A stretch of 64,000 nucleotides of DNA from Bacteroidota bacterium (GTDB lineage: Bacteria > Bacteroidota > Ignavibacteria > Palsa-1295), in NCBI GenBank assembly GCA_030706745.1, contig JAUZNX010000001.1, positions 434,001 through 498,000 on the forward strand. The letters run 5' to 3'. Of this stretch, positions 1-64,000 are shown in pieces. The translations under genes were made by a program, and so were the position numbers. The stretch's first letter is position 1. Every line of letters begins with the position of its first letter. Under the pieces are notes generated by a model. It had not been told where the DNA came from and made no database searches. It worked only from the letters and a program-made list of their open reading frames with translations.

Positions 1-526
1 CGCCATAAATATTAGGCTGGAGTATAGTGAACCGGGATGAATCATAATTTCCATCTTCATCAGCCCAGTAAATGCGCCGCCAATCTTCGTCGAAAAGATC
101 GAGATGTGTACGATCGCGAAAATGGCCAAAACGGAGAACATGTGGATCAATCGACAAGGTTAATGCGATTGCCTTCAGTGAGTGTAAATCAAAGTTCGAA
201 CCCGTTGAAGTCTCTTCCCAATCAACAAATGGACTTACATTCCCCTTGCCGAGCAGCATCTTACCAAACGAACCATCGGTCTTCGGTCCAAGATTATGAA
301 GATAACCGCCGAGCCCTTCACCGTAGATATAGTTGCCTTCCGTGTCATGGGCGTTGCCGTAGATCGTATCGATCTCGCCCGACATGCCGATGTTCGGGAA
401 ATAGCAATTCGAATCAAGCGAGGGACTTTGGAACGGCGTGTTTTGGGCGTGGGACTCCCCTCCTATAAAAAGGAACGCCATCAGGATAGCCAACACCAAT
501 GACCGCCTCAGGGCACGTTGCTTCAT
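1..526 (-). CDS. Secreted protein, 3' end outside window
   Basis: An open frame with no stop runs from an ATG at 526 to the window edge (175 codons). The product starts with a signal peptide: basic n-region MKQRALRR, a hydrophobic stretch, and cleavage probably after GESHAQ. The mature part reads like a secreted protein (many Asn/Gly/Asp, YIYGEGLGGYL) with no family I recognise. It is the first gene downstream of the capsid gene on the same strand, 134 bp away, but its signal peptide and style resemble the host surface proteins, not a phage tail protein. Confident that it codes; function unknown. Confidence 0.7.
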   Translation of the reverse strand, partial: MKQRALRRSLVLAILMAFLFIGGESHAQNTPFQSPSLDSNCYFPNIGMSGEIDTIYGNAHDTEGNYIYGEGLGGYLHNLGPKTDGSFGKMLLGKGNVSPFVDWEETSTGSNFDLHSLKAIALTLSIDPHVLRFGHFRDRTHLDLFDEDWRRIYWADEDGNYDSSRFTILQPNIYG

Positions 527-660
527 ACTCTTAAGAAGACCCGCGAGAGCGCAAAAGGTTACACCCCCTCGGCGCAAATGTACGGCAAAAATTTGTGACC
601 TCATTAGAAAACCCTCCCCCGGCCCCTCCCGCAGGTACGGGAAAGGAGAAGAGAGGAGTG

Positions 661-1938
661 TTAGGACGCTGACGTTGAAAGCACCGCAAGGTAGCCGGGT
701 TGTCCGACGCCGAAAGCGACACGCTCTGTGAGTCGCAACATTTGGATGTCGTTGGTAAATGCGTTCACTCCGTCGGCAGTTGCATCGAACGAAATTCGCA
801 TTTCCATGCCTCCGTGCTGTCCCATCCATGCTCCGGCCGTCTTGAAATTACCAAACACAGCGAATGGAGTAGAAGGATGACTTCCGGAATCATATCCATT
901 GATAACGATTCCATTGGGCAGCACAACAACTGGGAATCCACGGAACGTCAAGCCACCGGCGCCTTGCAGTCCGGTCATTCCCTGGATCGGCGGGTTGTTA
1001 CTCTGCGCCAAATCCCAGAGGTACCGATTTTGCGAATCTTTCTTCTTCAGCAGATCAGTAAGCGTGTTTTGTTCGATGAAAAGAGATGCACCGCGTTGCT
1101 GTGCCGGTCCGATTGAATTGGCGAGAGTAATCAGGTCATCGAGCGTGATGTCGGTGTACTTCGTCTTGCCCGAAGTCGAAGAGCCGCCGAGATAGGTTGT
1201 GACAACGCTACTGGTGTTCAGGATGCCGGTGAATGGCGAGCCGGTGCCACGGAAGACCTGCGTATCTTCTTCTTGTCCGAAGACTTCGACGAAGATTTGC
1301 AGGATGGCTTTGTAGACATCGATGTTCGCGTCGTCGAGCAGTTCGTTCGATATGGGATAGATCGCAGCGAGCTTCTGCGCGGTGAGCGTGAGGCGTCCGA
1401 AGACGGCCTTGCTGGCAGCGATGGTGGCATTCTCCGCCGTCCAGGCAACCGAGGGCTTGCCCGTCAAGGTCGAGACATTGAGGACATTGGTTCGCATCTG
1501 GATCTGCCCGCAGAATTTGCGCGCAAATCCGAACTCGTTGAGCATGTAGAGCACATCCGAGTAAAACTCGGGCGGCACCAAATAGCCCCCAGACGAACTG
1601 GTACCCTCGAGTTGTGTCGCAAGGGTGCGAACGTATTCGGGTTCATACGACTGTTGAATCGATCGCAGCGTAGCATGGTCGTTCTGTGCGACGGCGTTGA
1701 AGAAGCGAAACGTCTTCAGGATACCATCGCGGCTGGCAGTCGGCACATATCGTTCACGGCCCTGTGTGTGCAACGGTTCTGGTGAAGCAGATGTCCGCAG
1801 CATGTCCCGGTTTCCAAGGGACGCTAGTGCAGAGCGATCGGGTAGAGCTTTGATTTTGTGGTCGAGGGCTTTATCGATCAGGGTGGAGAGTTCGTCACGC
1901 GTGGCAGTCAGGGTGTTGGTGGGTTCGTTGATTGTCAT
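661..1938 (-). CDS. HK97-fold phage major capsid protein
   Basis: Capsid subunit of a tailed-phage head, 425 aa. Residues 1-100 look like the scaffold (delta) domain removed by the prohead protease (charged and helical, with a Thr/Ala-rich start). The capsid fold follows: SGGYLVPPEF, then KPSVAWTAENATI, YPISNELLDDANIDV, and FRGTGSPFTGIL, the region that gives GxGxGxPxGIL in relatives. The ATG at 1938 was chosen over an upstream start at 2037 because the extra 33 residues overlap the protease gene and do not look like a capsid N-terminus. Protease and portal lie upstream on the same strand in the usual head-gene order. The gene looks intact. Confidence 0.92.
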   Translation of the reverse strand: MTINEPTNTLTATRDELSTLIDKALDHKIKALPDRSALASLGNRDMLRTSASPEPLHTQGRERYVPTASRDGILKTFRFFNAVAQNDHATLRSIQQSYEPEYVRTLATQLEGTSSSGGYLVPPEFYSDVLYMLNEFGFARKFCGQIQMRTNVLNVSTLTGKPSVAWTAENATIAASKAVFGRLTLTAQKLAAIYPISNELLDDANIDVYKAILQIFVEVFGQEEDTQVFRGTGSPFTGILNTSSVVTTYLGGSSTSGKTKYTDITLDDLITLANSIGPAQQRGASLFIEQNTLTDLLKKKDSQNRYLWDLAQSNNPPIQGMTGLQGAGGLTFRGFPVVVLPNGIVINGYDSGSHPSTPFAVFGNFKTAGAWMGQHGGMEMRISFDATADGVNAFTNDIQMLRLTERVAFGVGQPGYLAVLSTSAS

Positions 1939-1944
1939 AATAGA

Positions 1945-1979
1945 TAATTGTGGAATGTAGATTGTGGAGAGTGCAGGGA
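1945..1979. repeat. Degenerate heptamer array, one arm
   Basis: Five successive 7-bp units (taattgt, ggaatgt, agattgt, ggagagt, gcaggga) lie just upstream of the capsid start codon. They share the period and the GGA/GT pattern of the larger arrays at 3971, 8628 and 56962. No facing arm is obvious here. Confidence 0.5.
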
Positions 1980-1999
1980 TACTTTTGAAGCGATGTGAG

Positions 2000-2569
2000 C
2001 TAGTCTGATGCAAGCAGCCATACGGCAGCCTCTTCAATGGAATAGGCTTTGGTATTGTCGACGGCTTGTGGGTTCATCGGCAGCTCGACTTTCGAGCATT
2101 CGATCAGCTCCCATTTGGTGAAGGTATGTCCGCCAAAGTCATTGGCTTCCCACTCGATGGGTCGAAAGCCGATCGAGTTTGCGGGCAGCAGTCCGAGCAG
2201 ATCCATTTGGAAGACTTGTTCGGCAAGTGAGTTGGTGTCGGCCGGCGCATACTCGACCAGCGCAAAGAGAGCGGTCTGAGTGGTCTTTAGCTCTAAGACC
2301 TTTCCAATCGTGTTCACCAGTGCGCCCGATGCGCCATGTTGCCAAAGAAATTGCGGGTTCTTCAGGAAGTTGGTGGATTCGAGTCCTGCGAGGACGAGGA
2401 TGTCGCCGGCACGATCGACATCGCCGGTCGCCATTTTGAGCCAACGCTGACGAGTATTTTGCGTAGTCACTGTGAAGTCCTTTGATTCGAAGAGATCGAG
2501 TTGATCGGGATCGACAAACGATCGAGGACGATCCGTGACCTGTTTTGAAATGATGTTGGTTATATTCAT
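2000..2569 (-). CDS. HK97-family prohead protease
   Basis: Serine protease (Caudovirales prohead protease/assemblin fold, 189 aa) that matures the capsid by removing the delta domain. Visible motifs: GDVDRAGDILVLAG near residue 50 (the family's conserved start strand), FLWQH with the catalytic His near residue 75, and LLPANSIGF near residue 135, where the Ser of the SIGF block is the expected nucleophile. It lies 61 bp upstream of the capsid gene and was probably cotranscribed with it. Its ATG directly abuts the GTG of the opposite-strand gene at 2570. Confidence 0.9.
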   Translation of the reverse strand: MNITNIISKQVTDRPRSFVDPDQLDLFESKDFTVTTQNTRQRWLKMATGDVDRAGDILVLAGLESTNFLKNPQFLWQHGASGALVNTIGKVLELKTTQTALFALVEYAPADTNSLAEQVFQMDLLGLLPANSIGFRPIEWEANDFGGHTFTKWELIECSKVELPMNPQAVDNTKAYSIEEAAVWLLASD

Positions 2570-2953
2570 GTGAGGAATTTTGAAGATTTAGTTCGCGAAC
2601 GCATCCTATCGACCACGCTTGGCGAGGCGAGCACACACGCCGATGCCAGTACGATCGATCGGCACGACATCGAGATCTTTGCCGGGATGCTGTATGGACT
2701 CATCCGGGCCGGTGCGCGCCGTGAAGGACCGGAAGCATTTCAGGAAGTCTTTCTGCATTTCGCCGATGGCGAGCGTTGGCAGACATCGAGTGAGGAAGAA
2801 CTGGAGCTTGTGCGCGCCGCACTGCTGGCAGCAATCGATCGATTCAGCCAGGAGGCGCACGCTCTGCGAGTTTATTTCGAAGCGATGGAGTTGGGCGGAG
2901 CCACGGAATCGGAAGCTACCGAAAAGGCGATCGCCGTGTTGGGCGCTACCTAA
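2570..2953 (+). CDS. Small helical protein of unknown function in phage module
   Basis: 127 aa from a GTG start with no in-frame alternative before the Met at residue 39. The protein is acidic and predicted mostly helical (EEELELVRAALLAAIDRF, AHALRVYFEAMELGG) with high GC at third codon positions, so it reads as coding. No family recognised. It is on the strand opposite to portal and protease and fills the gap between them: 20 bp from the portal stop and 0 bp from the protease start. That head-to-head contact leaves no room for separate leaders, so either start may be misplaced or the two are expressed from promoters inside each other. Confidence 0.55.
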   Translation: MRNFEDLVRERILSTTLGEASTHADASTIDRHDIEIFAGMLYGLIRAGARREGPEAFQEVFLHFADGERWQTSSEEELELVRAALLAAIDRFSQEAHALRVYFEAMELGGATESEATEKAIAVLGAT

Positions 2954-2973
2954 ATTCTCAGATTCGTTCGATC

Positions 2974-4308
2974 CTATGAAATAGTCTTCCAGTCTTCCCC
3001 GACTACTTCAGAACCGAGCAGAAATACCTTCCCTTTGCCATTGGGTAAGGGTGGCAAGTTCACCAAGGCCCGTTGCTCATCGACCGTCATCGCTTGTTTG
3101 AGTTCGGAGACTCTTGTCATAAAATGCTCTTCGGTCTCAGGTACCAGCGATTCATGCTCAATGATAATGGATGTAGAGGTGCCGGAATTAATATTGCCCG
3201 TGGGGAAGTCCGGCGCCAATGCACGTGTGAATGCACGAGCATGTTTGGCGAGGGAATAGTCCACGACATCGCGCATGAAGATCATATAGCTCGTCTCACC
3301 ATTCGCCAGATTCACACCTTCGACATCGCCGAGCACGATTTGCGGGACTTTGAACGCTTCGCGAATCGAATCGCGAAGTTCCTTCTTCGATTTCGAAAAG
3401 TCGAGTTCTTTCGAGCCAGGAGCCAGTAGCTGTACCTCGCCGCCATCGGGCAGGATGGCAATGCGTCCGGCGTTCAGCGGCGTCGCATATTTCGCTTCCC
3501 ATCCGGCACGGACCTGGTCCATCTGCTCCTGTGTCATCATTGCACCCGCCGGCCATCGCAGCACTGCCCGGGGCGTCGCATCATTATCGAAGAAGCGCGA
3601 TTGAAACAGCCGCACGGCTGTCTCAGCCTTGGCTGTGTCAAGAATATCACTAAGCACCGCATGACCGAGAAAAGGTGCGCTGCGAATATCGGCGCGGCGA
3701 ATGTGAATGATATCGCCAGCGGGGATTGTAACGTTCGCCGGCAGGAAGCGATAGGCCGCGGGCAGTTGATCGTTTCCGCGTTCAATGATGAACGAAAGCG
3801 CCGCGACCGGCCACAACTCGGTGACTATCCCATGTCCGTTCCGAACTTTCAGCCACAGCGCATTGCCCGTTGCATCGAGCCACTGACTCGAGAGCTCCAG
3901 CATATCCGAAAAATCGAACAGTGGGTTCGGATTCTGGAGTAACCGCTCCAGCGGATGATTGCTGGGAAGCGGAGAGTGAATCGTTGAAAGTGGATAGCTC
4001 GATTTCCTGGTATCCACTATACGCGTTCCATTATCAATCGCATACGCATGAAATCGGCCTTTCGAAAGTGCCTCGCTTCGGGCGTGCATGCATGCCGAGA
4101 CAGTCTCGCGAATAAGCTGGATATTCTGCCGCGGATGATCCCATGGATTCGTAATAAATGAGGATCGCGGCTGGTCCATGCTAACGAGAACGGGGACTTC
4201 GGCCGGGCTGGCGCGGCTGGCACCAAGTTCCTGACCAGGAGCACGCATCGCGTTGCGTGTTTCACCGCGCGATATCGCAAGGGAGTATTTTCCGATTGTT
4301 AAATTCAT
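2974..4308 (-). CDS. Phage portal protein (HK97/Phage_portal family)
   Basis: Dodecameric portal subunit through which DNA enters the capsid, 444 aa. Central and C-terminal parts match the family: GNALWLKVRNGHG, GDIIHIRRADI, FQSRFFDNDATPRAVLRW, KSKKELRDSIREAFKVPQ followed by VNLANGETSYMIFMRDVV. The N-terminal 120 residues are less typical and contain a segment (YPLSTIHSPLPS, about residues 105-116) encoded by a heptamer array. Upstream on the module is terL, but two opposite-strand glycosyltransferase genes intervene; its start is 27 bp from the first of these. No frameshift seen. Confidence 0.9.
   Translation of the reverse strand: MNLTIGKYSLAISRGETRNAMRAPGQELGASRASPAEVPVLVSMDQPRSSFITNPWDHPRQNIQLIRETVSACMHARSEALSKGRFHAYAIDNGTRIVDTRKSSYPLSTIHSPLPSNHPLERLLQNPNPLFDFSDMLELSSQWLDATGNALWLKVRNGHGIVTELWPVAALSFIIERGNDQLPAAYRFLPANVTIPAGDIIHIRRADIRSAPFLGHAVLSDILDTAKAETAVRLFQSRFFDNDATPRAVLRWPAGAMMTQEQMDQVRAGWEAKYATPLNAGRIAILPDGGEVQLLAPGSKELDFSKSKKELRDSIREAFKVPQIVLGDVEGVNLANGETSYMIFMRDVVDYSLAKHARAFTRALAPDFPTGNINSGTSTSIIIEHESLVPETEEHFMTRVSELKQAMTVDEQRALVNLPPLPNGKGKVFLLGSEVVGEDWKTIS
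3971..4040. repeat. Inverted heptamer array inside portal gene
   Basis: Left arm ggagagt-gaatcgt-tgaaagt-ggatagc; right arm begins near 4010 with tatccactat. The 8-mers agtggata (3989-3996) and tatccact (4011-4018) are exact inverse complements. The array is in frame and adds a Ser/Pro-rich peptide to the portal N-terminal region. Confidence 0.5.
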
Positions 4309-4335
4309 AGATAAAAAAGTGATGAGTGAAGCTTG

Positions 4336-6078
4336 ATGAATATTGACGAACGTGCGTTCTATTATGCAACCCTGATGACAATGCCCCTTGACGAATCCCG
4401 AACCACGGAAGCCGCCCCGATGCGTGTGCCGCCATATATCACCCGGCGTTCATCAATCATCATTGGGTGCGCAGGTTTCGCTATTGCCGCATGCTGGTGG
4501 CCCTTCCGCATGCGATTTCCGTTCGATGATACATACATCACATTTCGGTACGCAGCGAATATCGCGCATGGGTTTGGCATCGTCTGGAATCCGGGCGGCC
4601 CACACACTGAAGGCTACACAAATTTTCTGTATGTCTTGCTGCTCGCACCATTTAGTGCATTGGGCTTAGACTTGGTAGTCGTGGCGCAGGCGATAAATGT
4701 TCTAGCTGTAATTACCTCGGCGATTGCAGTTGGGCGGCTCATCCTTAAGGATTCCCCAGGCCGCAGTTCGAGCGAATCCCCGAAACCCAAGCTATCGAGC
4801 AGCATACTGGGGGCGGCATTCTTCCTTCTCGATCCGTTCACCTGGTTCAATGCACACTCCGGCATGGAGACGAGCCTCTTTACGATGTGGGTCGTGCTGG
4901 TAGTAGCAACCGCGGGGCGCCCACTGCTTCCATTTGTTTTTGCAACGCTGGCAAGTCTCACCCGGCCGGAAGGAGCGCTGTTCGGCGTCATCCTGCTCGC
5001 AGCAAAGATCTTGCAAGATAGATCTGCTTCAAAGGTATCTGGAACTGGCGGAGCTCGTGAGTCTCGTGGTGGCCAAGCCAATCTTCGGAATGCCTTTTAT
5101 GTGTTCGGCCTGCCCCTGGCGCTCTACGCGGTTTGGAAATACTCATACTTTGGCAATCTGCTGCCAAATTCGTTTTATGTTAAAGTCGCGCAACCGCAGG
5201 GACCGGATGTAGGAAAGCTTCCGGGTTTGGGTACGCTCTTTCGGGCGTATGCCGGTATGTGGATCATTGTCGTTCTTGCAGCGCTGGCATGGTTGCGAGT
5301 GTGTATCCGCGACCGTCGAGTACCCTCGGTCATGCTGATTCCGACAGCATGGATCGTACTACTTAGCATTTTCTATTTGTTTTCGCATCTGATTCAACCG
5401 GAATATCAACGCTTCACAAATTCGATTGAAGCGATGCTGATTGTGCTTGCCGGTGTTGCGTTTCAGAGATATCGCAATCGGGCGAGCGCGGCGATCTTCC
5501 TTGGTTTGCTCGCCTGCCATATCGCATGGTCCATTTACTTTCGCGGAGGTCTCTCCTATTTCCTGCGCACCAATGAGTACTTGAGCTGCTATACACGCGT
5601 CGCATCGGTGCTTCGTACCATACCGGATCACGAGAAGATCTCCCTGGCCTGGGGCGATGCCGGACGCATTCCATATTTTGCAGGACTTCAGCATATCGAT
5701 CCAATCGGATTGAATACGACTGCCATTGCCCATGCACATTCCGCAGAGGAAGTGATCCGTTTCATCATGCAATCGCGGCCCGATCTGATCGTCATACCGT
5801 TGAACCTTCCGCATCTGGGCGCCGATACTGCCACAGACAACCCTTGCCGACTGATTATCCGCATGGGCGATGGCCCAATCGGGCGGTCCTACCCGGCGCT
5901 GGAAGCCGCTGCCGTTGCGAATGCATATCAGCCAATCGTCATGATCCCCCAGACAGTCTACGATCTCGATGTATTCGCCGACACCCGCTCGCCGCACTAT
6001 CACGATATAGTGCAGACGCTTGTGCCACGCATCGGTCACGATTCCGATTTTCTGCCGGTGCCGGATTGTCTCCGATAA
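4336..6078 (+). CDS. GT-C fold membrane glycosyltransferase, copy 1
   Basis: 580 aa, polytopic (about ten hydrophobic segments). Soon after the first membrane segment is FPFDDTYITFRYAANIA, then GFGIVWNPG and TEGYTNFL, the acidic-pair loop of GT-C enzymes that take sugar from a polyprenyl phosphate, resembling arabinosyl/mannosyltransferases of the AftB/ArnT type. The C-terminal 130 residues form a soluble domain with GDAGRIPYF and LNTTAIAHA. Likely adds a sugar to a surface glycan on the periplasmic side; the sugar is unknown. Paralogous along its length to the next gene. ATG 4336 is preferred because homology with copy 2 begins there (ERAFYYATL). It lies between phage portal and terminase genes on the opposite strand. 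Confidence 0.75.
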   Translation: MNIDERAFYYATLMTMPLDESRTTEAAPMRVPPYITRRSSIIIGCAGFAIAACWWPFRMRFPFDDTYITFRYAANIAHGFGIVWNPGGPHTEGYTNFLYVLLLAPFSALGLDLVVVAQAINVLAVITSAIAVGRLILKDSPGRSSSESPKPKLSSSILGAAFFLLDPFTWFNAHSGMETSLFTMWVVLVVATAGRPLLPFVFATLASLTRPEGALFGVILLAAKILQDRSASKVSGTGGARESRGGQANLRNAFYVFGLPLALYAVWKYSYFGNLLPNSFYVKVAQPQGPDVGKLPGLGTLFRAYAGMWIIVVLAALAWLRVCIRDRRVPSVMLIPTAWIVLLSIFYLFSHLIQPEYQRFTNSIEAMLIVLAGVAFQRYRNRASAAIFLGLLACHIAWSIYFRGGLSYFLRTNEYLSCYTRVASVLRTIPDHEKISLAWGDAGRIPYFAGLQHIDPIGLNTTAIAHAHSAEEVIRFIMQSRPDLIVIPLNLPHLGADTATDNPCRLIIRMGDGPIGRSYPALEAAAVANAYQPIVMIPQTVYDLDVFADTRSPHYHDIVQTLVPRIGHDSDFLPVPDCLR

Positions 6079-6161
6079 TCGGATTCTTCGAATCGGCGGG
6101 TCGCTTGGTGGCAAGCACATGGACGAATGATGACAAACGTGCGTTCTATGATGCAACTCTG

Positions 6162-7895
6162 ATGACGATGCCCCTGGACGAATCCCGCACCACAGCAACC
6201 ACGCCGATGCGCGTACCGCCATCTATCACTCGGCGTTCATCAATCCTGGTTGCCTTGGTCGGACTTATCATCGCTGCGATCTGGGTGCCGGCTCGGATGC
6301 ATTTCCCGTTCGATGATACCTACATCACCTTTCGGTACGCCGCAAATATCGCGCATGGGTTTGGCATCGTCTGGAATCCCGGAGGGCCGCATACGGAAGG
6401 ATATACGAATTTCCTGTTCGTGCTTTTACTCGCCCCATTCAGCGCAATTGGCGCGGACCTTCTTATCATCTCGCAGGCGCTTTGTGTCATCGCTGTCATC
6501 ATTACTGCGATTGCTCTTTCCAGATTGAAGGTCGCTGGATTTGTCAGACGAATTGGTCCAAGTGGTCCCACAGGTCTTAGTGCCCAATGGATCGGTCTGT
6601 TCGCCGCCACACTTTTTCTACTCGATCCACTGACGTGGATCAATGCCTACAGTGGGATGGAAACCAGCCTCTTCACGATGTGGATTGTGCTGGCAATCAC
6701 AACATGCGATCGGCCGCGGCTGCCGTATATATTTGCAACGTTCGCGACACTAACGCGACCCGAGGGTGCGATCCTGGGCGCGATTCTCTTCGCCATAAAT
6801 TACTGGCACGGTCGCACCGATTATGAAACACGTTTATCACGGTTGTTCGCGCCAGCGGTATTCTATTTTGTGCTTCCATTACTGTTCTATGCAGCATGGA
6901 AGCTGTGGTATTTCGGCGATCTGCTTCCGAATTCCTTTTATGTAAAGGTCTCGCAAGCCAATCCGAATCACACGTGGAGTCCGGGCCGCCGAATGGTCTT
7001 TGCCTATTATTTGCGTTCATGGTATCTTGCGTTGCCCGCATTCTATGTGCTGTGGATATCATTGCGTGCAATGCTCCGAGAACGATTCTCGTTTGTTGCT
7101 CTCGCGCAGTACCGGGTTCTTCTGGTGGCCGGGCTGTGGGTCGTTTTGATGAGCGGTTTCTATGTGTTTTCGCAGGTCATGATGCCGAACTACTATCGCT
7201 TCTTCAATTCCATTGAAGCGATGTTGATCGTTCTAAGTGCGGCAGCTTCCTCCATCGTTTTGGCAAGACAGAATAAGCCGGGGGTCCGTCGCTGGCTGGT
7301 CCCATCGGCACTCGGAGCATTCGTGCTATTGCATATTGCATGGTCTCTCACGGTCCGTGGTGGATGGATGTGGATCAATTGGGATACCAGTTACGAGCAA
7401 CACGCGATGCGCGTCGTTCCAATACTCGAGAGCATTCCGAATCACGAAGCAATTTCACTGGCTACTGGTGATGCCGGAATCCTGCCGTACTATGCCAACT
7501 TTCAGCACATTGACTTCGTGGGTCTGAACACGACTGCAATCGCTCGTGCGAGAACGACGAATGATGTGCTTCGGTATCTCGATAGCGCCCGGCCAGATGT
7601 GCTCTTTATTCCGGTCGAGCTCGCGCGGCCAGCCGATCCGCTACATGGTCACGACACATGCCGTCAGATCATTCGCTGGGGGCATGGACTGATTGGGCAG
7701 GGTGGCTATCCACGGCTCGCGCAGCAAGCGCTTGCGAGCGGCTATCGACCAGTCGCGACAATCTCGGAGGTCGTCTATGATTTCAACGTGCTCGTCGATA
7801 CGTCCTCGCATCATTATCGAGATATTACATCGGCATTTACGCGCAACATCGGAATCAATCCGCTCATCGGCCATCCGGTCGAATGTATGTGGTAG
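6162..7895 (+). CDS. GT-C fold membrane glycosyltransferase, copy 2
   Basis: 577 aa, same architecture as copy 1, with FPFDDTYITFRYAANIA and GFGIVWNPG identical and the rest diverged, so the duplication is not recent. Charged DD loop, multiple membrane segments, then a periplasmic tail with GDAGILPYYANFQHID. The ATG at 6162 is the first in frame after the upstream stop; similarity to copy 1 starts about 12 codons earlier (NDDKRAFYDATL), so TTG 6105 or GTG 6108 is a real alternative. It ends 14 bp before the convergent terminase stop. Substrate unknown. Confidence 0.72.
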   Translation: MTMPLDESRTTATTPMRVPPSITRRSSILVALVGLIIAAIWVPARMHFPFDDTYITFRYAANIAHGFGIVWNPGGPHTEGYTNFLFVLLLAPFSAIGADLLIISQALCVIAVIITAIALSRLKVAGFVRRIGPSGPTGLSAQWIGLFAATLFLLDPLTWINAYSGMETSLFTMWIVLAITTCDRPRLPYIFATFATLTRPEGAILGAILFAINYWHGRTDYETRLSRLFAPAVFYFVLPLLFYAAWKLWYFGDLLPNSFYVKVSQANPNHTWSPGRRMVFAYYLRSWYLALPAFYVLWISLRAMLRERFSFVALAQYRVLLVAGLWVVLMSGFYVFSQVMMPNYYRFFNSIEAMLIVLSAAASSIVLARQNKPGVRRWLVPSALGAFVLLHIAWSLTVRGGWMWINWDTSYEQHAMRVVPILESIPNHEAISLATGDAGILPYYANFQHIDFVGLNTTAIARARTTNDVLRYLDSARPDVLFIPVELARPADPLHGHDTCRQIIRWGHGLIGQGGYPRLAQQALASGYRPVATISEVVYDFNVLVDTSSHHYRDITSAFTRNIGINPLIGHPVECMW

Positions 7896-7909
7896 TGTGA
7901 CCTGAGCCT

Positions 7910-9430
7910 TCAGAGCAGCATCCGACGGGTCTCATACTTTTTCAAGTGTAGCGCATATCGGGCGAGTGCTGTTGCATCCGAACGGTCGGGTGAGTGACCC
8001 AGTCGTTGTCGTGTCAGGTCTTTGTCTTCCATGCGATAGGCCGTCGAGTTCTCGGAAAAGCCAAGGCGCACTGCAGCAAGCTCGCGATGAAATGATGCAA
8101 TGTTCAGAAGCTGCACCGACCCATCTCGGATGTCCTGCTCGAGTACAAAGTACATCTCCGCTCGCGCATTGGCCAGCTCTTTGTGTGGTCCCAGAAAGCT
8201 ACGGGCCTTTTGTGCGAAATTTACAGCAAGCACGGGCACGTTCATCTCGCGCAGTCGATCTGTCACGCCGCCGCCGATGCCGGTATCATCCACAGCGATA
8301 ATCGTCCAGCCCTCCTCATAACGTTGTTTGAGTTTGTTCGCGGTCTGCATGGTGTCCTGGTACTGAAACGTCTCGAACGGCAATTGCTTCGGACCATCGA
8401 AATACGCGAACACGGTGGAGTCCGAACCACTTCTGGCAACATCCACGCCCATTACCTTCAGGGAAGCCGCTGCAGGACTTATGGGCCCTATGGCTCCCAT
8501 CGCAGCTCGTTGAATCAACTCCATGCTGATAAAGCCTTCTGACTCGGTATCCGCCCACTCGCCCAGGATGCGTGCGGCAATGATGGGAGTCTTGCGAAAC
8601 CACTTATTCAGCCAGTGAACATAAACGGAATTGTCAATTGCGAATGACGAATGACGAATAGAATCCCGAGCCTCATTTGTAATTCGTAAGACGTTATTCG
8701 CAACCGGAGCCTCCACTTCATACGACCACGCCTTCAGTCGATCTTCAATCCACTTTCGCGTGACCGCGCCTTTGATGATCTCTCTACCTTCATCAACATT
8801 CGGATGTTCGAACGCGGAAATGGTAATCACCTTCCAGTCGCCCGACTGCTCCGCCTCAAATGGAAACGACTGCATGTTGATCGGATTGCAGATCAAAACG
8901 ATCTGCGCGTCCACGCCAGTCAGGTTACCCATGAGGGCATCGATGATCTCGCGCGAGACGCCCGTAGCTTCATCGATCGCAATCAGCACATGCTCGGCAT
9001 GGAAGCCTTGCGCGTTCTCTGGCGTATCCGGCGCAATCCCGAGCATGAAATGCTTATCCGAAAGCTTGATGCACGTCTCAGTGATCTTGAACGGATTGCC
9101 GTCGAAGTCGCGCTTGACAAACTTGCCCGATTCGTCGCGCGGCTTTCGATCCTCGATGCCATAGAGCGTTCCGTGCCGCGCCTGCTTGCGGATTTCGCCC
9201 CAGAGGTTCCTTCTTACTTGGGTCCAGGATGATGCTGTCGTGAGCACGATCGAATTGTCGTGCGTTGAGAAATACCAGTTACAGATTGCGGCAAGCGTGG
9301 TAGTCTTGCCAGCGCCGTTGCAGCTTCGGACCAGCGTCTTTCGCTGGCCCGTGCCAACAGCATCTAAGATTTCAGTTATTTTGGACCACGGCACAACGCC
9401 GAGGTCTTTTGAGAATTCAAGTGGGGACAT
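7910..9430 (-). CDS. Phage terminase large subunit
   Basis: DNA-packaging motor, 506 aa. The N-terminal ATPase has Walker A RSCNGAGKTTT near residue 43 and Walker B VLIAIDEATG near residue 145, with the coupling motif after it (IVLICNPINM). The C-terminal RNase-H nuclease begins with VMGVDVARSGSDSTVFAYFDG; D356-type acidic residues follow at IIAVDDTGIGGGV. ATG 9430 is chosen over the longer frame to 9511, because that extension is translated from a palindromic repeat. A heptamer array is in frame between ATPase and nuclease (DSIRHSSFAIDNS), where relatives have only a short linker. Otherwise complete; no small terminase is recognisable. Confidence 0.93.
   Translation of the reverse strand: MSPLEFSKDLGVVPWSKITEILDAVGTGQRKTLVRSCNGAGKTTTLAAICNWYFSTHDNSIVLTTASSWTQVRRNLWGEIRKQARHGTLYGIEDRKPRDESGKFVKRDFDGNPFKITETCIKLSDKHFMLGIAPDTPENAQGFHAEHVLIAIDEATGVSREIIDALMGNLTGVDAQIVLICNPINMQSFPFEAEQSGDWKVITISAFEHPNVDEGREIIKGAVTRKWIEDRLKAWSYEVEAPVANNVLRITNEARDSIRHSSFAIDNSVYVHWLNKWFRKTPIIAARILGEWADTESEGFISMELIQRAAMGAIGPISPAAASLKVMGVDVARSGSDSTVFAYFDGPKQLPFETFQYQDTMQTANKLKQRYEEGWTIIAVDDTGIGGGVTDRLREMNVPVLAVNFAQKARSFLGPHKELANARAEMYFVLEQDIRDGSVQLLNIASFHRELAAVRLGFSENSTAYRMEDKDLTRQRLGHSPDRSDATALARYALHLKKYETRRMLL
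8628..8702. repeat. Inverted heptamer array inside terL
   Basis: Units gaattgt, caattgc, gaatgac, gaatgac, gaataga form the left arm; the right arm runs through tcatttg to cgttattcgc. The 10-mer gcgaatgacg (8640-8649) pairs with cgttattcgc (8692-8701) with one mismatch. It keeps the terminase frame open and adds about 25 residues. Confidence 0.6.
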
Positions 9431-9440
9431 ACTCTGAGGT

Positions 9441-9504
9441 GTAGGGGCGAGCTCCAGCTCGCCCCTGTTCGAACAAATCTCTGTTGGGCAAGCTGGAGCT
9501 TGCC
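9441..9504. repeat. REP-like palindrome pair in opposite orientation
   Basis: First unit GTAG followed by ggggcgagct-cc-agctcgcccc (10-bp perfect arms, 9444-9465). Second unit ggcaagct-gg-agcttgcc (8-bp arms, 9487-9504) is inverted and lacks the GTAG head. A head-to-head REP pair of this kind resembles the BIMEs of enterobacteria. It lies directly upstream of the terminase start. Confidence 0.75.
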
Positions 9505-9517
9505 TTTCCACCGCAGG

Positions 9518-9910
9518 TTAATCGCCCGCCATCTCATATCGAAATACATCGATCAAGAGTGATGTGATGATTCGGTAAGCATGCTCGCGGGCTTCCCAGA
9601 AGTTATCCGAGCGGTCGCAGAGCGCGCTTTCGAGCTCTTCGACATAGAGCGCGCAGCTCAGAATGAAATCGCGAAGGAACCGGAGGTCGGACTCATCGCG
9701 AAATGGGTCGGGTGTATCCAGGAAGAGATCGCCGAGTTCGGGATCGTCATAATCGAATTCCGAAATATCATAATCGAACTCCGGATCGTCGTAATCGAGC
9801 TCCGGATCGTCAGGATCGTACTCGTTCGAGAATCCGCTCGATGGCGAAAGCGGCCGGTTGGAACGTGCGTGGTAGTGATTGTCGGCATATAGCTTCTCAA
9901 CGTTTCTCAT
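9518..9910 (-). CDS. Acidic protein with tandem 7-residue repeat
   Basis: 130 aa from ATG 9910; the longer frame to 9967 adds a hydrophobic stretch without a good start. Residues 25-60 hold about four copies of a D/E-rich repeat (DYDDPEL, DYDDPEF, DYDISEF) encoded by a 21-bp tandem repeat at about 9739-9823. The C-terminal half is predicted helical (DLRFLRDFILSCALYVEELE). It lies upstream of terL on the same strand, where a small terminase is often found, but there is no visible helix-turn-helix. Function unknown. Confidence 0.6.
   Translation of the reverse strand: MRNVEKLYADNHYHARSNRPLSPSSGFSNEYDPDDPELDYDDPEFDYDISEFDYDDPELGDLFLDTPDPFRDESDLRFLRDFILSCALYVEELESALCDRSDNFWEAREHAYRIITSLLIDVFRYEMAGD
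9739..9823. repeat. Four tandem copies of a 21-bp unit
   Basis: Consensus cggatcgtcrtaatcgarctc repeated about four times in frame in the acidic gene; copies differ at a few bases. Confidence 0.7.
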
Positions 9911-9923
9911 AATTAGCAAAAAG

Positions 9924-10115
9924 TTAAATGAAAAAACTTGGATGGCGATGATCGTCCTGCATGCCATTGTACTGGGATGACCGACGGCGATCGGTTACCG
10001 ATGGATAGTCTCGTCTCGTGTCAAAGTCTGGCAAAACTGTTCGTTTCCGCAATTTTGCCATCGCCACTCTGGCGAGGATATGCCATTTTCTTTCTTGCTC
10101 TGATGTCATTATCAA
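9924..10115 (-). CDS. Small basic hypothetical protein
   Basis: 63 aa from TTG 10115, with GGAAGGGG six bases upstream as a ribosome-binding site; ATG 10109 is two codons later. The sequence EQERKWHILARVAMAKLRKR is helical and basic, the tail is rich in Arg, His and Asp. It ends 13 bp before the acidic gene on the same strand and could be the first gene of the phage module. No family recognised; the frame could be chance. Confidence 0.4.
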   Translation of the reverse strand: MIMTSEQERKWHILARVAMAKLRKRTVLPDFDTRRDYPSVTDRRRSSQYNGMQDDHRHPSFFI

Positions 10116-10500
10116 TGAGTACCCCTTCCATCTATTACAACGTTGTTCGAGGGTCTCGGTGTTGCAACGACATCAAATAATTATATACTAATCCTTAGAA
10201 TTCATAATTTATTTTATAAATCAATCATCGCGATTCATTGTTATTGTAGCGCATCTTAATATGCCGTAATGACTTAGCCATAATTCTTCAAGTGCTACTT
10301 TAGGCACCACGGAATTGAACGCCAATCTTCCGCGTGAACGCTCGCCACTATTTGGCTTTCGGCACCGCCCTTCTTTGCCCGGCGTTCATTCTCCACTTCG
10401 CAATTATTCGTCTATGCTTTTGTCTTCATGCTTCCGCAAGGCGTTCTTCGCCAGGGCGTGTCGCCGCTGGGCGTTCTTCGTCAAGGCGTACCTCCGCATC
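10116..10500. other. Intergenic, AT-rich island and 15-bp tandem repeat
   Basis: 10180-10265 is strongly AT-rich compared with all around it and is the likely promoter region for the minus-strand phage module and perhaps for the lipoprotein gene. 10439-10498 holds about four imperfect 15-bp units of the type aaggcgttcttcgcc. No gene, tRNA or terminator seen. Confidence 0.5.
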
Positions 10501-11223
10501 GTGTCGCGTTGGTCTGTTCGACCAATCATGATTTGTATCGTCGTGCTGGGTGCGGGCTGCGAGTCGGGGGTGGACACGCCCTATGTCGGACCGAGAATGA
10601 GTCTCGCCGGTTCTGTCCGGTTGGTGAGCTTGACGGGTGTGCGGGTGCCGATGCCGTATCGTGATGTCACTGTTTCTGTCCTGACCATCAACGGCGGCGG
10701 TTATTATGTTCACGCAGACACCACTGGCCACTGGATATTCAAGAATATTGCAATGGACGATTACAACCTGTTTGCCGCGAAAGATGGCTATGGCACAGCG
10801 CTCGCTGCCGATGCAACCGGCCACGCGCTTGCTCCGGTGGACTCGATGCAACTTGTGCTTGGTGAAGCGCCGACCGTACAACCCGTCTTCGATTCGATTG
10901 TTGGCTCACGGCGCGGGGGACTGGGACTATATGCGACCATGCCCGATGAGGAGGGCGCGGCGCTCGGCTTTGAGATTCGTCATGCCGGCGAACCCGATTC
11001 ACTCTTCAGCGTATGGGCCTATAGCTCGTTCGTCCAGCGTGTGACCGGCAATCATTGGTTTGCGTGGTTCGATTCATCCGACCTCGTGGATGCTATCGTC
11101 GGGATGCGCGTGCGCGCGGTCGCATACAATCCGGTCACGGGCGTCTACTTCGATCGCTCCTATCCCCTCTGGCGATTCTCAAGTCCCGGCGCGCCTTCGA
11201 ACGTGCTGACCATCAGGCAATGA
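10501..11223 (+). CDS. Lipoprotein with carboxypeptidase-regulatory-like domain
   Basis: 240 aa from GTG 10501, chosen because it gives a regular lipoprotein signal (MSRWSVRP, hydrophobic IMICIVVLG, lipobox LGAGC). ATG 10528 is possible but loses the basic n-region. Mature residues 20-100 form a beta-sandwich of the CarboxypepD-regulatory type: SLAGSVRLVSLTGVRVP, then DVTVSVLT, then DTTGHWIFKNIAMDDYNLFA. The rest is a second beta-rich part without known family. Probably anchored in a membrane facing the periplasm or surface; role unknown. Followed by a strong bidirectional hairpin. Confidence 0.7.
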   Translation: MSRWSVRPIMICIVVLGAGCESGVDTPYVGPRMSLAGSVRLVSLTGVRVPMPYRDVTVSVLTINGGGYYVHADTTGHWIFKNIAMDDYNLFAAKDGYGTALAADATGHALAPVDSMQLVLGEAPTVQPVFDSIVGSRRGGLGLYATMPDEEGAALGFEIRHAGEPDSLFSVWAYSSFVQRVTGNHWFAWFDSSDLVDAIVGMRVRAVAYNPVTGVYFDRSYPLWRFSSPGAPSNVLTIRQ

Positions 11224-11256
11224 ACATCGGTCAACAACCCCTCATCGTGGACGATG

Positions 11257-11281
11257 ACCCCCGCCTTCAAAAGGCGGGGGT
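11257..11281. terminator. Bidirectional intrinsic terminator
   Basis: Perfect 11-bp stem acccccgcctt / aaggcgggggt with loop caa, followed by ttctaatttt on the plus strand. It lies between convergent genes. The same palindrome recurs inside coaBC at 40297, so it is also a repeat family. Confidence 0.8.
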
Positions 11282-11288
11282 TCTAATT

Positions 11289-13037
11289 TTACTCTTTCAC
11301 CATTCTCCCGCTCATTCCCTCCACGCGCACGATGTACGTCCCCGCAGGCAAAGTGCTGGCATCGAACGTCGTTGTGCCCTGCACGGAAAATCGCGCAACG
11401 GTGCGACCCAAAACATCGAGCACCTCGGCCTGGGCAAGCGGGGACGCTTGCCCTACATCGATCGTGAAGATGTCGGCTGAGGGGTTGGGATGAATGTGGA
11501 GGATAGATGAGGTTACTTCACTGGAGCTTACTTCGCCGAAATCGACCATGATCGGAAGTACAGAGGAATGACCGGCGCAATCGACCGCATGGAGCAAGCA
11601 ATGATAGCTTCCTTTGGCCCTCGGCGTGATTGTAACATCGAACGCAGAAGTGCACGATCCAACGATCGGAAGTGTCGGAGTTGTGACGACATTCAGTACC
11701 TCAGTAACATAGATCGAATCTAAGCCCCGATCCCAAGCATCGGAATCGGTGATGTGAATGCGGGTATAGTCCGGCGACTCGGGTCTGGTGACGGGCGGAT
11801 GCGTATCCGGAATCGTACAATACGTAATCGTATCCAGCGTAACACTGCTATCATTGCCGACGATGCGGAGGACAATCTGTCCGTCCAGCATCGAGTCGAG
11901 CACATGCACGGCAATGGGCAGGACGTTGATGGCGTGCGGCGGAGCCCAGATAATCTGCGACATGTTGGTCGCGCTGAGGGTTGTCGCGCCCGCAAATCCA
12001 AGCGGTGGCGTGTTGGTATCGGTCGCAAGAATGTATGTCACGCGTGCATTACAGATGCTGCCATCGCAGCTGCCGGTGCGCGATTGAACGGCGATGACCG
12101 GGTTGCCACGCATGGGCGTCGTGTCGACTGTCGTGCCCGGACGCGTGCCGTAGCTCGTCCGAAAAACTTCGGTGACGCTATCGATGCCGTTGTTGCCATG
12201 CACGGTGAGGTAGGGCCATTGCATAAGGACCGCGGCATCGATTGGGCTGGTGTTCGAACCCGGCGCGGCGGGCGCGCCAAACGTGTACGTATCGAGGACT
12301 TTGCTATCGCCGAAGACCATTCCCGAGCACGCCGTGAGTCCCATTGGGGCAGGAGCAAACATATCGGTTGTGTATCCAGCGCCGACGGTGCCGCCGCCCC
12401 CTGTACTTGTGTCATGCTCAAAGCCCATGTAGTACATGGGCGATCCAGAGTTGTAGATCTTCCAGGTGTTGTTGCTCTCGTAGGTGTATTGATCGAGCAT
12501 GTATGCGTCGTCATTCGTGCCGGCGCAAACATCGAGCAGATACTGCCCAAGCGCGCCATAAGACGTGCCGGTGTGATCGATCACCTTGACCTTCAGCACG
12601 ATCTGACCGCTCGTCGCGAATGCCACCGGATACACATCCTGCACGATGTCGAATCCGCCTTCATGCCAGATTGTCTCAATCGTATCGTTGATCTTCCTGG
12701 TCGTGCCGTTATCGAGATTGATGTCAGGCTTCAGCAGGTGCGAGGCCCCTCCGAGAAGGCTTGTGGCCAGTGTCGGCTGTGGCACGGTGTTGTTCGTGCA
12801 ATACTGACCGTTCACCATGATGCTCAGGTACGAGTAATCCTGAAACGATAGCGCGTGCGCTCCCTGTGCAACAACCGCCTTGCCATTGACGACCTGCGTA
12901 AATGTGACCTTGCCGGTACTTCCACTATAGACGAGTGCGGCAACGAACTTGTTCTGTGTCACGAATGCCTGTGCGTGCGCATCCGCCGCCAGAAAAAGCA
13001 GAACTGCCACCAATAAAAGATTAAACTTCGTATTCAA
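11289..13037 (-). CDS. Secreted T9SS cargo protein, paralogue A
   Basis: 582 aa. Signal peptide MNTKFNLLLVAVLLFLA...AHAQA; the body is beta-rich with no catalytic motif seen. The C-terminal 75 residues are a type-A sorting domain: ILHIHPNPSADIFTI, EVLDVLGRTVARF, FDASTLPAGTYIVRV, ending GRMVKE. About 45 residues before the sorting domain is a Cys-containing Ig-like part (SCTSAFDVTITPRAKG). It is exported across the outer membrane and likely anchored to the surface. It follows paralogue B by 4 bp, so the two form an operon. A GTAG-headed palindrome encodes the loop VGQASPLAQAE within the sorting domain. Confidence 0.85.
   Translation of the reverse strand: MNTKFNLLLVAVLLFLAADAHAQAFVTQNKFVAALVYSGSTGKVTFTQVVNGKAVVAQGAHALSFQDYSYLSIMVNGQYCTNNTVPQPTLATSLLGGASHLLKPDINLDNGTTRKINDTIETIWHEGGFDIVQDVYPVAFATSGQIVLKVKVIDHTGTSYGALGQYLLDVCAGTNDDAYMLDQYTYESNNTWKIYNSGSPMYYMGFEHDTSTGGGGTVGAGYTTDMFAPAPMGLTACSGMVFGDSKVLDTYTFGAPAAPGSNTSPIDAAVLMQWPYLTVHGNNGIDSVTEVFRTSYGTRPGTTVDTTPMRGNPVIAVQSRTGSCDGSICNARVTYILATDTNTPPLGFAGATTLSATNMSQIIWAPPHAINVLPIAVHVLDSMLDGQIVLRIVGNDSSVTLDTITYCTIPDTHPPVTRPESPDYTRIHITDSDAWDRGLDSIYVTEVLNVVTTPTLPIVGSCTSAFDVTITPRAKGSYHCLLHAVDCAGHSSVLPIMVDFGEVSSSEVTSSILHIHPNPSADIFTIDVGQASPLAQAEVLDVLGRTVARFSVQGTTTFDASTLPAGTYIVRVEGMSGRMVKE
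11432..11456 (-). repeat. REP-like palindrome inside a T9SS sorting domain
   Basis: On the minus strand: GTAG then ggcaagcg, loop tccc, cgcttgcc. It is in frame and codes part of a loop in the sorting domain of the 11289-13037 gene. Confidence 0.65.
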
Positions 13038-13041
13038 ATAA

Positions 13042-15153
13042 TTACTCCTTAACTATTCTCGCGCTCATCCCGCCCACGCGTACAATGTATGTTCCCGAAG
13101 GCGATGCACTCGCATCGAATGTTGCCGTGCCCTGCACCAGGAATTGTGCGACGGTGCGACCCAAAACATCGAGCACCGCTGCCTCATTCAAGGATGAAGG
13201 ATGAAGGATGAGGGATGAAGGTAGCTCGATCGTGAAAAGATCGGCGGATGGGTTGGGGTAGATCTTCAGTTTCGCACTGGTTCGTTCTGATTCGCTGACG
13301 TTGGCGGGCGCAGAAGAGAAGCAGGTGTCGCTGCGGTTGCCGGCCAGATCAATGGCGGCAAGACAGACCGTCCAGGCGGCGCTGCTATCCACCGGGTGCC
13401 CTGAGATGATCACGTTGGACAGACCGCGAACGGGAATCTGATCGACGACCAAATTCTGCACACTAACGATTCCGATGGAATCGAGCCCGCGATCCCACGC
13501 TTGAAAGTCGGAGATCTTGACAGCAAACAAGAAAGAACTGTCAGGGTATAGATACTGCCAAAAGAGCGGCTTTGTCTTGTCCGGAATCGTGCAATAGCGG
13601 AACGTGTCGAGCGTTTCGTTGCCGAGCGTGTCGGTGATGCTGATGACAATCTGGCCATCCTGCATCGAGTCCAGGACTACGATCTGCGCACGTACGGAAT
13701 CGTAAATTGGTGGGAGTAGCGTTCCAAAATCTATTGCCATGTTCGTGGCGCTGACTGGAGCAATCCTCTTAAAGCCGACCCGGGGCTTTGCGGTATCAAC
13801 AATCAGAATGTCGGTCTTCTTTGTATTGCATTCGCTGCCATCGTAGCTGTCGGTGCGTTGGGTGATGTTGGTGACGGGCTTCGCTTTGAGCGGACCGCCA
13901 AATCCATCGATCAGGATACTCCCGGTGCAATCGCCAAAGATGACCGGTTGCGAAAGCCCGGTCCCATCCAAACCAAAGGAGATGTTGATGGTCGTGTCGT
14001 GGAAAAAAACAGAATCGAACCAACCGAATGTGGTCATGGTACCGCGCGCTACAGCGGATCCGTTTTGGGTGGCTCCTCCAAGAATCGCAAGTCCAGGGGC
14101 ATACTGAGTCTCTTGCAGTCCTGTGATAGTGGTGGTGTCGATGTTATACACAAACGAAGAGACCCGAAAAGGATTAGGCACGAACCGATGAAGTACATTG
14201 TCAAAGCCGACATGCCTCGGAAAGAAATTGATGTCAACAAGTTTGCTGCCAAAGCACATGCTAAACTCTTGCGTCCCATAGGCCGTCCGCATGATCTCCG
14301 TCACGCTGTCGCTCACGCCCGGCTCGAATGCGTGAGCCGAGAATGACGTACCGATCAGCAGCGTTGCCAGATCGGTGAATTGTGTACGGTCTCCTGGATT
14401 GGGCAGGCCAAACGTGTAGTCGGTCTGAACGCGCCAATCGCCAAACTCGACCATGGAGAGCGGCAGGAGGCCAAGCGGCTGTGGTGGGAAGGAATCGTTG
14501 AGATAACCGATCCCAATCGTCCCGGCACCCATCGAATCTGGCGGAAACTCGAACGACAGAAAGAAACTCGGTAAGGAGCTCGGCGGGCAGTCCTGCCAAT
14601 TTCGGGTGTACCCGTATCGTTGAATCAGATACGGATTATCATTTGCCGATTGCAGCCTATTGCTGGTCTTGGCATTGCTGTTCATGTTATCGAGTAGAAA
14701 CTGCGCGGCCGTCGTGAGTGGCGTGGATGTGTGATTGACGATCTTGACACTCAAAACAATGACGCCACTGGTTGTGAAGGCCACAGGATACGCATCCTGG
14801 ACAATGTCAAAGCCACTCTCTTTCCAGACCGTCCGCAACGTATCCTGGATCTTCGAGGTCGTGCCATTCATCAATTGCACATCAATCGGATGTACAGTCG
14901 AGCCGATTTGCCCCCCGTATGGACTATTGCTGTAATAGATATTCTCAACATTAACCGTCAGGAAGGACATACCATGAAAAGAGAGTAGCTCCCTGTTGGC
15001 CGGATTACCTTTATAAAATGTGAGAAGCCCCTGACCACCGTTTACTGTCGCGCCGACGAACTGATTCATCACGAGCTGCTGTGCGTGGATGACATTACTC
15101 GTTGCAAGAGATACGAAGAGCACAACCGCGAGAAACCGAGACCGTGGGAGCAT
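13042..15153 (-). CDS. Secreted T9SS cargo protein, paralogue B
   Basis: 703 aa, first gene of a two-gene operon with its shorter paralogue. Signal peptide ends near NVIHAQQ. N-terminal parts align with paralogue A (IVQDAYPVAFTTSG, IVLSVKIVNHT, DNPYLIQRYGYT), and the middle has SYDGSECNTKKTDIL, also shared. The C-terminal sorting domain reads LKIYPNPSADLFTI, AVLDVLGRTVAQF, GTYIVRVGGMSARIVKE. Between its first two strands is the odd segment LILHPSSLNE, written by four heptamers. No enzyme motif found; probably a structural or adhesive surface protein. Confidence 0.85.
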   Translation of the reverse strand: MLPRSRFLAVVLFVSLATSNVIHAQQLVMNQFVGATVNGGQGLLTFYKGNPANRELLSFHGMSFLTVNVENIYYSNSPYGGQIGSTVHPIDVQLMNGTTSKIQDTLRTVWKESGFDIVQDAYPVAFTTSGVIVLSVKIVNHTSTPLTTAAQFLLDNMNSNAKTSNRLQSANDNPYLIQRYGYTRNWQDCPPSSLPSFFLSFEFPPDSMGAGTIGIGYLNDSFPPQPLGLLPLSMVEFGDWRVQTDYTFGLPNPGDRTQFTDLATLLIGTSFSAHAFEPGVSDSVTEIMRTAYGTQEFSMCFGSKLVDINFFPRHVGFDNVLHRFVPNPFRVSSFVYNIDTTTITGLQETQYAPGLAILGGATQNGSAVARGTMTTFGWFDSVFFHDTTINISFGLDGTGLSQPVIFGDCTGSILIDGFGGPLKAKPVTNITQRTDSYDGSECNTKKTDILIVDTAKPRVGFKRIAPVSATNMAIDFGTLLPPIYDSVRAQIVVLDSMQDGQIVISITDTLGNETLDTFRYCTIPDKTKPLFWQYLYPDSSFLFAVKISDFQAWDRGLDSIGIVSVQNLVVDQIPVRGLSNVIISGHPVDSSAAWTVCLAAIDLAGNRSDTCFSSAPANVSESERTSAKLKIYPNPSADLFTIELPSSLILHPSSLNEAAVLDVLGRTVAQFLVQGTATFDASASPSGTYIVRVGGMSARIVKE
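13182..13225. repeat. Heptamer array inside a T9SS sorting domain
   Basis: Units aggatga, aggatga, aggatga, gggatga follow a short cctcattc on the other side. The array occupies the same loop of the sorting domain that carries a REP-like palindrome in the neighbouring paralogue. Confidence 0.65.
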
Positions 15154-15344
15154 AGACCGACTCCTTGTGATTAGTAGCGCACAATACTGGGTTGCGCTGC
15201 ATCTTCATGCATGCAAACGCATGCGATACAATATCGCGAAATGAACCTGCTGCGGGAGAAAGTCGTGCCCAAAGAAATACAGTGGGGAATTCATCGTGCC
15301 GGACTCTCATTCGTATTTTTCTAATTCACAACTGTAATTCTATT

Positions 15345-16046
15345 TTGCTCTACCTCGTCGCAACCCCCATCGGAAATCTGGAAGACTTGTCACTGCGCGC
15401 CATCCGCGTACTCGGTGAAGCCGATATTGTCGCATGTGAGGATACACGGCACGCGCGCATTCTCTTCGAGCGCCACGGCGTGCGACCCAAGCGGTTAGTG
15501 AGTTATCACTCAATGAACGAGCGGTCGCGCGCTGCAGAACTCTCCGAAGATCTTGTTGGCGGCGCATCCGTTGCGCTGGTCACCGATGCCGGTACACCCG
15601 GAATTTCCGATCCTGCATGGGCGATTGTGAAGGAGGCCATTCGGCTTGGCGTGGACGTTGTGCCGGTCCCCGGCGCGTGCGCAGCGATTGCTGCCCTGAC
15701 CGGAAGTGGCATGGATACGACTCGCTTCGCCTTCGAAGGCTTTTTGCCGCTCAAGAAAGGTCGCAAGAAGCGAATCGCCGCCGTTGCCCGCGAGGACCGC
15801 ACAGTTGTGATCTATGAATCGCCGCACCGAATTAAGCGGTTGCTGAATGAACTCACCGAAGCGTGTGGCGCAACCCGTCAAGTGGCGCTCGCCAGAGAGT
15901 TGACGAAGCACTACGAGGAATTTTTGCGCGGCACACTTGCCGAAGTCTCCGCAACACTTGCCGAGCACTTTCCGAATGAGGTCAAGGGGGAGTGCGTTGT
16001 CATTTTGGAAGCTGCCCCTAAGGGTTTTGAAGATTCGGACTCCTAG
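15345..16046 (+). CDS. rsmI: 16S rRNA 2'-O-ribose C1402 methyltransferase RsmI
   Basis: 233 aa. Tetrapyrrole-methylase fold using S-adenosylmethionine to methylate C1402 of 16S rRNA. Motifs: LYLVATPIGNLEDLSLRA at the N-terminus, ACEDTRHARILF, VALVTDAGTPGISDPAW and VPGACAAIAALTGSG. TTG 15345 is chosen because RsmI proteins begin at the YLVATPIGN strand; the open frame extends to 15192 but the upstream part has no similarity. Slightly shorter than the usual 270-290 aa, lacking most of the C-terminal extension. Confidence 0.92.
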   Translation: MLYLVATPIGNLEDLSLRAIRVLGEADIVACEDTRHARILFERHGVRPKRLVSYHSMNERSRAAELSEDLVGGASVALVTDAGTPGISDPAWAIVKEAIRLGVDVVPVPGACAAIAALTGSGMDTTRFAFEGFLPLKKGRKKRIAAVAREDRTVVIYESPHRIKRLLNELTEACGATRQVALARELTKHYEEFLRGTLAEVSATLAEHFPNEVKGECVVILEAAPKGFEDSDS

Positions 16047-16196
16047 AGTCGCTCCGTCATCCTCCACTCGAAAAATCGGAGAAAAACCTTGTTGCACCAG
16101 CTATTAACCCGAATTAACGCTGATGTCAGATTCTTCGCGTCACGAAATGATTAGATTTGCGTTAGAAGAGTCACATGCTGCATTGATAACACCGTT

Positions 16197-17660
16197 ATGA
16201 AACGAACCTTGTTCACGGGATCCTTGGTAATCCCGATTTGGCTTCTCCTCCTCACGACAGGCCTCCTTACCAGCTGTTACACGCAACTCGCAACCGATCG
16301 AGGTGATTATTACGGCTATACCGGCCCGGTTCATCGAAAACCGGCGCCGCAACGATCGGACACACTTCAGGTCGCTCAAAAACCTCAGCCTACGCAGCAA
16401 TCTCAGGCTGTAACGCAGCCTCAGGTGCAGGCTACGCCGCAGGTCGAGTATGATACGGTGATGAAGGGCGATACGATGTTCATCACGGAACGCACGCGTG
16501 CGGATTACACCACGAACGATTCCCAGCCGACAAATGCGACCGAGACCATCATCAACAATTATTACGGCGGCTATGAACCGTATGACTATTGGGGACCTGT
16601 GCATCCCCGCGCGGTAGTATCGATCATTATTGGCTATCCCTACTGGGGTTATCATTCATGGTATAGTCCGTGGTACGATTACGGTTACTATCCATCATGG
16701 TATTATCGCCCCTATTGTGGATATTACGATCCCTGGGGCTATCCTGGATTTTATCCTCCGCTCTACGATTGTTATTCACCATTCTATGGCGGGTATTATA
16801 ACCCGTACTATGGTTATGGGTATGGCGGTGGGTACGGGCATCGACATTACTACAACACTGATGGTTATGGCAGAACCCAAGGGGGCCGCGTACCACACTA
16901 TGGCCGCATCAATACCGGAGAGCGTCGTGCCGGCGAAACGACCGGACCCGGAACACAGCCGCACCCTCTCGTTCAAGTACGGCTTCCAGCCGGTGCAAAC
17001 CTAAATGAGGCCGCTGGGACACCAGTGCGCGAGCGCGTTACGAATGTCAATCCAAACGCGTCGAATGCAACCCCGGCCACCCAGAATGCTGCTGAGGTGA
17101 ACGCAAATGCAAATGCCAACGCAGCGACTGCCAATGAAACAGTCGTAACCGAGAGAGCTGCAAACCGGAGTGATCCGGTCCACGTCGTGGACCCCGGCAC
17201 CGGCGGGCCTGTGAGTAATGCAACTCCAAAGCAAGCTCCGGCAACCGCAGTAACGCCCGGTACTTCCACGAACGCGACGAATGCCACACCAAGACGCGTA
17301 ATCATCATCCGAAGAACCGAGGCCGAAGCGGCAAACGCTGCAGGTACTCGATCCTCGAACCCGAACTGGGGAGGAACCAGATCGAGTGCTACGCCTAACG
17401 CACCCGCCACACGCAATAATAATACACCGAATAATAATGGATCGTATCGGCCAACGGCGCCGAGCAATGGTCGCTCGGGAACCTCCGGCGGCCGGGTGCG
17501 GAGTGGAGGATCCCGTCCAACAGGTGAAGCCCGGCGCTCCGGCGGCGAAGCACGACCATCCGGTGGCAGTCCTCCACGTCCGGTCGGCGGTGAAGTATCT
17601 CGGCCAGCACCGAATGAAGGCAGCACACGCCAGGCGCCATCGCGCAGTCGTGGTGAATAG
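16197..17660 (+). CDS. Tyr/Gly/Trp-rich lipoprotein of unknown function
   Basis: 487 aa. Basic start MKRTLF, hydrophobic stretch and lipobox LTSC near residue 27. Residues 120-240 are extremely rich in Tyr, Trp, Gly and Pro (YYDPWGYPGFYPPLYDCY), and residues 250-480 are low-complexity Asn/Ala/Thr/Gly/Arg/Pro (NANANAATANETV, RPTGEARRSGGEARPSGG). Such composition is typical of disordered cell-surface lipoproteins of Bacteroidota. No enzyme domain. It is 36 bp upstream of the barrel gene and likely cotranscribed with it. Confidence 0.75.
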   Translation: MKRTLFTGSLVIPIWLLLLTTGLLTSCYTQLATDRGDYYGYTGPVHRKPAPQRSDTLQVAQKPQPTQQSQAVTQPQVQATPQVEYDTVMKGDTMFITERTRADYTTNDSQPTNATETIINNYYGGYEPYDYWGPVHPRAVVSIIIGYPYWGYHSWYSPWYDYGYYPSWYYRPYCGYYDPWGYPGFYPPLYDCYSPFYGGYYNPYYGYGYGGGYGHRHYYNTDGYGRTQGGRVPHYGRINTGERRAGETTGPGTQPHPLVQVRLPAGANLNEAAGTPVRERVTNVNPNASNATPATQNAAEVNANANANAATANETVVTERAANRSDPVHVVDPGTGGPVSNATPKQAPATAVTPGTSTNATNATPRRVIIIRRTEAEAANAAGTRSSNPNWGGTRSSATPNAPATRNNNTPNNNGSYRPTAPSNGRSGTSGGRVRSGGSRPTGEARRSGGEARPSGGSPPRPVGGEVSRPAPNEGSTRQAPSRSRGE

Positions 17661-17696
17661 AAGTTTCTCATCTCAACCTCACTTGACAACTCCAAC

Positions 17697-19187
17697 ATGT
17701 TGCGCTCTCTCGCACTTCTCCTCGCACTCGCTCTCTGGCCGACGGCGCTCATGGCGCAAGGTCTGGCCGATGCGCTTCGATTAGCGACCGATCCGTTACC
17801 GAGCGGCGCTCGATCGCTCGCCATGGGTGGCGGACTCATCTCCGCCGCCGAAGGCTATTCCGCGCTCGAGGCCAATCCTGCGGCCATCGCGCCGCTCGGA
17901 ACCCGCGAATTTGGACTGACGCTGTTTGACAATAACCACAGTTCATCCTCACAATACTTCGATCAAACCTCGACGGCGTCCATCAACGCGTTCTCACTCG
18001 GGTCATTGGGACTTGCCGCGCCATTCGCGACTGTGCAAGGCCATCTCGCCGTTGGTGTTTCCTATGACCGGCAGCGTGAGTTCAATACCACCTATCGCTT
18101 TGATGCCGTCAATCCAACCTCGACACTGTTCAATACTCGGGGATTTATCCAGGACCCATTTACATCCGGCTCATACGGTAACCAATCCTGGCTGACCGAT
18201 CACAATCTTGCATATGCACTTCATCTCACGAATCCTGTCGCGGATACAGGTGCCGTCACACTGACGACGCCCTTCACCAGCGGCTTTCGAGAGTCTGGCA
18301 CGGTGACCGAGTCCGGCTCGCTGGATGCGCTTCGTATCGGCGCGGGTGTGGACATCGCGGAGGGCGTTTCGGTCGGTGCGGCGGTGAATATCCTTATTGG
18401 GTCCTATGATTGGAACCGTGATTACACCGCGACACATGCCGGCGCAAGTCCGGACACCACCACGCTCACGACAGCGACTATCTCCGATAACGTTCACGAG
18501 GATCAGTCCGGAGCCAGCATCAAGTTCGGTCTGCTTGTCAGTAAGTTGAAGGCATTCCGATTTGGTTTGACCGTGGAGACGCCCCAGATCATTCACGTGA
18601 CAGAGCAGGATGTTCAGTCCGGCACATCACAATTTTCCGATGGCCGATTTTATACATCGGATAATTCCAACGCGCTGCCGGTCTACCAGCTCGAGTATGA
18701 TATTTGGCTTCCGACACGACTCGGCGCGGGAGCGTCTTTGCACCTGGCTGGCCTGACGGCCTCTGCGAGTGCGACCTATGCCGATATGTCGGCAATCCGA
18801 TTCAAGAATCCAACTCCAGTTTATACGTCCTTCGCCGATAAAAATCAGGAAGCAGTCAATCTACTTCGCCCGGTTGTGGCATGGCAAATCGGAGCAGAGT
18901 ATATCATCCCGATCGTTGGCCTGAGCGTCCGTGCGGGTTTTGCCGATGAACCATCCCCCTATCAAGGCGACCCATCGACGTTCGATACGAAGAAGATCTC
19001 GGCTGGACTCGGAATTCTACTTGGTAAGTCCGTGCTGCTCGAAGGCTCCTGGCGCCACTCGACGTATCACACAAGTCATACGATCTATAACGATTCCACG
19101 CCAAGCGGCCAACCAATCAGCGCGTTCATTCCGGATGATGCCGTCTCGCGCGATGATATTGCACTGACGCTGAATTACCGATGGTAA
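17697..19187 (+). CDS. Outer-membrane beta-barrel, FadL/PorV-like
   Basis: 496 aa. Signal peptide MLRSLALLLALALW...ALMAQ. The mature N-terminus LPSGARSLAMGGGLISAAEG...ALEANPAAIAP is the hallmark of the OMPP1/FadL/TodX and PorV/UPF0164 barrels. The rest alternates in strand fashion and ends with a barrel signature DIALTLNYRW (aromatic last residue). Probably a 14-stranded transporter of hydrophobic compounds, or a PorV-type shuttle protein of the type IX system; sequence alone does not decide. Confidence 0.8.
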   Translation: MLRSLALLLALALWPTALMAQGLADALRLATDPLPSGARSLAMGGGLISAAEGYSALEANPAAIAPLGTREFGLTLFDNNHSSSSQYFDQTSTASINAFSLGSLGLAAPFATVQGHLAVGVSYDRQREFNTTYRFDAVNPTSTLFNTRGFIQDPFTSGSYGNQSWLTDHNLAYALHLTNPVADTGAVTLTTPFTSGFRESGTVTESGSLDALRIGAGVDIAEGVSVGAAVNILIGSYDWNRDYTATHAGASPDTTTLTTATISDNVHEDQSGASIKFGLLVSKLKAFRFGLTVETPQIIHVTEQDVQSGTSQFSDGRFYTSDNSNALPVYQLEYDIWLPTRLGAGASLHLAGLTASASATYADMSAIRFKNPTPVYTSFADKNQEAVNLLRPVVAWQIGAEYIIPIVGLSVRAGFADEPSPYQGDPSTFDTKKISAGLGILLGKSVLLEGSWRHSTYHTSHTIYNDSTPSGQPISAFIPDDAVSRDDIALTLNYRW

Positions 19188-19196
19188 AGGGGTGCG

Positions 19197-20459
19197 TTAA
19201 TCAAAGCGCACGGTAATCCGTCCATCGGCAAAAATTAGAATGCCATTCTTCTCGCCGCGCGTCAGCAGGGAATCCAATCGCGAAATGATCTCGCCGTCTG
19301 TCGATTCGAGCGCGGTGAACCCGCGCTCCAACACTCTGTCCGGATTCATTGCGGTAAGTCGTGCGCCGTCGCGCTCGAGTTTCAGACGCGTGCGCTCAAG
19401 GCCATGCTCGACACTGCGTTGAATCCTGCTCATTGTTCGCTCAATGGTCTCGCGCTTTCGGAGCAGTGCCGATGAGATAAGATCCTGCGTATCCAGCACA
19501 TCCCGGATCTCCCGCCGAAGCACAGCAAGATGCCGGCGCATCGTCAGCGTCGCGGCATAATCACTGGCGTTCACGATCGAGCGAAGCTCTGCCTGATCTG
19601 GCGTGGCGAGTTCGGCTGCGGCAGTCGGTGTCGGCGCACGAAGATCGGCGACGTAGTCCGCGATTGTGTAGTCCACTTCATGTCCGACCGCAGAGATCAC
19701 CGGGATGTTCGAAGCGTAGATCGCTCGAACGACGGCCTCTTCGTTGAAGCACCACAAATCTTCGAGCGAACCGCCTCCTCTTCCGATGATGAGAACATCG
19801 GGTCGGGAGTAATTCGTAACCAAGTTGAATTCCTGGATTGCTCTGGCAATTTCCAACTCGGCGCCGATGCCTTGTACTGCTGTGGGACGCAATAGTACGC
19901 GCACTAAAGGATACCGGCGTTCGAGTACGGTAAGAATATCGTGAAGCGCCGCGCCATTCTCGCTGGTCACAATACCGATTGTTTTCGGAAATCGCGGGAT
20001 CGGGCGCTTGCGGCTTTCATCGAACAGCCCTTCAGCCTCCAAACGCTGGCGTAAAACTTCGTAGGCCAACTGCAAATCGCCCATACCGCTGGGGCGCATT
20101 TGGAAGACATCCAATTGATATTGACCGCGCGGAGGGTAGACCGTCAGCCGTCCGCGGCAGATCACCTTCATGCCGTCCTCCGGCTCAAACGAAAGCTGAC
20201 GCGATTTCCAAAACACAGATGAAATTTGTGCGTCGCTATCTTTGAGCGTCCAATATCGATGACCGGACCGGTGATGCAGGAAGTTCGAGATTTCTCCCTC
20301 GACCATCACATCCACGAACGCCGTTTCGAGCAATGAACGGATCCCCTTAGTCAGCTCGCCAACACTGAGCACATCCGAAGCGCCTTCGGAGGATGCGCGG
20401 TCATCCAGCGTAGCGATACTACGCAGGTTTGGCAGATTTGACTTTCGAAAGGTCTTCAT
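19197..20459 (-). CDS. xseA: Exodeoxyribonuclease VII large subunit
   Basis: 420 aa. Degrades single-stranded DNA to oligonucleotides together with XseB. The N-terminal OB-fold (LSVGELTKGIRSLLE, VEGEISNF, GHRYWTLKD) is followed by the catalytic domain with KTIGIVTSENGAALHDI, IGRGGGSLEDLW and the conserved ISAVGHEVDYTIADYVAD plus RAPTPTAAAEL. A coiled C-terminal part follows (REIRDVLDTQ...LERTRLKLE). Length and motifs are normal. No xseB lies nearby. Confidence 0.95.
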   Translation of the reverse strand: MKTFRKSNLPNLRSIATLDDRASSEGASDVLSVGELTKGIRSLLETAFVDVMVEGEISNFLHHRSGHRYWTLKDSDAQISSVFWKSRQLSFEPEDGMKVICRGRLTVYPPRGQYQLDVFQMRPSGMGDLQLAYEVLRQRLEAEGLFDESRKRPIPRFPKTIGIVTSENGAALHDILTVLERRYPLVRVLLRPTAVQGIGAELEIARAIQEFNLVTNYSRPDVLIIGRGGGSLEDLWCFNEEAVVRAIYASNIPVISAVGHEVDYTIADYVADLRAPTPTAAAELATPDQAELRSIVNASDYAATLTMRRHLAVLRREIRDVLDTQDLISSALLRKRETIERTMSRIQRSVEHGLERTRLKLERDGARLTAMNPDRVLERGFTALESTDGEIISRLDSLLTRGEKNGILIFADGRITVRFD

Positions 20460-20692
20460 TCGTTATTATCTTCAACGCAAATCCACGAAATCCATTCAAT
20501 TCCGAAGGATTCATATTCGGTCAGAAGGTCGACGATTCAGGCTTGACTCTCGGATCGTGATCTTTCGGATCGCGATCACTCGAACGATCGGTAACAAATT
20601 CACATTGGCGAAGTTGATGCTATCATGCTAAGGCGGAACACAGACCTGAAAACCGGCTTCGTTCTACTCGGAATGACTTCAATGCTGAAATT

Positions 20693-22126
20693 ATGAACAA
20701 GATATTCTTTGCGGGTGCGCTGTCGCTCGTTGTCGCTCTCTTGGCATCTATTGCCACCCCGGCTTCGTCGGCTCAAACAGTCCGGCTCGGGCCGCCACTA
20801 CAGGATTTCGGCGTCGGAAATCCGAATACGTGTATCGTAATGTACGATACAGCGGTCAATACCGGTAATGTACCCTTCGCCTTCCGCAGTATTAAGCTTG
20901 TGCTTGGCGATCAAGGATTCACGATCGATAGCGCTCTTCCGGTATCGCCGTTGCCAGTCGGGAGCTCGAGTCTCATAAGGATTTGCTTCAAATCGATCAA
21001 AGGCTCGACCGTTTTTGACACACTCCGGCTGGATGATGGCACCGTCGTTCATGACGTCATCCTGACCGGTACCGGGGGAGCGCCGGATTTCCGAATAACC
21101 GGACATGATTGGAGCGCACAACTGCGGGGCACCGATTCGATTTGGGACGGCACGAAAGGATTGGCTATCGAAGTAGTGAACAGCTCACCAAATCAGCCAA
21201 TTGCTATTGACTCGATGTGGGTTGACGATCCGGTGCATTTTGTCCCGACTATGGATTCCCACTGGGCCACTCCTATCAATCCCGTTGTCATTTCCGGCAA
21301 AGGTATCGATGTCGTAGCCTTTACATTTCATACATCTCCAAGTGACTCGGTTGGTCCGCTCCGGACACTGTGGCATGCTCGCAGTTATCAACTTGCGGGT
21401 GGTAACGAGACTGGCGTTCGGTCAAATCTTCTCACGGGCAATGTTGTCGCTTCGAGTCAGACCTTCGCCGCCGACACGACGGTTACTATCGACTGTCCAA
21501 CCGGCCCGGAGAACGACAGTGTGCATCTCGAGTTCGTGATCACGGCAACCGGCACTGCGTCGAGCCTGATTAGCAAGGTCACACACAGTTCGCCGGTCGT
21601 TATAGGATTCACTGTTACTCGCGACAATGGCAGTCTGGTGGCCAATCCCTCTAACATGTCGGAGAATCTAAATCCGGGCTCACATCTCTTTATCACCGAG
21701 AGCCTCGGCGCTCCGTTGGATGCAGATACTACCTTCACCGATACAGTATGGGCGTACTACATTGACCTAGCTGATGGAACGACCAAACTCATTGGCGGGC
21801 GCCCGCTGATCGCAACCGTTATTGTCACGAAATGTGATGCCGGAGTTGAACAGACAGCATTTGTTACGCCACCGAGTAACATCCTGCTCGTCCCAAATCC
21901 TGCCAACGATTTCGCAACGATCAGCTACACATTGAAGGCTGCGGCGGAAGTGAAGTTGGAGCTACTTTCGATTGTGGGCAGCACAGTCTATCGAGATGAG
22001 TCCCACGAAGATGCTGGCGAGCACGCTCGGATGATGGATCTTCATGCGCTACCAAATGGAAGCTACGTATACCGGTTAGAGGCGAACGGTGAAGTGCAGT
22101 CAGGCGCATTGATGATCCAAAGATAG
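20693..22126 (+). CDS. Secreted T9SS cargo protein with ASH-like domains
   Basis: 477 aa. Signal peptide ends near ASSAQT. The first mature domain (LQDFGVGNPNTCIVMYD, FAFRSIKLVLGDQGF, RICFKSIKG) resembles the ASPM/Hydin-type 'choice-of-anchor' sandwich seen in many T9SS proteins. The C-terminus is a sorting domain: NILLVPNPANDFATISYTL, LELLSIVGSTVYR, LPNGSYVYRLEANG. No catalytic motif. Convergent with pyrF with a 15-bp gap. Confidence 0.85.
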   Translation: MNKIFFAGALSLVVALLASIATPASSAQTVRLGPPLQDFGVGNPNTCIVMYDTAVNTGNVPFAFRSIKLVLGDQGFTIDSALPVSPLPVGSSSLIRICFKSIKGSTVFDTLRLDDGTVVHDVILTGTGGAPDFRITGHDWSAQLRGTDSIWDGTKGLAIEVVNSSPNQPIAIDSMWVDDPVHFVPTMDSHWATPINPVVISGKGIDVVAFTFHTSPSDSVGPLRTLWHARSYQLAGGNETGVRSNLLTGNVVASSQTFAADTTVTIDCPTGPENDSVHLEFVITATGTASSLISKVTHSSPVVIGFTVTRDNGSLVANPSNMSENLNPGSHLFITESLGAPLDADTTFTDTVWAYYIDLADGTTKLIGGRPLIATVIVTKCDAGVEQTAFVTPPSNILLVPNPANDFATISYTLKAAAEVKLELLSIVGSTVYRDESHEDAGEHARMMDLHALPNGSYVYRLEANGEVQSGALMIQR

Positions 22127-22141
22127 AGGGGGTCGGACGAT

Positions 22142-22957
22142 TCAGGCGCTTACTTCCATGCTCGATCGCATCTCGTCCACAAACTTCATCGCGGCCTTGC
22201 GAGCGGCTTCAGCGAAATCTGCGCCTTTCGATGCGCCTGCAATGCCGCGACTGATGTTGATCAGCGCGAGCCCATTGCCATTGGCTTCCATCACCTCTTT
22301 GATCGTCCCGCCCTGCGCGCCTACGCCGGGAATGAGAAACGGCAACTCCGGGGCGCGCTCGCGTAGGGCTCGCAGCTCGGATGGCTTGGTCGCGCCGACG
22401 ACCAGACCGGCGTTTTGCTTCGGTGTGTTCCACTCGCGGACTTTGTCAGTAATCTCTTCATATAGCCGCTTGCCGTTCGTAAGTTCGAGGTATTCGAAAT
22501 CGCGCGCGCTGGCGTTCGAGGTGAGTCCCAAAAAGAACGCGCCTTTATCTTCCCGACGCAGAAATGGCTCGGCCGCATCATAACCCATGTAAGGACTTAC
22601 CGTCACGGCATCGAACGCAAACAACTCCTGATAGGCATACGCATAAAGGTCGGTCGTTGCGCCGATGTCGCCGCGTTTCACGTCCGCGATGGTGAGGATG
22701 TGTGCTGGAATCGCTGCCAACGTTTCGCGCACCGCCGCAATGCCACGCTCGCCGTAGGCTTCGTAGTAGGCCATCTGCAACTTGTAGCAGCAGGCGATAT
22801 CGCTCGTGGCTTCGATCAGCGCTTTGTTGAAGGCAAGCACAGGATTCGCTTCACCGCTCAGCGATTCGGGAAGCTTGCGCCAGTCGGTATCGAGACCAAC
22901 ACAGAGCAGAGATTGGCTTCGGTCCTGTGCGGCGCGGAGTTTTTCGAGGAATGTCAT
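22142..22957 (-). CDS. pyrF: Orotidine 5'-phosphate decarboxylase
   Basis: 271 aa, the longer (type 2, mycobacterial-like) subfamily that converts OMP to UMP in pyrimidine synthesis. LLCVGLDTDWRKLP at the N-terminus binds phosphate, ILTIADVKRGDIGATTDLYA carries the catalytic Lys/Asp set, and FLIPGVGAQGG is the C-terminal phosphate loop. Normal length; no other pyrimidine gene adjacent. Confidence 0.95.
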   Translation of the reverse strand: MTFLEKLRAAQDRSQSLLCVGLDTDWRKLPESLSGEANPVLAFNKALIEATSDIACCYKLQMAYYEAYGERGIAAVRETLAAIPAHILTIADVKRGDIGATTDLYAYAYQELFAFDAVTVSPYMGYDAAEPFLRREDKGAFFLGLTSNASARDFEYLELTNGKRLYEEITDKVREWNTPKQNAGLVVGATKPSELRALRERAPELPFLIPGVGAQGGTIKEVMEANGNGLALINISRGIAGASKGADFAEAARKAAMKFVDEMRSSMEVSA

Positions 22958-23077
22958 GGAACAAATATAATGATAAATGACCCAAGACGGCAGACAAGTG
23001 ATATTCTATGCAAGTCCCGAATAAAAAATTGAACGTTAATCCGCGAAATCCATTTTAATCTGCGTAATCCAGTTTTC

Positions 23078-24589
23078 ATGTTCGCCAAACTCTTCACACC
23101 ATACCGTATCAACTCGATGACGCTTGCCAACCGGCTTGTTTTGCCGGCCATGGTCACGCGGCTTTCGGGTGAGGATGGTTTCGTCAACCAGGACATCACC
23201 GATCGGTACGTCCGCTTCGCCAAAGGTGAGGTCGGACTCATCGTGCTCGAAGCCATGGCCGTGCATTCGGCGAAGTCCGGTCCGCTGCTCCGCATCTGCG
23301 GCGATGAGTTCAAACCGGGCCTCACCGAGCTTGCCCGGAAGATCCATGATACCAGCGATTCCAAAGCGGTCCCGCAGATCATTCACTTTCTCAAGATCGC
23401 TCGATCCGGCTGGCGCCAGAAGATCGAAGACCTTTCGATTGCGGACATCCAGCTTATCATCGAGCAATACGGCCAGGCCGCACTGCGCGCTCGCGAGTCC
23501 GGCTTCGATGGTGTCGAACTCCATATGGCCCATGCCTACACGCTCTCGAGCTTTCTTTCGAAGAAGAACAAACGGCCCGATCTCTACGGCGGAAAGTCGC
23601 TCGATAATCGCGTTCGGCTGCCATTGCAAGTCGTGCAAAAAGTCCGCGAAATGGTCGGCAGTGATTTTACCATTGGCGTCCGATTTTTAGGCGAAGAGTG
23701 CATCAAAGGTGGATACACCACCGAAGAGTCGCAAGTCATCGCGCTCAAATTTGCAACGGCCGGCGTCGATTACATCTCGCTTTCGGCCGGTGGCAAGTTC
23801 GAAGATGCCGTCCACAAGGATGGCGAAGTGCTTTATCCCTACACTGGATATTCCGGCGATCGCTGTATGCCGCCGATGGAATATCCTGATGGCTACAACC
23901 TGCACATGGCCGAAGCGGCCAGACGCATGCTGCGCCGTCATGGCTTCGAAACGCCGGTCATCGCCACCGGCAAAATCCCGTCGCCGGAATTCGCAGAAGA
24001 AATTCTGCAGTCGGACCGCGCCGATCTCATCGGCATGGCCCGCGCGCTGCTCGCCGATCCCGATCTCCCGCGCAAAGCCCGCCTGGGCGATAGCGATAAG
24101 ATTGTCAAGTGCATCTACTGGAATATCTGCAAAGCACTCGACGAAAATTTTCACAAAGTCGTCTGCGGACTCTGGCCCAAAGATGACATCCAGGCGCCAC
24201 ACTCGGATGACACGATCGCTCCCGAATGGACCATTCCCGAACCGCTCGCGGTCCTCGTCCGCTCCGGCAACATCCGCCTGAGCTGGAAGCAAGCGACCGA
24301 CAACGAAGCCATCATGGGCTACGAAATCTGGCGTTCGGATGATGGCGGAAGAAGCTTCGCGCACATCTATTCCATCACCACTTCCATGTGGACCGACCAC
24401 CTCGCCACGTCCGGTATTCGGTATCAGTACTACGTCCGCGCCTACGATCTGGCCGGCAACAAGAGCGCTCCCTCCAACATCGTCACCGCCGAGCTGCCGA
24501 TGGAAGTTGCGCTGCCCGTAGCAAACGCAAAACCGATCGCGCGTCCGAGCTTTCTTGCCAATTCCCCGGCCGCTTCAACCATGGCATAG
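23078..24589 (+). CDS. Old Yellow Enzyme-type flavin oxidoreductase with C-terminal FN3-like domain
   Basis: 503 aa. Residues 1-365 are an FMN-binding TIM barrel of the NADH:flavin oxidoreductase family: LFTPYRINSMTLANRLVLP, GFDGVELHMAHAYTLSSFLS, DFTIGVRFLGEECI, IATGKIPSPE, DLIGMARALLADPDLP. After CIYWNICKALDENF and CGLWP comes a linker, then about residues 385-475 form a fibronectin-III-like sandwich (GNIRLSWKQATDNEAIMGYE, then YQYYVRAYDLAGNKSAPS). There is no signal peptide, so the protein should be cytoplasmic; FN3 domains are normally extracellular. Likely reduces an unsaturated carbonyl or acyl compound using NAD(P)H; substrate unknown. Confidence 0.85.
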   Translation: MFAKLFTPYRINSMTLANRLVLPAMVTRLSGEDGFVNQDITDRYVRFAKGEVGLIVLEAMAVHSAKSGPLLRICGDEFKPGLTELARKIHDTSDSKAVPQIIHFLKIARSGWRQKIEDLSIADIQLIIEQYGQAALRARESGFDGVELHMAHAYTLSSFLSKKNKRPDLYGGKSLDNRVRLPLQVVQKVREMVGSDFTIGVRFLGEECIKGGYTTEESQVIALKFATAGVDYISLSAGGKFEDAVHKDGEVLYPYTGYSGDRCMPPMEYPDGYNLHMAEAARRMLRRHGFETPVIATGKIPSPEFAEEILQSDRADLIGMARALLADPDLPRKARLGDSDKIVKCIYWNICKALDENFHKVVCGLWPKDDIQAPHSDDTIAPEWTIPEPLAVLVRSGNIRLSWKQATDNEAIMGYEIWRSDDGGRSFAHIYSITTSMWTDHLATSGIRYQYYVRAYDLAGNKSAPSNIVTAELPMEVALPVANAKPIARPSFLANSPAASTMA

Positions 24590-25161
24590 CCGTAGCGGAC
24601 TGCCGTTTCCGGGTCGCGCTCGCGATTTTGCCACCTGAAATAGGTGCTCGAAGTTAAAGTAATACTTTAATTCTCTCTTTTGAGTTGTCATTTAATGAAC
24701 GCCTTCTCCCCATCATCCTTCATCCCATTAGCCTTCCTTCCGAACACGTCATCCTGAATACCCGCGGAGCGAAAGTTGCGACCACGGGAGCAAGACCCCA
24801 CGAAGCGCAATGAAGGATCGCATGATGTGAAGCCATCGGGCTATCGGAACGCGATTCTCTTGTCAATGAGCAAATAGGTGCCTGTGACCTCACCAGCAAT
24901 ATACGTCACCGAAAATGCGAATGCAAGTGATTCGCTTACATTTCGCAAAAATGTTTTAGACTCGAAGTTTTGGAAAAAATGGGACAAATCGACCCTCTCA
25001 ATCTGCGTTTTTGAAGCGGATACGAATATAACAGCGAATATTGTGTCTGTGTGAACGAAAAACGTTGGGATAAAATCGCGATTTTGGTAACGGCAAATCC
25101 GTCATCCTCTCGATAACTTTGTGGCGTGTCAGCGCTAAGTGGCCCCATTGGGGGCCGCCAA
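24590..25161. other. Intergenic with two repeat-derived segments
   Basis: No convincing gene. 24701-24745 is a weak heptamer array (atcatcc, ttcatcc and similar). 24747-24820 begins with cgtcatcctga and ends with gcaatgaaggatcgc, the form of a widespread GTCATCCTGA-type interspersed repeat. The last 100 bases contain a possible Bacteroidota promoter. Confidence 0.5.
25114..25121 (+). promoter_or_regulatory. Possible Bacteroidota -7 promoter element
   Basis: TAACTTTG matches the TAnnTTTG element of Bacteroidota promoters and would start transcription just before the structured leader. A TTTG upstream at 25083 is too far (27 bp) to be a normal -33 element. Confidence 0.3.
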
Positions 25162-25283
25162 CGGCTTTGCCGGCGCGAGCCACAAAAAAGAAGCCGGAGC
25201 GGTTGCGGCTCCGGCCATCAGTCTGCTTCAAAACCCCGGCTCGCAACCGGCCGGGATTTCTTGACTTCAAAACCAACAGTGAC
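25162..25283 (+). ncRNA. Structured leader RNA, copy 1
   Basis: A 122-nt stretch directly before the Cys-rich gene, nearly identical to 27335-27454. Hairpin A: gccggagc / gctccggc (25193-25215) with loop ggttgcg. Hairpin B: cccggc / gccggg (25235-25255) with loop tcgcaaccg. The two loops contain exact complements (GGTTGCG and CGCAACC), so they could form a kissing interaction. A smaller cggc-ttt-gccg stem precedes them. Could be a regulatory leader, or simply duplicated terminator-like DNA. Confidence 0.5.
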
Positions 25284-25760
25284 ATGAAAACACGAATTCC
25301 ATTACGATTATTGGCGCTGGTAGCGTTGCTGCTAGCGTTGACGATCCCCACGAGCAAGAGCCTCGCGCAGCAGACGTCTGTAGGTTACGTTGACCAATAT
25401 GGTAACGGCGTACTCAGCGTATCGGACAGCGTAATAGAAGCTGCATTCACAAACGAGCTCAATCAAAATGCAAACGATTCGTTGCACAGCGCAACCTTCA
25501 CGAGCATTAGCATTCTAATTATTAGTGGCAATTATTGCCTTGTTGCTCAGGGAAGTAGCGCCTCCTACTTCTCCATCGTCAGTAGAGTGGAGCTTACTGA
25601 AGATCTATCGGGAAATCTCCGAATTAGCGACAACTCCTCAACGACATGTGATTGTTCTGCGGGAGGGTGTCCTGCGGATTGCACAACCGTTCGTTGCCCT
25701 TGTCCTTCATCTGCCACATTGCTTTATAACGGGGCAAATCACCTCGGCACTTTCTATTAA
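25284..25760 (+). CDS. Small secreted Cys-rich protein, copy 1
   Basis: 158 aa from ATG 25284, where identity with copy 2 begins. Signal peptide MKTRIPLRLLALVALLLA...SLAQ. The mature part is beta-rich (ATFTSISILIISGNYCLVA), then a Cys cluster CDCSAGGCPADC...CPCP, and a conserved end NHLGTFY. Seven Cys in all, six in the cluster in the pattern CxCx4Cx3Cx4CxC. No family recognised. Partnered with the thioredoxin-like gene downstream, so the cluster probably forms disulfides or binds metal outside the cytoplasm. Confidence 0.75.
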   Translation: MKTRIPLRLLALVALLLALTIPTSKSLAQQTSVGYVDQYGNGVLSVSDSVIEAAFTNELNQNANDSLHSATFTSISILIISGNYCLVAQGSSASYFSIVSRVELTEDLSGNLRISDNSSTTCDCSAGGCPADCTTVRCPCPSSATLLYNGANHLGTFY

Positions 25761-25780
25761 TACTTAGAAATCATTGATGG

Positions 25781-25813
25781 CTCACCACCGTGTCAAGTTC
25801 GAGCGGTGGTGAG
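25781..25813 (+). terminator. Hairpin between Cys-rich gene and oxidoreductase, copy 1
   Basis: 10-bp stem ctcaccaccg / cggtggtgag with 13-nt loop, followed by gttttat. Reads as an attenuating terminator that would make the small protein more abundant than the downstream enzyme. Confidence 0.65.
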
Positions 25814-25839
25814 GTTTTATCACTTTTGTTGAGGAACCC

Positions 25840-27279
25840 ATGACGAAGTACCTTCTGGTTACACTTCTTGCCCTATTTGGGAATAGGTCTCAAAGCCATC
25901 CCCAAAGTCGGAATTCAATTCCATTCCGCTCTACGTCGCTGGAAATTCACACTAAGGCAACGCCAGGTATTTGGGTATACCTACTCAAGAACCAGTTTCT
26001 CAATCTTCCGCGCGAACCCATTGATTCGGTGCAAGTTGATAACCAAGGAATTGTACGATTTCGGTTTATTCCCGATCCGAATGCTTGGTATCGCCTAGAT
26101 GTGGGATTTGCAGAACTCGCCTATGGCTGCTTTGCGCTTGGTGACAGCATTATTGCCGAAACAAATCCAAAAGTTCGAGGACTACAAGTTAGATACGATA
26201 AGATCGGGGCGTTCACAAAGCAGATTCAATACTACTATCACGAGAAGTGGAGCATCCCGGAAATACTCAAGGATACCTCCTGCGTGGGTATCTCAGGATA
26301 TATGGATTCTATTCAGATTAAGGCTAATCGCTTTCGTGCCGAGGCAGTCCAGATTCGGATGAAATTTCCCGAACACGCCTACTTCGTAAAGGACATTGAG
26401 CGATGGTCGTGGTTATTCAGTCAATATGCTTTAGCGACACTCTTTGCTAGTCTGAATCAAAGCACCATTGCCAAATGCCCGAATTACGCCTGTGGATGGC
26501 TTGATACGGCCTCGCTCAACCTTCTGGATACTAAGCTTGATCCTGCGGATCCGTACCTCGTCGTCTCACTCCTGATTGACGCTCAATATGCGCGCTTGAA
26601 CGAATTGCACCCATCTGCCTCGAAAAACTATGGGCTAGATTCACGCTTCGACATCGCCACCAAGTTCGTTCATTTTGCCCGGAGTCTTGCATACCTCTAT
26701 GTCACTGAGGCCGAGTCGAATGCACCTCCGGAAAATCAGTTGCCCTATATCAAGATGATGATAGACACGCTTCGCCTCTACCACGAGAGCCCGGAGGTTT
26801 ATAAATCACTTCAGGCGCGAGAGTTCTTGGTCCTCAAGCGGATGCCCATGAGCCCTGCTTACGCGTTCATGCTACCCGATTCTAACTATAAGCTCTGGAC
26901 TCTGTCTGATTTTCGTGGAAAAGTAATCCTATTGCACTTCTGGGCAACTTGGTGCCCACCTTGCCTAAAGGACCTTCCTTACTTTCAGGAATTCGAGCGA
27001 AGGCATATTGGAGACACCTCACTCGCATGTGTTGGTATTTCACTGGAGAATCACTCCTTTACAAAATGGAAAGAATTTCTATCGACTCAAAAGCTAAGTG
27101 GTGGTATTGAACTCTACGGAGAGGGAGTCGTTGAAAATGAAACAGCTCAGGGTTTTGGTTTTAGTGGGTTTCCAGCCTATGTGGTCATAAACCGAGATGG
27201 TCAAATTACGGCATCACATATGTCAACCGGTTTTAAGAAGGATTTTGAAAGGGAGATTGAAAGAGCTGAACGAGAATAG
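25840..27279 (+). CDS. Secreted TlpA-like thiol-disulfide oxidoreductase, copy 1
   Basis: 479 aa; start supported by GAGG six bases upstream. Short signal peptide MTKYLLVTLLALFG. Residues 25-110 form a DUF4369-like beta-sandwich (GIWVYLLKNQF, DSVQVDNQGIVRFRF), followed by a helical middle with paired Cys (CPNYAC). The C-terminal 150 residues are a thioredoxin/TlpA fold: LSDFRGKVILLHFWATWCPP, active site WCPPC, and cis-Pro region FSGFPAYVVINRDG. Likely acts in the periplasm or at the surface on the Cys-rich protein encoded 80 bp upstream (inference from pairing). AT-richer than flanking genes. Confidence 0.85.
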   Translation: MTKYLLVTLLALFGNRSQSHPQSRNSIPFRSTSLEIHTKATPGIWVYLLKNQFLNLPREPIDSVQVDNQGIVRFRFIPDPNAWYRLDVGFAELAYGCFALGDSIIAETNPKVRGLQVRYDKIGAFTKQIQYYYHEKWSIPEILKDTSCVGISGYMDSIQIKANRFRAEAVQIRMKFPEHAYFVKDIERWSWLFSQYALATLFASLNQSTIAKCPNYACGWLDTASLNLLDTKLDPADPYLVVSLLIDAQYARLNELHPSASKNYGLDSRFDIATKFVHFARSLAYLYVTEAESNAPPENQLPYIKMMIDTLRLYHESPEVYKSLQAREFLVLKRMPMSPAYAFMLPDSNYKLWTLSDFRGKVILLHFWATWCPPCLKDLPYFQEFERRHIGDTSLACVGISLENHSFTKWKEFLSTQKLSGGIELYGEGVVENETAQGFGFSGFPAYVVINRDGQITASHMSTGFKKDFEREIERAERE

Positions 27280-27334
27280 TTGCATAAGTCAACTCAAGCA
27301 TGTTTTGTGAACGATTGAGGGAACAAATAATCTC

Positions 27335-27454
27335 CGGCTTTGCCGGCGCGAGCCACAAAAAAGAAGCCGGAGCGGTTGCGGCTCCGGCTTCTTCTGCTTC
27401 AAAACCCCGGCTCGCAACCGGCCGGGATTTCTTGACTTCAAAACCAACAGTGAC
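27335..27454 (+). ncRNA. Structured leader RNA, copy 2
   Basis: Same 120-nt leader as at 25162. Here hairpin A has a 12-bp perfect stem (agaagccggagc / gctccggcttct, 27362-27392) around the same loop ggttgcg, and hairpin B is unchanged (27406-27426, loop tcgcaaccg). Differences between copies fall in the base of stem A, while both complementary loops are conserved. Confidence 0.5.
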
Positions 27455-27919
27455 ATGAAAACACGAATTCCATTACGATTATTGGCGCTGGCAGCACTCC
27501 TGCTGGCGTTGGCGATCCCTGCGAGCAAGAGCTTTGCACAGACATCGATCGGTAATGTTGACGTATTCGGCAACTGGGTGCTTACATATAACAACAGTAC
27601 GCTCGAAGCTGCCTTTACGGATGAACTCAATAGTGGTTCGGACACAACGGTATACAATGCTACGTTCACTAGTGTTAGTATTGTGGTAGTCGGCGGAATC
27701 CACTATTTGGTAGCAGAAGGCAGCAATAGCGGTTTGGCCTCTGTAGTCGCAAAGGTACCCGTAGCGCAATCCTCTGGCTACATATACTTGGACGGGAGTC
27801 AGGACGTGACATGCAGTTGTGAGTTTGGAGACTGCGGTTCAGGGTGCATTCTTTGCCCGTGTCCTACATCGAACAACACCTTGGTTGGCGGTGCGGGTCA
27901 TCTCGGTAACTTCTATTAA
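27455..27919 (+). CDS. Small secreted Cys-rich protein, copy 2
   Basis: 154 aa. The signal peptide is almost identical to copy 1 (MKTRIPLRLLALAALLLA), but the mature part has diverged strongly: NVDVFGNWVLTYNNSTLEAA, SIVVVGGIHYLVAEGSNSG, Cys cluster CSCEFGDCGSGC..CPCP, end GHLGNFY. Six Cys, all in the cluster. Conserved leader and signal with diversified mature sequence recalls secreted peptides under diversifying selection. Function unknown. Confidence 0.75.
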   Translation: MKTRIPLRLLALAALLLALAIPASKSFAQTSIGNVDVFGNWVLTYNNSTLEAAFTDELNSGSDTTVYNATFTSVSIVVVGGIHYLVAEGSNSGLASVVAKVPVAQSSGYIYLDGSQDVTCSCEFGDCGSGCILCPCPTSNNTLVGGAGHLGNFY

Positions 27920-27926
27920 TCTCATG

Positions 27927-27958
27927 ACCCCTCCGCCGAGTGATCTCAGCGGAGGGGT
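27927..27958 (+). terminator. Hairpin between Cys-rich gene and oxidoreductase, copy 2
   Basis: 10-bp stem acccctccgc / gcggaggggt followed by ttgatt. Unrelated in sequence to the hairpin at 25781 but in the same place in the cassette. Confidence 0.65.
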
Positions 27959-27967
27959 TTGATTGTT

Positions 27968-29431
27968 ATGCATCAACGAACAAGAACAATGCTGCGAAGA
28001 ACTTTCTTTTTCCTGAGCCTGATGTTTTCAATTCCGATCGCGCTGCCCGCACGCGGGACAATGCTGCACGCTACGATAGAGATTCTGACCAAGAAAGAGG
28101 CAGGGACAGTCGCTTCCTTGTATGCAAACCCCTACATACCCGGTATTATGTCGATCGGGCAGAGTAAGCAACTTTCTGTGACCGCGGATTCGGGCGGTTC
28201 GTTCAAGTTCTCGTTCGAACCAAATCCCTATTGGTACTATAGAATTGAAGTCGCCGGTAACGCCATCATGTATGGGTGCTTCGCGAATGGAGACAGTATC
28301 GTGGTGTCACCGGGTGGATGGAACATGAAGGTCATATTTGATAGAATTGGCGCCTACACAGAGGAAAACAGATACTACACATACTATGGTGGTAAGTTGT
28401 TCATTCGGACCGTACCGGAAAAGATAACTTGCGATGGCGTTGCGAGTTTCCGTGATTCTGTAGCAACAACCAGCGCCGGAATTCTGTCTGATTACGACCG
28501 GATTAGTCGGATGTACCCGGAACACGTTAACTTCGTTCGCGATCTCAAAAGATGGTGCAACACTTTTGAGCTATATGCCATGGCGGTGCTTGCCAAAAGG
28601 TTCGAGAAACATGGGCTATTGGATTGTTCCTCTTATAACTCACAATGGCTTGACACTGTGAATCTTGATTTTCAAAAGGATCAACTTAATCCATTGGACA
28701 TTGCAGAAATTGTCGGCTCCGTTGTTGAGGCTCGACTCTCGAGAGCGAAACGTAACAACACCGAATCAGCCGTTCCCAAAAACGATGTGGCCTGGCGACT
28801 TCAGATTGCATCTCGATTACACGGACTGGCCCGAGATTTTGCATTTCTTTATGTGGCCGTAATGGCCCCGAACGAGCGCCCGAAAGATATCCTTCCATAC
28901 CTTTGGGCTATGGTGGATACGATGTATAAGTATGGGGCAAATCCCATTGCCCGGCAAGCACTTGAGCGCAATATTGGTTTACTCGAAGAGCGTTCCCCAG
29001 GCGCGGATGCCTACAACTTCATGCTTCCAGATTCGAGCTATAATATCCGTTCGCTGTCTGATTTTCGAGGCAAAGCTGTTCTCATCCATTTTTGGGGTAC
29101 ATGGTGTGGACCTTGCATCAACGAGTTGGAGAGAGTCCGCGACTTCGAACAAAAGCATGCCAACGACTCAAACCTCGTTTGCTTGAATGTGGCCTTAGAA
29201 GATCACCGTTATGGGAAGTGGAAGAAATTTCTTTTGGAGCATCAACTTGCAGGCATACAACTCTATGCTGAGGGACTTTGGGAGAGCGATGTTGCCCAAA
29301 AGCTTGGAATTATTGGTGTTCCCTTTCGACTCGTGATAGATGACAAAGGGAAAATTCTTAACTCCTTCTCTGGAACAAACTACGAGAACACTGAGCTTGA
29401 AAAGGCAATTCTTGATGCCGAAAGAATTTGA
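27968..29431 (+). CDS. Secreted TlpA-like thiol-disulfide oxidoreductase, copy 2
   Basis: 487 aa from ATG 27968 (TTG 27959 and ATG 27989 also possible). Signal segment MLRRTFFFLSLMFSIPIALP. DUF4369-like N-terminus (GTVASLYANPYIPG, SFKFSFEPNPYWYYRIE), helical middle with ECF-like pair DCSSYNSQWLD, then a thioredoxin domain: LSDFRGKAVLIHFWGTWCGP, active site WCGPC, cis-Pro block IIGVPFRLVIDDKG. About the same length and domain order as copy 1 but only moderately similar, and the active-site dipeptide differs (GP against PP), which usually changes redox potential. Confidence 0.85.
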   Translation: MHQRTRTMLRRTFFFLSLMFSIPIALPARGTMLHATIEILTKKEAGTVASLYANPYIPGIMSIGQSKQLSVTADSGGSFKFSFEPNPYWYYRIEVAGNAIMYGCFANGDSIVVSPGGWNMKVIFDRIGAYTEENRYYTYYGGKLFIRTVPEKITCDGVASFRDSVATTSAGILSDYDRISRMYPEHVNFVRDLKRWCNTFELYAMAVLAKRFEKHGLLDCSSYNSQWLDTVNLDFQKDQLNPLDIAEIVGSVVEARLSRAKRNNTESAVPKNDVAWRLQIASRLHGLARDFAFLYVAVMAPNERPKDILPYLWAMVDTMYKYGANPIARQALERNIGLLEERSPGADAYNFMLPDSSYNIRSLSDFRGKAVLIHFWGTWCGPCINELERVRDFEQKHANDSNLVCLNVALEDHRYGKWKKFLLEHQLAGIQLYAEGLWESDVAQKLGIIGVPFRLVIDDKGKILNSFSGTNYENTELEKAILDAERI

Positions 29432-29576
29432 TGGACCGGCGATTGACACCAATATCACACTCCGCACCAAAATAGGACGTCAGGGCGAAGGAGTATCCAT
29501 CGCCCACGCCGTTAGAAATCTCTCTCGTGAGGGGCGATTGTCCGCCGGAGCATTTCCGGTGCCGATGATGAGGCCC

Positions 29577-31289
29577 CTACTCCTTCACTAACTTAATCGT
29601 CCGCACATTGCTGGTGCCGGCGAGAGCGTTGGCGGATGTGACTCTGGCCTCGTACACGCCGGCGGGAAGATCCTTTACAGTAATGACGGCTCTAGTGCCC
29701 TGAACGTGGTACTCCGGAAACACTTCCACTCCCAGCGATGAGTAAAACTGAATCTTGCGGAGAAAAGTAGTGCCTTCTATATCCAAATACACTTCGGTCT
29801 GCGCTGGATTCGGATACAGGTCATGCCTGGCAGCAAGAGCAATTTCGCTTTCAACTCTCGCTGCGGGGTTCCGCAATTTCACATTCCAAACATCGGACAC
29901 GCGATTCGGCGTGCCTGACGTCCCTTTGCCGGGATGATTACCACTGACATCGCCATTATTTGCCGTTTCTGTCGAGCCGTTCAGCAAAAGACCATGGTCC
30001 GCAGTTTCGACGATGCTACCGAAGCCATCCCTGCCGCTGCCACCTAAGCATTTCTGCCAGAGGAGTGTCAGGTTGGACGACAATTCGCCAACCCAACCGT
30101 CCGCAGAATCAATGGTACCGCGATGCAAACCGGAGACATCGCCATCGTGCGAATTGGAACTTCCCGCGAACACGAAATTGCCATCTTCGGTCCGAATCAC
30201 GGAATGAATAACATCGGAATTGGAGCCACCCAGACAGAGCTGTTTCAGCAGCGTGCCATTGGTATCGATCGTAATAATCCAGCCATCCTCATGGCCGTGC
30301 TGCCCGACAACATCGCCGTCTTTTGAGCTTGTCCAGCCGGCGACGAGGAAACCGCCAGGGATATTCAGAATACAATTTGCCCTGTCCGTGGAAGAACCGC
30401 CATAGCATTTTTGCCAGAGGATACTGCCGTCTGTATCGAGCCGGACCACCCATGTATCTTCAAGCCCATGCATAGTCTGGCCTGTTAGGTCACCATCGGT
30501 CGATTCGGTCCAACCTGCAAAGATATATCCACCGCCCGGTACGGAGATCACAGAGTTTGCTTCGTCTCCATAGTTGCCTCCGATGATCCTATGCCACTGT
30601 TGACCACCCTTCGAGTTTAGCTTCACAATTAATGCGTCAGTCATTCTATGTCCCGACCATCCTTCGTCTCTAGCATCTACCGTTGTGCCGACAGCAAGGA
30701 AGCCATCTGGTACTTCGATCACTGAGCTAAAAGCCTCTAGGCCTGTATGCGATCCAATATTGTGCGCCCACTCCTTCACTCCCATCGAATCCGTCTTGAC
30801 GACCCAGCCTTCGTTTTTAGGGGCTATCGTTCCAGTGGTAGGATTAAGAATGATTGTTTCAGGATAAGGATCGGTCACATCGCCATCATGCGAAGCGGTC
30901 CAGCCGCAGAAAGCAAAGCCTCCATCCGATGTGTGAATCAAACATGTCGGGGCATCAGAGCTATTACCTCCAAAACACTTCTGCCACTCAAGTTTGCCCG
31001 AGAGATCGGTCTTGACCAGCCAGATGTCATCGAACTGGGTCCCAATATCCACTTGATGATTCCCGCTAACATCACCATCGTTCGAGAACGTCCGTGCTAC
31101 AAATGTGTATCCATCTCGAGTACGAACGAGCATGTGGTCATAAAGAGGATTATATCCTTCGTAGTTTTCGAAGTCGGAGCCGCCATACGAGTCCTGCCAC
31201 TCGAGCCTTGGAGCTGTTTGGGCGTGTGAGGGACGCGGGACAAGAAGCATCGTCACGCATAGGACGAGAAGACGTAAGGTCAGTCTCAT
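29577..31289 (-). CDS. Secreted T9SS protein with propeller-type repeats
   Basis: 570 aa from ATG 31289, preceded by AAGG; the frame extends six codons further. Signal peptide MRLTLRLLVLCVTMLLVP...SHAQ. The body has at least six repeats of the form W-QK-C-GGS--D--NCI----GGF---GWT-S-DGDV-G--G--D-W-V, a blade-like motif common in T9SS-exported proteins. The C-terminal domain DLYPNPAQTEVYLDIEGTT, LPAGVYEARVTS, IKLVKE is the sorting signal. Predicted surface beta-propeller; ligand unknown. Confidence 0.85.
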   Translation of the reverse strand: MRLTLRLLVLCVTMLLVPRPSHAQTAPRLEWQDSYGGSDFENYEGYNPLYDHMLVRTRDGYTFVARTFSNDGDVSGNHQVDIGTQFDDIWLVKTDLSGKLEWQKCFGGNSSDAPTCLIHTSDGGFAFCGWTASHDGDVTDPYPETIILNPTTGTIAPKNEGWVVKTDSMGVKEWAHNIGSHTGLEAFSSVIEVPDGFLAVGTTVDARDEGWSGHRMTDALIVKLNSKGGQQWHRIIGGNYGDEANSVISVPGGGYIFAGWTESTDGDLTGQTMHGLEDTWVVRLDTDGSILWQKCYGGSSTDRANCILNIPGGFLVAGWTSSKDGDVVGQHGHEDGWIITIDTNGTLLKQLCLGGSNSDVIHSVIRTEDGNFVFAGSSNSHDGDVSGLHRGTIDSADGWVGELSSNLTLLWQKCLGGSGRDGFGSIVETADHGLLLNGSTETANNGDVSGNHPGKGTSGTPNRVSDVWNVKLRNPAARVESEIALAARHDLYPNPAQTEVYLDIEGTTFLRKIQFYSSLGVEVFPEYHVQGTRAVITVKDLPAGVYEARVTSANALAGTSNVRTIKLVKE

Positions 31290-31625
31290 GGTTATTACCT
31301 TAAACACATCACTGGACTATCCCAGAAGCAATAGACGGCTTGAAAGGAACCGGGACAGCTTCTTAGTGATTCCGCGCAAAAAATGCGGAAAACAAACGAT
31401 CGCTTTAGTTCTGTACCGTTACGTTTCGCGCCATGCGTTTACGTGCGCTGGCAAGCACGGCACCGATTATGTGGTCCGCTATTCCTTAATGCTCCGTGTG
31501 GCGAAATGCTGTCTGTGTGGCGAAGTGTCCGCCGCACGACAATTTCTCGCATGGGGCAATGCCGGCCCACAGCCGGGAATCCGAAGAGAACGGGTGTCTC
31601 CTCCGATTGCGTTACAGGATGAGCT
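31290..31625. other. Intergenic between divergent T9SS genes
   Basis: Contains the promoters for the genes on either side, but no clear -7 TAnnTTTG element is visible. No RNA gene, terminator or conserved repeat seen. Confidence 0.4.
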
Positions 31626-33461
31626 ATGCGCGCATCTCTGCTGTCCTTTCTGTTGCTTCTCTGTGTTACGGGGGTGCCAGTCCAGGCGTCCTGGCAGGTC
31701 ATCACTACCCAGCGCGTCGGCGCGCTCGATTTCTATAACGCGCACCACGGTCTGCTCTCGTTTCAGGACCCGACCCACACCGTTCAGCGCATTGATGATT
31801 CGGTTTTGACCGGCGTGTTTTCCGCACCCGATGTCGTCACCGGTATTGTCATTCAGGATTCGGTGAACGCGTGGGCGACCGTCAACGGCATCGGTCTCTT
31901 TCATGGCCGGCAGCATTTGTGGACACTCTGGACGCTGAGTTCGTCGCGCAGCAATCTGACGCTTCTCCACGCGACGCCAAGCCATCTCTTCGTGTATTCC
32001 GATAGTCAGCTCTATTACACGCGGGATGGCTCGACGTTTACTCTGGCGAGCGGGATCCCCAGAGGAGACTCGATCCGGGCGATGGACCACATTTCGGATA
32101 CCACCATCTTCGCGGTTTCCCAAACGACTATTTATCGCTCCACGAATTTCGGCGCGGCGTGGCAGGTTGTCAAATCGGGGATCAACGCGTGCCAATCGAT
32201 CTTTGCCGATGCGATACACTCCGTTGTGTTCGCCGGTGGCGATACGGTCCGGCGTTCGACCGATGGCGGGCTCACGTGGCAATCGATTGGTGTCCCACCG
32301 CCCTTTTCATGGGAGCGGATTTCGGGGACGGTCATGGGTTCACACGATTGTATGGGCACGCTCTTCGTGACGGACAACACCGGGCTCGACTTCAATACTA
32401 TTCGCAGTACCGATCAGGCGCGGACCATGGTGGACGTTGGGATTGCACCGCCCTCGATGCGCGTGCTCGTCCGCGGCTGGACGTTCGATCGTGGTTCCAT
32501 TTTCTGGTGGTGGGATACAACGCAACTGCTTGCCGTCAGCCATGATGGTTTGGACAGCAGCATCACGCGCTCGATCAGTCCATACATTTCCGTGCAAGCT
32601 GATTCGCTGTTCGATACATTGTGCGGCCCGCAAGTCAACTTCCCAATCAATATCCATATCGCATCGAGCGTCTGCACCGGCATCCGGCTTGATTCCATCA
32701 CGCTCATTCGCTCGATAGGCAAGATCGCGAAAAAGAAACTTCTGACCGACAGCCTCACCGGAACCAGTGCCAATACTTCGCTGACTTACACCCCAACGGA
32801 TGCCGGCGAAGATTCCGTCATGCTCCGGCTATGGTATCACGGTGGTGAGTGGGGACTTCGCGAGCATACCGATTTCGCAATTGTCGTCGAGACCGGCGCC
32901 GAACCCGCCGTGTTCGGACCCGTGAGCGATCTCGATTTCGGCACCGTCTCGGTAGATTCGCCACAGATACGTTCTTTCGCAATCGCGAATCAGGGTTGCG
33001 CGATTCTTCGCGTCGATTCCGTCGTATCGACCAGTCCGGATGTCTTTATCGTCAACACGCCCGCAATGCCGGCGCGCCTTGGTGCAGATAGTGCGATCAC
33101 GGTATACGTCCGCTTCGCGCCACAAGCGAGCGGCCTTGCTCTGGAGTCCATCGAGATCGGGACGAACGCCGGGCACCGCTTTATCGCGGCGCAAGGCTTT
33201 GGCTTGAAGACGTCCAGCAGCGTGGAGCAGGCTGGCGATGTCGGTTCAGGGATACTCGTTCCTAATCCGGCTAATACCTTCGTATCCATTCGAAATTCGA
33301 AGCCCTCTGATGCGCCAATCGTCATATACGATCTGCTTGGCCGGATGGTCTTGCAGGGAACATCGAAGCACGGCACTGTTGATGTGTCCACGCTCCCGGA
33401 AGGAACGTACGTTATTCGGATTGGTCAATTCGTTTCCCGCATTGTGATCGCACGCCCATGA
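31626..33461 (+). CDS. Secreted T9SS protein with Asp-box and ASH-like domains
   Basis: 611 aa. Signal peptide MRASLLSFLLLLCVTGVPVQA. N-terminal half is YCF48/sortilin-like propeller with Asp-box blades (YYTRDGSTFTL, RRSTDGGLTWQS). Residues 310-520 hold ASH/Hydin-type sandwiches (LDFGTVSVDSPQIRSFAIAN, VYVRFAPQASG). The sorting domain at the end: ILVPNPANTFVSIRN, IYDLLGRMVLQG, LPEGTYVIRIGQ. Its stop overlaps the start of the next gene by 4 bp (ATGA), so the two are translationally coupled. Confidence 0.85.
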   Translation: MRASLLSFLLLLCVTGVPVQASWQVITTQRVGALDFYNAHHGLLSFQDPTHTVQRIDDSVLTGVFSAPDVVTGIVIQDSVNAWATVNGIGLFHGRQHLWTLWTLSSSRSNLTLLHATPSHLFVYSDSQLYYTRDGSTFTLASGIPRGDSIRAMDHISDTTIFAVSQTTIYRSTNFGAAWQVVKSGINACQSIFADAIHSVVFAGGDTVRRSTDGGLTWQSIGVPPPFSWERISGTVMGSHDCMGTLFVTDNTGLDFNTIRSTDQARTMVDVGIAPPSMRVLVRGWTFDRGSIFWWWDTTQLLAVSHDGLDSSITRSISPYISVQADSLFDTLCGPQVNFPINIHIASSVCTGIRLDSITLIRSIGKIAKKKLLTDSLTGTSANTSLTYTPTDAGEDSVMLRLWYHGGEWGLREHTDFAIVVETGAEPAVFGPVSDLDFGTVSVDSPQIRSFAIANQGCAILRVDSVVSTSPDVFIVNTPAMPARLGADSAITVYVRFAPQASGLALESIEIGTNAGHRFIAAQGFGLKTSSSVEQAGDVGSGILVPNPANTFVSIRNSKPSDAPIVIYDLLGRMVLQGTSKHGTVDVSTLPEGTYVIRIGQFVSRIVIARP

Positions 33462-36400
33462 AGAGAATCTTACACACGCTGCTTCTCTTCATGCTTGTAC
33501 TCTGCGCCGCAGGGGAGTCTGGTCACGCGCAGTGGAAATTCCTTACACAACTTACGGGCACGCGCGGCGCGAGCGCGTTTTTCTTTAACGCGACCGAAGG
33601 CGTCATCGGCACCGGAGACTACAATCCCTTCCGCAGCCTGCCGGCAAAGATATTCTATACCAATGATGGTGGCACCACATGGCAGAATGCGGTGCTTCCG
33701 AACGATCAGATCATCGGTCAGGTCACCGATATCTATTTTCGCGACCGGCTCCATGGCTGGGCGACGATCAAAGAGAGCTTCCCAAAAGGCTGGAGTGGAA
33801 TCTATCGCTCCACCGATGGCGGTCGCTCGTGGAATCTGATCAAGACGGCGGCATATCCGTTTGGTATTCGAGAAACAAAGCGAGGAGTATTCTATACGGA
33901 CCATGGCGATGTCCAATCGTATCCTTATTATGGTGTCGTATTCTCTGGCGATCAGGGCAAGACATGGTCGTTGGTCGGATCGGCGGGTTATCCACTCGGC
34001 ATCGATTTCATCGATGATGCCTACGGATACGCAAGTGGCACCGGCGGTCCGACGGAGCCGCATATTGCGACGACTGATTCCGGCCGCACGTGGTCGGTCG
34101 CTCCAAGCGATTCGAGTGAAGCGTGGTCTGTATATGGCGATCGCTTCTCACGTAACTTCCTGATTGCAAGCGAGCGCGCCTACAATTCGTCAATCACCGC
34201 AATACTTAAGAGTCCTGCTGCTTCTCCGAATCCAGTCACGATTCGCACGTATGGCCTTGATGGCTTAAGCGGTGGCGTTGCCGGCTCCGGCATCTGCCGG
34301 TCCATTGTTTATGTGCAGGGACAACCTTCGCATGGCGTCGGTCCCCTTGGCATCATTCGGACGATGGATGGCGGCGCGAATTGGAAATTTGTCGGTGGGC
34401 CGATGAATACGAACGACACCCGTTTTGCCGTGACGGGGCGCGGTGCTGTAGTCTATGCATTCGATACAATCGGCAATATCTATAAGACGATGAACGGCGG
34501 CGATAGCACTCTTTCGCCATCGGTGATGCAATACGTGACTATTGCACCGGCGTTCACGACGACTGGTTACCGTTGCGATAGTTCATACGCCAACATCGTG
34601 TTCGGCTATCGCGCCTGCGATTCGAGCCGGATAGCTGGCATTCGCTTCCTGAACGATACGCTGCACGAACTCAGCGCGCCCGGCTACGCAAATGATTTCG
34701 GGTTCTTCACCCAATCGCACGTCGATACGCTGCATATCCTGTATCAGTCCGCGCTCGAACGCTCCTGGACCGCGCAAATTCGCATTACGATTGCGCAACC
34801 CGATGGCTATCTCGAAGATACAGTGATTTCAATTCGACTCACGGGATTGCCACCGCGTAATAATGTCGTCACGTTTTTGGACACGACTTCGCCGAAGCAG
34901 CTCAGCTTCGATTCCGTCTCGATCTGTGCGAGCGATGTCCATAAAGTCACGCTTGCCAACCGGATTTGCGCCGACCTTTCTATCGATAACCTCCAGACGA
35001 GCGGCGATCCGTTCTCACTCGCTTCCAGTTTCCGTCCATTCGTGTTGAGTGGCGGCAGCTCGCGCACGTTTCTGCTTCGGTACTCGCCGACAGCGCCGCA
35101 ATCGGACAATGGTGCGCTGTACGTCTATCACGGCACGAAGATCGATACGCTCGCATTATCGGGCATCGGCTACACACCCTCGCGCGCCGTCGTGCTCGCT
35201 GTTGCAGATACGATCTCATCTTCACTATGTGATTCCGCAAACTTCAGCATCAATATTCGTAACGTATCATGTAAACCATTCGCCATACGATCGGTCGTTG
35301 CGGATACGCCGTTTACATCACTGCCAATTAGTGGGATGGACTCGCTGCACAGCGGGGAATCGGCACAATTGCGTTTGTCATTCAAGCCGACAAGTCAGGG
35401 ACCCGCTCCGCGGCAGGTCCGGATAACGATCTCGTATGAAGGTTCCGGCGAGTACGACACGACACTCACACTGATCGGCAATGGCACGAGTGGCTTGCCG
35501 GACTTCACCATCTCCTCGACCTCCGCCTTGCAAGTTAGCACGCGCGATTTAGGCGACCTCTCGATCTGCTCCGATGCCTTCGATACGTTAGTGCTCACGG
35601 GCACAGGATGCGGCGAAACGAGTTTCGACAGCGCGCAATACATTTGGGCGCAGGGAGGATACGATATCATGTCAGTCATCGCCGGTCGAACTCTCGCTGG
35701 CGGTCAGCGGGATACCATTCTCTTGCGGTACCATCCTTCGGTCCCCGGCAAAGACTCTTCGCAATTTCATATATGGTCGAGCGCCGGTGAGAAGACAATC
35801 GCATATTATATCAATGTGACGAACGACCCCGGACACGTCGTGCTGGCATCGCCGCAAAACGTCAGCTCGTTGACCTGCGATTCGGCGGCCTTTGGCGTCT
35901 CCGTTACGAACAGCACCTGCGACTCGATTACAATTATCGCATTCCATATTTCAGGTGCGGACTCCAATGACTTCGCTCTTGCGGCGAATCTTCCAGTCGG
36001 ACTCGCCACGCGCGGACAAGTGTCGATCAACGGGATGTTCAAGCCGCAGGATTCACTTCAACGCAACGCCACAGCGGTTCTAACTATCAAGCGCGCTGAT
36101 GGGACAGTGACTGACACCACATTGCTGATTTCGGCACTCGGCATTGGCGTGCCGGCGATACCGGTTGCACTGGCAAATACGCACTATTCCGCAATAGCCG
36201 GTGCTCACATTCACATTCCGGTCTATGCGCTGGTCGCCAGTCGATCGCCGCTCGGCACGCTTGATTTCGCGCTCGATATGCACACGGACCTGCTCACGCC
36301 GCTCGATATTGTTCCTGGAGTTGGGGCGTTCGGTGCTGCCAGCACGCATTCGATCACGTCGACTGGCGCAAGCGCGCAGGTGCATCTTCAACTTGCGAGC

Positions 36401-36904
36401 GATGCGTTGATCCCTGCGGGCAAGATTTGCGAAATAGACTGCGAAGCATTTATTAGCGACACCTTCGCGACAAACATTTCACTGATGCGTCCGAACTTCG
36501 CAACGCTTGGCGGCACAACCGGCTGTCTGTTGACTCAAAGTGTTACCGATAGCGCGCCGTCGTTCACACTGATCGCTGCCTGTGGCGATTCGACTCTCAA
36601 GGACTTTATTAAGTATGGTACGCTGCTGCTGGATCGCGTGAGTCCGAATCCGACGAGCGGACTGGTCGCGCTTACGTTCTCGGTCCCGCCGACGTATCAG
36701 AACGATGGCGTTGTTGAAGTGTATGATGCATTGGGCGAGCAACTTCTCGCGCAGCCACTCATATTTGCTGGCGCTGGACAACAAATGATCTCGCTCGATC
36801 TCGGCAAAACAAGCGGGGACGGTATGCGGTATCTGTTGATTCACACGCCGACCGGGATCATCACGCGAGATGTGATGGTACTATCTGAACCCGAATTACG
36901 CTAA
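33458..36904 (+). CDS. Large secreted T9SS protein: Asp-box propeller, repeated Cys-paired sandwiches, cohesin-like domain
   Basis: 1148 aa. Signal peptide ends near SGHAQ. Residues 20-330 are a propeller with five Asp-boxes (YTNDGGTTWQN, RSTDGGRSWNL, TTDSGRTWSV, RTMDGGANWKF). Residues 355-880 contain five ASH-type sandwiches, each with two Cys about 15 apart near its start (SICASDVHKVTLANRICAD, LCDSANFSINIRNVSC, CDSAAFGVSVTNSTCDS). Residues 890-1030 look like a cohesin/CBM-type domain (AGAHIHIPVYALVASRSPLG). The end, RVSPNPTSGLVALTFSVP and YDALGEQLL, is a sorting domain. Operon partner of the preceding gene. Confidence 0.82.
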   Translation: MKRILHTLLLFMLVLCAAGESGHAQWKFLTQLTGTRGASAFFFNATEGVIGTGDYNPFRSLPAKIFYTNDGGTTWQNAVLPNDQIIGQVTDIYFRDRLHGWATIKESFPKGWSGIYRSTDGGRSWNLIKTAAYPFGIRETKRGVFYTDHGDVQSYPYYGVVFSGDQGKTWSLVGSAGYPLGIDFIDDAYGYASGTGGPTEPHIATTDSGRTWSVAPSDSSEAWSVYGDRFSRNFLIASERAYNSSITAILKSPAASPNPVTIRTYGLDGLSGGVAGSGICRSIVYVQGQPSHGVGPLGIIRTMDGGANWKFVGGPMNTNDTRFAVTGRGAVVYAFDTIGNIYKTMNGGDSTLSPSVMQYVTIAPAFTTTGYRCDSSYANIVFGYRACDSSRIAGIRFLNDTLHELSAPGYANDFGFFTQSHVDTLHILYQSALERSWTAQIRITIAQPDGYLEDTVISIRLTGLPPRNNVVTFLDTTSPKQLSFDSVSICASDVHKVTLANRICADLSIDNLQTSGDPFSLASSFRPFVLSGGSSRTFLLRYSPTAPQSDNGALYVYHGTKIDTLALSGIGYTPSRAVVLAVADTISSSLCDSANFSINIRNVSCKPFAIRSVVADTPFTSLPISGMDSLHSGESAQLRLSFKPTSQGPAPRQVRITISYEGSGEYDTTLTLIGNGTSGLPDFTISSTSALQVSTRDLGDLSICSDAFDTLVLTGTGCGETSFDSAQYIWAQGGYDIMSVIAGRTLAGGQRDTILLRYHPSVPGKDSSQFHIWSSAGEKTIAYYINVTNDPGHVVLASPQNVSSLTCDSAAFGVSVTNSTCDSITIIAFHISGADSNDFALAANLPVGLATRGQVSINGMFKPQDSLQRNATAVLTIKRADGTVTDTTLLISALGIGVPAIPVALANTHYSAIAGAHIHIPVYALVASRSPLGTLDFALDMHTDLLTPLDIVPGVGAFGAASTHSITSTGASAQVHLQLASDALIPAGKICEIDCEAFISDTFATNISLMRPNFATLGGTTGCLLTQSVTDSAPSFTLIAACGDSTLKDFIKYGTLLLDRVSPNPTSGLVALTFSVPPTYQNDGVVEVYDALGEQLLAQPLIFAGAGQQMISLDLGKTSGDGMRYLLIHTPTGIITRDVMVLSEPELR

Positions 36905-36913
36905 GGAGTGTGT

Positions 36914-36938
36914 GTAGGGGCAAGCTCCAGCTTGCCCC
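36914..36938 (+). repeat. REP-like palindrome with GTAG head
   Basis: GTAG then ggggcaagct-cc-agcttgcccc, 10-bp perfect arms. It sits between convergent genes and may also terminate transcription from both sides. Confidence 0.75.
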
Positions 36939-36949
36939 TCCCTGCACAG

Positions 36950-38599
36950 TCAGGCAACCTCCTCGCTCATCCGCTCTTCATGTTCTTTCGCTGCTCGTTC
37001 GCGCAGCACGTACCGCTGGACTTTTCCAGTATCCGTCCGTGGTAACGCATCGACAAATTCGATTTCGCGTGGATATTTGTAAGGCGCGAGTTCTCGCTTA
37101 ACGAAGTCCTGAATTTCTTTGACCAAATGCACGGAGCCTTGCTCTCCGGGCTGTAACACAACGTAGGCCTTCACGATCGCGCCGCGCAACTCGTCTGGTT
37201 TCGGTACGGTCGCCGATTCCTTCACCGCCGGGTGCTCGTTGATCACACTTTCCAGTTCCGGTGGCGAGACATTATATCCGCCGGTTATGATAAGATCGTC
37301 ATTGCGGCACTGATAGTAATAGTATCCGCCTTCATCCATCATAAACACATCGCCTGGCACGTTCCAACCATTCAGCACATAGCCTTTCTGGCGCTCGGGC
37401 TTTTTCCAGTACCGGCAGGCCGTCGGACCTTTGATCGCAAGCAAACCTGGTTGGTTGGGACCGAGATCGTTGCCATCGGGATCGATAATCTTCGCTTCGT
37501 ATCCCGGGACCGGCTTGCCGGTCGCTCCGGCGCGAACATCGCCCGGACGGTTGGTGACGAAGATATGCAGCATCTCCGTCGAACCAATACCATCGAGCAG
37601 ATCGACACCGTACTTTGCCTTCCATTTCTCGTACACTTGCTTCGGTAGCGTCTCACCAGCGCTGACCCCTAATCGGAGCGAGGAGAGATCGTACTCGTTC
37701 TTCTCGTCCAGGCGCATCATCATGTTGTAGCAGGTCGGCGCGCAGAACGAGATCGTCGCTTTGTAGCGCACGAGCGTTTTCAGCATATTCTCCGGAGTGA
37801 ACTGATCCAGCAACACCACGCTCGCACCGAACCGAAACGGAAACACGAGCAGACCACCCAAACCGAAGGTAAACGAGAGCGATGGATGGCCAGCGAAGAC
37901 ATCGTCTTCCGTTGGCCGCAAAATGTTGCGCGCGTATCCATCGGCAATCGCGAGCACGTCATCCTGGAAATGGACGGTCCCTTTGGCGTCGCCAGTCGAG
38001 CCTGAGGTATAGCCGATGAGCGCGAGATCGTCGCGCGTAAGCGTTGCCGGCTTCAGCGTTGGCGATTCTTCGTGCCAGTAGGATTCAAACGACTCGTATG
38101 TATCATGCGTCCCATCGGTGACCAAAATCTTCTGCACCGTCGTCATGGCCGGCGCGGCCTTTTGGACTTCGTCAATCGAAGCGATGTCACAAAGTACCAG
38201 CTTGCACTCAGCATCGTTCGCGCGATAGTTGATCTCGCGACTCCGAAGCATCGGCATGATCATGACGGCCACGCCACCGATCTTCAGGCACGCGAGCCAT
38301 ACGGCAACGGCGGTCGGTGTGTTCGGAAACCGCATCAGCACACGATCGCCCACATCCACTCCAAGCTCTTTCAGGGCGTTGCCCATTTTGTTGACGCCTG
38401 CAAGCAACTCGCCATAGGAAATGACTTGATCTTTATAAAAGATCGCGGGACGATCGCCGCGACCGAGCGCGACATTACGGTCGATGAGTTCGGCGGCCGC
38501 ATTGATATGACTCGGGTAGTCGAGTTCAGGCCGGGTGTAAATGCGCTCGCCCCAATCTTCGAGGGGCGGCAGATTATCTGCAAATGAGTTATACGACAT
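36950..38599 (-). CDS. Acyl-CoA synthetase of the benzoate/2-aminobenzoate-CoA ligase type
   Basis: 549 aa, ANL superfamily: activates an aryl or alkyl carboxylate as acyl-AMP, then CoA thioester. Motifs: LIGYTSGSTGDAKGTVHF (A3, P-loop-like), GIGSTEMLHIF (A5), NDDLIITGGYNVSPPELE (A8), and PRTDTGKVQRYVLRE with the catalytic Lys (A10). PSLSFTFGLGGLLVFPFRFG and RFGASVVLLD resemble aryl-CoA ligases. No aromatic-degradation genes are adjacent, so the substrate is open. Confidence 0.85.
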   Translation of the reverse strand: MSYNSFADNLPPLEDWGERIYTRPELDYPSHINAAAELIDRNVALGRGDRPAIFYKDQVISYGELLAGVNKMGNALKELGVDVGDRVLMRFPNTPTAVAVWLACLKIGGVAVMIMPMLRSREINYRANDAECKLVLCDIASIDEVQKAAPAMTTVQKILVTDGTHDTYESFESYWHEESPTLKPATLTRDDLALIGYTSGSTGDAKGTVHFQDDVLAIADGYARNILRPTEDDVFAGHPSLSFTFGLGGLLVFPFRFGASVVLLDQFTPENMLKTLVRYKATISFCAPTCYNMMMRLDEKNEYDLSSLRLGVSAGETLPKQVYEKWKAKYGVDLLDGIGSTEMLHIFVTNRPGDVRAGATGKPVPGYEAKIIDPDGNDLGPNQPGLLAIKGPTACRYWKKPERQKGYVLNGWNVPGDVFMMDEGGYYYYQCRNDDLIITGGYNVSPPELESVINEHPAVKESATVPKPDELRGAIVKAYVVLQPGEQGSVHLVKEIQDFVKRELAPYKYPREIEFVDALPRTDTGKVQRYVLRERAAKEHEERMSEEVA

Positions 38600-38608
38600 A
38601 GGGGCAGC

Positions 38609-38698
38609 GACAAATGATGAATCCCAATTGTGAATGATGAAGTCAGCCAGGAAATTCCCGCCAATTATTCATCATTCCTCATTCATCATTCAACATTG
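38609..38698. repeat. Inverted heptamer array, intergenic
   Basis: Left arm gacaaat, gatgaat, cccaatt, gtgaatg, atgaagt; right arm attattc, atcattc, ctcattc, atcattc, aacattg. aatgatgaat (38613-38622) is the exact inverse complement of attcatcatt, present twice on the right. It lies upstream of the acyl-CoA synthetase start and is the clearest example of the class. Confidence 0.7.
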
Positions 38699-38717
38699 CC
38701 AGCGCGATCGCGCTCGG

Positions 38718-39677
38718 TTACCCTTCCAGCCCTCTTAAAAATGCTTGTCCTTCGGCAGCGTCCGGCGCGAGGATGCGCATGAATTCTTCGAACGCTTTGC
38801 GGGCCGGGATATTACCGCGCTCATTGAAAACAAGAATGAGGTTGCGGATTGTCCGGAGCACGATTCCGCGCGGATGGCTCGGTGCAAGAAATTGATTGTG
38901 AAATGGCAAACCCGAAGAATCGAGAAATCGCTTGATGTCGCGCGCGCGAAGGATCGTCCCGCCGTTGAAGGCGTCGATAAACAGCGGCTCTGTCCTCAAG
39001 CCATCATAGCGGACAAGGAAATGTCCCGGCGCACTTGCGCCGCTGAACGGCAAATGCAACCGGCACTGCACGACCAGCAAATACACCGAGGCCAGCGAGA
39101 TTGGAATCCCCATCCGGCGCTCGAGCACGGCATCGACATAGCTGTTCTCCGGCTCCAAAAAGCTCGCCTGGTTGCCCCGAAAGTGAAGCTCTTCGAAGAA
39201 GAAGTAATTAATCTCGTCCAGGACTTCGAGCGCCGAGGAAAGACCCACGAGGCGTGCATCGAGCGATGACGCGAACTCATCCAACATTTGCCGGCACTGT
39301 GCGACATTTAAACGTGGATTGCCATACCGCGCGATGAGGAACAGCCCATCTTCAAATGCCTGGGCATCGGCACGAGCGTTCAATCCGCTACGCTTAAATC
39401 GCAGCGCGAGATTCTCGAACCCCGCACGCAGTTGTTCGAGATTGAACTGCGCCGACAATTCCTCCGCGCGTTTGCGAGCCAGGGGATCCGAAGCGGATTC
39501 CAAAAAGGTCATCAGCGGGAGCAATGCATCCTCGCCGCGCATCCGAATTCGTTGCGTGACGGCATCGGCGATACGGGGATCGGGATCGTCTAATAGCGAG
39601 AGCAGCGACCGCAACTCGGAATCGGGTTCGACCGGCGGCAGTATCGATTGCTCGATGTGATGAATGACCTCGTTCAT
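38718..39677 (-). CDS. SirB1/transglutaminase-like family protein
   Basis: 319 aa from ATG 39677 (MNEVIHHIEQS); the frame upstream to 39911 runs through a terminator and is not used. The central domain is the PF13369-type transglutaminase-like fold: FRGNQASFLEPENSYVD, RMGIPISLASVYLLVV, GHFLVRYDG and DAFNGGTIL, with His and Asp of the usual triad; the Cys is absent, as is common in this family. The N-terminus has a HEAT-like stretch (LLDDPDPRIADAVTQRI). Function in the cell is not established for the family. Confidence 0.75.
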   Translation of the reverse strand: MNEVIHHIEQSILPPVEPDSELRSLLSLLDDPDPRIADAVTQRIRMRGEDALLPLMTFLESASDPLARKRAEELSAQFNLEQLRAGFENLALRFKRSGLNARADAQAFEDGLFLIARYGNPRLNVAQCRQMLDEFASSLDARLVGLSSALEVLDEINYFFFEELHFRGNQASFLEPENSYVDAVLERRMGIPISLASVYLLVVQCRLHLPFSGASAPGHFLVRYDGLRTEPLFIDAFNGGTILRARDIKRFLDSSGLPFHNQFLAPSHPRGIVLRTIRNLILVFNERGNIPARKAFEEFMRILAPDAAEGQAFLRGLEG

Positions 39678-40059
39678 GCTGGAAGTAACCAAACATCCGC
39701 CGAGGGCAAGAGAAATCCGTGGCGCGGATAATAAAACCCCGCCTCGCGGCGGGGTTTCTCGAGAACCGGTACCCTTTGTTCTCCCTAATAGAAGCAAGTG
39801 CTTTTTTCCTGCCTCCGCGTGGAATCGACTATTGTCGCTCCATCGGATTAGCACTATACCACTCTCATATTTTCTGCATATTCGTTTCAGCGTCCCTTTG
39901 GCATATGCCAAGGTGGTTGCCGGCTATAAGATTTAAATATACCAATTAACCCTACAGAACGAATGCCACAATCAACCCAAACGTCATACGGACACTTGTT
40001 ATGAATCAATATTCCTCCAAAAACATTTTGTCGCGGTTTCAGGTCGTATTTTTGCCCGC
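39678..40059. other. Intergenic between divergent genes
   Basis: Contains the hairpin at 39734-39757 and an AT-rich stretch 39920-40040 that probably holds the promoter of coaBC. No gene seen. Confidence 0.45.
39734..39757. terminator. Palindromic hairpin, terminator-like
   Basis: 10-bp stem aaaccccgcc / ggcggggttt with loop tcgc, A-run before and T-run after. It is upstream of both neighbouring genes, so it may insulate them; it also resembles the CCCCGCC/GGCGGGG repeat class at 11257 and 40297. Confidence 0.65.
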
Positions 40060-41334
40060 ATGACAGAGGCTCTCAGTGGAAAGCGTATTCTTCTTGGGGT
40101 GACCGGCTCGATCGCTGCGATCAAAGCGCCGCGTATTGTTACCCAACTCAAGCAGCAGGGGGCCGACGTGTTCTGCGTCCTGACTGAAAACGCTCGACAA
40201 TTCATCAGCGCCGATGAGTTGAGTGAGGTCTCTGGCAATCAGACGATCACGCAGATCTTTGCGGGCCAACCACCCGCCGACATCGTGGGCGATGCGCCCC
40301 GCCTTGAAAAGGCGGGGGAGCATGCCACTTGGCACGTCCATCTCGCAAGGAGCGTGGACGCGATGCTCATCGCGCCGTGCTCGGCCTCGATGATCGGCAA
40401 ACTCCGCTCGGCGCTCTATGGCGATCCGGTGTCGCTCGTTGCGGCGTCCTTGCCACGCTGGACGCCACTCATCCTCGTACCCGCGATGGATGAGGATATG
40501 TGGCTGCAACCGGCCGTGCAGGAAGCACTCGCTTGGCTGCGCATGCATGGTGCGTTGCAGATCGGTCCCGTCAAAGGACGCCTGGCGAGCGGACTCACCG
40601 GAATGGGACGCATGCCCGAGCCGGAGGACATCGTGAGCCAGTTCGGATCACTGCTCGACGCCCAACCAGAACTACTCGCCGGAAAGCACGTGCTCATCAC
40701 GGGCGGACCGACTTTCGAACCCATCGATGCCGTCCGCTTTCTCGGCAATCGATCCAGCGGTAAGATGGCTGCCGCGCTGGCAATGGCGGCCAAGCGAATG
40801 GGCGCTAAGGTGACGCTCATCATGGGGCCCAACGCGATTAGTACCGATGGCATCGCCGATCGAATCAATATCGAAACCGCAAACGAAATGCTTTTGGCGG
40901 TCCGGGAGCAGCTTCCGAAAGCAGACATCATCATTATGAATGCCGCTGTCTCCGATTTCGCACCAGAGGACGTACTGACGTCCAAAATGAAGAAGCGCGA
41001 AACCGATGGCGACCTTGCGATTCGCCTCAAGCGGACGCCGGATATTCTCTCCGAGATTGCGCGCTCGAAACGCGCCGAACAAATTGTTGTTGGCTTCGCA
41101 CTCGAAAAGGGTGAAGGCGCCGGAGCATACGCAAAGGCAAAACTTGCGGAGAAGAACCTGGACGCCATCGTCCTTAACGACATTGCCGAGGAAGGTGTTG
41201 GCTTTGGCAGCGATACGAACAAAGTGACGATCTATCTGCACAACGGAGCGGTTCAGGCCTTGCCACTGCTTTCTAAGGAAGCGTGTGCAAAAGAGATATT
41301 GACCGTCATTGCGAGGAGTCGCTCCTCGCAATGA
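40060..41334 (+). CDS. coaBC: Bifunctional CoaBC (phosphopantothenoylcysteine synthetase/decarboxylase)
   Basis: 424 aa. Joins Cys to 4'-phosphopantothenate and decarboxylates the product in coenzyme A synthesis. The CoaC half has KRILLGVTGSIAAIKAPRIV (flavin/phosphate loop), HVHLARSVDAMLIAPCSA with the catalytic His, VPAMDEDMW, and RLASGLTGMGRM in the substrate flap. The CoaB half has HVLITGGPTFEPIDAVRFLG and NRSSGKMAAALA. Two repeat palindromes are read as protein: one adds APRLEKAGEH near residue 80, the other writes the last residues ARSRSSQ. Confidence 0.93.
   Translation: MTEALSGKRILLGVTGSIAAIKAPRIVTQLKQQGADVFCVLTENARQFISADELSEVSGNQTITQIFAGQPPADIVGDAPRLEKAGEHATWHVHLARSVDAMLIAPCSASMIGKLRSALYGDPVSLVAASLPRWTPLILVPAMDEDMWLQPAVQEALAWLRMHGALQIGPVKGRLASGLTGMGRMPEPEDIVSQFGSLLDAQPELLAGKHVLITGGPTFEPIDAVRFLGNRSSGKMAAALAMAAKRMGAKVTLIMGPNAISTDGIADRINIETANEMLLAVREQLPKADIIIMNAAVSDFAPEDVLTSKMKKRETDGDLAIRLKRTPDILSEIARSKRAEQIVVGFALEKGEGAGAYAKAKLAEKNLDAIVLNDIAEEGVGFGSDTNKVTIYLHNGAVQALPLLSKEACAKEILTVIARSRSSQ
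40297..40317. repeat. GC palindrome in frame within coaBC
   Basis: ccccgcctt-gaa-aaggcgggg, the same family as the terminator at 11257. It falls where CoaC relatives have a short loop and encodes part of an apparent insertion. Confidence 0.65.
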
Positions 41335-41338
41335 CGGT
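41302..41338. repeat. Perfect 17-bp-arm palindrome spanning coaBC stop
   Basis: accgtcattgcgaggag, loop tcg, then the exact inverse complement. It belongs to the GTCATTGCGAG-type interspersed repeats, contains the coaBC stop codon and lies 16 bp before the udg start. It would form a stable hairpin in the mRNA. Confidence 0.8.
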
Positions 41339-41353
41339 ATTACACAAGACTTT

Positions 41354-42106
41354 ATGGAACAGACCTTAGCATCCGATCTCGAACGTTTCGTCCGCGAGCA
41401 GGCCTCGCGATTCGGAGACGTGATCTCGTATGTCCCCGAACAAAAAATAGAATTTCAAATGCCAAAGAAGCCCGATGTCGCAGTGACCGAAGTTACGATA
41501 AGTGGGCTCGATGAGAAGCTCGCGCCGCACGCGCAGGAGCCGTGGTACACGGCAACAACGCTCGCCGAGTTGGAATCGCAAATCTGTAATTGCCAGAAGT
41601 GCGGCCTGGGCGCAACGCGTACGAAGTTCGTCTTTGGCGTCGGCGATCCTAATGCCAAAGTGATGGTGATCGGCGAAGCGCCGGGCGCCGATGAAGATAA
41701 GCAGGGTGAGCCATTCGTTGGCCGTGCGGGACAGCTTCTGAACAAAATGCTTGCCGCAGTCCAGTTCGAGCGCAAGGATGTCTATATTGCGAACATTTTG
41801 AAATCGCGTCCACCGAACAACCGCGATCCCAAACCGGAAGAAGTCGAAGCCTGCGAGCCATATCTCTGGAAGCAAATCGCGATTGTCAAGCCACGTCTCA
41901 TTCTTTGCTTAGGCCGCATTGCAGGCACGAACCTGCTCAAGCTGAACGAATCGCTCGGCAAGATGCGCGGTCAGCCGTACGAGTTCTGCGGCATCCCGGT
42001 CATCGTGACGTATCACCCCGCCGCATTGCTCCGCAATCCCGATTGGAAGCACGGCGCATGGGAAGACCTGAAAAAGCTCCGAAGGATGTACGACGAACTG
42101 GTGTAA
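41354..42106 (+). CDS. Uracil-DNA glycosylase, family 4
   Basis: 250 aa from ATG 41354. Excises uracil from DNA in base-excision repair. Motifs: [23 protein letters not shown] (active-site loop, split here for length: [17 protein letters not shown]), [27 protein letters not shown]. Fe-S ligands: CNCQKCG near residue 80 and EACEPYL are present, but the Cys usually found in KCRPP is Ser here. The N-terminal 65 residues are a variable leader common to the family. Translated just after the coaBC hairpin. Confidence 0.9.
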
Positions 42107-42115
42107 TCGCGAGTC

Positions 42116-43435
42116 TCACTCTTTCACAAACCTCGCACGTTCCCTCCCATGTTGTGCAAAGTAAATCCCGGCCGGCAGTGAGGCGATGTTCAGACTGAGC
42201 GGGCCTTGCTGCGGCATCTTGATCTGCAATAGCTCTCGGCCCAGAACATCGAGAACATGAACCGGCTCGTCAGGAGCGATGAATGTTAGCGTCACGCTTT
42301 CGTTGGCGGGGTTCGGGTAGGCGCCTGCAATCCCAAGCGTGTGATCGAGTTGTACCCCAGCCGTGGCAAGCGTGCCACGAACAATGAAACCCGGACCGCC
42401 CGGCATCGGCATCGACGCAACAATGACTCCGGGAGATGGGCGCCCAACACCGTTGGCCGATGCTGTGAAGCCATTTGAAATCGGAACCGTGTCGAATTGC
42501 CAGGTATGTGCCAGGTCAGTGCTATAGAGAAGTTTGCCATCACAGTCGCAGCCAGCGATGAGGGTATCGTCGCTTATGGGAGTCATAGCGATGACTGGAC
42601 CGGCGGTATAGAACGCGTCAGGCAAAGAACACTTCTCCCATGTCCTTCCACCATCCAGCGTGCGAACAATGAGCCCGCTCTTGCTGTCAAATCCGTATGC
42701 AATAATGGTATCCCCATCGCCGAAATTGCACCGGCGCAATGAGAACTGCTGAGCTACCGTTTCCGGGATGGGAGGGGTGGAATCAATCGTAGCCCAATTG
42801 TCCGATGTGCGGTAGATTTGGCCCGTAAGCTCGGACAGTACCGCAAATTTGCCCGGACCATAGCAGTGACAACCTTGAATCGCGAGTCGTGTCAGCGGCG
42901 CAAGCGTCCAATGCTCGCCACCGTCGGATGTTGTCAACGGACGGTCTGCTGCGCCGACGATCCCATTCATCGGATCGTGGAAGTGTACGCCCCAAAGCGA
43001 TGCGGCTGAATAGTCTTGCGGCGGCGTTTGTCGTTTCCATGTCACCCCGGCATCGACCGTCCGAAAGATATTTCCGGAATCGCCAACGGCCACAGCATTC
43101 GATGAATCGAGCTGTTGCATCGCAAAAAAATATGTAAAGCCGGGGTAAGTGGTGCCAGGGTTAGCAACATGTGACTGTTCTCGCCATGAAAGCCCTCCGT
43201 CATCGCTCCGAAAAAAACCAAACCAATTGTGGGCGGGCTTGCCGGCGGAGTCTCTACCCACTCCCATAATTGCGGTGCAATGATTGCCGGAGCAGGACAT
43301 GAGAATCGGAGAATAATCACCCGTCGTATCGTCCCTGTAACTATGCGTTACTTGCCAGACATATTGCGCCGGGCACACCTGCGGAACGAGTAAAAGAAAT
43401 AACGCCGGTATCAAACAAAAACGGAAGGCTTTCAT
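42116..43435 (-). CDS. Secreted T9SS protein with YCF48/Asp-box propeller
   Basis: 439 aa from ATG 43435 (MKAFRFCLIPALFLLL, cleavage near CPAQY); the upstream open frame is not used. The body is one propeller with Asp-boxes FRSDDGGLSWREQ, FRTVDAGVTWKRQ, TSDGGEHWTLA, RTLDGGRTWEKC. The sorting domain at the end: GAYPNPANESVTLTFIAP, VLDVLGRELLQIK, LPAGIYFAQHGRER. Similar to, but shorter than, the 31626 and 33458 proteins. 27 bp downstream of the Cys-rich gene and likely cotranscribed. Confidence 0.85.
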   Translation of the reverse strand: MKAFRFCLIPALFLLLVPQVCPAQYVWQVTHSYRDDTTGDYSPILMSCSGNHCTAIMGVGRDSAGKPAHNWFGFFRSDDGGLSWREQSHVANPGTTYPGFTYFFAMQQLDSSNAVAVGDSGNIFRTVDAGVTWKRQTPPQDYSAASLWGVHFHDPMNGIVGAADRPLTTSDGGEHWTLAPLTRLAIQGCHCYGPGKFAVLSELTGQIYRTSDNWATIDSTPPIPETVAQQFSLRRCNFGDGDTIIAYGFDSKSGLIVRTLDGGRTWEKCSLPDAFYTAGPVIAMTPISDDTLIAGCDCDGKLLYSTDLAHTWQFDTVPISNGFTASANGVGRPSPGVIVASMPMPGGPGFIVRGTLATAGVQLDHTLGIAGAYPNPANESVTLTFIAPDEPVHVLDVLGRELLQIKMPQQGPLSLNIASLPAGIYFAQHGRERARFVKE

Positions 43436-43461
43436 AGGCAGAATGTGATTTGTGTGAAGGA

Positions 43462-44115
43462 TTATTGACTGCCGCCACCACCAGTATAGTCCGTGGAGCA
43501 TGGGCCACCCGTCCAGCAAGGCATATGATAGCAGGCACCAATCGCCAGAGCGCAACCCGTCGGTATGTCCACACAGTCGCCTGGGTTCGTATCGCTATAA
43601 GTACAATTACTCTGTTGTGCTTCGTAGTGGTGTGTCACCGGATTAAGAGTAATACAATAATCGCAGGTTCGTACGCATGTACCGCTGGAGCAGGGCATAG
43701 CGCGCATGGTACCATCGGGGTTGAACCCTGCGAGTCCCCAACAGGAATTAAGCACTGTAGTAATGACTTGCAGAGTTACTCCACTTCCGCAATATGGTAG
43801 ACCATCCATCGTCTTCGCCAAGGCATCTGCCGCCCCATGTAGAATATCAGGGAAGCTGAGCCCGCTGCATCCCACTCCGTAGTCAATTTCCTCGACGTAG
43901 AACTGCCTCTCTAAGTTATTATGGCTTCCCGAATTGACGACATCGCGATAACAATATATTTCAGTAATCTGACATCCGGATGGCTGCAAGTTTATGTGGA
44001 GCGTTAAAGGTCCCAGCCAAGGCCCATTTCCATCATCGGCTGGGCACTGCGCTATCGAGGCGACAGGCACTGCGATAGCCGCCGCCAAAAGTAACATGAA
44101 CAGAACGTGTTTCAT
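43462..44115 (-). CDS. Secreted Cys-rich protein (16 Cys)
   Basis: 217 aa from ATG 44115. Signal peptide MKHVLFMLLLAAAIAVPVASIAQ. The mature protein has 16 Cys, denser toward the C-terminus (CSSGTCVRTCDYC, GDCVDIPTGCALAIGACY, CWTGGPC) and ends in a GGGG tail. Start MKHVLF recalls the MKTRIP start of the small Cys-rich proteins at 25284 and 27455, but the mature parts do not align by eye. No family recognised; likely disulfide-stabilised outside the cell. Confidence 0.75.
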   Translation of the reverse strand: MKHVLFMLLLAAAIAVPVASIAQCPADDGNGPWLGPLTLHINLQPSGCQITEIYCYRDVVNSGSHNNLERQFYVEEIDYGVGCSGLSFPDILHGAADALAKTMDGLPYCGSGVTLQVITTVLNSCWGLAGFNPDGTMRAMPCSSGTCVRTCDYCITLNPVTHHYEAQQSNCTYSDTNPGDCVDIPTGCALAIGACYHMPCWTGGPCSTDYTGGGGSQ

Positions 44116-44173
44116 AAATGTAATTCCCTCGTCTATGTTAATGGACAAACCGGCTAGGCTACGGCCCGGCCGG

Positions 44174-44202
44174 GAGGCCGGAGTCTTATCCACTCCGGCC
44201 TC
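44174..44202 (-). promoter_or_regulatory. Leader hairpin of the 16-Cys gene
   Basis: Perfect 11-bp stem gaggccggagt / actccggcctc with a 7-nt loop, 59 bases before the start codon, followed on the minus strand by ccggccggg. The stem core (GCCGGAG/CTCCGGC) and position resemble hairpin A of the leaders at 25162 and 27335. Confidence 0.4.
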
Positions 44203-44267
44203 ATCATTTATAAAGAGCCGCGAGACTCCTATTTCAGCCTAAGAAAATAGCATTCGGGAAGAAATTA

Positions 44268-44828
44268 TTATTTGGGGTCATCTTTTCGTCGACTTTTGCG
44301 GGGATGGGTGATTCCAACCGCTTTGGATGCATTCCGGAGAGCCTTATGGAGTCTCTTTTGGATTGCGTTTGCAGTAACGCTCTTGCCATCATTCCGCAGC
44401 GCCTCCGCGAGCGAATCAAACGTTCGCCCGCGCTCGAAATGATAGATCGCGGTTGCAAATGCTTCCGGGTCATGATCGTAGAGATACCGAATGACAGCGT
44501 ATGCTTCGTCACTTGGGAACATCGTTCGGAGCGCTGCCGCTAACTCATCGTTGCAGATCGTGAGTTCTGCCTCCTCCTCCTCCGCTACTGTCGCGTCAAG
44601 GGGTTTGCACCGTTCCGCCCTGTGCCGCTCCCGCTTCATGTAGCGCGTCGCAACCACGAAGAGCCACCTATCCTGATCTCGGATTTCCTTGATTACCGGT
44701 ATAATTTTTTCGAACGCATGCTGCATGGCATCCTCGATTTCGGATTCGGACGCACTGAAATCCGACCTTGCAAGCGTGCCTTCAAGTCGTGTTCTCAACT
44801 CTCGGTAGTGTGACCTCGATTCGGGCAT
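44268..44828 (-). CDS. ECF-type sigma factor-like protein
   Basis: 186 aa from ATG 44828. Residues 25-75 match sigma region 2 in outline (SEIEDAMQHAFEKIIPVI, then DRWLFVVATRYMKRERHR), and residues 125-175 match region 4 (TFDSLAEALRNDGKSVT, AIQKRLHKALRNA), with a helix-turn-helix that ends the DNA-binding part. A basic tail follows (RKSRRKDDPK). No anti-sigma gene adjacent. It could direct transcription of the secreted Cys-rich and T9SS genes just downstream on the same strand; this is only positional inference. Confidence 0.6.
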   Translation of the reverse strand: MPESRSHYRELRTRLEGTLARSDFSASESEIEDAMQHAFEKIIPVIKEIRDQDRWLFVVATRYMKRERHRAERCKPLDATVAEEEEAELTICNDELAAALRTMFPSDEAYAVIRYLYDHDPEAFATAIYHFERGRTFDSLAEALRNDGKSVTANAIQKRLHKALRNASKAVGITHPRKSRRKDDPK

Positions 44829-44932
44829 GAGCGCAGAAGAACCGCGAACGATCAATGACCAACCACTTCGGACAGTACAAAGATACAACATCTTGCGGTC
44901 CTTGCTTTGGACCGCGCGATCAGCGCTGAAGC

Positions 44933-45202
44933 CTAACGGTCCAGCGGCAGCAATTCCCGATCGGCGTGTGGTGCATCGCCGGTACCGGGTGTGACCTCGC
45001 GGACCGGCTCGTAGCGAAGTTCATAGCCCAATCGATGCAGCACGCGTTCCAAAGATTTCGCGGAGAGATTACGCCGTTTGCTAAGCACGTTCGAGATTGT
45101 TTGCTCGCTGATGCCGGCGCGCTGCGAGATGCGAAAGCGGCTCAGACCTTCCCGGTCGTGAAGCTCGCGGAAGAGACCTCCAAGCTGATCGCGATAATCC
45201 AT
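44933..45202 (-). CDS. XRE-family helix-turn-helix regulator
   Basis: 89 aa. One Cro/CI-type HTH at residues 15-68 (REGLSRFRISQRAGISEQTI, then SNVLSKRRNLSAKSLERVL) with a short acidic tail. Such stand-alone XRE proteins are often antitoxins or regulators, but no toxin partner is adjacent. Confidence 0.8.
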   Translation of the reverse strand: MDYRDQLGGLFRELHDREGLSRFRISQRAGISEQTISNVLSKRRNLSAKSLERVLHRLGYELRYEPVREVTPGTGDAPHADRELLPLDR

Positions 45203-45214
45203 TGTGGGGCAATA

Positions 45215-45282
45215 GAAGAATGAAGAATGACGAAATGAGTGACATGATCGGATGCTTCATCATTCACATCAATCTTCATTTA
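45215..45282. repeat. Inverted heptamer array, intergenic
   Basis: Left arm gaagaat, gaagaat, gacgaaa, tgagtga; right arm cttcatc, attcaca, tcaatct, tcattta. It lies between the XRE and HNH genes. Confidence 0.6.
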
Positions 45283-45305
45283 AGAATGATTTGCGTCGTC
45301 AATAC

Positions 45306-45911
45306 TTAACGCATAAACAGGTACGGCTCCCAATCTTTGTCGATACGGCCAATGAACTGCCGCATGAACGTCACGTGGTTGGGCCGGATCGGCCGCCGCA
45401 TCAGCGTCATCTGTGCTTCATCCGGCGTCTGGCTGCCTTTCAAATTGTTGCATCGCAAGCACGCACTCACGAGATTTTCCCACGAGTCTTCACCGCCACG
45501 GCTCTTCGGCATGATGTGATCGACTGTGAGCGTCACGCCGATCAGGCCGCAGTACTGGCAGCGGTGTCCATCACGTCGCAGAATATTCTTGCGCGAGAGG
45601 ATCACCTTTTTGAACGGAACGCGGACATAACTCGCCAGCCGAATTACACTTGGAAATGGCATCGACATCGAAGTCGACCGGACGGCGCGGCTATGCAGCG
45701 CGCTGACCAACTCCGCCTTTCCGAGATAGAGCAAGACGATGGCCTTCTCTACACTTGAAATTGCCAGCGGCTCGTAGTTGCCGTTCAGGATCAGGACTTT
45801 GCCGTGGAGTGTGGAGTGTGAGGGATGAAACTCATGCTCATCCTCCTCAATGTGGCCAAGACCCTCGAAGTGTTTTGGCCCAAGACGGTGCTCCGCGCCA
45901 CCGTGGCTCAT
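45306..45911 (-). CDS. HNH endonuclease family protein
   Basis: 201 aa. Conserved order of this bacterial HNH family: VLILNGNYEPLAISSVEKAI, then KAELVSALHSRAVRS, VPFKKVILSRKNILRRDGHR, zinc-finger CQYCG, DHIMPKSRGGEDSWENLV (HNH core) and CLRCNNLKG. Complete. N-terminal 38 residues (HFEGLGHIEEDEHEFHPSHS) are atypical and partly encoded by heptamers. Family members are often genomic housekeeping or restriction-like nucleases; role here unknown. Confidence 0.85.
   Translation of the reverse strand: MSHGGAEHRLGPKHFEGLGHIEEDEHEFHPSHSTLHGKVLILNGNYEPLAISSVEKAIVLLYLGKAELVSALHSRAVRSTSMSMPFPSVIRLASYVRVPFKKVILSRKNILRRDGHRCQYCGLIGVTLTVDHIMPKSRGGEDSWENLVSACLRCNNLKGSQTPDEAQMTLMRRPIRPNHVTFMRQFIGRIDKDWEPYLFMR
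45804..45830. repeat. Heptamer array in HNH gene N-terminus
   Basis: Units gtggagt, gtggagt, gtgaggg, atgaaac; in frame, encoding the SHSTLHGK segment on the minus strand. Confidence 0.5.
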
Positions 45912-46070
45912 GCCATAGGTTGCGCGAAGGTAATCCGATCGTTTATATTTGCCTGGGTCGAATGCGGTACTCCGTCCTTTCGGGAAACAATATATCCCTC
46001 ATTGTAATGTTACAACGGGGCAGATGAATTCCCGCCCTCCGGTGGCATTACCAATTCTTAACAATCCCTC

Positions 46071-46823
46071 ATGCTTGATTTCAAAGGAAAGAACGTGCTG
46101 ATCACGGGCGGCTCGCGCGGAATTGGCCGCGCCACCGCACTCGCGTTTGCAGAGCTCGGCGCCAACGTCGCGATCGCCTGTCGCGCCAACGCCGTTGCCG
46201 CGAACATGGTCACGCACCACATCGAACGTCATGGCGTGCGTTCGCTCATGCTACAAGCAGAGTCGACGAACGAAGCGGCACTCGCCGAGTTCGTTACTCG
46301 CATCGCCCACGAGTGGGGATCGCTCGATGTCGCCGTCGCCAATGCCGGCATTTGGAGTGGCGTGCCGATCGAGCGAATGACCGTCCAGGAATTTCGCGAG
46401 ATGATGGATATCAATATGACCGGCTCGTTTCTTCTCTCGAAGATAGCGGCCCAGCAGATGATCCGGCAGAAAAGCGGCGCGATTGTCATCGTCTCCTCGA
46501 CGGCCGGACAGCGCGGCGAGTCTGGTCATTCACACTATGCCGCTTCCAAAGGCGCACAGATCAGCTTCACGAAATCGCTTGCCGTGGAGCTTGCGCCACA
46601 CGGTGTCCGCGTGAATTCCGTCGCGCCCGGCTGGGTCTCGACCGATATGACGAGTGAAGCACTGGAGGTAGATCGTGTCCAGATCGAACGCGCGATTCCG
46701 CTCGGTCGCGTTGCGAAACCCGAAGAGATCGCCAATGCAGTCGTCTTTCTTTCCAGCGATATGTCGAGCGCGATCACTGGCGAAATCCTGAACGTCAACG
46801 GCGGCTCGGTTCTGTGCGGATAG
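46071..46823 (+). CDS. SDR-family oxidoreductase, FabG-like
   Basis: 250 aa. Classical short-chain dehydrogenase: NAD(P)-binding LITGGSRGIGRATALA, NNAG-type ANAGIW, catalytic Ser in IVSSTAGQR, YAASK with catalytic Tyr/Lys, and VNSVAPGWVSTDM. The N-terminal Arg after GSRG and ACRAN suggest NADPH preference. Substrate unknown; the permease 17 bp downstream may share a transcript. Confidence 0.88.
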   Translation: MLDFKGKNVLITGGSRGIGRATALAFAELGANVAIACRANAVAANMVTHHIERHGVRSLMLQAESTNEAALAEFVTRIAHEWGSLDVAVANAGIWSGVPIERMTVQEFREMMDINMTGSFLLSKIAAQQMIRQKSGAIVIVSSTAGQRGESGHSHYAASKGAQISFTKSLAVELAPHGVRVNSVAPGWVSTDMTSEALEVDRVQIERAIPLGRVAKPEEIANAVVFLSSDMSSAITGEILNVNGGSVLCG

Positions 46824-46839
46824 TTGCTCAACAGAGAGT

Positions 46840-48198
46840 ATGAAGTTCAGTCGGGCGTCCCTGGCATTCAATAACATCAAGGGTAAAGGCAAGCTCGGCC
46901 TGTGGCCGCTTGTCATGACCATCTTTTTTTGCGTCAGCGGCGGACCGTATGGTCTTGAAACCATCGTCCAGTCTGGCCGCGGCGTTGCACTGCTGCTCAT
47001 CGTGCTCGTGCCACTTGTTTGGGCGCTGCCGATTGCACTCATGAGCGCCGAGCTTGGATCGGCGATTCCGGAAGAAGGCGGCTACTACGAGTGGGTCAAG
47101 CGCGGCGTGGGTTCGCGTGCTGGCTTTGCGTGCGCGTGGCTAACGTATCTCTATAGCTGCGTCGATGTTGCGATCTATCCGGTGCTGTTTACAAAATATC
47201 TCGGTGCGTTAGGATTCGATCTCTCCGATCCCATCGCGAATCTCGCCGTGCGGCTTGCGATGGTGATCCCGCTGACCTGGCTGAATATTCGCGGCGCTGT
47301 TACGACCGGAAATGCAGCGCTGGTGTTTGCTGTCGTCCTATTAGTCCCGTTTATCGGCATGGTCGCATTAGGCTTTATCCCTTCGGCGCTGCACCTTTCC
47401 TCTATTGTTTCACCGCTTGCACCTCAGGGTGTTTCCACAACGAGCGCAATCGCAACCGGCCTCTTCGTCATCATGTGGAATTACCTGGGCTGGGATTCCA
47501 TCTCGACGATCTCGCGCGAGATAAAAGACCCACGACGTGTATTTCCCAAAGCACTCATGATTGGACTGCCGCTGGTTGTGCTGTTCTATTTCCTGCCAGT
47601 CTTCGTCGGACTCAACGCTGTGCCCGATATCACCAAGTGGACCGAGGGAAGCTGGCCGTTGATTGCGCGCGCCGCAGGCGGCGAGTGCCTTGAATTTGCT
47701 GTCGGCATTGGTGGACTCCTCAGCGCTGCCGGACTATTCGTTGCCGGCCTGCTCGCGGCATCTCGCATTCCTTTCGTGCTCGCAGCGGATGGCTATATGC
47801 CATCCGCTCTCACAAAGCTGAACACGCGATATGCTACGCCGGCCCGCGCCATCACCTTGAGTGCAGCGATTTACGTCGCACTTAGTGGCTTCTCGTTCGA
47901 GCAGCTTGCCGAAGTCGATGTGCTGCTCTATTCTTCCGCACTGCTGCTCGAGTTCTGGGCGCTGATTCAACTTCGGCGCAAGCAGCCGAACATCGCTCGA
48001 CCATTCCGTATCATGGGCGGAATGCCGACGATCATTCTCATCTCGCTTCTTCCCGCACTGCTCATCGTAGCGGCCACTATCGAGATGCTTTCCTCATCTT
48101 TGAAGGAAACGGTAGCATTGTTTGCATTTGCTGCCCTGAGCGGAATAATTTTGATTCGCTTTAAGCGACCGGGCGTACAACCGGACTACAATGTGTGA
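46840..48198 (+). CDS. APC-family amino acid permease
   Basis: 452 aa, twelve predicted membrane helices. FFCVSGGPYGLETIVQSG is the unwound TM1 motif, and PEEGGYYEWVKRGVGSRAG with NYLGWDSISTISREIKDP are typical of the APC superfamily (plant PUT-like and bacterial amine/amino acid transporters). Sits right behind the SDR gene and convergent with the cupin gene. Substrate cannot be inferred. Confidence 0.88.
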   Translation: MKFSRASLAFNNIKGKGKLGLWPLVMTIFFCVSGGPYGLETIVQSGRGVALLLIVLVPLVWALPIALMSAELGSAIPEEGGYYEWVKRGVGSRAGFACAWLTYLYSCVDVAIYPVLFTKYLGALGFDLSDPIANLAVRLAMVIPLTWLNIRGAVTTGNAALVFAVVLLVPFIGMVALGFIPSALHLSSIVSPLAPQGVSTTSAIATGLFVIMWNYLGWDSISTISREIKDPRRVFPKALMIGLPLVVLFYFLPVFVGLNAVPDITKWTEGSWPLIARAAGGECLEFAVGIGGLLSAAGLFVAGLLAASRIPFVLAADGYMPSALTKLNTRYATPARAITLSAAIYVALSGFSFEQLAEVDVLLYSSALLLEFWALIQLRRKQPNIARPFRIMGGMPTIILISLLPALLIVAATIEMLSSSLKETVALFAFAALSGIILIRFKRPGVQPDYNV

Positions 48199-48213
48199 GT
48201 GCTAGCGACACGA

Positions 48214-48810
48214 TTAGTCTCCGACCGCTTCACCGAATGCTTCATCTTCCTTGTCGCGCTCAGCGTCAGCCTTCGTGGCATTGATACGGCCATCGATATG
48301 GTTCGGAGGAGTATAGATCGTGTACAGCTTCAGGTCCGTTTTGCCGGCGTTCACAACATTATGGGCAGTGCCGGGAGTAACGACGAGTACATCTCCCGCC
48401 TTGATCGCCGAGACTTTTCCACCGAGATTCGCCGTACCACTTCCACTTTGAATGAAGATCGTCTGCTCAACGTGTGAGTGAGTCTCCGCGCCAATTTCAC
48501 CGCCGGGAGGAATGCTCATCGCGACTAACTGGCTCTTTTGTCCGGTAAACAGCACTTTCCGGAAGTTCTGATTAGCGTTGGTGTTTTGGATAATGTTTCC
48601 AAGATAGGATTCGATGTGCCGCGTCGTATCTGCCGCTGGTTTAGGTGTTGCCGCCGTCTGTGAGTTCGTCGTGTCTGCGACGTTCGATGTTCCCGTTTGG
48701 CGCGAGCATCCGACCAAAGAGAACGTGAGCGAGACGAAGACTGCGATCGTCGCAAAACGAATCGGATGGTTACGAGCTGAAAGCGAATGCGGATTGCGTG
48801 GAGTGTCCAT
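48214..48810 (-). CDS. Cupin-domain lipoprotein
   Basis: 198 aa from ATG 48810 with GGAAAG upstream; a TTG six codons earlier is also possible. Signal ending in lipobox LVGC near residue 35. Residues 85-170 form a cupin barrel with the metal-binding histidine set: GGEIGAETHSHVEQTIFI, then GDVLVVTPGTAHNVVNAG. Extracytoplasmic cupin; substrate or enzyme activity unknown. Confidence 0.85.
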   Translation of the reverse strand: MDTPRNPHSLSARNHPIRFATIAVFVSLTFSLVGCSRQTGTSNVADTTNSQTAATPKPAADTTRHIESYLGNIIQNTNANQNFRKVLFTGQKSQLVAMSIPPGGEIGAETHSHVEQTIFIQSGSGTANLGGKVSAIKAGDVLVVTPGTAHNVVNAGKTDLKLYTIYTPPNHIDGRINATKADAERDKEDEAFGEAVGD

Positions 48811-48981
48811 AATCTTTCCGGTCAACAATAGGTGAGTGATGGTCTAGAGAGCGAAATACGCTGTGATGGAGGATGTCACACGTAAAATCCAAAAACCAGC
48901 AAATCGTGTGCCGCTGCGATGCCTCACATCATCGGGGCACTTAACTACTTTTAGGGTTCTTATGACGAAGGCCGACTACGT

Positions 48982-49311
48982 ATGATGAAATCCACTCTCA
49001 TTGCCCTTTTGTTGCTCGTTCTTATGAGGGAAGCGAAGGCGCAGTCGGTTGATACGCTTCTCCCTCAGTCTTCCAAGGCGAAACCAACGGTGCCGGACCT
49101 GCATCTCGATGACTGGAAGAAGGCAAATGGATGGCCCATACCACCGAAGCCGGGTATCACACTCTATTTTGATTATACGAAGTTCTTCGAGTGGCTGCTG
49201 CCGAAGAAGCATCCGACGATCCCACCGGACTGCGATCCGAACAATATACACGACTCGATCCCACAGCTACCGAAGAAGGACTCTGTTCGTCTCAAAGAAC
49301 CGCCGGTGTAA
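48982..49311 (+). CDS. Small secreted protein of unknown function
   Basis: 109 aa. Signal peptide MMKSTLIALLLLVLMREAKAQ; the mature 88 residues are Pro/Lys/Asp-rich (DDWKKANGWPIPPKPG, KHPTIPPDCDPNNIHD). No family. Start at 48982 or 48985. Ends 6 bp before the direct repeat that flanks the transposase gene. Confidence 0.6.
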   Translation: MMKSTLIALLLLVLMREAKAQSVDTLLPQSSKAKPTVPDLHLDDWKKANGWPIPPKPGITLYFDYTKFFEWLLPKKHPTIPPDCDPNNIHDSIPQLPKKDSVRLKEPPV

Positions 49312-49317
49312 GCATAC

Positions 49318-49340
49318 GCCCCCGCGCGCATTCTGTGCCC
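49318..49340. repeat. Direct repeat, left copy (23 bp)
   Basis: Identical to 50088-50110. Starts gcccccgcgcgcattc and ends tgtgccc. Confidence 0.8.
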
Positions 49341-49348
49341 TGATCAAT

Positions 49349-49373
49349 GTAGCGCATGCTTTAGCTTGCGCTT
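49349..49373 (+). repeat. REP palindrome overlapping RAYT stop
   Basis: GTAG then cgcatgcttt-agcttgcgct. The last three sense codons and the stop of the transposase gene (AGC GCA AGC TAA on the minus strand) lie in this unit. Confidence 0.75.
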
Positions 49374-49990
49374 ATCTCAATAGAATGAGGTCTCAAATAA
49401 TTACCGGGCCAGATCTCACAACGGTCGACAAGGCCAGCCTTCACAGGATTGAGCAACACATATCGGACAAGCCGCTCAAACTCACTTTGCCTCAGAATAT
49501 GGTCGTAACTCTCATGTTGCCAGAATGAGCCATGCCGTTCTAGAATCCGGTTGGCAACGATTGACGATCGGCCTTTTAGTAATTGCATCCCATGACTGAG
49601 TTCTCCGTTCTTTAGGGTGAACACGATATGCAAATGATTGGGCATGATCGAATAACACCACACTTCGATCACGCCTTCTTGTTCAAGTTTCGCTATCTCG
49701 TTTTGAAGGGCTTGACAGACTGAGTATTGCGCGAGCCACTTCGGCCCCATTGCACATGCATCGAGCGCTTTATCTATTTCGACAATATATCGCTTGGAGA
49801 GGCGCCTCAAGATTTCTGGATCGAGATTCGGTTCGTTCTTACGCCGCTCGACGAGATCGAGGTAATCTTGCTTTAGCTTGGCGGTAACGGATACAGGCAA
49901 AGAATCGGCGAGGCGCGTCGTGACAAAATAGACCGCATGCTCCGGAGTGAAGTGTGGAAGGTTACGCCGGTAATAGTCTTTATGCTGCAT
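49361..49990 (-). CDS. REP-associated tyrosine transposase (RAYT, TnpA-REP-like)
   Basis: 209 aa, Y1/HUH single-strand transposase related to IS200/IS605 TnpA. HUH motif in YSIMPNHLHIVF near residue 125, downstream SYDHILRQSEFERLVRYV and LLNPVKAGLV, the region of the catalytic Tyr and conserved NPVKAGL. ATG 49990 (MQHKDYYRRNLPHF) is the normal RAYT start. Flanked by GTAG-headed palindromes, its expected substrates. Intact and probably functional. Known function in other bacteria: mobilises REP sequences. Confidence 0.92.
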   Translation of the reverse strand: MQHKDYYRRNLPHFTPEHAVYFVTTRLADSLPVSVTAKLKQDYLDLVERRKNEPNLDPEILRRLSKRYIVEIDKALDACAMGPKWLAQYSVCQALQNEIAKLEQEGVIEVWCYSIMPNHLHIVFTLKNGELSHGMQLLKGRSSIVANRILERHGSFWQHESYDHILRQSEFERLVRYVLLNPVKAGLVDRCEIWPGNYLRPHSIEISAS

Positions 49991-50007
49991 GTACAAAAAT
50001 ACGAAAT

Positions 50008-50030
50008 GTAGAGCATGCTTTAGCTTGCTC
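50008..50030 (+). repeat. REP palindrome with GTAG head
   Basis: GTAG then agcatgcttt-agcttgctc; one mismatch between arms. Immediately upstream of the RAYT start. Confidence 0.75.
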
Positions 50031-50053
50031 TTTTCTCGGTGCTCCGCTGCAGA

Positions 50054-50076
50054 GTGCAAGCTAAAGCATGCGCTAC
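50054..50076 (-). repeat. REP palindrome facing the previous one
   Basis: On the minus strand GTAG then cgcatgcttt-agcttgcac. It faces the unit at 50008, giving an inverted pair (BIME-like). Confidence 0.75.
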
Positions 50077-50087
50077 ATTCGCGTGCC

Positions 50088-50110
50088 GCCCCCGCGCGCA
50101 TTCTGTGCCC
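50088..50110. repeat. Direct repeat, right copy (23 bp)
   Basis: Perfect copy of 49318-49340. Confidence 0.8.
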
Positions 50111-50204
50111 ACCCGCCGCCGGCCCGGAAACAGCGGGCTGTTAGTACGGGCCGTCTGCCACCGACGACAGGCATTCTAAGCGTTTTGCGATTGTTTGAAT
50201 CGAT

Positions 50205-50795
50205 ATGACCATGACACTTGAGGAGTCTCGACGCATAATCGATCTGGTTTCAGATGCGCTCTTAAATAGAGTTTCTCCTGTGGAGGCTGAACAAAGAGCG
50301 ATGAAGAAGTTTGATCGTAGAGTCTTAACGAGACTCTGGCGTAGTAAGTATTTCCGATTGCTGCCAAAGCCTTTGAGAAACATTATTGCAAAGAGCAACG
50401 GGTCTGACTCATGGAAGACTGCTCGTCGTAAGGCCCGTGAGCAAGTTCTTCGCACCAGCCCGTTTAAGAATTATCAGCCATGGGAATTAGATGCAGCTTT
50501 TAAGATCGGGATCGCTGAGATGTACCTCTACAGAGCTAAAAACTCTGTCTCTGAACAGGTCTATGCGGACTATGTTAATTCGAGCTCTCCAATGATGTTG
50601 CAACTTCAAGGCTGGATCGAGGTAATGAATCCTGAGACACTTAAAATGTTGAAACCATGGGGTGAATTTGAGAGCAGCACCTCCTTCTCCAACTGTTGTG
50701 TAGCAATCGGATCGAATAATCCACAGTACTGGCAAGCGGTGTACGAGCGTATCGGGTTAGAGCATACCTCAGCGTCCCCGCATGGTAATGCCTAA
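50205..50795 (+). CDS. Hypothetical protein
   Basis: 196 aa. N-terminal half basic and helical (SRRIIDLVSDALLNRVSPVE, KKFDRRVLTRLWRSK), C-terminal half mixed. Three residues of interest, CCV near residue 165, have no known motif. AT-richer than its neighbours and next to the transposase unit, which suggests recent acquisition. Convergent with the next gene (13-bp gap). No family recognised. Confidence 0.6.
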   Translation: MTMTLEESRRIIDLVSDALLNRVSPVEAEQRAMKKFDRRVLTRLWRSKYFRLLPKPLRNIIAKSNGSDSWKTARRKAREQVLRTSPFKNYQPWELDAAFKIGIAEMYLYRAKNSVSEQVYADYVNSSSPMMLQLQGWIEVMNPETLKMLKPWGEFESSTSFSNCCVAIGSNNPQYWQAVYERIGLEHTSASPHGNA

Positions 50796-50808
50796 GCATC
50801 CAACTTAC

Positions 50809-51288
50809 TCATCCGCCGAGCTTAAATCCTATCGCCGGTTTCTCCATCTGTTGTTGAGTGATCTCTGAAAACAAAGTCGATAGCCCCGGGAGAGGAAGAA
50901 TCTTCTTGAAAAGCAAATCCCAATTATCTTTGTAAAAGGCGAAGTTAAGCTGCCGGTTCGTCTCAAGGAGGCAGATAGTACCGAGCCGATTTAAATCGGT
51001 GCCGGGTTTCGTCGAAAGGGTGATATATTCCGAATTAGCCAATGAGCGAATGAGATTTCTGAATCGTGCCACCCTGATTGCGGTCTCATCAAAGTCGGTC
51101 GGAACGTAAGAAATTTCAGGAATACTCAAAACAAGGATACGTCCATCATCTGGCGCTCTCAATTGAACCGAACCGAACGAAGGCGGTGCACCTGGCTGCA
51201 AGCCGCCCATTTGGAGCATGAATGTGTTGATGTCAGCAATTCGCCCATCGATAATACCAGAAATAATCTCAAGTTCAAAGATTTCCAT
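50809..51288 (-). CDS. Hypothetical protein
   Basis: 159 aa, acidic, mixed alpha/beta (FELEIISGIIDGRIADINTF, ILVLSIPEISYVP). No domain recognised. AT-richer than dnaK beside it. It lies downstream (in its own direction) of nothing obvious; may form a pair with 50205-50795. Confidence 0.6.
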   Translation of the reverse strand: MEIFELEIISGIIDGRIADINTFMLQMGGLQPGAPPSFGSVQLRAPDDGRILVLSIPEISYVPTDFDETAIRVARFRNLIRSLANSEYITLSTKPGTDLNRLGTICLLETNRQLNFAFYKDNWDLLFKKILPLPGLSTLFSEITQQQMEKPAIGFKLGG

Positions 51289-51364
51289 AAAAGTATTCGG
51301 TTACTTAAATTCAAAGCCCACAGCCCGGACAGGAGTTCCTATCCGGGCTGCTGGTCAATGTGCG

Positions 51365-53284
51365 TTATTTCTTCTCCTCATCCACCACCTCGAAGTCGGC
51401 GTTCTCGACTTTCGGGCCGCCGGAGGGTTGTCCGTCGTGGCCGTTCGGTGGCGGCTGCGGGCCGCCGGGAGCGCCATCGGCGCCGGGCTGCTGGTACATC
51501 TGCGTCGAGACTTCCGACCACGCGCGGTTCATCGCTTCGACGGCCGCTTTGATCGCCGCGTTGTCGGTGCCCTTGAGCGCGTTTTCGAGATCCGTGATTG
51601 CGGAGTTGATCTTGCCCTGACCTTCGGGCGTCATCTTGTCCTTCAGTTCTTCGAGTTGCTTCTTCGATTGGAAGACGAGATGGTCCGCCGTGTTACGGGT
51701 CTCGACCTGTTCCTTGCGCTCGGTGTCCTCGGCTTTGTGCGCCTCGGCATCGCGCTTCATCTTTTCGATCTCTTCCTTCGAAAGTCCGCCCGACGATGTG
51801 ATGCGGATCGACTGCTCCTTGCTCGTCGCTTTGTCTTTCGCCGAAACATGCAGGATGCCGTTCGCATCGATGTCAAAGGTTACTTCGATCTGCGGCACGC
51901 CGCGCGGCGCCGGTGGAATGCCATCCAAATGGAATTTCCCGAGCGACTTATTATCGAGGGCCATCGGACGCTCGCCTTGCAATACCGAGATTTCCACGCT
52001 CGGCTGCGAATCGCTCGCCGTCGAGAACGTCTCCGACTTGCGAGTCGGGATCGTCGTGTTCGAGGGGATCATCGGTGTTGCCACGCCGCCCATCGTTTCG
52101 ATCGAGAGCGTGAGAGGCGTCACATCGAGCAAGAGCACATCTTTGACTTCGCCGGTGAGTACTGCGCCCTGGATCGCCGCGCCAATCGCTACGACTTCGT
52201 CCGGATTCACGCCTTTGTGCGGCTCCTTGCCGAACAAACTACGTACAATTTCTTGCACTTTCGGAATGCGTGTCGAACCACCGACGAGAATAACTTCGTC
52301 GATCTCGCTCGGCGAAACCTTCGCGTTCGCGATGGCGCGCTTGCACGGCTCGATCGTCCGCTGCAAGATGTCATTGACAAGTTGCTCGAACTTCGCGCGC
52401 GTGAGCGTGATGTTCATGTGCTTCGGACCTTCGGCTGTGGCCGTGATGAACGGCAAGTTCACGTCGGTCTGCATGAGCGATGAGAGCTCCATCTTTGCTT
52501 TCTCGGCCGCTTCCTTCAGGCGTTGCAGCGCCATCGGGTCCTTGCGGAGATCGATGTTCTCCTGCGACTTGAATTCATCGGCCAGCCAATCGACAAGACG
52601 CGCGTCGATGTTGTCACCGCCTAAGTGCGTGTCACCATCGGTGGACTTCACTTCGAAGACGCCTTCGCCGAGTTCGAGAATGGAGACGTCGAACGTGCCG
52701 CCGCCAAAGTCATAGACCGCGACTTTCTCGTTCTTGCCCTTCTTGTCGAGTCCATAAGCCAGCGCCGCAGCCGTCGGCTCGTTGATGATGCGGCGCACGG
52801 AGAGACCCGAAATTTCGCCCGCATCTTTCGTCGCCTGACGCTGCGAGTCGTTGAAGTAGGCCGGTACGGTGATCACCGCTTCGGTGACCTTCTGTCCGAG
52901 ATAGTCCTCGGCGGTCTGCTTCATTTTGGTGAGGATCATCGCGCTGATCTCGGGCGGCGAATAGACGGTCCCGTTGATCTCGACGCGCACGTTGTCGTTC
53001 TCGCCGCGAATCACTTTGTAGGGCACGAGCTTCATCTCCTCGTTGACTTCACCGAACTTGCGTCCCATGAAGCGCTTGATGGAGAAGATCGTGTTCTGCG
53101 AGTTCGTCACGGCCTGCCGCTTTGCGGCCTGCCCGACGAGCCGTTCGCCCGTCTTCGTGAATGCGACGATGGAGGGCGTCGTGCGCGCGCCTTCCGTGTT
53201 CGCAATGACCGTCGGCTGCGTGCCTTCCATGACGGCCACGCAGCTATTCGTTGTTCCTAAGTCGATACCGATTACTTTACTCAT
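51365..53284 (-). CDS. dnaK: Chaperone DnaK (Hsp70)
   Basis: 639 aa. ATP-dependent protein folding in the cytoplasm. N-terminal ATPase: [70 protein letters not shown]. Substrate-binding domain starts near residue 390 ([17 protein letters not shown]), then the lid and a Gly/Pro-rich tail ending [10 protein letters not shown]. No dnaJ or grpE lies next to it. A separate small heat-shock gene is 2.8 kb away. Confidence 0.97.
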
Positions 53285-53357
53285 TGTTGTGTGTGGTGGT
53301 TAAACGCTTCTGAAAAATTTCTCTGGCCGTAATCTCAAGCTCCGGAAGCTGCGCTGT

Positions 53358-53381
53358 GTAGCACGGCGCGGATTGCCGTGC
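53358..53381 (+). repeat. REP-like palindrome with GTAG head, third type
   Basis: GTAG overlapping gcacggc, loop gcggatt, gccgtgc; 7-bp perfect arms. Different core from the AAGCT type but same head and layout. Confidence 0.6.
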
Positions 53382-53706
53382 CTGGAGCGGATTCGAAGCA
53401 CAGCGCCGGCTGCGCAGCGAATGAGAGCTCACTGCCAGAATGTCATATGCTGACTGGCTTACTTAGTAGGTCTTGCCCGTCCATGTTGATTTCCCATGCA
53501 AGCTTAAGAAAACTAACCCATTTTAGTATTTGAGTTTGTTTTTCATGAAGTATGCCGTTCCAAGCATGTAGTAGTCAATTCTAAAATTCTACACTCGAGC
53601 TCCGGTGAGTCTTTTCGACGCTGATCTCAAAATCTTAGAAAGCTATCAAGTGCCAAACCTGCTTCGGCATCGGGAATAAATAGAAGGACCATGCCATAAG
53701 CAAAAT

Positions 53707-53731
53707 GGTCGAAATCAAGTTGATTTCGACC
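53707..53731 (-). terminator. Intrinsic terminator of the DinB-like gene
   Basis: 12-bp perfect arms ggtcgaaatcaa / ttgatttcgacc around a single base, followed on the minus strand by attttg. It lies 35 bp after the stop of the 53766-54305 gene. Confidence 0.7.
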
Positions 53732-53765
53732 GTTTCTACAAAAATAGTATGACGATGTGACAGTG

Positions 53766-54305
53766 CTACGCCGCCGCCATTGCTGGCTTGGCCACTGCCG
53801 GCGCTGCATCCACTCCATACCAATTATTGCGCGTATTGATCTCCGCGCCGGAAAGCTTGGCATAGAGGAAAAGCTGATGGCGGTAAGCGCAGATGTATTT
53901 CGTCACTGTAAGCAGCGCATCGAAGAGCGTCGTCTCTTCTTTGCTGAACGGATGATACGTCATGCGCGTCAGGTCCGCATCGGAGACGTGGGATAAAACC
54001 TCCCTGATCTCTTCCTTTTCGCGCTCGATCATTTCGGGGAAGTTCTCGAACGTTACCGATTCCGTCGACCACTTCGCTTTCGCGCGGTAATTATCGACCG
54101 CAAGCGATTTGTCCTCTGCCGGGTTGACAAAGTGGCCTGTCATCGTCTTACCGATGTAGCAAAGATACTGTTGAAGCTCAAGCGTGGAGCGCATGTTCTC
54201 GCGTGGACGCCAGTCGGCGTTCTTTGGATCGAGCTTGGTGTACAGGTGCTGGCAAACTGTAAGGTCGTGCAAGATGCTATTCTGGAGTGACTGTTTGATA
54301 CTCAT
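53766..54305 (-). CDS. DinB-like four-helix protein
   Basis: 179 aa from ATG 54305. Four-helix DinB/YfiT-type arrangement: MSIKQSLQNSILHDLTVCQH, WRPRENMRSTLELQQYLCYI, MIEREKEEIREVLSHVSDAD, and a last helix ALLTVTKYICAYRHQLFLYA. The usual three metal-binding His are not all evident: HDL, GHF and RHQ are present in roughly the right helices. DinB proteins act in thiol-dependent or metal-dependent reactions; substrate unknown. The Ala-rich tail is unremarkable. Confidence 0.7.
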   Translation of the reverse strand: MSIKQSLQNSILHDLTVCQHLYTKLDPKNADWRPRENMRSTLELQQYLCYIGKTMTGHFVNPAEDKSLAVDNYRAKAKWSTESVTFENFPEMIEREKEEIREVLSHVSDADLTRMTYHPFSKEETTLFDALLTVTKYICAYRHQLFLYAKLSGAEINTRNNWYGVDAAPAVAKPAMAAA

Positions 54306-54394
54306 GTATGACAAGAAAAAATGGTGACCGCAAATATGCGAGCTATCAATACACTCGGAAGCATGAATGAGTTTTTGAATTCGCGATTGGCTTT

Positions 54395-55429
54395 CTATAG
54401 ACTTCCGCCAACTACCGAAAATAGGATGCCTCCGTAGGTGATTGAGTGATTGCTGACGAATCCGGTGAGATCGATACCAAGATAATCGCTGATTCTGTAT
54501 CCGAACGTCGCTTGTGCTGAGGCGCCCAAACCACCGCCAATGTCATTCGTGAGTGAATCCGCCCTCGGAGAGGCAATGAAGGTGTTGAACGAGGCATGAA
54601 TGACATTCGGACCGGCCTCGATACTCGCCCAGAAATCGCCCTGCTCGAGGCGTGCACCAAACATCAATGCATATTCGCGGACGTCCTGGCTTGCCGATTT
54701 GCCAATTGGCTGTGAAAACAAATCGCTCGCAGAGAGTCCGAACGTGCTGGTGTATCGCAGAGTGGCCTGCATCCAGTCATGACTGCCTGTGAGTGAGATT
54801 CCACCGCCCAATGTATTCAGGGATCCCATGATGGTGCCGATCTGAATAGCACCATAAACTCTGTCCTGCGGCTGCAATGCTGCCACTCGTGTGCGGTAGT
54901 CTCTGTCAAAAGAATGCTCCGAGAGTGGCTCATCGGCTTTCGCTGAATCCACACGTACAGCTTCCGGCGGAGTGCTCGCAGAATTGGTGTTCTCTTTTGA
55001 TGCGGCCGGCATCTCACTAAGCTTGTTGGTGGCGCTGGCGGCACTTGCCGCATGCTCCGAAACAAACTGCGATGACATAGCCAATTTGTCGTGAAGCGGT
55101 GTAACCGAGACCCGACGAGAAGGCAGCGGAGACGAACTGGAATTGCCAGTGCCACTACTTGCTGCTCCAATCGCCGGGAATTCCTCAATCGATTGCCGAG
55201 CTTGTGGGAAGAGAGCCGACACCTCATTTTGTCGGAGGATGAGCGTGGCTATTAGACCAATGCCAACGAGCGCAACGGTCACATACGGCCATGCGCGCCA
55301 TCGTGTCGAAGCACTGAGAGTGGCGGCTCTGACATCGCCCAGGCTGATCGTTGGCTGCGCTGCCTTAAGCGGGCCAAGAAGATCAATATTTTGCCGGGTG
55401 GCAAAAATCTGTTCTCTATTCTGTGTCAT
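54395..55429 (-). CDS. Membrane protein with anti-sigma-like N-terminus and barrel-like C-terminus
   Basis: 344 aa. Residues 1-45 cytoplasmic, one membrane span at 47-66 (WPYVTVALVGIGLIATLIL), a Ser/Ala-rich linker to 170, then a beta-rich domain (GAIQIGTIMGSLNTLGGG, YALMFGARLEQGDFWASIEA, TFGYRISDYLGIDLTGFVS). Overlaps the ECF sigma gene by 4 bp, so it is its likely anti-sigma/sensor. In Bacteroidota, OM-barrel-type domains behind a single membrane span occur in such operons; whether the last domain really inserts in the outer membrane is unclear. Confidence 0.65.
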   Translation of the reverse strand: MTQNREQIFATRQNIDLLGPLKAAQPTISLGDVRAATLSASTRWRAWPYVTVALVGIGLIATLILRQNEVSALFPQARQSIEEFPAIGAASSGTGNSSSSPLPSRRVSVTPLHDKLAMSSQFVSEHAASAASATNKLSEMPAASKENTNSASTPPEAVRVDSAKADEPLSEHSFDRDYRTRVAALQPQDRVYGAIQIGTIMGSLNTLGGGISLTGSHDWMQATLRYTSTFGLSASDLFSQPIGKSASQDVREYALMFGARLEQGDFWASIEAGPNVIHASFNTFIASPRADSLTNDIGGGLGASAQATFGYRISDYLGIDLTGFVSNHSITYGGILFSVVGGSL

Positions 55430-55977
55430 GACTGGAATCCCGGTTCAGGAAGTTTGGGGAAAGAGATCTGTTCAGTTGATAGCGATTCTCGCAAGTCGGT
55501 GCGATCGAGCAGCGTTTCACGAAGCGCTTCGCGGCCACGGGAGAGCCGAGTCTTGATTGCCGAAAGTGACCCGCCTTGAATCGCGCGGATCTCCTCGAGC
55601 GAGAGTCCTGAGATTTCGAAAAGCAAAATTGCCTCCCGCTGTTTCTCAGGGAGTGCACCCAGCGCGACCAACAAAAGGTCCAGATCGAACGAGGACTCGC
55701 GTGAGTTCTCATATCCAATATGCATGGCTTCCTCGAGTTGCGCGAATATTCTGAGTCGCCAGCTCCGGCGTTTATGCAAGCGGTGCGCGATCGTGAACAA
55801 ATAGCTCTTGAACGCTTGGGGACTCCGCAGCGTGGGGTATCCCTTATGGGCCTCCAGAACCGTGTCGCTCAGGAGATCGGCAGCATCATCTTTCGAGCAC
55901 GTCAGTCCGAGGGAAAAGCGCCAAAGGCTCTCCCAATACTTTTCGATCAGTGCCCAGAATTGTTGTTCGACCTGCAT
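55426..55977 (-). CDS. ECF RNA polymerase sigma factor
   Basis: 183 aa. Region 2 (FWALIEKYWESLWRFSLGLT, CSKDDAADLLSDTVLEAHKG, then FKSYLFTIAHRLHKRRSWR) and region 4 (LPEKQREAILLFEISGLSLE, EIRAIQGGSLSAIKTRLSRG). Both match ECF sigma-70 closely. Its stop overlaps the start of the membrane protein gene, the standard sigma/anti-sigma coupling, so activity is probably controlled by that protein. Confidence 0.92.
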   Translation of the reverse strand: MQVEQQFWALIEKYWESLWRFSLGLTCSKDDAADLLSDTVLEAHKGYPTLRSPQAFKSYLFTIAHRLHKRRSWRLRIFAQLEEAMHIGYENSRESSFDLDLLLVALGALPEKQREAILLFEISGLSLEEIRAIQGGSLSAIKTRLSRGREALRETLLDRTDLRESLSTEQISFPKLPEPGFQS

Positions 55978-56106
55978 GCGACAGTAAGTGACGCAACCCG
56001 CAAAAAAGTCACATCGGTTCTTCGCGAGATTCTATCATGAAAGGCAAAAGCCAGCAAGGACGCCGCTACGCGTCCCTGCTGACTTTCGATTGCCGAAAGA
56101 TCTGAT

Positions 56107-56568
56107 TTATTTTCCGATCTTGACCTCGCGCTCGCGTGGCTTTTCAGGCTCGCGCTTCGGAATGCGGATTTCGAGCACGCCATCGATGAAGTTCGCTTCT
56201 ATGGCGTCTTCATTCAGATTGGCCGGCAAGGCGAACTGACGGACGAACTCCCCATGCGAACGCTCGATGCGGTGAAAGCTCTCTTGCTTGCTTTCTTCCG
56301 TGCGCTTTTTCTCGCCCCGAAGTGTGAGTGCGCCTTCTGAAAGCGTAATCTTCACGTCCTCGGCTGTCATGCCCGGCAATTCGGCGCGAACATAGACGTT
56401 CTCCTTCGACTCGGAAATATCCACGCGCGGCGCGAACGTGCCTAACTCGACATGAATGCCTTGCTGGATGCCGTTTGTGATCGCACCCTCCACATCGTTG
56501 AATAATCTTCGGAGCTTTTGCGAGGCGACTTCGAAATCTTTACGTGGCTCCCATCGGTATACTGTCAT
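56107..56568 (-). CDS. Small heat-shock protein, Hsp20/alpha-crystallin family
   Basis: 153 aa. Holdase chaperone. The alpha-crystallin domain spans residues 50-140: FAPRVDISESKENVYVRAEL, PGMTAEDVKITLSEGALTLRG, HRIERSHGEFVRQFALPANL, DGVLEIRIPKRE, with the final I-x-I/V-type tail EREVKIGK. A conserved SLxI-like part precedes. Normal length. Located near dnaK. Confidence 0.93.
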   Translation of the reverse strand: MTVYRWEPRKDFEVASQKLRRLFNDVEGAITNGIQQGIHVELGTFAPRVDISESKENVYVRAELPGMTAEDVKITLSEGALTLRGEKKRTEESKQESFHRIERSHGEFVRQFALPANLNEDAIEANFIDGVLEIRIPKREPEKPREREVKIGK

Positions 56569-56818
56569 TGCAGTTTCTGTTATGTGAATGAGAAATAGTT
56601 TTGAGTGACACGCTTCGGTGTACTCGCTAATTGCCCTCTGGTATCAAGAAGGAACATGCCAACCTGCCAATCATTAGAAATCAGCGCAATTTCGCAGTGA
56701 AGCAAGAAGTCTACACTGACACTCTGTCAGAGATTCGCCGCAAATTTGTCGCGACTTCGGACAGTCTTGCATTCGAGCTCGTCATGGAATCTTTCGCCAT
56801 TACGATTCGGTTGCGTGC

Positions 56819-56844
56819 CGCGCGGAGATGATCGGTCATCTCCG
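56819..56844. repeat. Palindrome, left copy of inverted pair
   Basis: cggagatga-tcgg-tcatctccg. The 22-mer at 56819-56840 is the exact inverse complement of 57771-57792 inside thiD. Confidence 0.75.
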
Positions 56845-56850
56845 TTGGAC

Positions 56851-56945
56851 TTCCGATGGGGGTGTCACTCACGATAGTTAGGTGAGCGGCTGAGATCATA
56901 CCCCGGGGACCTGATCTGGATCATGCCAGCGTGGGAAAAGCGGAA
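56851..56945 (+). promoter_or_regulatory. TPP riboswitch (THI element)
   Basis: P1 closes ttccg with cggaa. Inside are gggggtgtc, the ggctgagatcatacc half and the cctgatctggat plus catgccagcgtgggaaa half that bind the pyrimidine and pyrophosphate of thiamine pyrophosphate. It should repress the thi operon that follows when TPP is high. Confidence 0.95.
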
Positions 56946-56961
56946 ACATTTGGCTCAGAGC

Positions 56962-57031
56962 GGATAGAGGAATGTGGAGAGAGGATAGTGAATAACTCTT
57001 CCTCCACTATCCACTATCCACTTTCCACTAT
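56962..57031. repeat. Inverted heptamer array between riboswitch and thiD
   Basis: Left arm ggataga, ggaatgt, ggagaga, ggatagt, gaataac; right arm tcttcct, ccactat, ccactat, ccacttt, ccactat. ggatagtg (56983-56990) pairs with two copies of cactatcc (57005-57019), hiding the GTG start of thiD in a hairpin. Confidence 0.65.
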
Positions 57032-57842
57032 TGCACTAAGCATTGCTGCCAGCGATCCGACAGGAGGCGCAGGCATTCAGGCTGACCTGAAGGTTCTTCA
57101 GACTTTCGGAGTCCATGGTCTTTCCGCAATAACCGCAATCACGGCACAGAATACCCTTGGCGTTCGGAGCGTCTGGCCTGTGCCCGCCGAGTCTCTTCAA
57201 TCCCAACTCAACGCTCTCCGCGAAGACATTCCGTTTTCCATCATCAAAATCGGTGCGCTTGGTTCACGCGAGGCAGTAGAAGTTGTGGTAGATTTCGTTG
57301 CTGGCGGAGAGTACACGGTGATTCTCGACCCGGTTATTCAGCCAACGAGTGGACGGGAGTTGACAAGTTCAGACGCTGTGGATATGATGGTAAATAGACT
57401 ATTCCCACACGTCACGCTACTCACGCCGAATATCCTCGAGGCAGAAGTACTGCTCGGCAGGAAGATTGCATCGTTCGATGAGATGGAAGATGCTGCTCGA
57501 TCCATTCTCGCACTTGGACCGAAGAGCGTGCTCTTAAAAGGCGGGCATGTGAATAGTGTTGATCGCGTGCAGGATCTCTTCCTCGATCACGAAGGTGCAA
57601 CAACATTTTCATCGCCACGTATTTCTGGCGATTTACATGGCTCGGGCTGTATGCTTTCATCCGCAATCGCCGCATTGCTTGTGCACGATGCAGACATGCT
57701 GAACGCCATCGAGCAGGCACGAGAGTTCGTGCATCAAGTTCGCGCATCCGCAATGCAAATCGGCGGCGGGGATGACCGATCATCTCCGCGCGGGCAACGT
57801 ATCGCTTCGCCAATAAGCTTTATTCCTGACTTTGTCGCTTAA
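56988..57842 (+). CDS. thiD: Hydroxymethylpyrimidine/phosphomethylpyrimidine kinase
   Basis: 284 aa. Phosphorylates HMP and HMP-P to HMP-PP for thiamine synthesis. SIAASDPTGGAGIQADLKV at the N-terminus, HGLSAITAITAQNTLGVRS, DPVIQPTSGRELT, LLTPNILEAEVLLG, VLLKGGHVNS, and DLHGSGCMLSSAIAALLV with the catalytic Cys. GTG 56988 is the only plausible start, as no ATG, GTG or TTG lies between it and SIAASDP. The first 20 residues come from the heptamer array, and the C-terminal GDDRSSPRGQ from a repeat palindrome. First gene of the operon, right after the TPP riboswitch. Confidence 0.9.
   Translation: MNNSSSTIHYPLSTIALSIAASDPTGGAGIQADLKVLQTFGVHGLSAITAITAQNTLGVRSVWPVPAESLQSQLNALREDIPFSIIKIGALGSREAVEVVVDFVAGGEYTVILDPVIQPTSGRELTSSDAVDMMVNRLFPHVTLLTPNILEAEVLLGRKIASFDEMEDAARSILALGPKSVLLKGGHVNSVDRVQDLFLDHEGATTFSSPRISGDLHGSGCMLSSAIAALLVHDADMLNAIEQAREFVHQVRASAMQIGGGDDRSSPRGQRIASPISFIPDFVA
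57771..57792. repeat. Palindrome, right copy, inside thiD
   Basis: gatgaccgatcatctccgcg plus cg; exact inverse complement of 56819-56840. In frame near the thiD C-terminus. Confidence 0.7.
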
Positions 57843-59753
<1,911 letters not shown>

Positions 59754-59781
59754 GTCACATTCGTCACATCCAACCCACACC

Positions 59782-60939
59782 ATGAGCAATCATCCTCACG
59801 TCATCGTTGGCGGCGGCATCATCGGTCTTTCGATCGGATGGGAACTGCTGCGCAATGGGGCGGAGCACGTCGAGATTTACGAGGCAGGTGAAGCCGTTCG
59901 GAGCGGTGCGACATGGGTCGCGGCTGGAATGCTCGCGCCACGCGCTGAAGCGAACTTCGAGGAAGTCGGTATCTATCATGCGGGCGTGGCGAGCTTGAAT
60001 GCCTATCCGGACTTTCTCGCGAGGCTTGAAGAAGACGCGAATGAGGTGCCGCGACTCGATACTTGTGGCTCGCTCATGATCGCGACGAACATCGATGACA
60101 AGCGCGAACTCGATCGTCAGTTCGAATTCCGCAAACGCATCGGGTGTCCCGCCGAGCGGCTGGATGGAACTGCTGCGCGCGAGCGCGAGCCATTGCTGGG
60201 ACCACGCGTGACCTCCGCCCTTTGGCTCGATGGTGACGCACAGATCAACAATCGTACGCTGGCACTCGCACTAAAGCAAGCATACTTGAAGCGGGGAGGA
60301 CTCTTGCACGAACATACTCGCGTTCAAGCCGTTACTCGAGATGGCGATCGGTTGGGCGTGCGGACAAGCTCCAGCTTGCCCGCGCTCGAACTGGAGTTCG
60401 CCCATACCCAGGCGGCTACGGTCACGATTGCGACTGGCGCCAATGTGCAGATCGAAGGAATCGATCCGATTCCCGTGCGTCCGGTCAAGGGACAGATGAT
60501 TGGATTACGCGCGGAGCCATTTGCTATGCTACGCCAACCAATCCTTGCGACGAAAGCATATTTGGTGCCGAAAGATGATACACGCCTTCTCATTGGCACC
60601 ACTGCAGAGGAAGTAGGTTTTGACAAGCGCGTGACCGCCGGACCGATCCTGAATATCTTGCATCGCGCCTGGGAAATGGTCCCCGCGATCTACGAACTCG
60701 AAATTGAAGAGATCCTAACCGGGTTCCGTCCGACCCCACGCGATCACAAGCCGATCGTGGGACGCGGCACGACTGACAATCTATATTATGCCACGGGACA
60801 CTATCGTCACGGCATCTTACACGCGCCGCTGGCCGCTCGCATGATTGCCGACTTGATCGTTGCCAACAAGTGGGACGCCCGATTCGATGAGTTTTTGCCA
60901 TCACGCTTCCTGTCAAAGAAGGAGCCGGTCGCCGCATGA
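59782..60939 (+). CDS. thiO: Glycine oxidase ThiO
   Basis: 385 aa. FAD enzyme making iminoglycine (dehydroglycine) for the thiazole ring. N-terminal Rossmann VIVGGGIIGLSIGWELLRNG, RSGATWVAAGMLAPRAEA, and C-terminal ILTGFRPTPRDHKPIVGRGT with LYYATGHYRHGILHAPLAA, diagnostic for ThiO. A REP-like palindrome is read through near residue 198. Overlaps thiS by 4 bp. Oxygen-dependent ThiO points to an aerobic organism. Confidence 0.92.
   Translation: MSNHPHVIVGGGIIGLSIGWELLRNGAEHVEIYEAGEAVRSGATWVAAGMLAPRAEANFEEVGIYHAGVASLNAYPDFLARLEEDANEVPRLDTCGSLMIATNIDDKRELDRQFEFRKRIGCPAERLDGTAAREREPLLGPRVTSALWLDGDAQINNRTLALALKQAYLKRGGLLHEHTRVQAVTRDGDRLGVRTSSSLPALELEFAHTQAATVTIATGANVQIEGIDPIPVRPVKGQMIGLRAEPFAMLRQPILATKAYLVPKDDTRLLIGTTAEEVGFDKRVTAGPILNILHRAWEMVPAIYELEIEEILTGFRPTPRDHKPIVGRGTTDNLYYATGHYRHGILHAPLAARMIADLIVANKWDARFDEFLPSRFLSKKEPVAA
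60363..60380. repeat. REP-like core inside thiO
   Basis: Core gacaagct-cc-agcttgcc within coding sequence, without the GTAG head; left arm has one base different. Same family as 9487 and 36914. Confidence 0.5.
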
Positions 60940-61136
60940 AGCTCATCGTCAGTGGCACCGAGTGGGAGTTCGAGAGTGCGGTGAACGTTTCTGCGCTGAT
61001 CGAGCGCCTTGCGCTCGATCAGCGCAGCGTTGCCGTGGCCGTGAACGATGAGGTTGTACGCCGCAGTACGTGGCCAGAGCGCGAGCTTCGCGATGGCGAC
61101 CGCGTGGAGATTGTGCGTGCGGTGCAAGGAGGATGA
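60936..61136 (+). CDS. thiS: Sulfur carrier protein ThiS
   Basis: 66 aa, ubiquitin-like. MKLIVSGTEWEFESAVNVSA, VAVNDEVVRRSTWPERELRD, GDRVEIVRAVQGG. The C-terminal Gly-Gly is the site of thiocarboxylate formation by ThiF. Start overlaps thiO's stop (ATGA). Confidence 0.95.
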   Translation: MKLIVSGTEWEFESAVNVSALIERLALDQRSVAVAVNDEVVRRSTWPERELRDGDRVEIVRAVQGG

Positions 61137-61147
61137 TTTCTTTTTTT

Positions 61148-61216
61148 GTCACCCGGAACGGAGTTCGACTCCGCAAATCTCCGCTCCGCGAAGCTTTGCT
61201 CAGCTCGGAATGACGG
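61148..61216. repeat. Interspersed repeat of GTCAT..GGAATGAC type
   Basis: Begins gtcacccggaacgg and ends ctcggaatgacgg, with an internal hairpin cggagt-tcg-actccg. It fills the 104-bp gap between thiS and thiG inside the operon. Confidence 0.6.
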
Positions 61217-61240
61217 ATCAAAAGGATTATTGGGATAATT

Positions 61241-62053
61241 ATGGATGTTTTTCGAATCGCTGACAAAGAATTTAGCTCGCGCCTGATCCTCGGCACGGCG
61301 CGCTACATCAGCCCGGAGATCATGTTGCAGTCTATCGAAGCAAGTGGCGCCGAGATGATTACCGTTTCCATTCGTCGGCACAATGTGCTGGATAAGTCGC
61401 ATGAAAGCGTGTTCGGGCTGCTACGCAATGGGCCGTATCATCTGCTTCCAAACACGGCGGGATGTTATACGGCGAAAGAGGCAGTGCTCACCGCCGAGTT
61501 GGCGCGTGAGGTTCTCGAAACGAATTGGATTAAGCTCGAAGTCATTGGCGACGATGAAACGCTGATGCCGGACGTAACGGAGTTGCTGAAGGCAGCGGCC
61601 GAACTTGTTTCACTCGGCTTCATCGTCATGCCATACACAAACGATGATCCGATCACGTGCCGCAAGCTTGCGGACATGGGCTGCGCGTGCGTGATGCCGC
61701 TCGGCGCACCCATCGGAAGCGGCGCGGGCATTCGGAATCCATACAACATTCAAATTATTCGCGAGCTGATTTCGCTGCCGGTGATCATCGATGCCGGAAT
61801 CGGCACGGCTTCACACGCCGCATTAGCGATGGAGCTTGGCGCCGATGCCATTCTGCTCAACACCGCAATTTCCTGTGCGGAGCATCCTGTCATGATGGCC
61901 CGCGCAATGCGGCTCGGAGTTGAAGCGGGACGAATGGCCTATCAAGCTGGCCGGATTCCAGAGAAGCTATACGCAGAGCGATCGAGTCCAATCCAGGGAA
62001 TAGCCACATCCCCATTTTTATCCAGGATGGCACAAGGAGTGATTCGTGATTGA
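61241..62053 (+). CDS. thiG: Thiazole synthase ThiG
   Basis: 270 aa. TIM-barrel enzyme that condenses deoxyxylulose 5-phosphate, dehydroglycine and ThiS-thiocarboxylate. [55 protein letters not shown] with the Schiff-base Lys, [55 protein letters not shown]. Overlaps the next gene by 8 bp. Confidence 0.97.
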
Positions 62054-62648
62054 CTTCCGGCTGTACGTTGTGAGTAATCGACAGATGCGGGGCGATCTCG
62101 TCGTGTTCGCACGCGAAGCCGCCGCTTATGGATTGCGCGCACTGCAATTGCGCGAGAAAGATCTTTCGACGCGCGCGTTGCTTGCGCTCGCTCTTCAGAT
62201 TCGCGAGGTAGCGCCGGAGCTTCAACTCTTCATCAACGATCGGCCCGATGTCGCGCTGGCTTGCAGCGCAGCCGGTATCCAGGCGTCCGAAGCGGGCTGG
62301 CCTGCCCACCGTCTGCACCAGAGCTTCGATCTCTTGTGCGGCAAGAGCATGCATTCGGTCGGACCGATGACGGATTGGTCTGGTGTTGATTTCGCTACTT
62401 TCGGACCTGTCTTCGCAACTCCGTCGAAAACTGAACTTGGCATTGGCCCTCGCGGGCTCGGCGCGCTTCGGCAGACAGCCGAGTTGGCGCCAGTCCCGGT
62501 CTTCGCGATCGGCGGCATGACGCCAGAACGCGCCGCGCGATGCCGCGAGAATGGCGCACAAGGGGTCGCAGTGATGTCCGACTTGCTGCTGGCCTCCGAC
62601 CTTCGTGCGCGTCTCCAGGAGTACGAATCCGCTCTTGGCCAACTATGA
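62046..62648 (+). CDS. tenI: Thiazole tautomerase, TenI-like
   Basis: 200 aa from GTG 62046, overlapping thiG. ThiE/TenI TIM barrel, but where ThiE has VHLGQ-D-P this protein has [10 protein letters not shown], and it retains MHSV and [16 protein letters not shown] plus [12 protein letters not shown], the TenI pattern. Probably aromatises the thiazole phosphate product of ThiG. Assigning TenI instead of a second ThiE rests on these motif differences and on the presence of a true ThiE downstream. Confidence 0.75.
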
Positions 62649-63268
62649 TATACGACCTCACGGGCCTGCATGTTATTGTGGGTGGCGATCGTGCCATCGA
62701 GTTAGCCACGCTTGCCGATCAACTTGGTGCGAGCGTGATTCAGCTTCGAGAAAAAGATAGACCTCTCGGGGAAATACTCGACGTCGCCGACGCGATTCGA
62801 ACTCGCGTGACGCATGCTGCCTTCATCATCAACGATCGGGCAGACATTGCGCGCGCCGTTCATGCCGATGGCGTGCATCTTGGTAGTGACGATCTGCCTG
62901 TCGAATACGCTCGCGTCTTGCTAGGGCCCGATGCAATCATTGGCGCCACATGCGGCTCGTTAACTGAAGCTATGGAAGCGCAAACTGTTGGGGCAAATTA
63001 TATTGGCTTCGGTCATATCTATCCAACCCGTTCCAAAGAAAAGCGAACGCCGCAGAAGACTCTGCAAGAGGTCTCTGATTTTGCGTCGGCTATTTCCGTC
63101 CCGCTTATTGCCATTGGCGGCATTACACCTGCGAACGCTGCGCCAGTACTTCAAGCCGGAGCTTCTGGTATCGCCGTAATTGGCGCAATTCAAAATTCTG
63201 ACGATCCGGCGCGGACGATTCGCGAGTTGCTCGCGCTTGTGAACCTTCGCGCCACGCCGCAGCCATGA
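62645..63268 (+). CDS. thiE: Thiamine phosphate synthase
   Basis: 207 aa from ATG 62645 (ATGA overlap with tenI). Joins HMP-PP and thiazole phosphate. ASVIQLREKDRPLGEIL, AFIINDRADIARAVHADGVH, HLGSDDLPVEYARVLLG, YIGFGHIYPTRSKEKRTPQK, PLIAIGGITPANAAPV with the phosphate-binding Gly-Gly. All canonical ThiE landmarks present. Confidence 0.92.
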   Translation: MIYDLTGLHVIVGGDRAIELATLADQLGASVIQLREKDRPLGEILDVADAIRTRVTHAAFIINDRADIARAVHADGVHLGSDDLPVEYARVLLGPDAIIGATCGSLTEAMEAQTVGANYIGFGHIYPTRSKEKRTPQKTLQEVSDFASAISVPLIAIGGITPANAAPVLQAGASGIAVIGAIQNSDDPARTIRELLALVNLRATPQP

Positions 63269-64000
63269 TGTTGTCGAACGAAGAACGCCAGCGCTATCAA
63301 CGCCACCTGACACTCGCCGAGATCGGCGAGCGCGGGCAAACACTGCTCAAAGCTGCCCGCGTGCTTGTAATCGGTGCGGGCGGACTTGGCTCCCCAGCTC
63401 TCCTTTATCTCGCGGCAGCCGGCGTTGGCACGATCGGCATTGTCGAGGATGATCGCGTCGATATTTCGAATCTCCATCGCCAGATTCTCTTTGGCGAGTC
63501 CTCCGCAGGACGCTCCAAAGCGCAAGAAGCAAAGCGGAGAGTTGTCGATGTCAATCCACACGTCACGGTTGCATTGCACGAAACTCGCTTCGCACCGGAT
63601 AACGCGCTGGATATTCTTACGGGCTACGATCTCGTGCTCGATGGATCGGATAATTTCTCGACACGCTATCTCGCCAATGACGCCTGTGTGATTCGCGGCA
63701 TCCCGCTGATCTCCGGCTCGATCGACCGCTTCGAAGGACAGGTCAGCGTATTTTCCACCCGTGGGGGTCCTTGCTATCGCTGCCTCTTCCCGGAAATCCC
63801 CGATCCATCGCTCGTGCCATCGTGCGCGGAGTCCGGTGTGTTGGGTGTACTGCCCGGGGTGATCGGAAGCCTCATGGCGACCGAGGCGATCAAGCTCCTA
63901 TGCGGCATTGGCGAGCCGCTCATCGGACGGCTGCTCCGTTACGATGCGCTTGCGATGCGTTTTGCGGAGTTTCGCATTGCTCGCGATCCCGATTGTCCGA
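63265..64000 (+). CDS. thiF: Adenylyltransferase ThiF (MoeB/ThiF family), 3' end outside window
   Basis: 245 codons to the window edge, no stop. E1-like enzyme that adenylates the ThiS C-terminus. Nucleotide-binding ARVLVIGAGGLGSPALLYLA, GIVEDDRVDISNLHRQILFG, DLVLDGSDNFSTRYLANDAC, zinc ligand CYRCLF (second CxxC would be beyond the edge), and SGVLGVLPGVIGSLMATEAI. ATG 63265 overlaps thiE's stop; ATG 63268 also possible. By position in the operon it is ThiF and not MoeB. Confidence 0.92.
   Translation, partial: MMLSNEERQRYQRHLTLAEIGERGQTLLKAARVLVIGAGGLGSPALLYLAAAGVGTIGIVEDDRVDISNLHRQILFGESSAGRSKAQEAKRRVVDVNPHVTVALHETRFAPDNALDILTGYDLVLDGSDNFSTRYLANDACVIRGIPLISGSIDRFEGQVSVFSTRGGPCYRCLFPEIPDPSLVPSCAESGVLGVLPGVIGSLMATEAIKLLCGIGEPLIGRLLRYDALAMRFAEFRIARDPDCP

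Follow-up and report, generated by a model that had tools for sequence, protein, structure and literature searches.

Tandem cassettes encoding a six-cysteine exported protein and a TlpA-like thiol oxidoreductase in a Bacteroidota genome

Bacteroidetes encode small exported proteins of the NVEALA type, which bear cysteines and occur near TlpA-like genes. Dedicated thiol-disulfide oxidoreductases are found in bacteriocin operons, among them pediocin PedC, sublancin BdbA and BlpGst (PMC4919988). The locus described here lies in a 64,000-nucleotide stretch (the window) of a 3.81-Mb Bacteroidota genome and, like those operons, pairs an exported, cysteine-bearing product with a thioredoxin-like enzyme encoded alongside it. 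It differs from them in coming from a Gram-negative phylum, in using a Sec signal peptide, in having a product of about 130 amino acids with a predicted folded N-domain, and in that its enzyme is of a different, TlpA-like type. No double-glycine leader or dedicated ABC transporter was recognised among the open reading frames at 22–33 kb of the window. By analogy, the cassette would resemble pediocin/PedC-type pairs in its working; it falls outside those families. The small protein also differs from NVEALA-type proteins in that none of 15 members of its family matches the NVEALA Pfam model, and a literature search found no description of this pairing of small protein and thiol enzyme. We propose, with moderate confidence, that each cassette encodes a client together with its own thiol enzyme, which would act on the client's disulfides.

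The window contains, at 25162–29431, two tandem copies of one four-part unit, in the order leader of about 120 nt, small Sec-exported protein, strong hairpin and TlpA/ResA-like thiol oxidoreductase of about 480 amino acids (Table 1). The duplication is real, and this arrangement, including the hairpin between the small gene and the enzyme gene in both copies, agrees with a sequence-only reading of the window. Full-length identity between the two small proteins is 51%. Each has a Sec-type signal (ending SKSLAQ or SKSFAQ), an N-domain and then a cysteine cluster, and both carry the pattern C-x-C-x4-C-x3-C...CPCP and the C-terminus HLG[TN]FY that the same reading had picked out.

Table 1 Features of the tandem cassettes and of related third genes
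Feature	Position	Strand	Remarks
Leader, copy 1	25162..25283	+	GC-rich hairpins; 97% identity to copy-2 leader
Small exported protein 1, 158 aa	25284..25760	+	signal peptide, N-domain, 6-Cys cluster, HLGTFY tail
Six-Cys cluster, small protein 1	25647..25703	+	
C-terminal tail GANHLGTFY, small protein 1	25731..25757	+	
Intergenic hairpin, small gene 1/enzyme 1	25781..25813	+	z -3.7
TlpA/ResA-like thiol oxidoreductase 1, 479 aa	25840..27279	+	
Enzyme 1 active site CPPC	26953..26964	+	
Leader, copy 2	27335..27454	+	
Small exported protein 2, 154 aa	27455..27919	+	
Six-Cys cluster, small protein 2	27812..27862	+	
C-terminal tail GAGHLGNFY, small protein 2	27890..27916	+	
Intergenic hairpin, small gene 2/enzyme 2	27927..27959	+	z -6.2
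TlpA/ResA-like thiol oxidoreductase 2, 480 aa from ATG 27989	27989..29431	+	ORF open from TTG 27959
Enzyme 2 active site CGPC	29105..29116	+	
DUF3078-like third gene of related cassettes	L037:8483-9379; L039:8327-9223; also L040, L043, L046		

The small exported protein apparently represents a real family without a name in curated libraries. Consistent with the earlier statement that it fits no named family, neither the window proteins nor any of 15 family members score above the curated cut-offs of Pfam and NCBIfam, and a PDB profile search with the small protein returns weak, chance-level matches only. A model of the mature protein built from four sequences, of moderate confidence for the N-domain (mean pLDDT 72), shows strands, one helix and four further strands, with the cysteine segment unresolved, and has no relative among PDB folds at E <= 0.001. 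Among the wider relatives, some show a more regular CxGxxCxxC...CxC...CNH pattern. One tail-less relative (L104, in G341:C110, oriented 6332-7174) ends in a match to a T9SS type A sorting domain (TIGR04183, E 6.9e-5, 22.8 bits against a cut-off of 23). Distant lipoprotein relatives at L072 and L075 (genus g218) adjoin an M48 peptidase gene, at L075 by sequence resemblance. An independent duplication is seen at L046:5428-6441, where two tandem members of the family are followed by a single enzyme.

The two enzymes (479 and about 480–490 amino acids, 36% identical) both match Redoxin (PF08534; 53.0 and 48.6 bits, cut-off 26.6), AhpC-TSA (PF00578) and Thioredoxin_8 (PF13905) above cut-off. Enzyme 2 probably starts at the ATG rather than at the TTG. 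The active sites are WCPPC in enzyme 1 and WCGPC in enzyme 2, the cis-Pro position reads GFP with CPPC and GVP with CGPC, and the closest solved structures by sequence are 2lja, ResA (1st9) and TlpA (1jfu). By domain, CxxC and cis-Pro criteria both enzymes are TlpA/ResA-like, and they are predicted to carry out thiol-disulfide exchange. Of the earlier description of a DUF4369/TlpA-like enzyme, the TlpA likeness, the length and both active sites are confirmed; DUF4369 (PF14289) gives no Pfam match at E <= 1 in either enzyme. They share with TlpA/ResA/CcmG-type oxidoreductases the C-terminal thioredoxin-fold domain with its CxxC. They differ in an N-terminal extension of about 330 residues that has no Pfam match, and in that their genes directly follow the gene for a six-cysteine exported protein. 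The enzyme model is of low confidence (pLDDT 54), with a β-rich N-terminal region and a helical middle, and is too poor for a fold search or for locating a binding site.

Relatives of the small protein were sought in 391 genomes of the class and 395 genomes of the phylum, and their gene neighbourhoods were then read. Within the genus, the small protein occurs in two of seven genomes. The nearest other carrier belongs to this genus and is the Candidatus Kapaibacterium metagenome assembly JADGPZ010000009.1; a Chlorobiota assembly is a more distant carrier. A thioredoxin-domain gene lies directly downstream at all 13 class loci whose small protein ends in a GHLGNFY-like tail, which span five families (f1, f4, f7, f14 and f19; tail type G[HYE][LI]GxF[YFHN], with 13 loci scored loosely and 11 strictly). 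At tail-less class loci with enough flanking DNA, the enzyme is downstream in one of seven. The association of tail and adjacency gives a Fisher p of 1.8e-4 for a post hoc criterion, and strict scoring gives 11/11 against 3/9 (p about 0.002, calculated by hand); both values are guides only, because the tail was defined after the data had been seen and some of the counted loci are related (G264b with G383, and the two window copies with G001). The enzyme is also present at the tail-less pair G193a/b. Every linked cluster contains exactly six cysteines, at variable spacing.

Outside the class, a thioredoxin-like neighbour is found at one of 11 distant tail-less loci (L074, a weak Pfam match), and many of these 11 encode lipoproteins. 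Distant relatives with similar cysteine clusters are mostly without an adjacent enzyme, indicating that dedicated pairing is a property of just the tail-bearing branch. Other genomes thus show the small protein and a TlpA-like gene recurring together, as predicted, and the opposite pattern named as its refutation, homologues mostly without the oxidoreductase, is absent from the tail-bearing branch and present in the wider phylum family.

In a tree of thioredoxin domains the linked enzymes cluster beyond chance, yet do not form one clade: there are five label changes, at least three of them forced by well-supported branches, in a tree that has to be read with caution for its long branches and one frameshifted cassette. 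The linked enzyme of G025 has a different N-terminal region. Together these findings indicate that the association with the thioredoxin domain has recurred, and the small protein–enzyme partnership probably arose several times. Adjacency at every tail-bearing locus is seen although a genome's total of such thiol enzymes is only about 4–10. At L040 (G110:C30), one of the 13 tail-bearing loci, a frameshift in the region of the thioredoxin active site splits the neighbouring TlpA-like gene, which may reflect assembly error or decay, and a second enzyme gene comes after it.

The spread of linked enzymes over several lineages, the distant homologues that do without the enzyme and the general role of many TlpA-like enzymes would also suit co-regulated envelope stress genes, in which a general thiol reductase and a protein made under the same condition stand in no enzyme–client relation. 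We consider this unlikely, as adjacency at every tail-bearing locus, limited to tail-bearing members, and an invariant set of six cysteines are unexpected from loose co-regulation.

Several cassettes related to those of the window, in families f4, f7 and f19, have as their third gene one for an outer-membrane protein that belongs to or resembles DUF3078 (PF11276; Table 1). This gene is absent from the window cassette and is common across the class in the absence of the small protein; relatives turn up in 258 of the 391 class genomes, and the DUF3078-like protein was accordingly rejected as a specific third partner. At L188, L192, L195, L196 and L199, a DUF3078-like, barrel-like gene is found downstream of genes for small exported cysteine-containing proteins unrelated to this family; often a thioredoxin-like or large exported protein is encoded between the two, hinting at a broader module.

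In the close pair G264b/G383 the small protein evolves under purifying selection (omega 0.07), and its cysteine cluster and tail show no amino-acid change (dN 0 at dS 0.25), so that the constraint on the cluster whose absence would have counted against the sequence-only reading is present. Such slow evolution speaks against the small protein being a disulfide-rich, bacteriocin-like antagonistic peptide with the enzyme as its maturation factor, comparable to pediocin/PedC or sublancin/BdbA. That possibility draws on the dedicated thiol oxidoreductases that mature such peptides (PMC4919988), the variable six-cysteine segment, the duplication with divergence and the patchy distribution in the genus. 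The signal peptide is nevertheless of the Sec type rather than a double-glycine leader, no transporter or immunity gene is evident in the window cassette, and there are lipoprotein and T9SS-borne relatives; we regard an antagonistic peptide as improbable.

The leaders and the first 13–14 codons of the two copies are nearly identical, and similarity falls off beyond: pS between the copies is 0.08 for codons 1–14 and 0.44 for codons 15–28, and synonymous sites are saturated in the mature region (pS 0.96). The sister species has a single cassette; mature identity to it is 62% and 51% for the two copies, against 44% between the paralogues, and in the enzyme tree the copy-2 enzyme groups with that of the sister species. 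As each copy is closer to the sister-species cassette than to its paralogue, the duplication is old, and we infer that gene conversion, or some process like it, has homogenised the leader and first codons (window 25162–25310 and 27335–27480). The contrast between a constant leader and a variable product, earlier taken as a sign of a specialised system, is best explained in this way.

The leader had been expected to recur in such cassettes elsewhere; it is confined to this genus: it is 82% identical over 95 nt in the sister species and gives no match at significant E outside the genus. It had also been called structured. GC hairpins are present, and a complementary GGTTGCG/CGCAACC pair is retained in all three leaders; folding is just modestly unusual relative to shuffled sequence (z -1.3 and -2.95). 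None of 27 predicted pairs is changed on both sides among the three leaders, and an Rfam 15 covariance-model search of the region gives nothing above gathering score, with a single sub-threshold match (E 0.21). The identity of the leaders is therefore attributed largely to homogenisation, with no RNA element demonstrated, and in view of the covariation, Rfam and extra-genus results we make no claim of a conserved RNA, riboswitch or attenuator.

The hairpins after both small genes of the window are far stronger than shuffled sequence (Table 1). Wherever an intergenic gap separates the two genes, in eight cassettes, a strong hairpin follows the small gene (z -2.6 to -6.2), and the eight hairpin sequences are unrelated to each other; in the remaining cassettes the small gene and the enzyme gene abut or overlap. 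The hairpin may allow more client than enzyme to be produced.

An inventory of DsbD, DsbB and VKOR in eight genomes found DsbD in all eight and neither DsbB nor VKOR in any, using searches that gave matches in control genomes. The presence of DsbD with DsbB and VKOR undetected favours an isomerase or reductase, and a reduced, DsbD-fed enzyme of this kind appears likelier than a DsbA-like oxidase. That a surface metal-binding or redox-sensing protein has its cysteines kept reduced for binding by the enzyme would suit this inventory and the regular cysteine pattern of some wider relatives, but is improbable too, given that cysteine spacing varies widely among linked members, that conserved His ligands are lacking except in the tail, and that six cysteines at variable spacing fit disulfides better than a metal site.

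The reading of each cassette as a client with its own thiol enzyme draws on the observed gene order, linkage, six cysteines, tail correlation, purifying selection and Dsb inventory. In this scheme, Sec would export the small protein, made up of N-domain, variable six-cysteine segment and a conserved tail at the C-terminus. The TlpA-like enzyme encoded beside it would be exported to the same compartment of the envelope and act on the cysteines of the small protein, probably as an isomerase or reductase held reduced by DsbD. The six-cysteine segment would thereby attain its correct three-disulfide state, and the tail may have a role in the pairing. The specialised folding or maturation system suggested by the sequence-only reading thus draws support from genomic linkage and cysteine constraint, and none from the shared leader or from the wider family, which is mostly without the enzyme. 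More tentatively, the cassettes could belong to an undescribed modular export-and-folding system of the Kapaibacteria–Chlorobiota branch. Here a constant N-domain would carry an interchangeable six-cysteine segment, and a GHLGNFY-like recognition tail would tie the protein to a thiol enzyme of its own and, for several of the families, also to an outer-membrane protein of the DUF3078-like kind.

If the proposal is true, the cassettes would provide a defined enzyme–client pair for studying how disulfides are handled in a part of the phylum that has no detectable DsbB or VKOR, and the short C-terminal tail would be a directly testable candidate for an enzyme-recognition signal. The family would also anchor a class of exported proteins missed by curated libraries.
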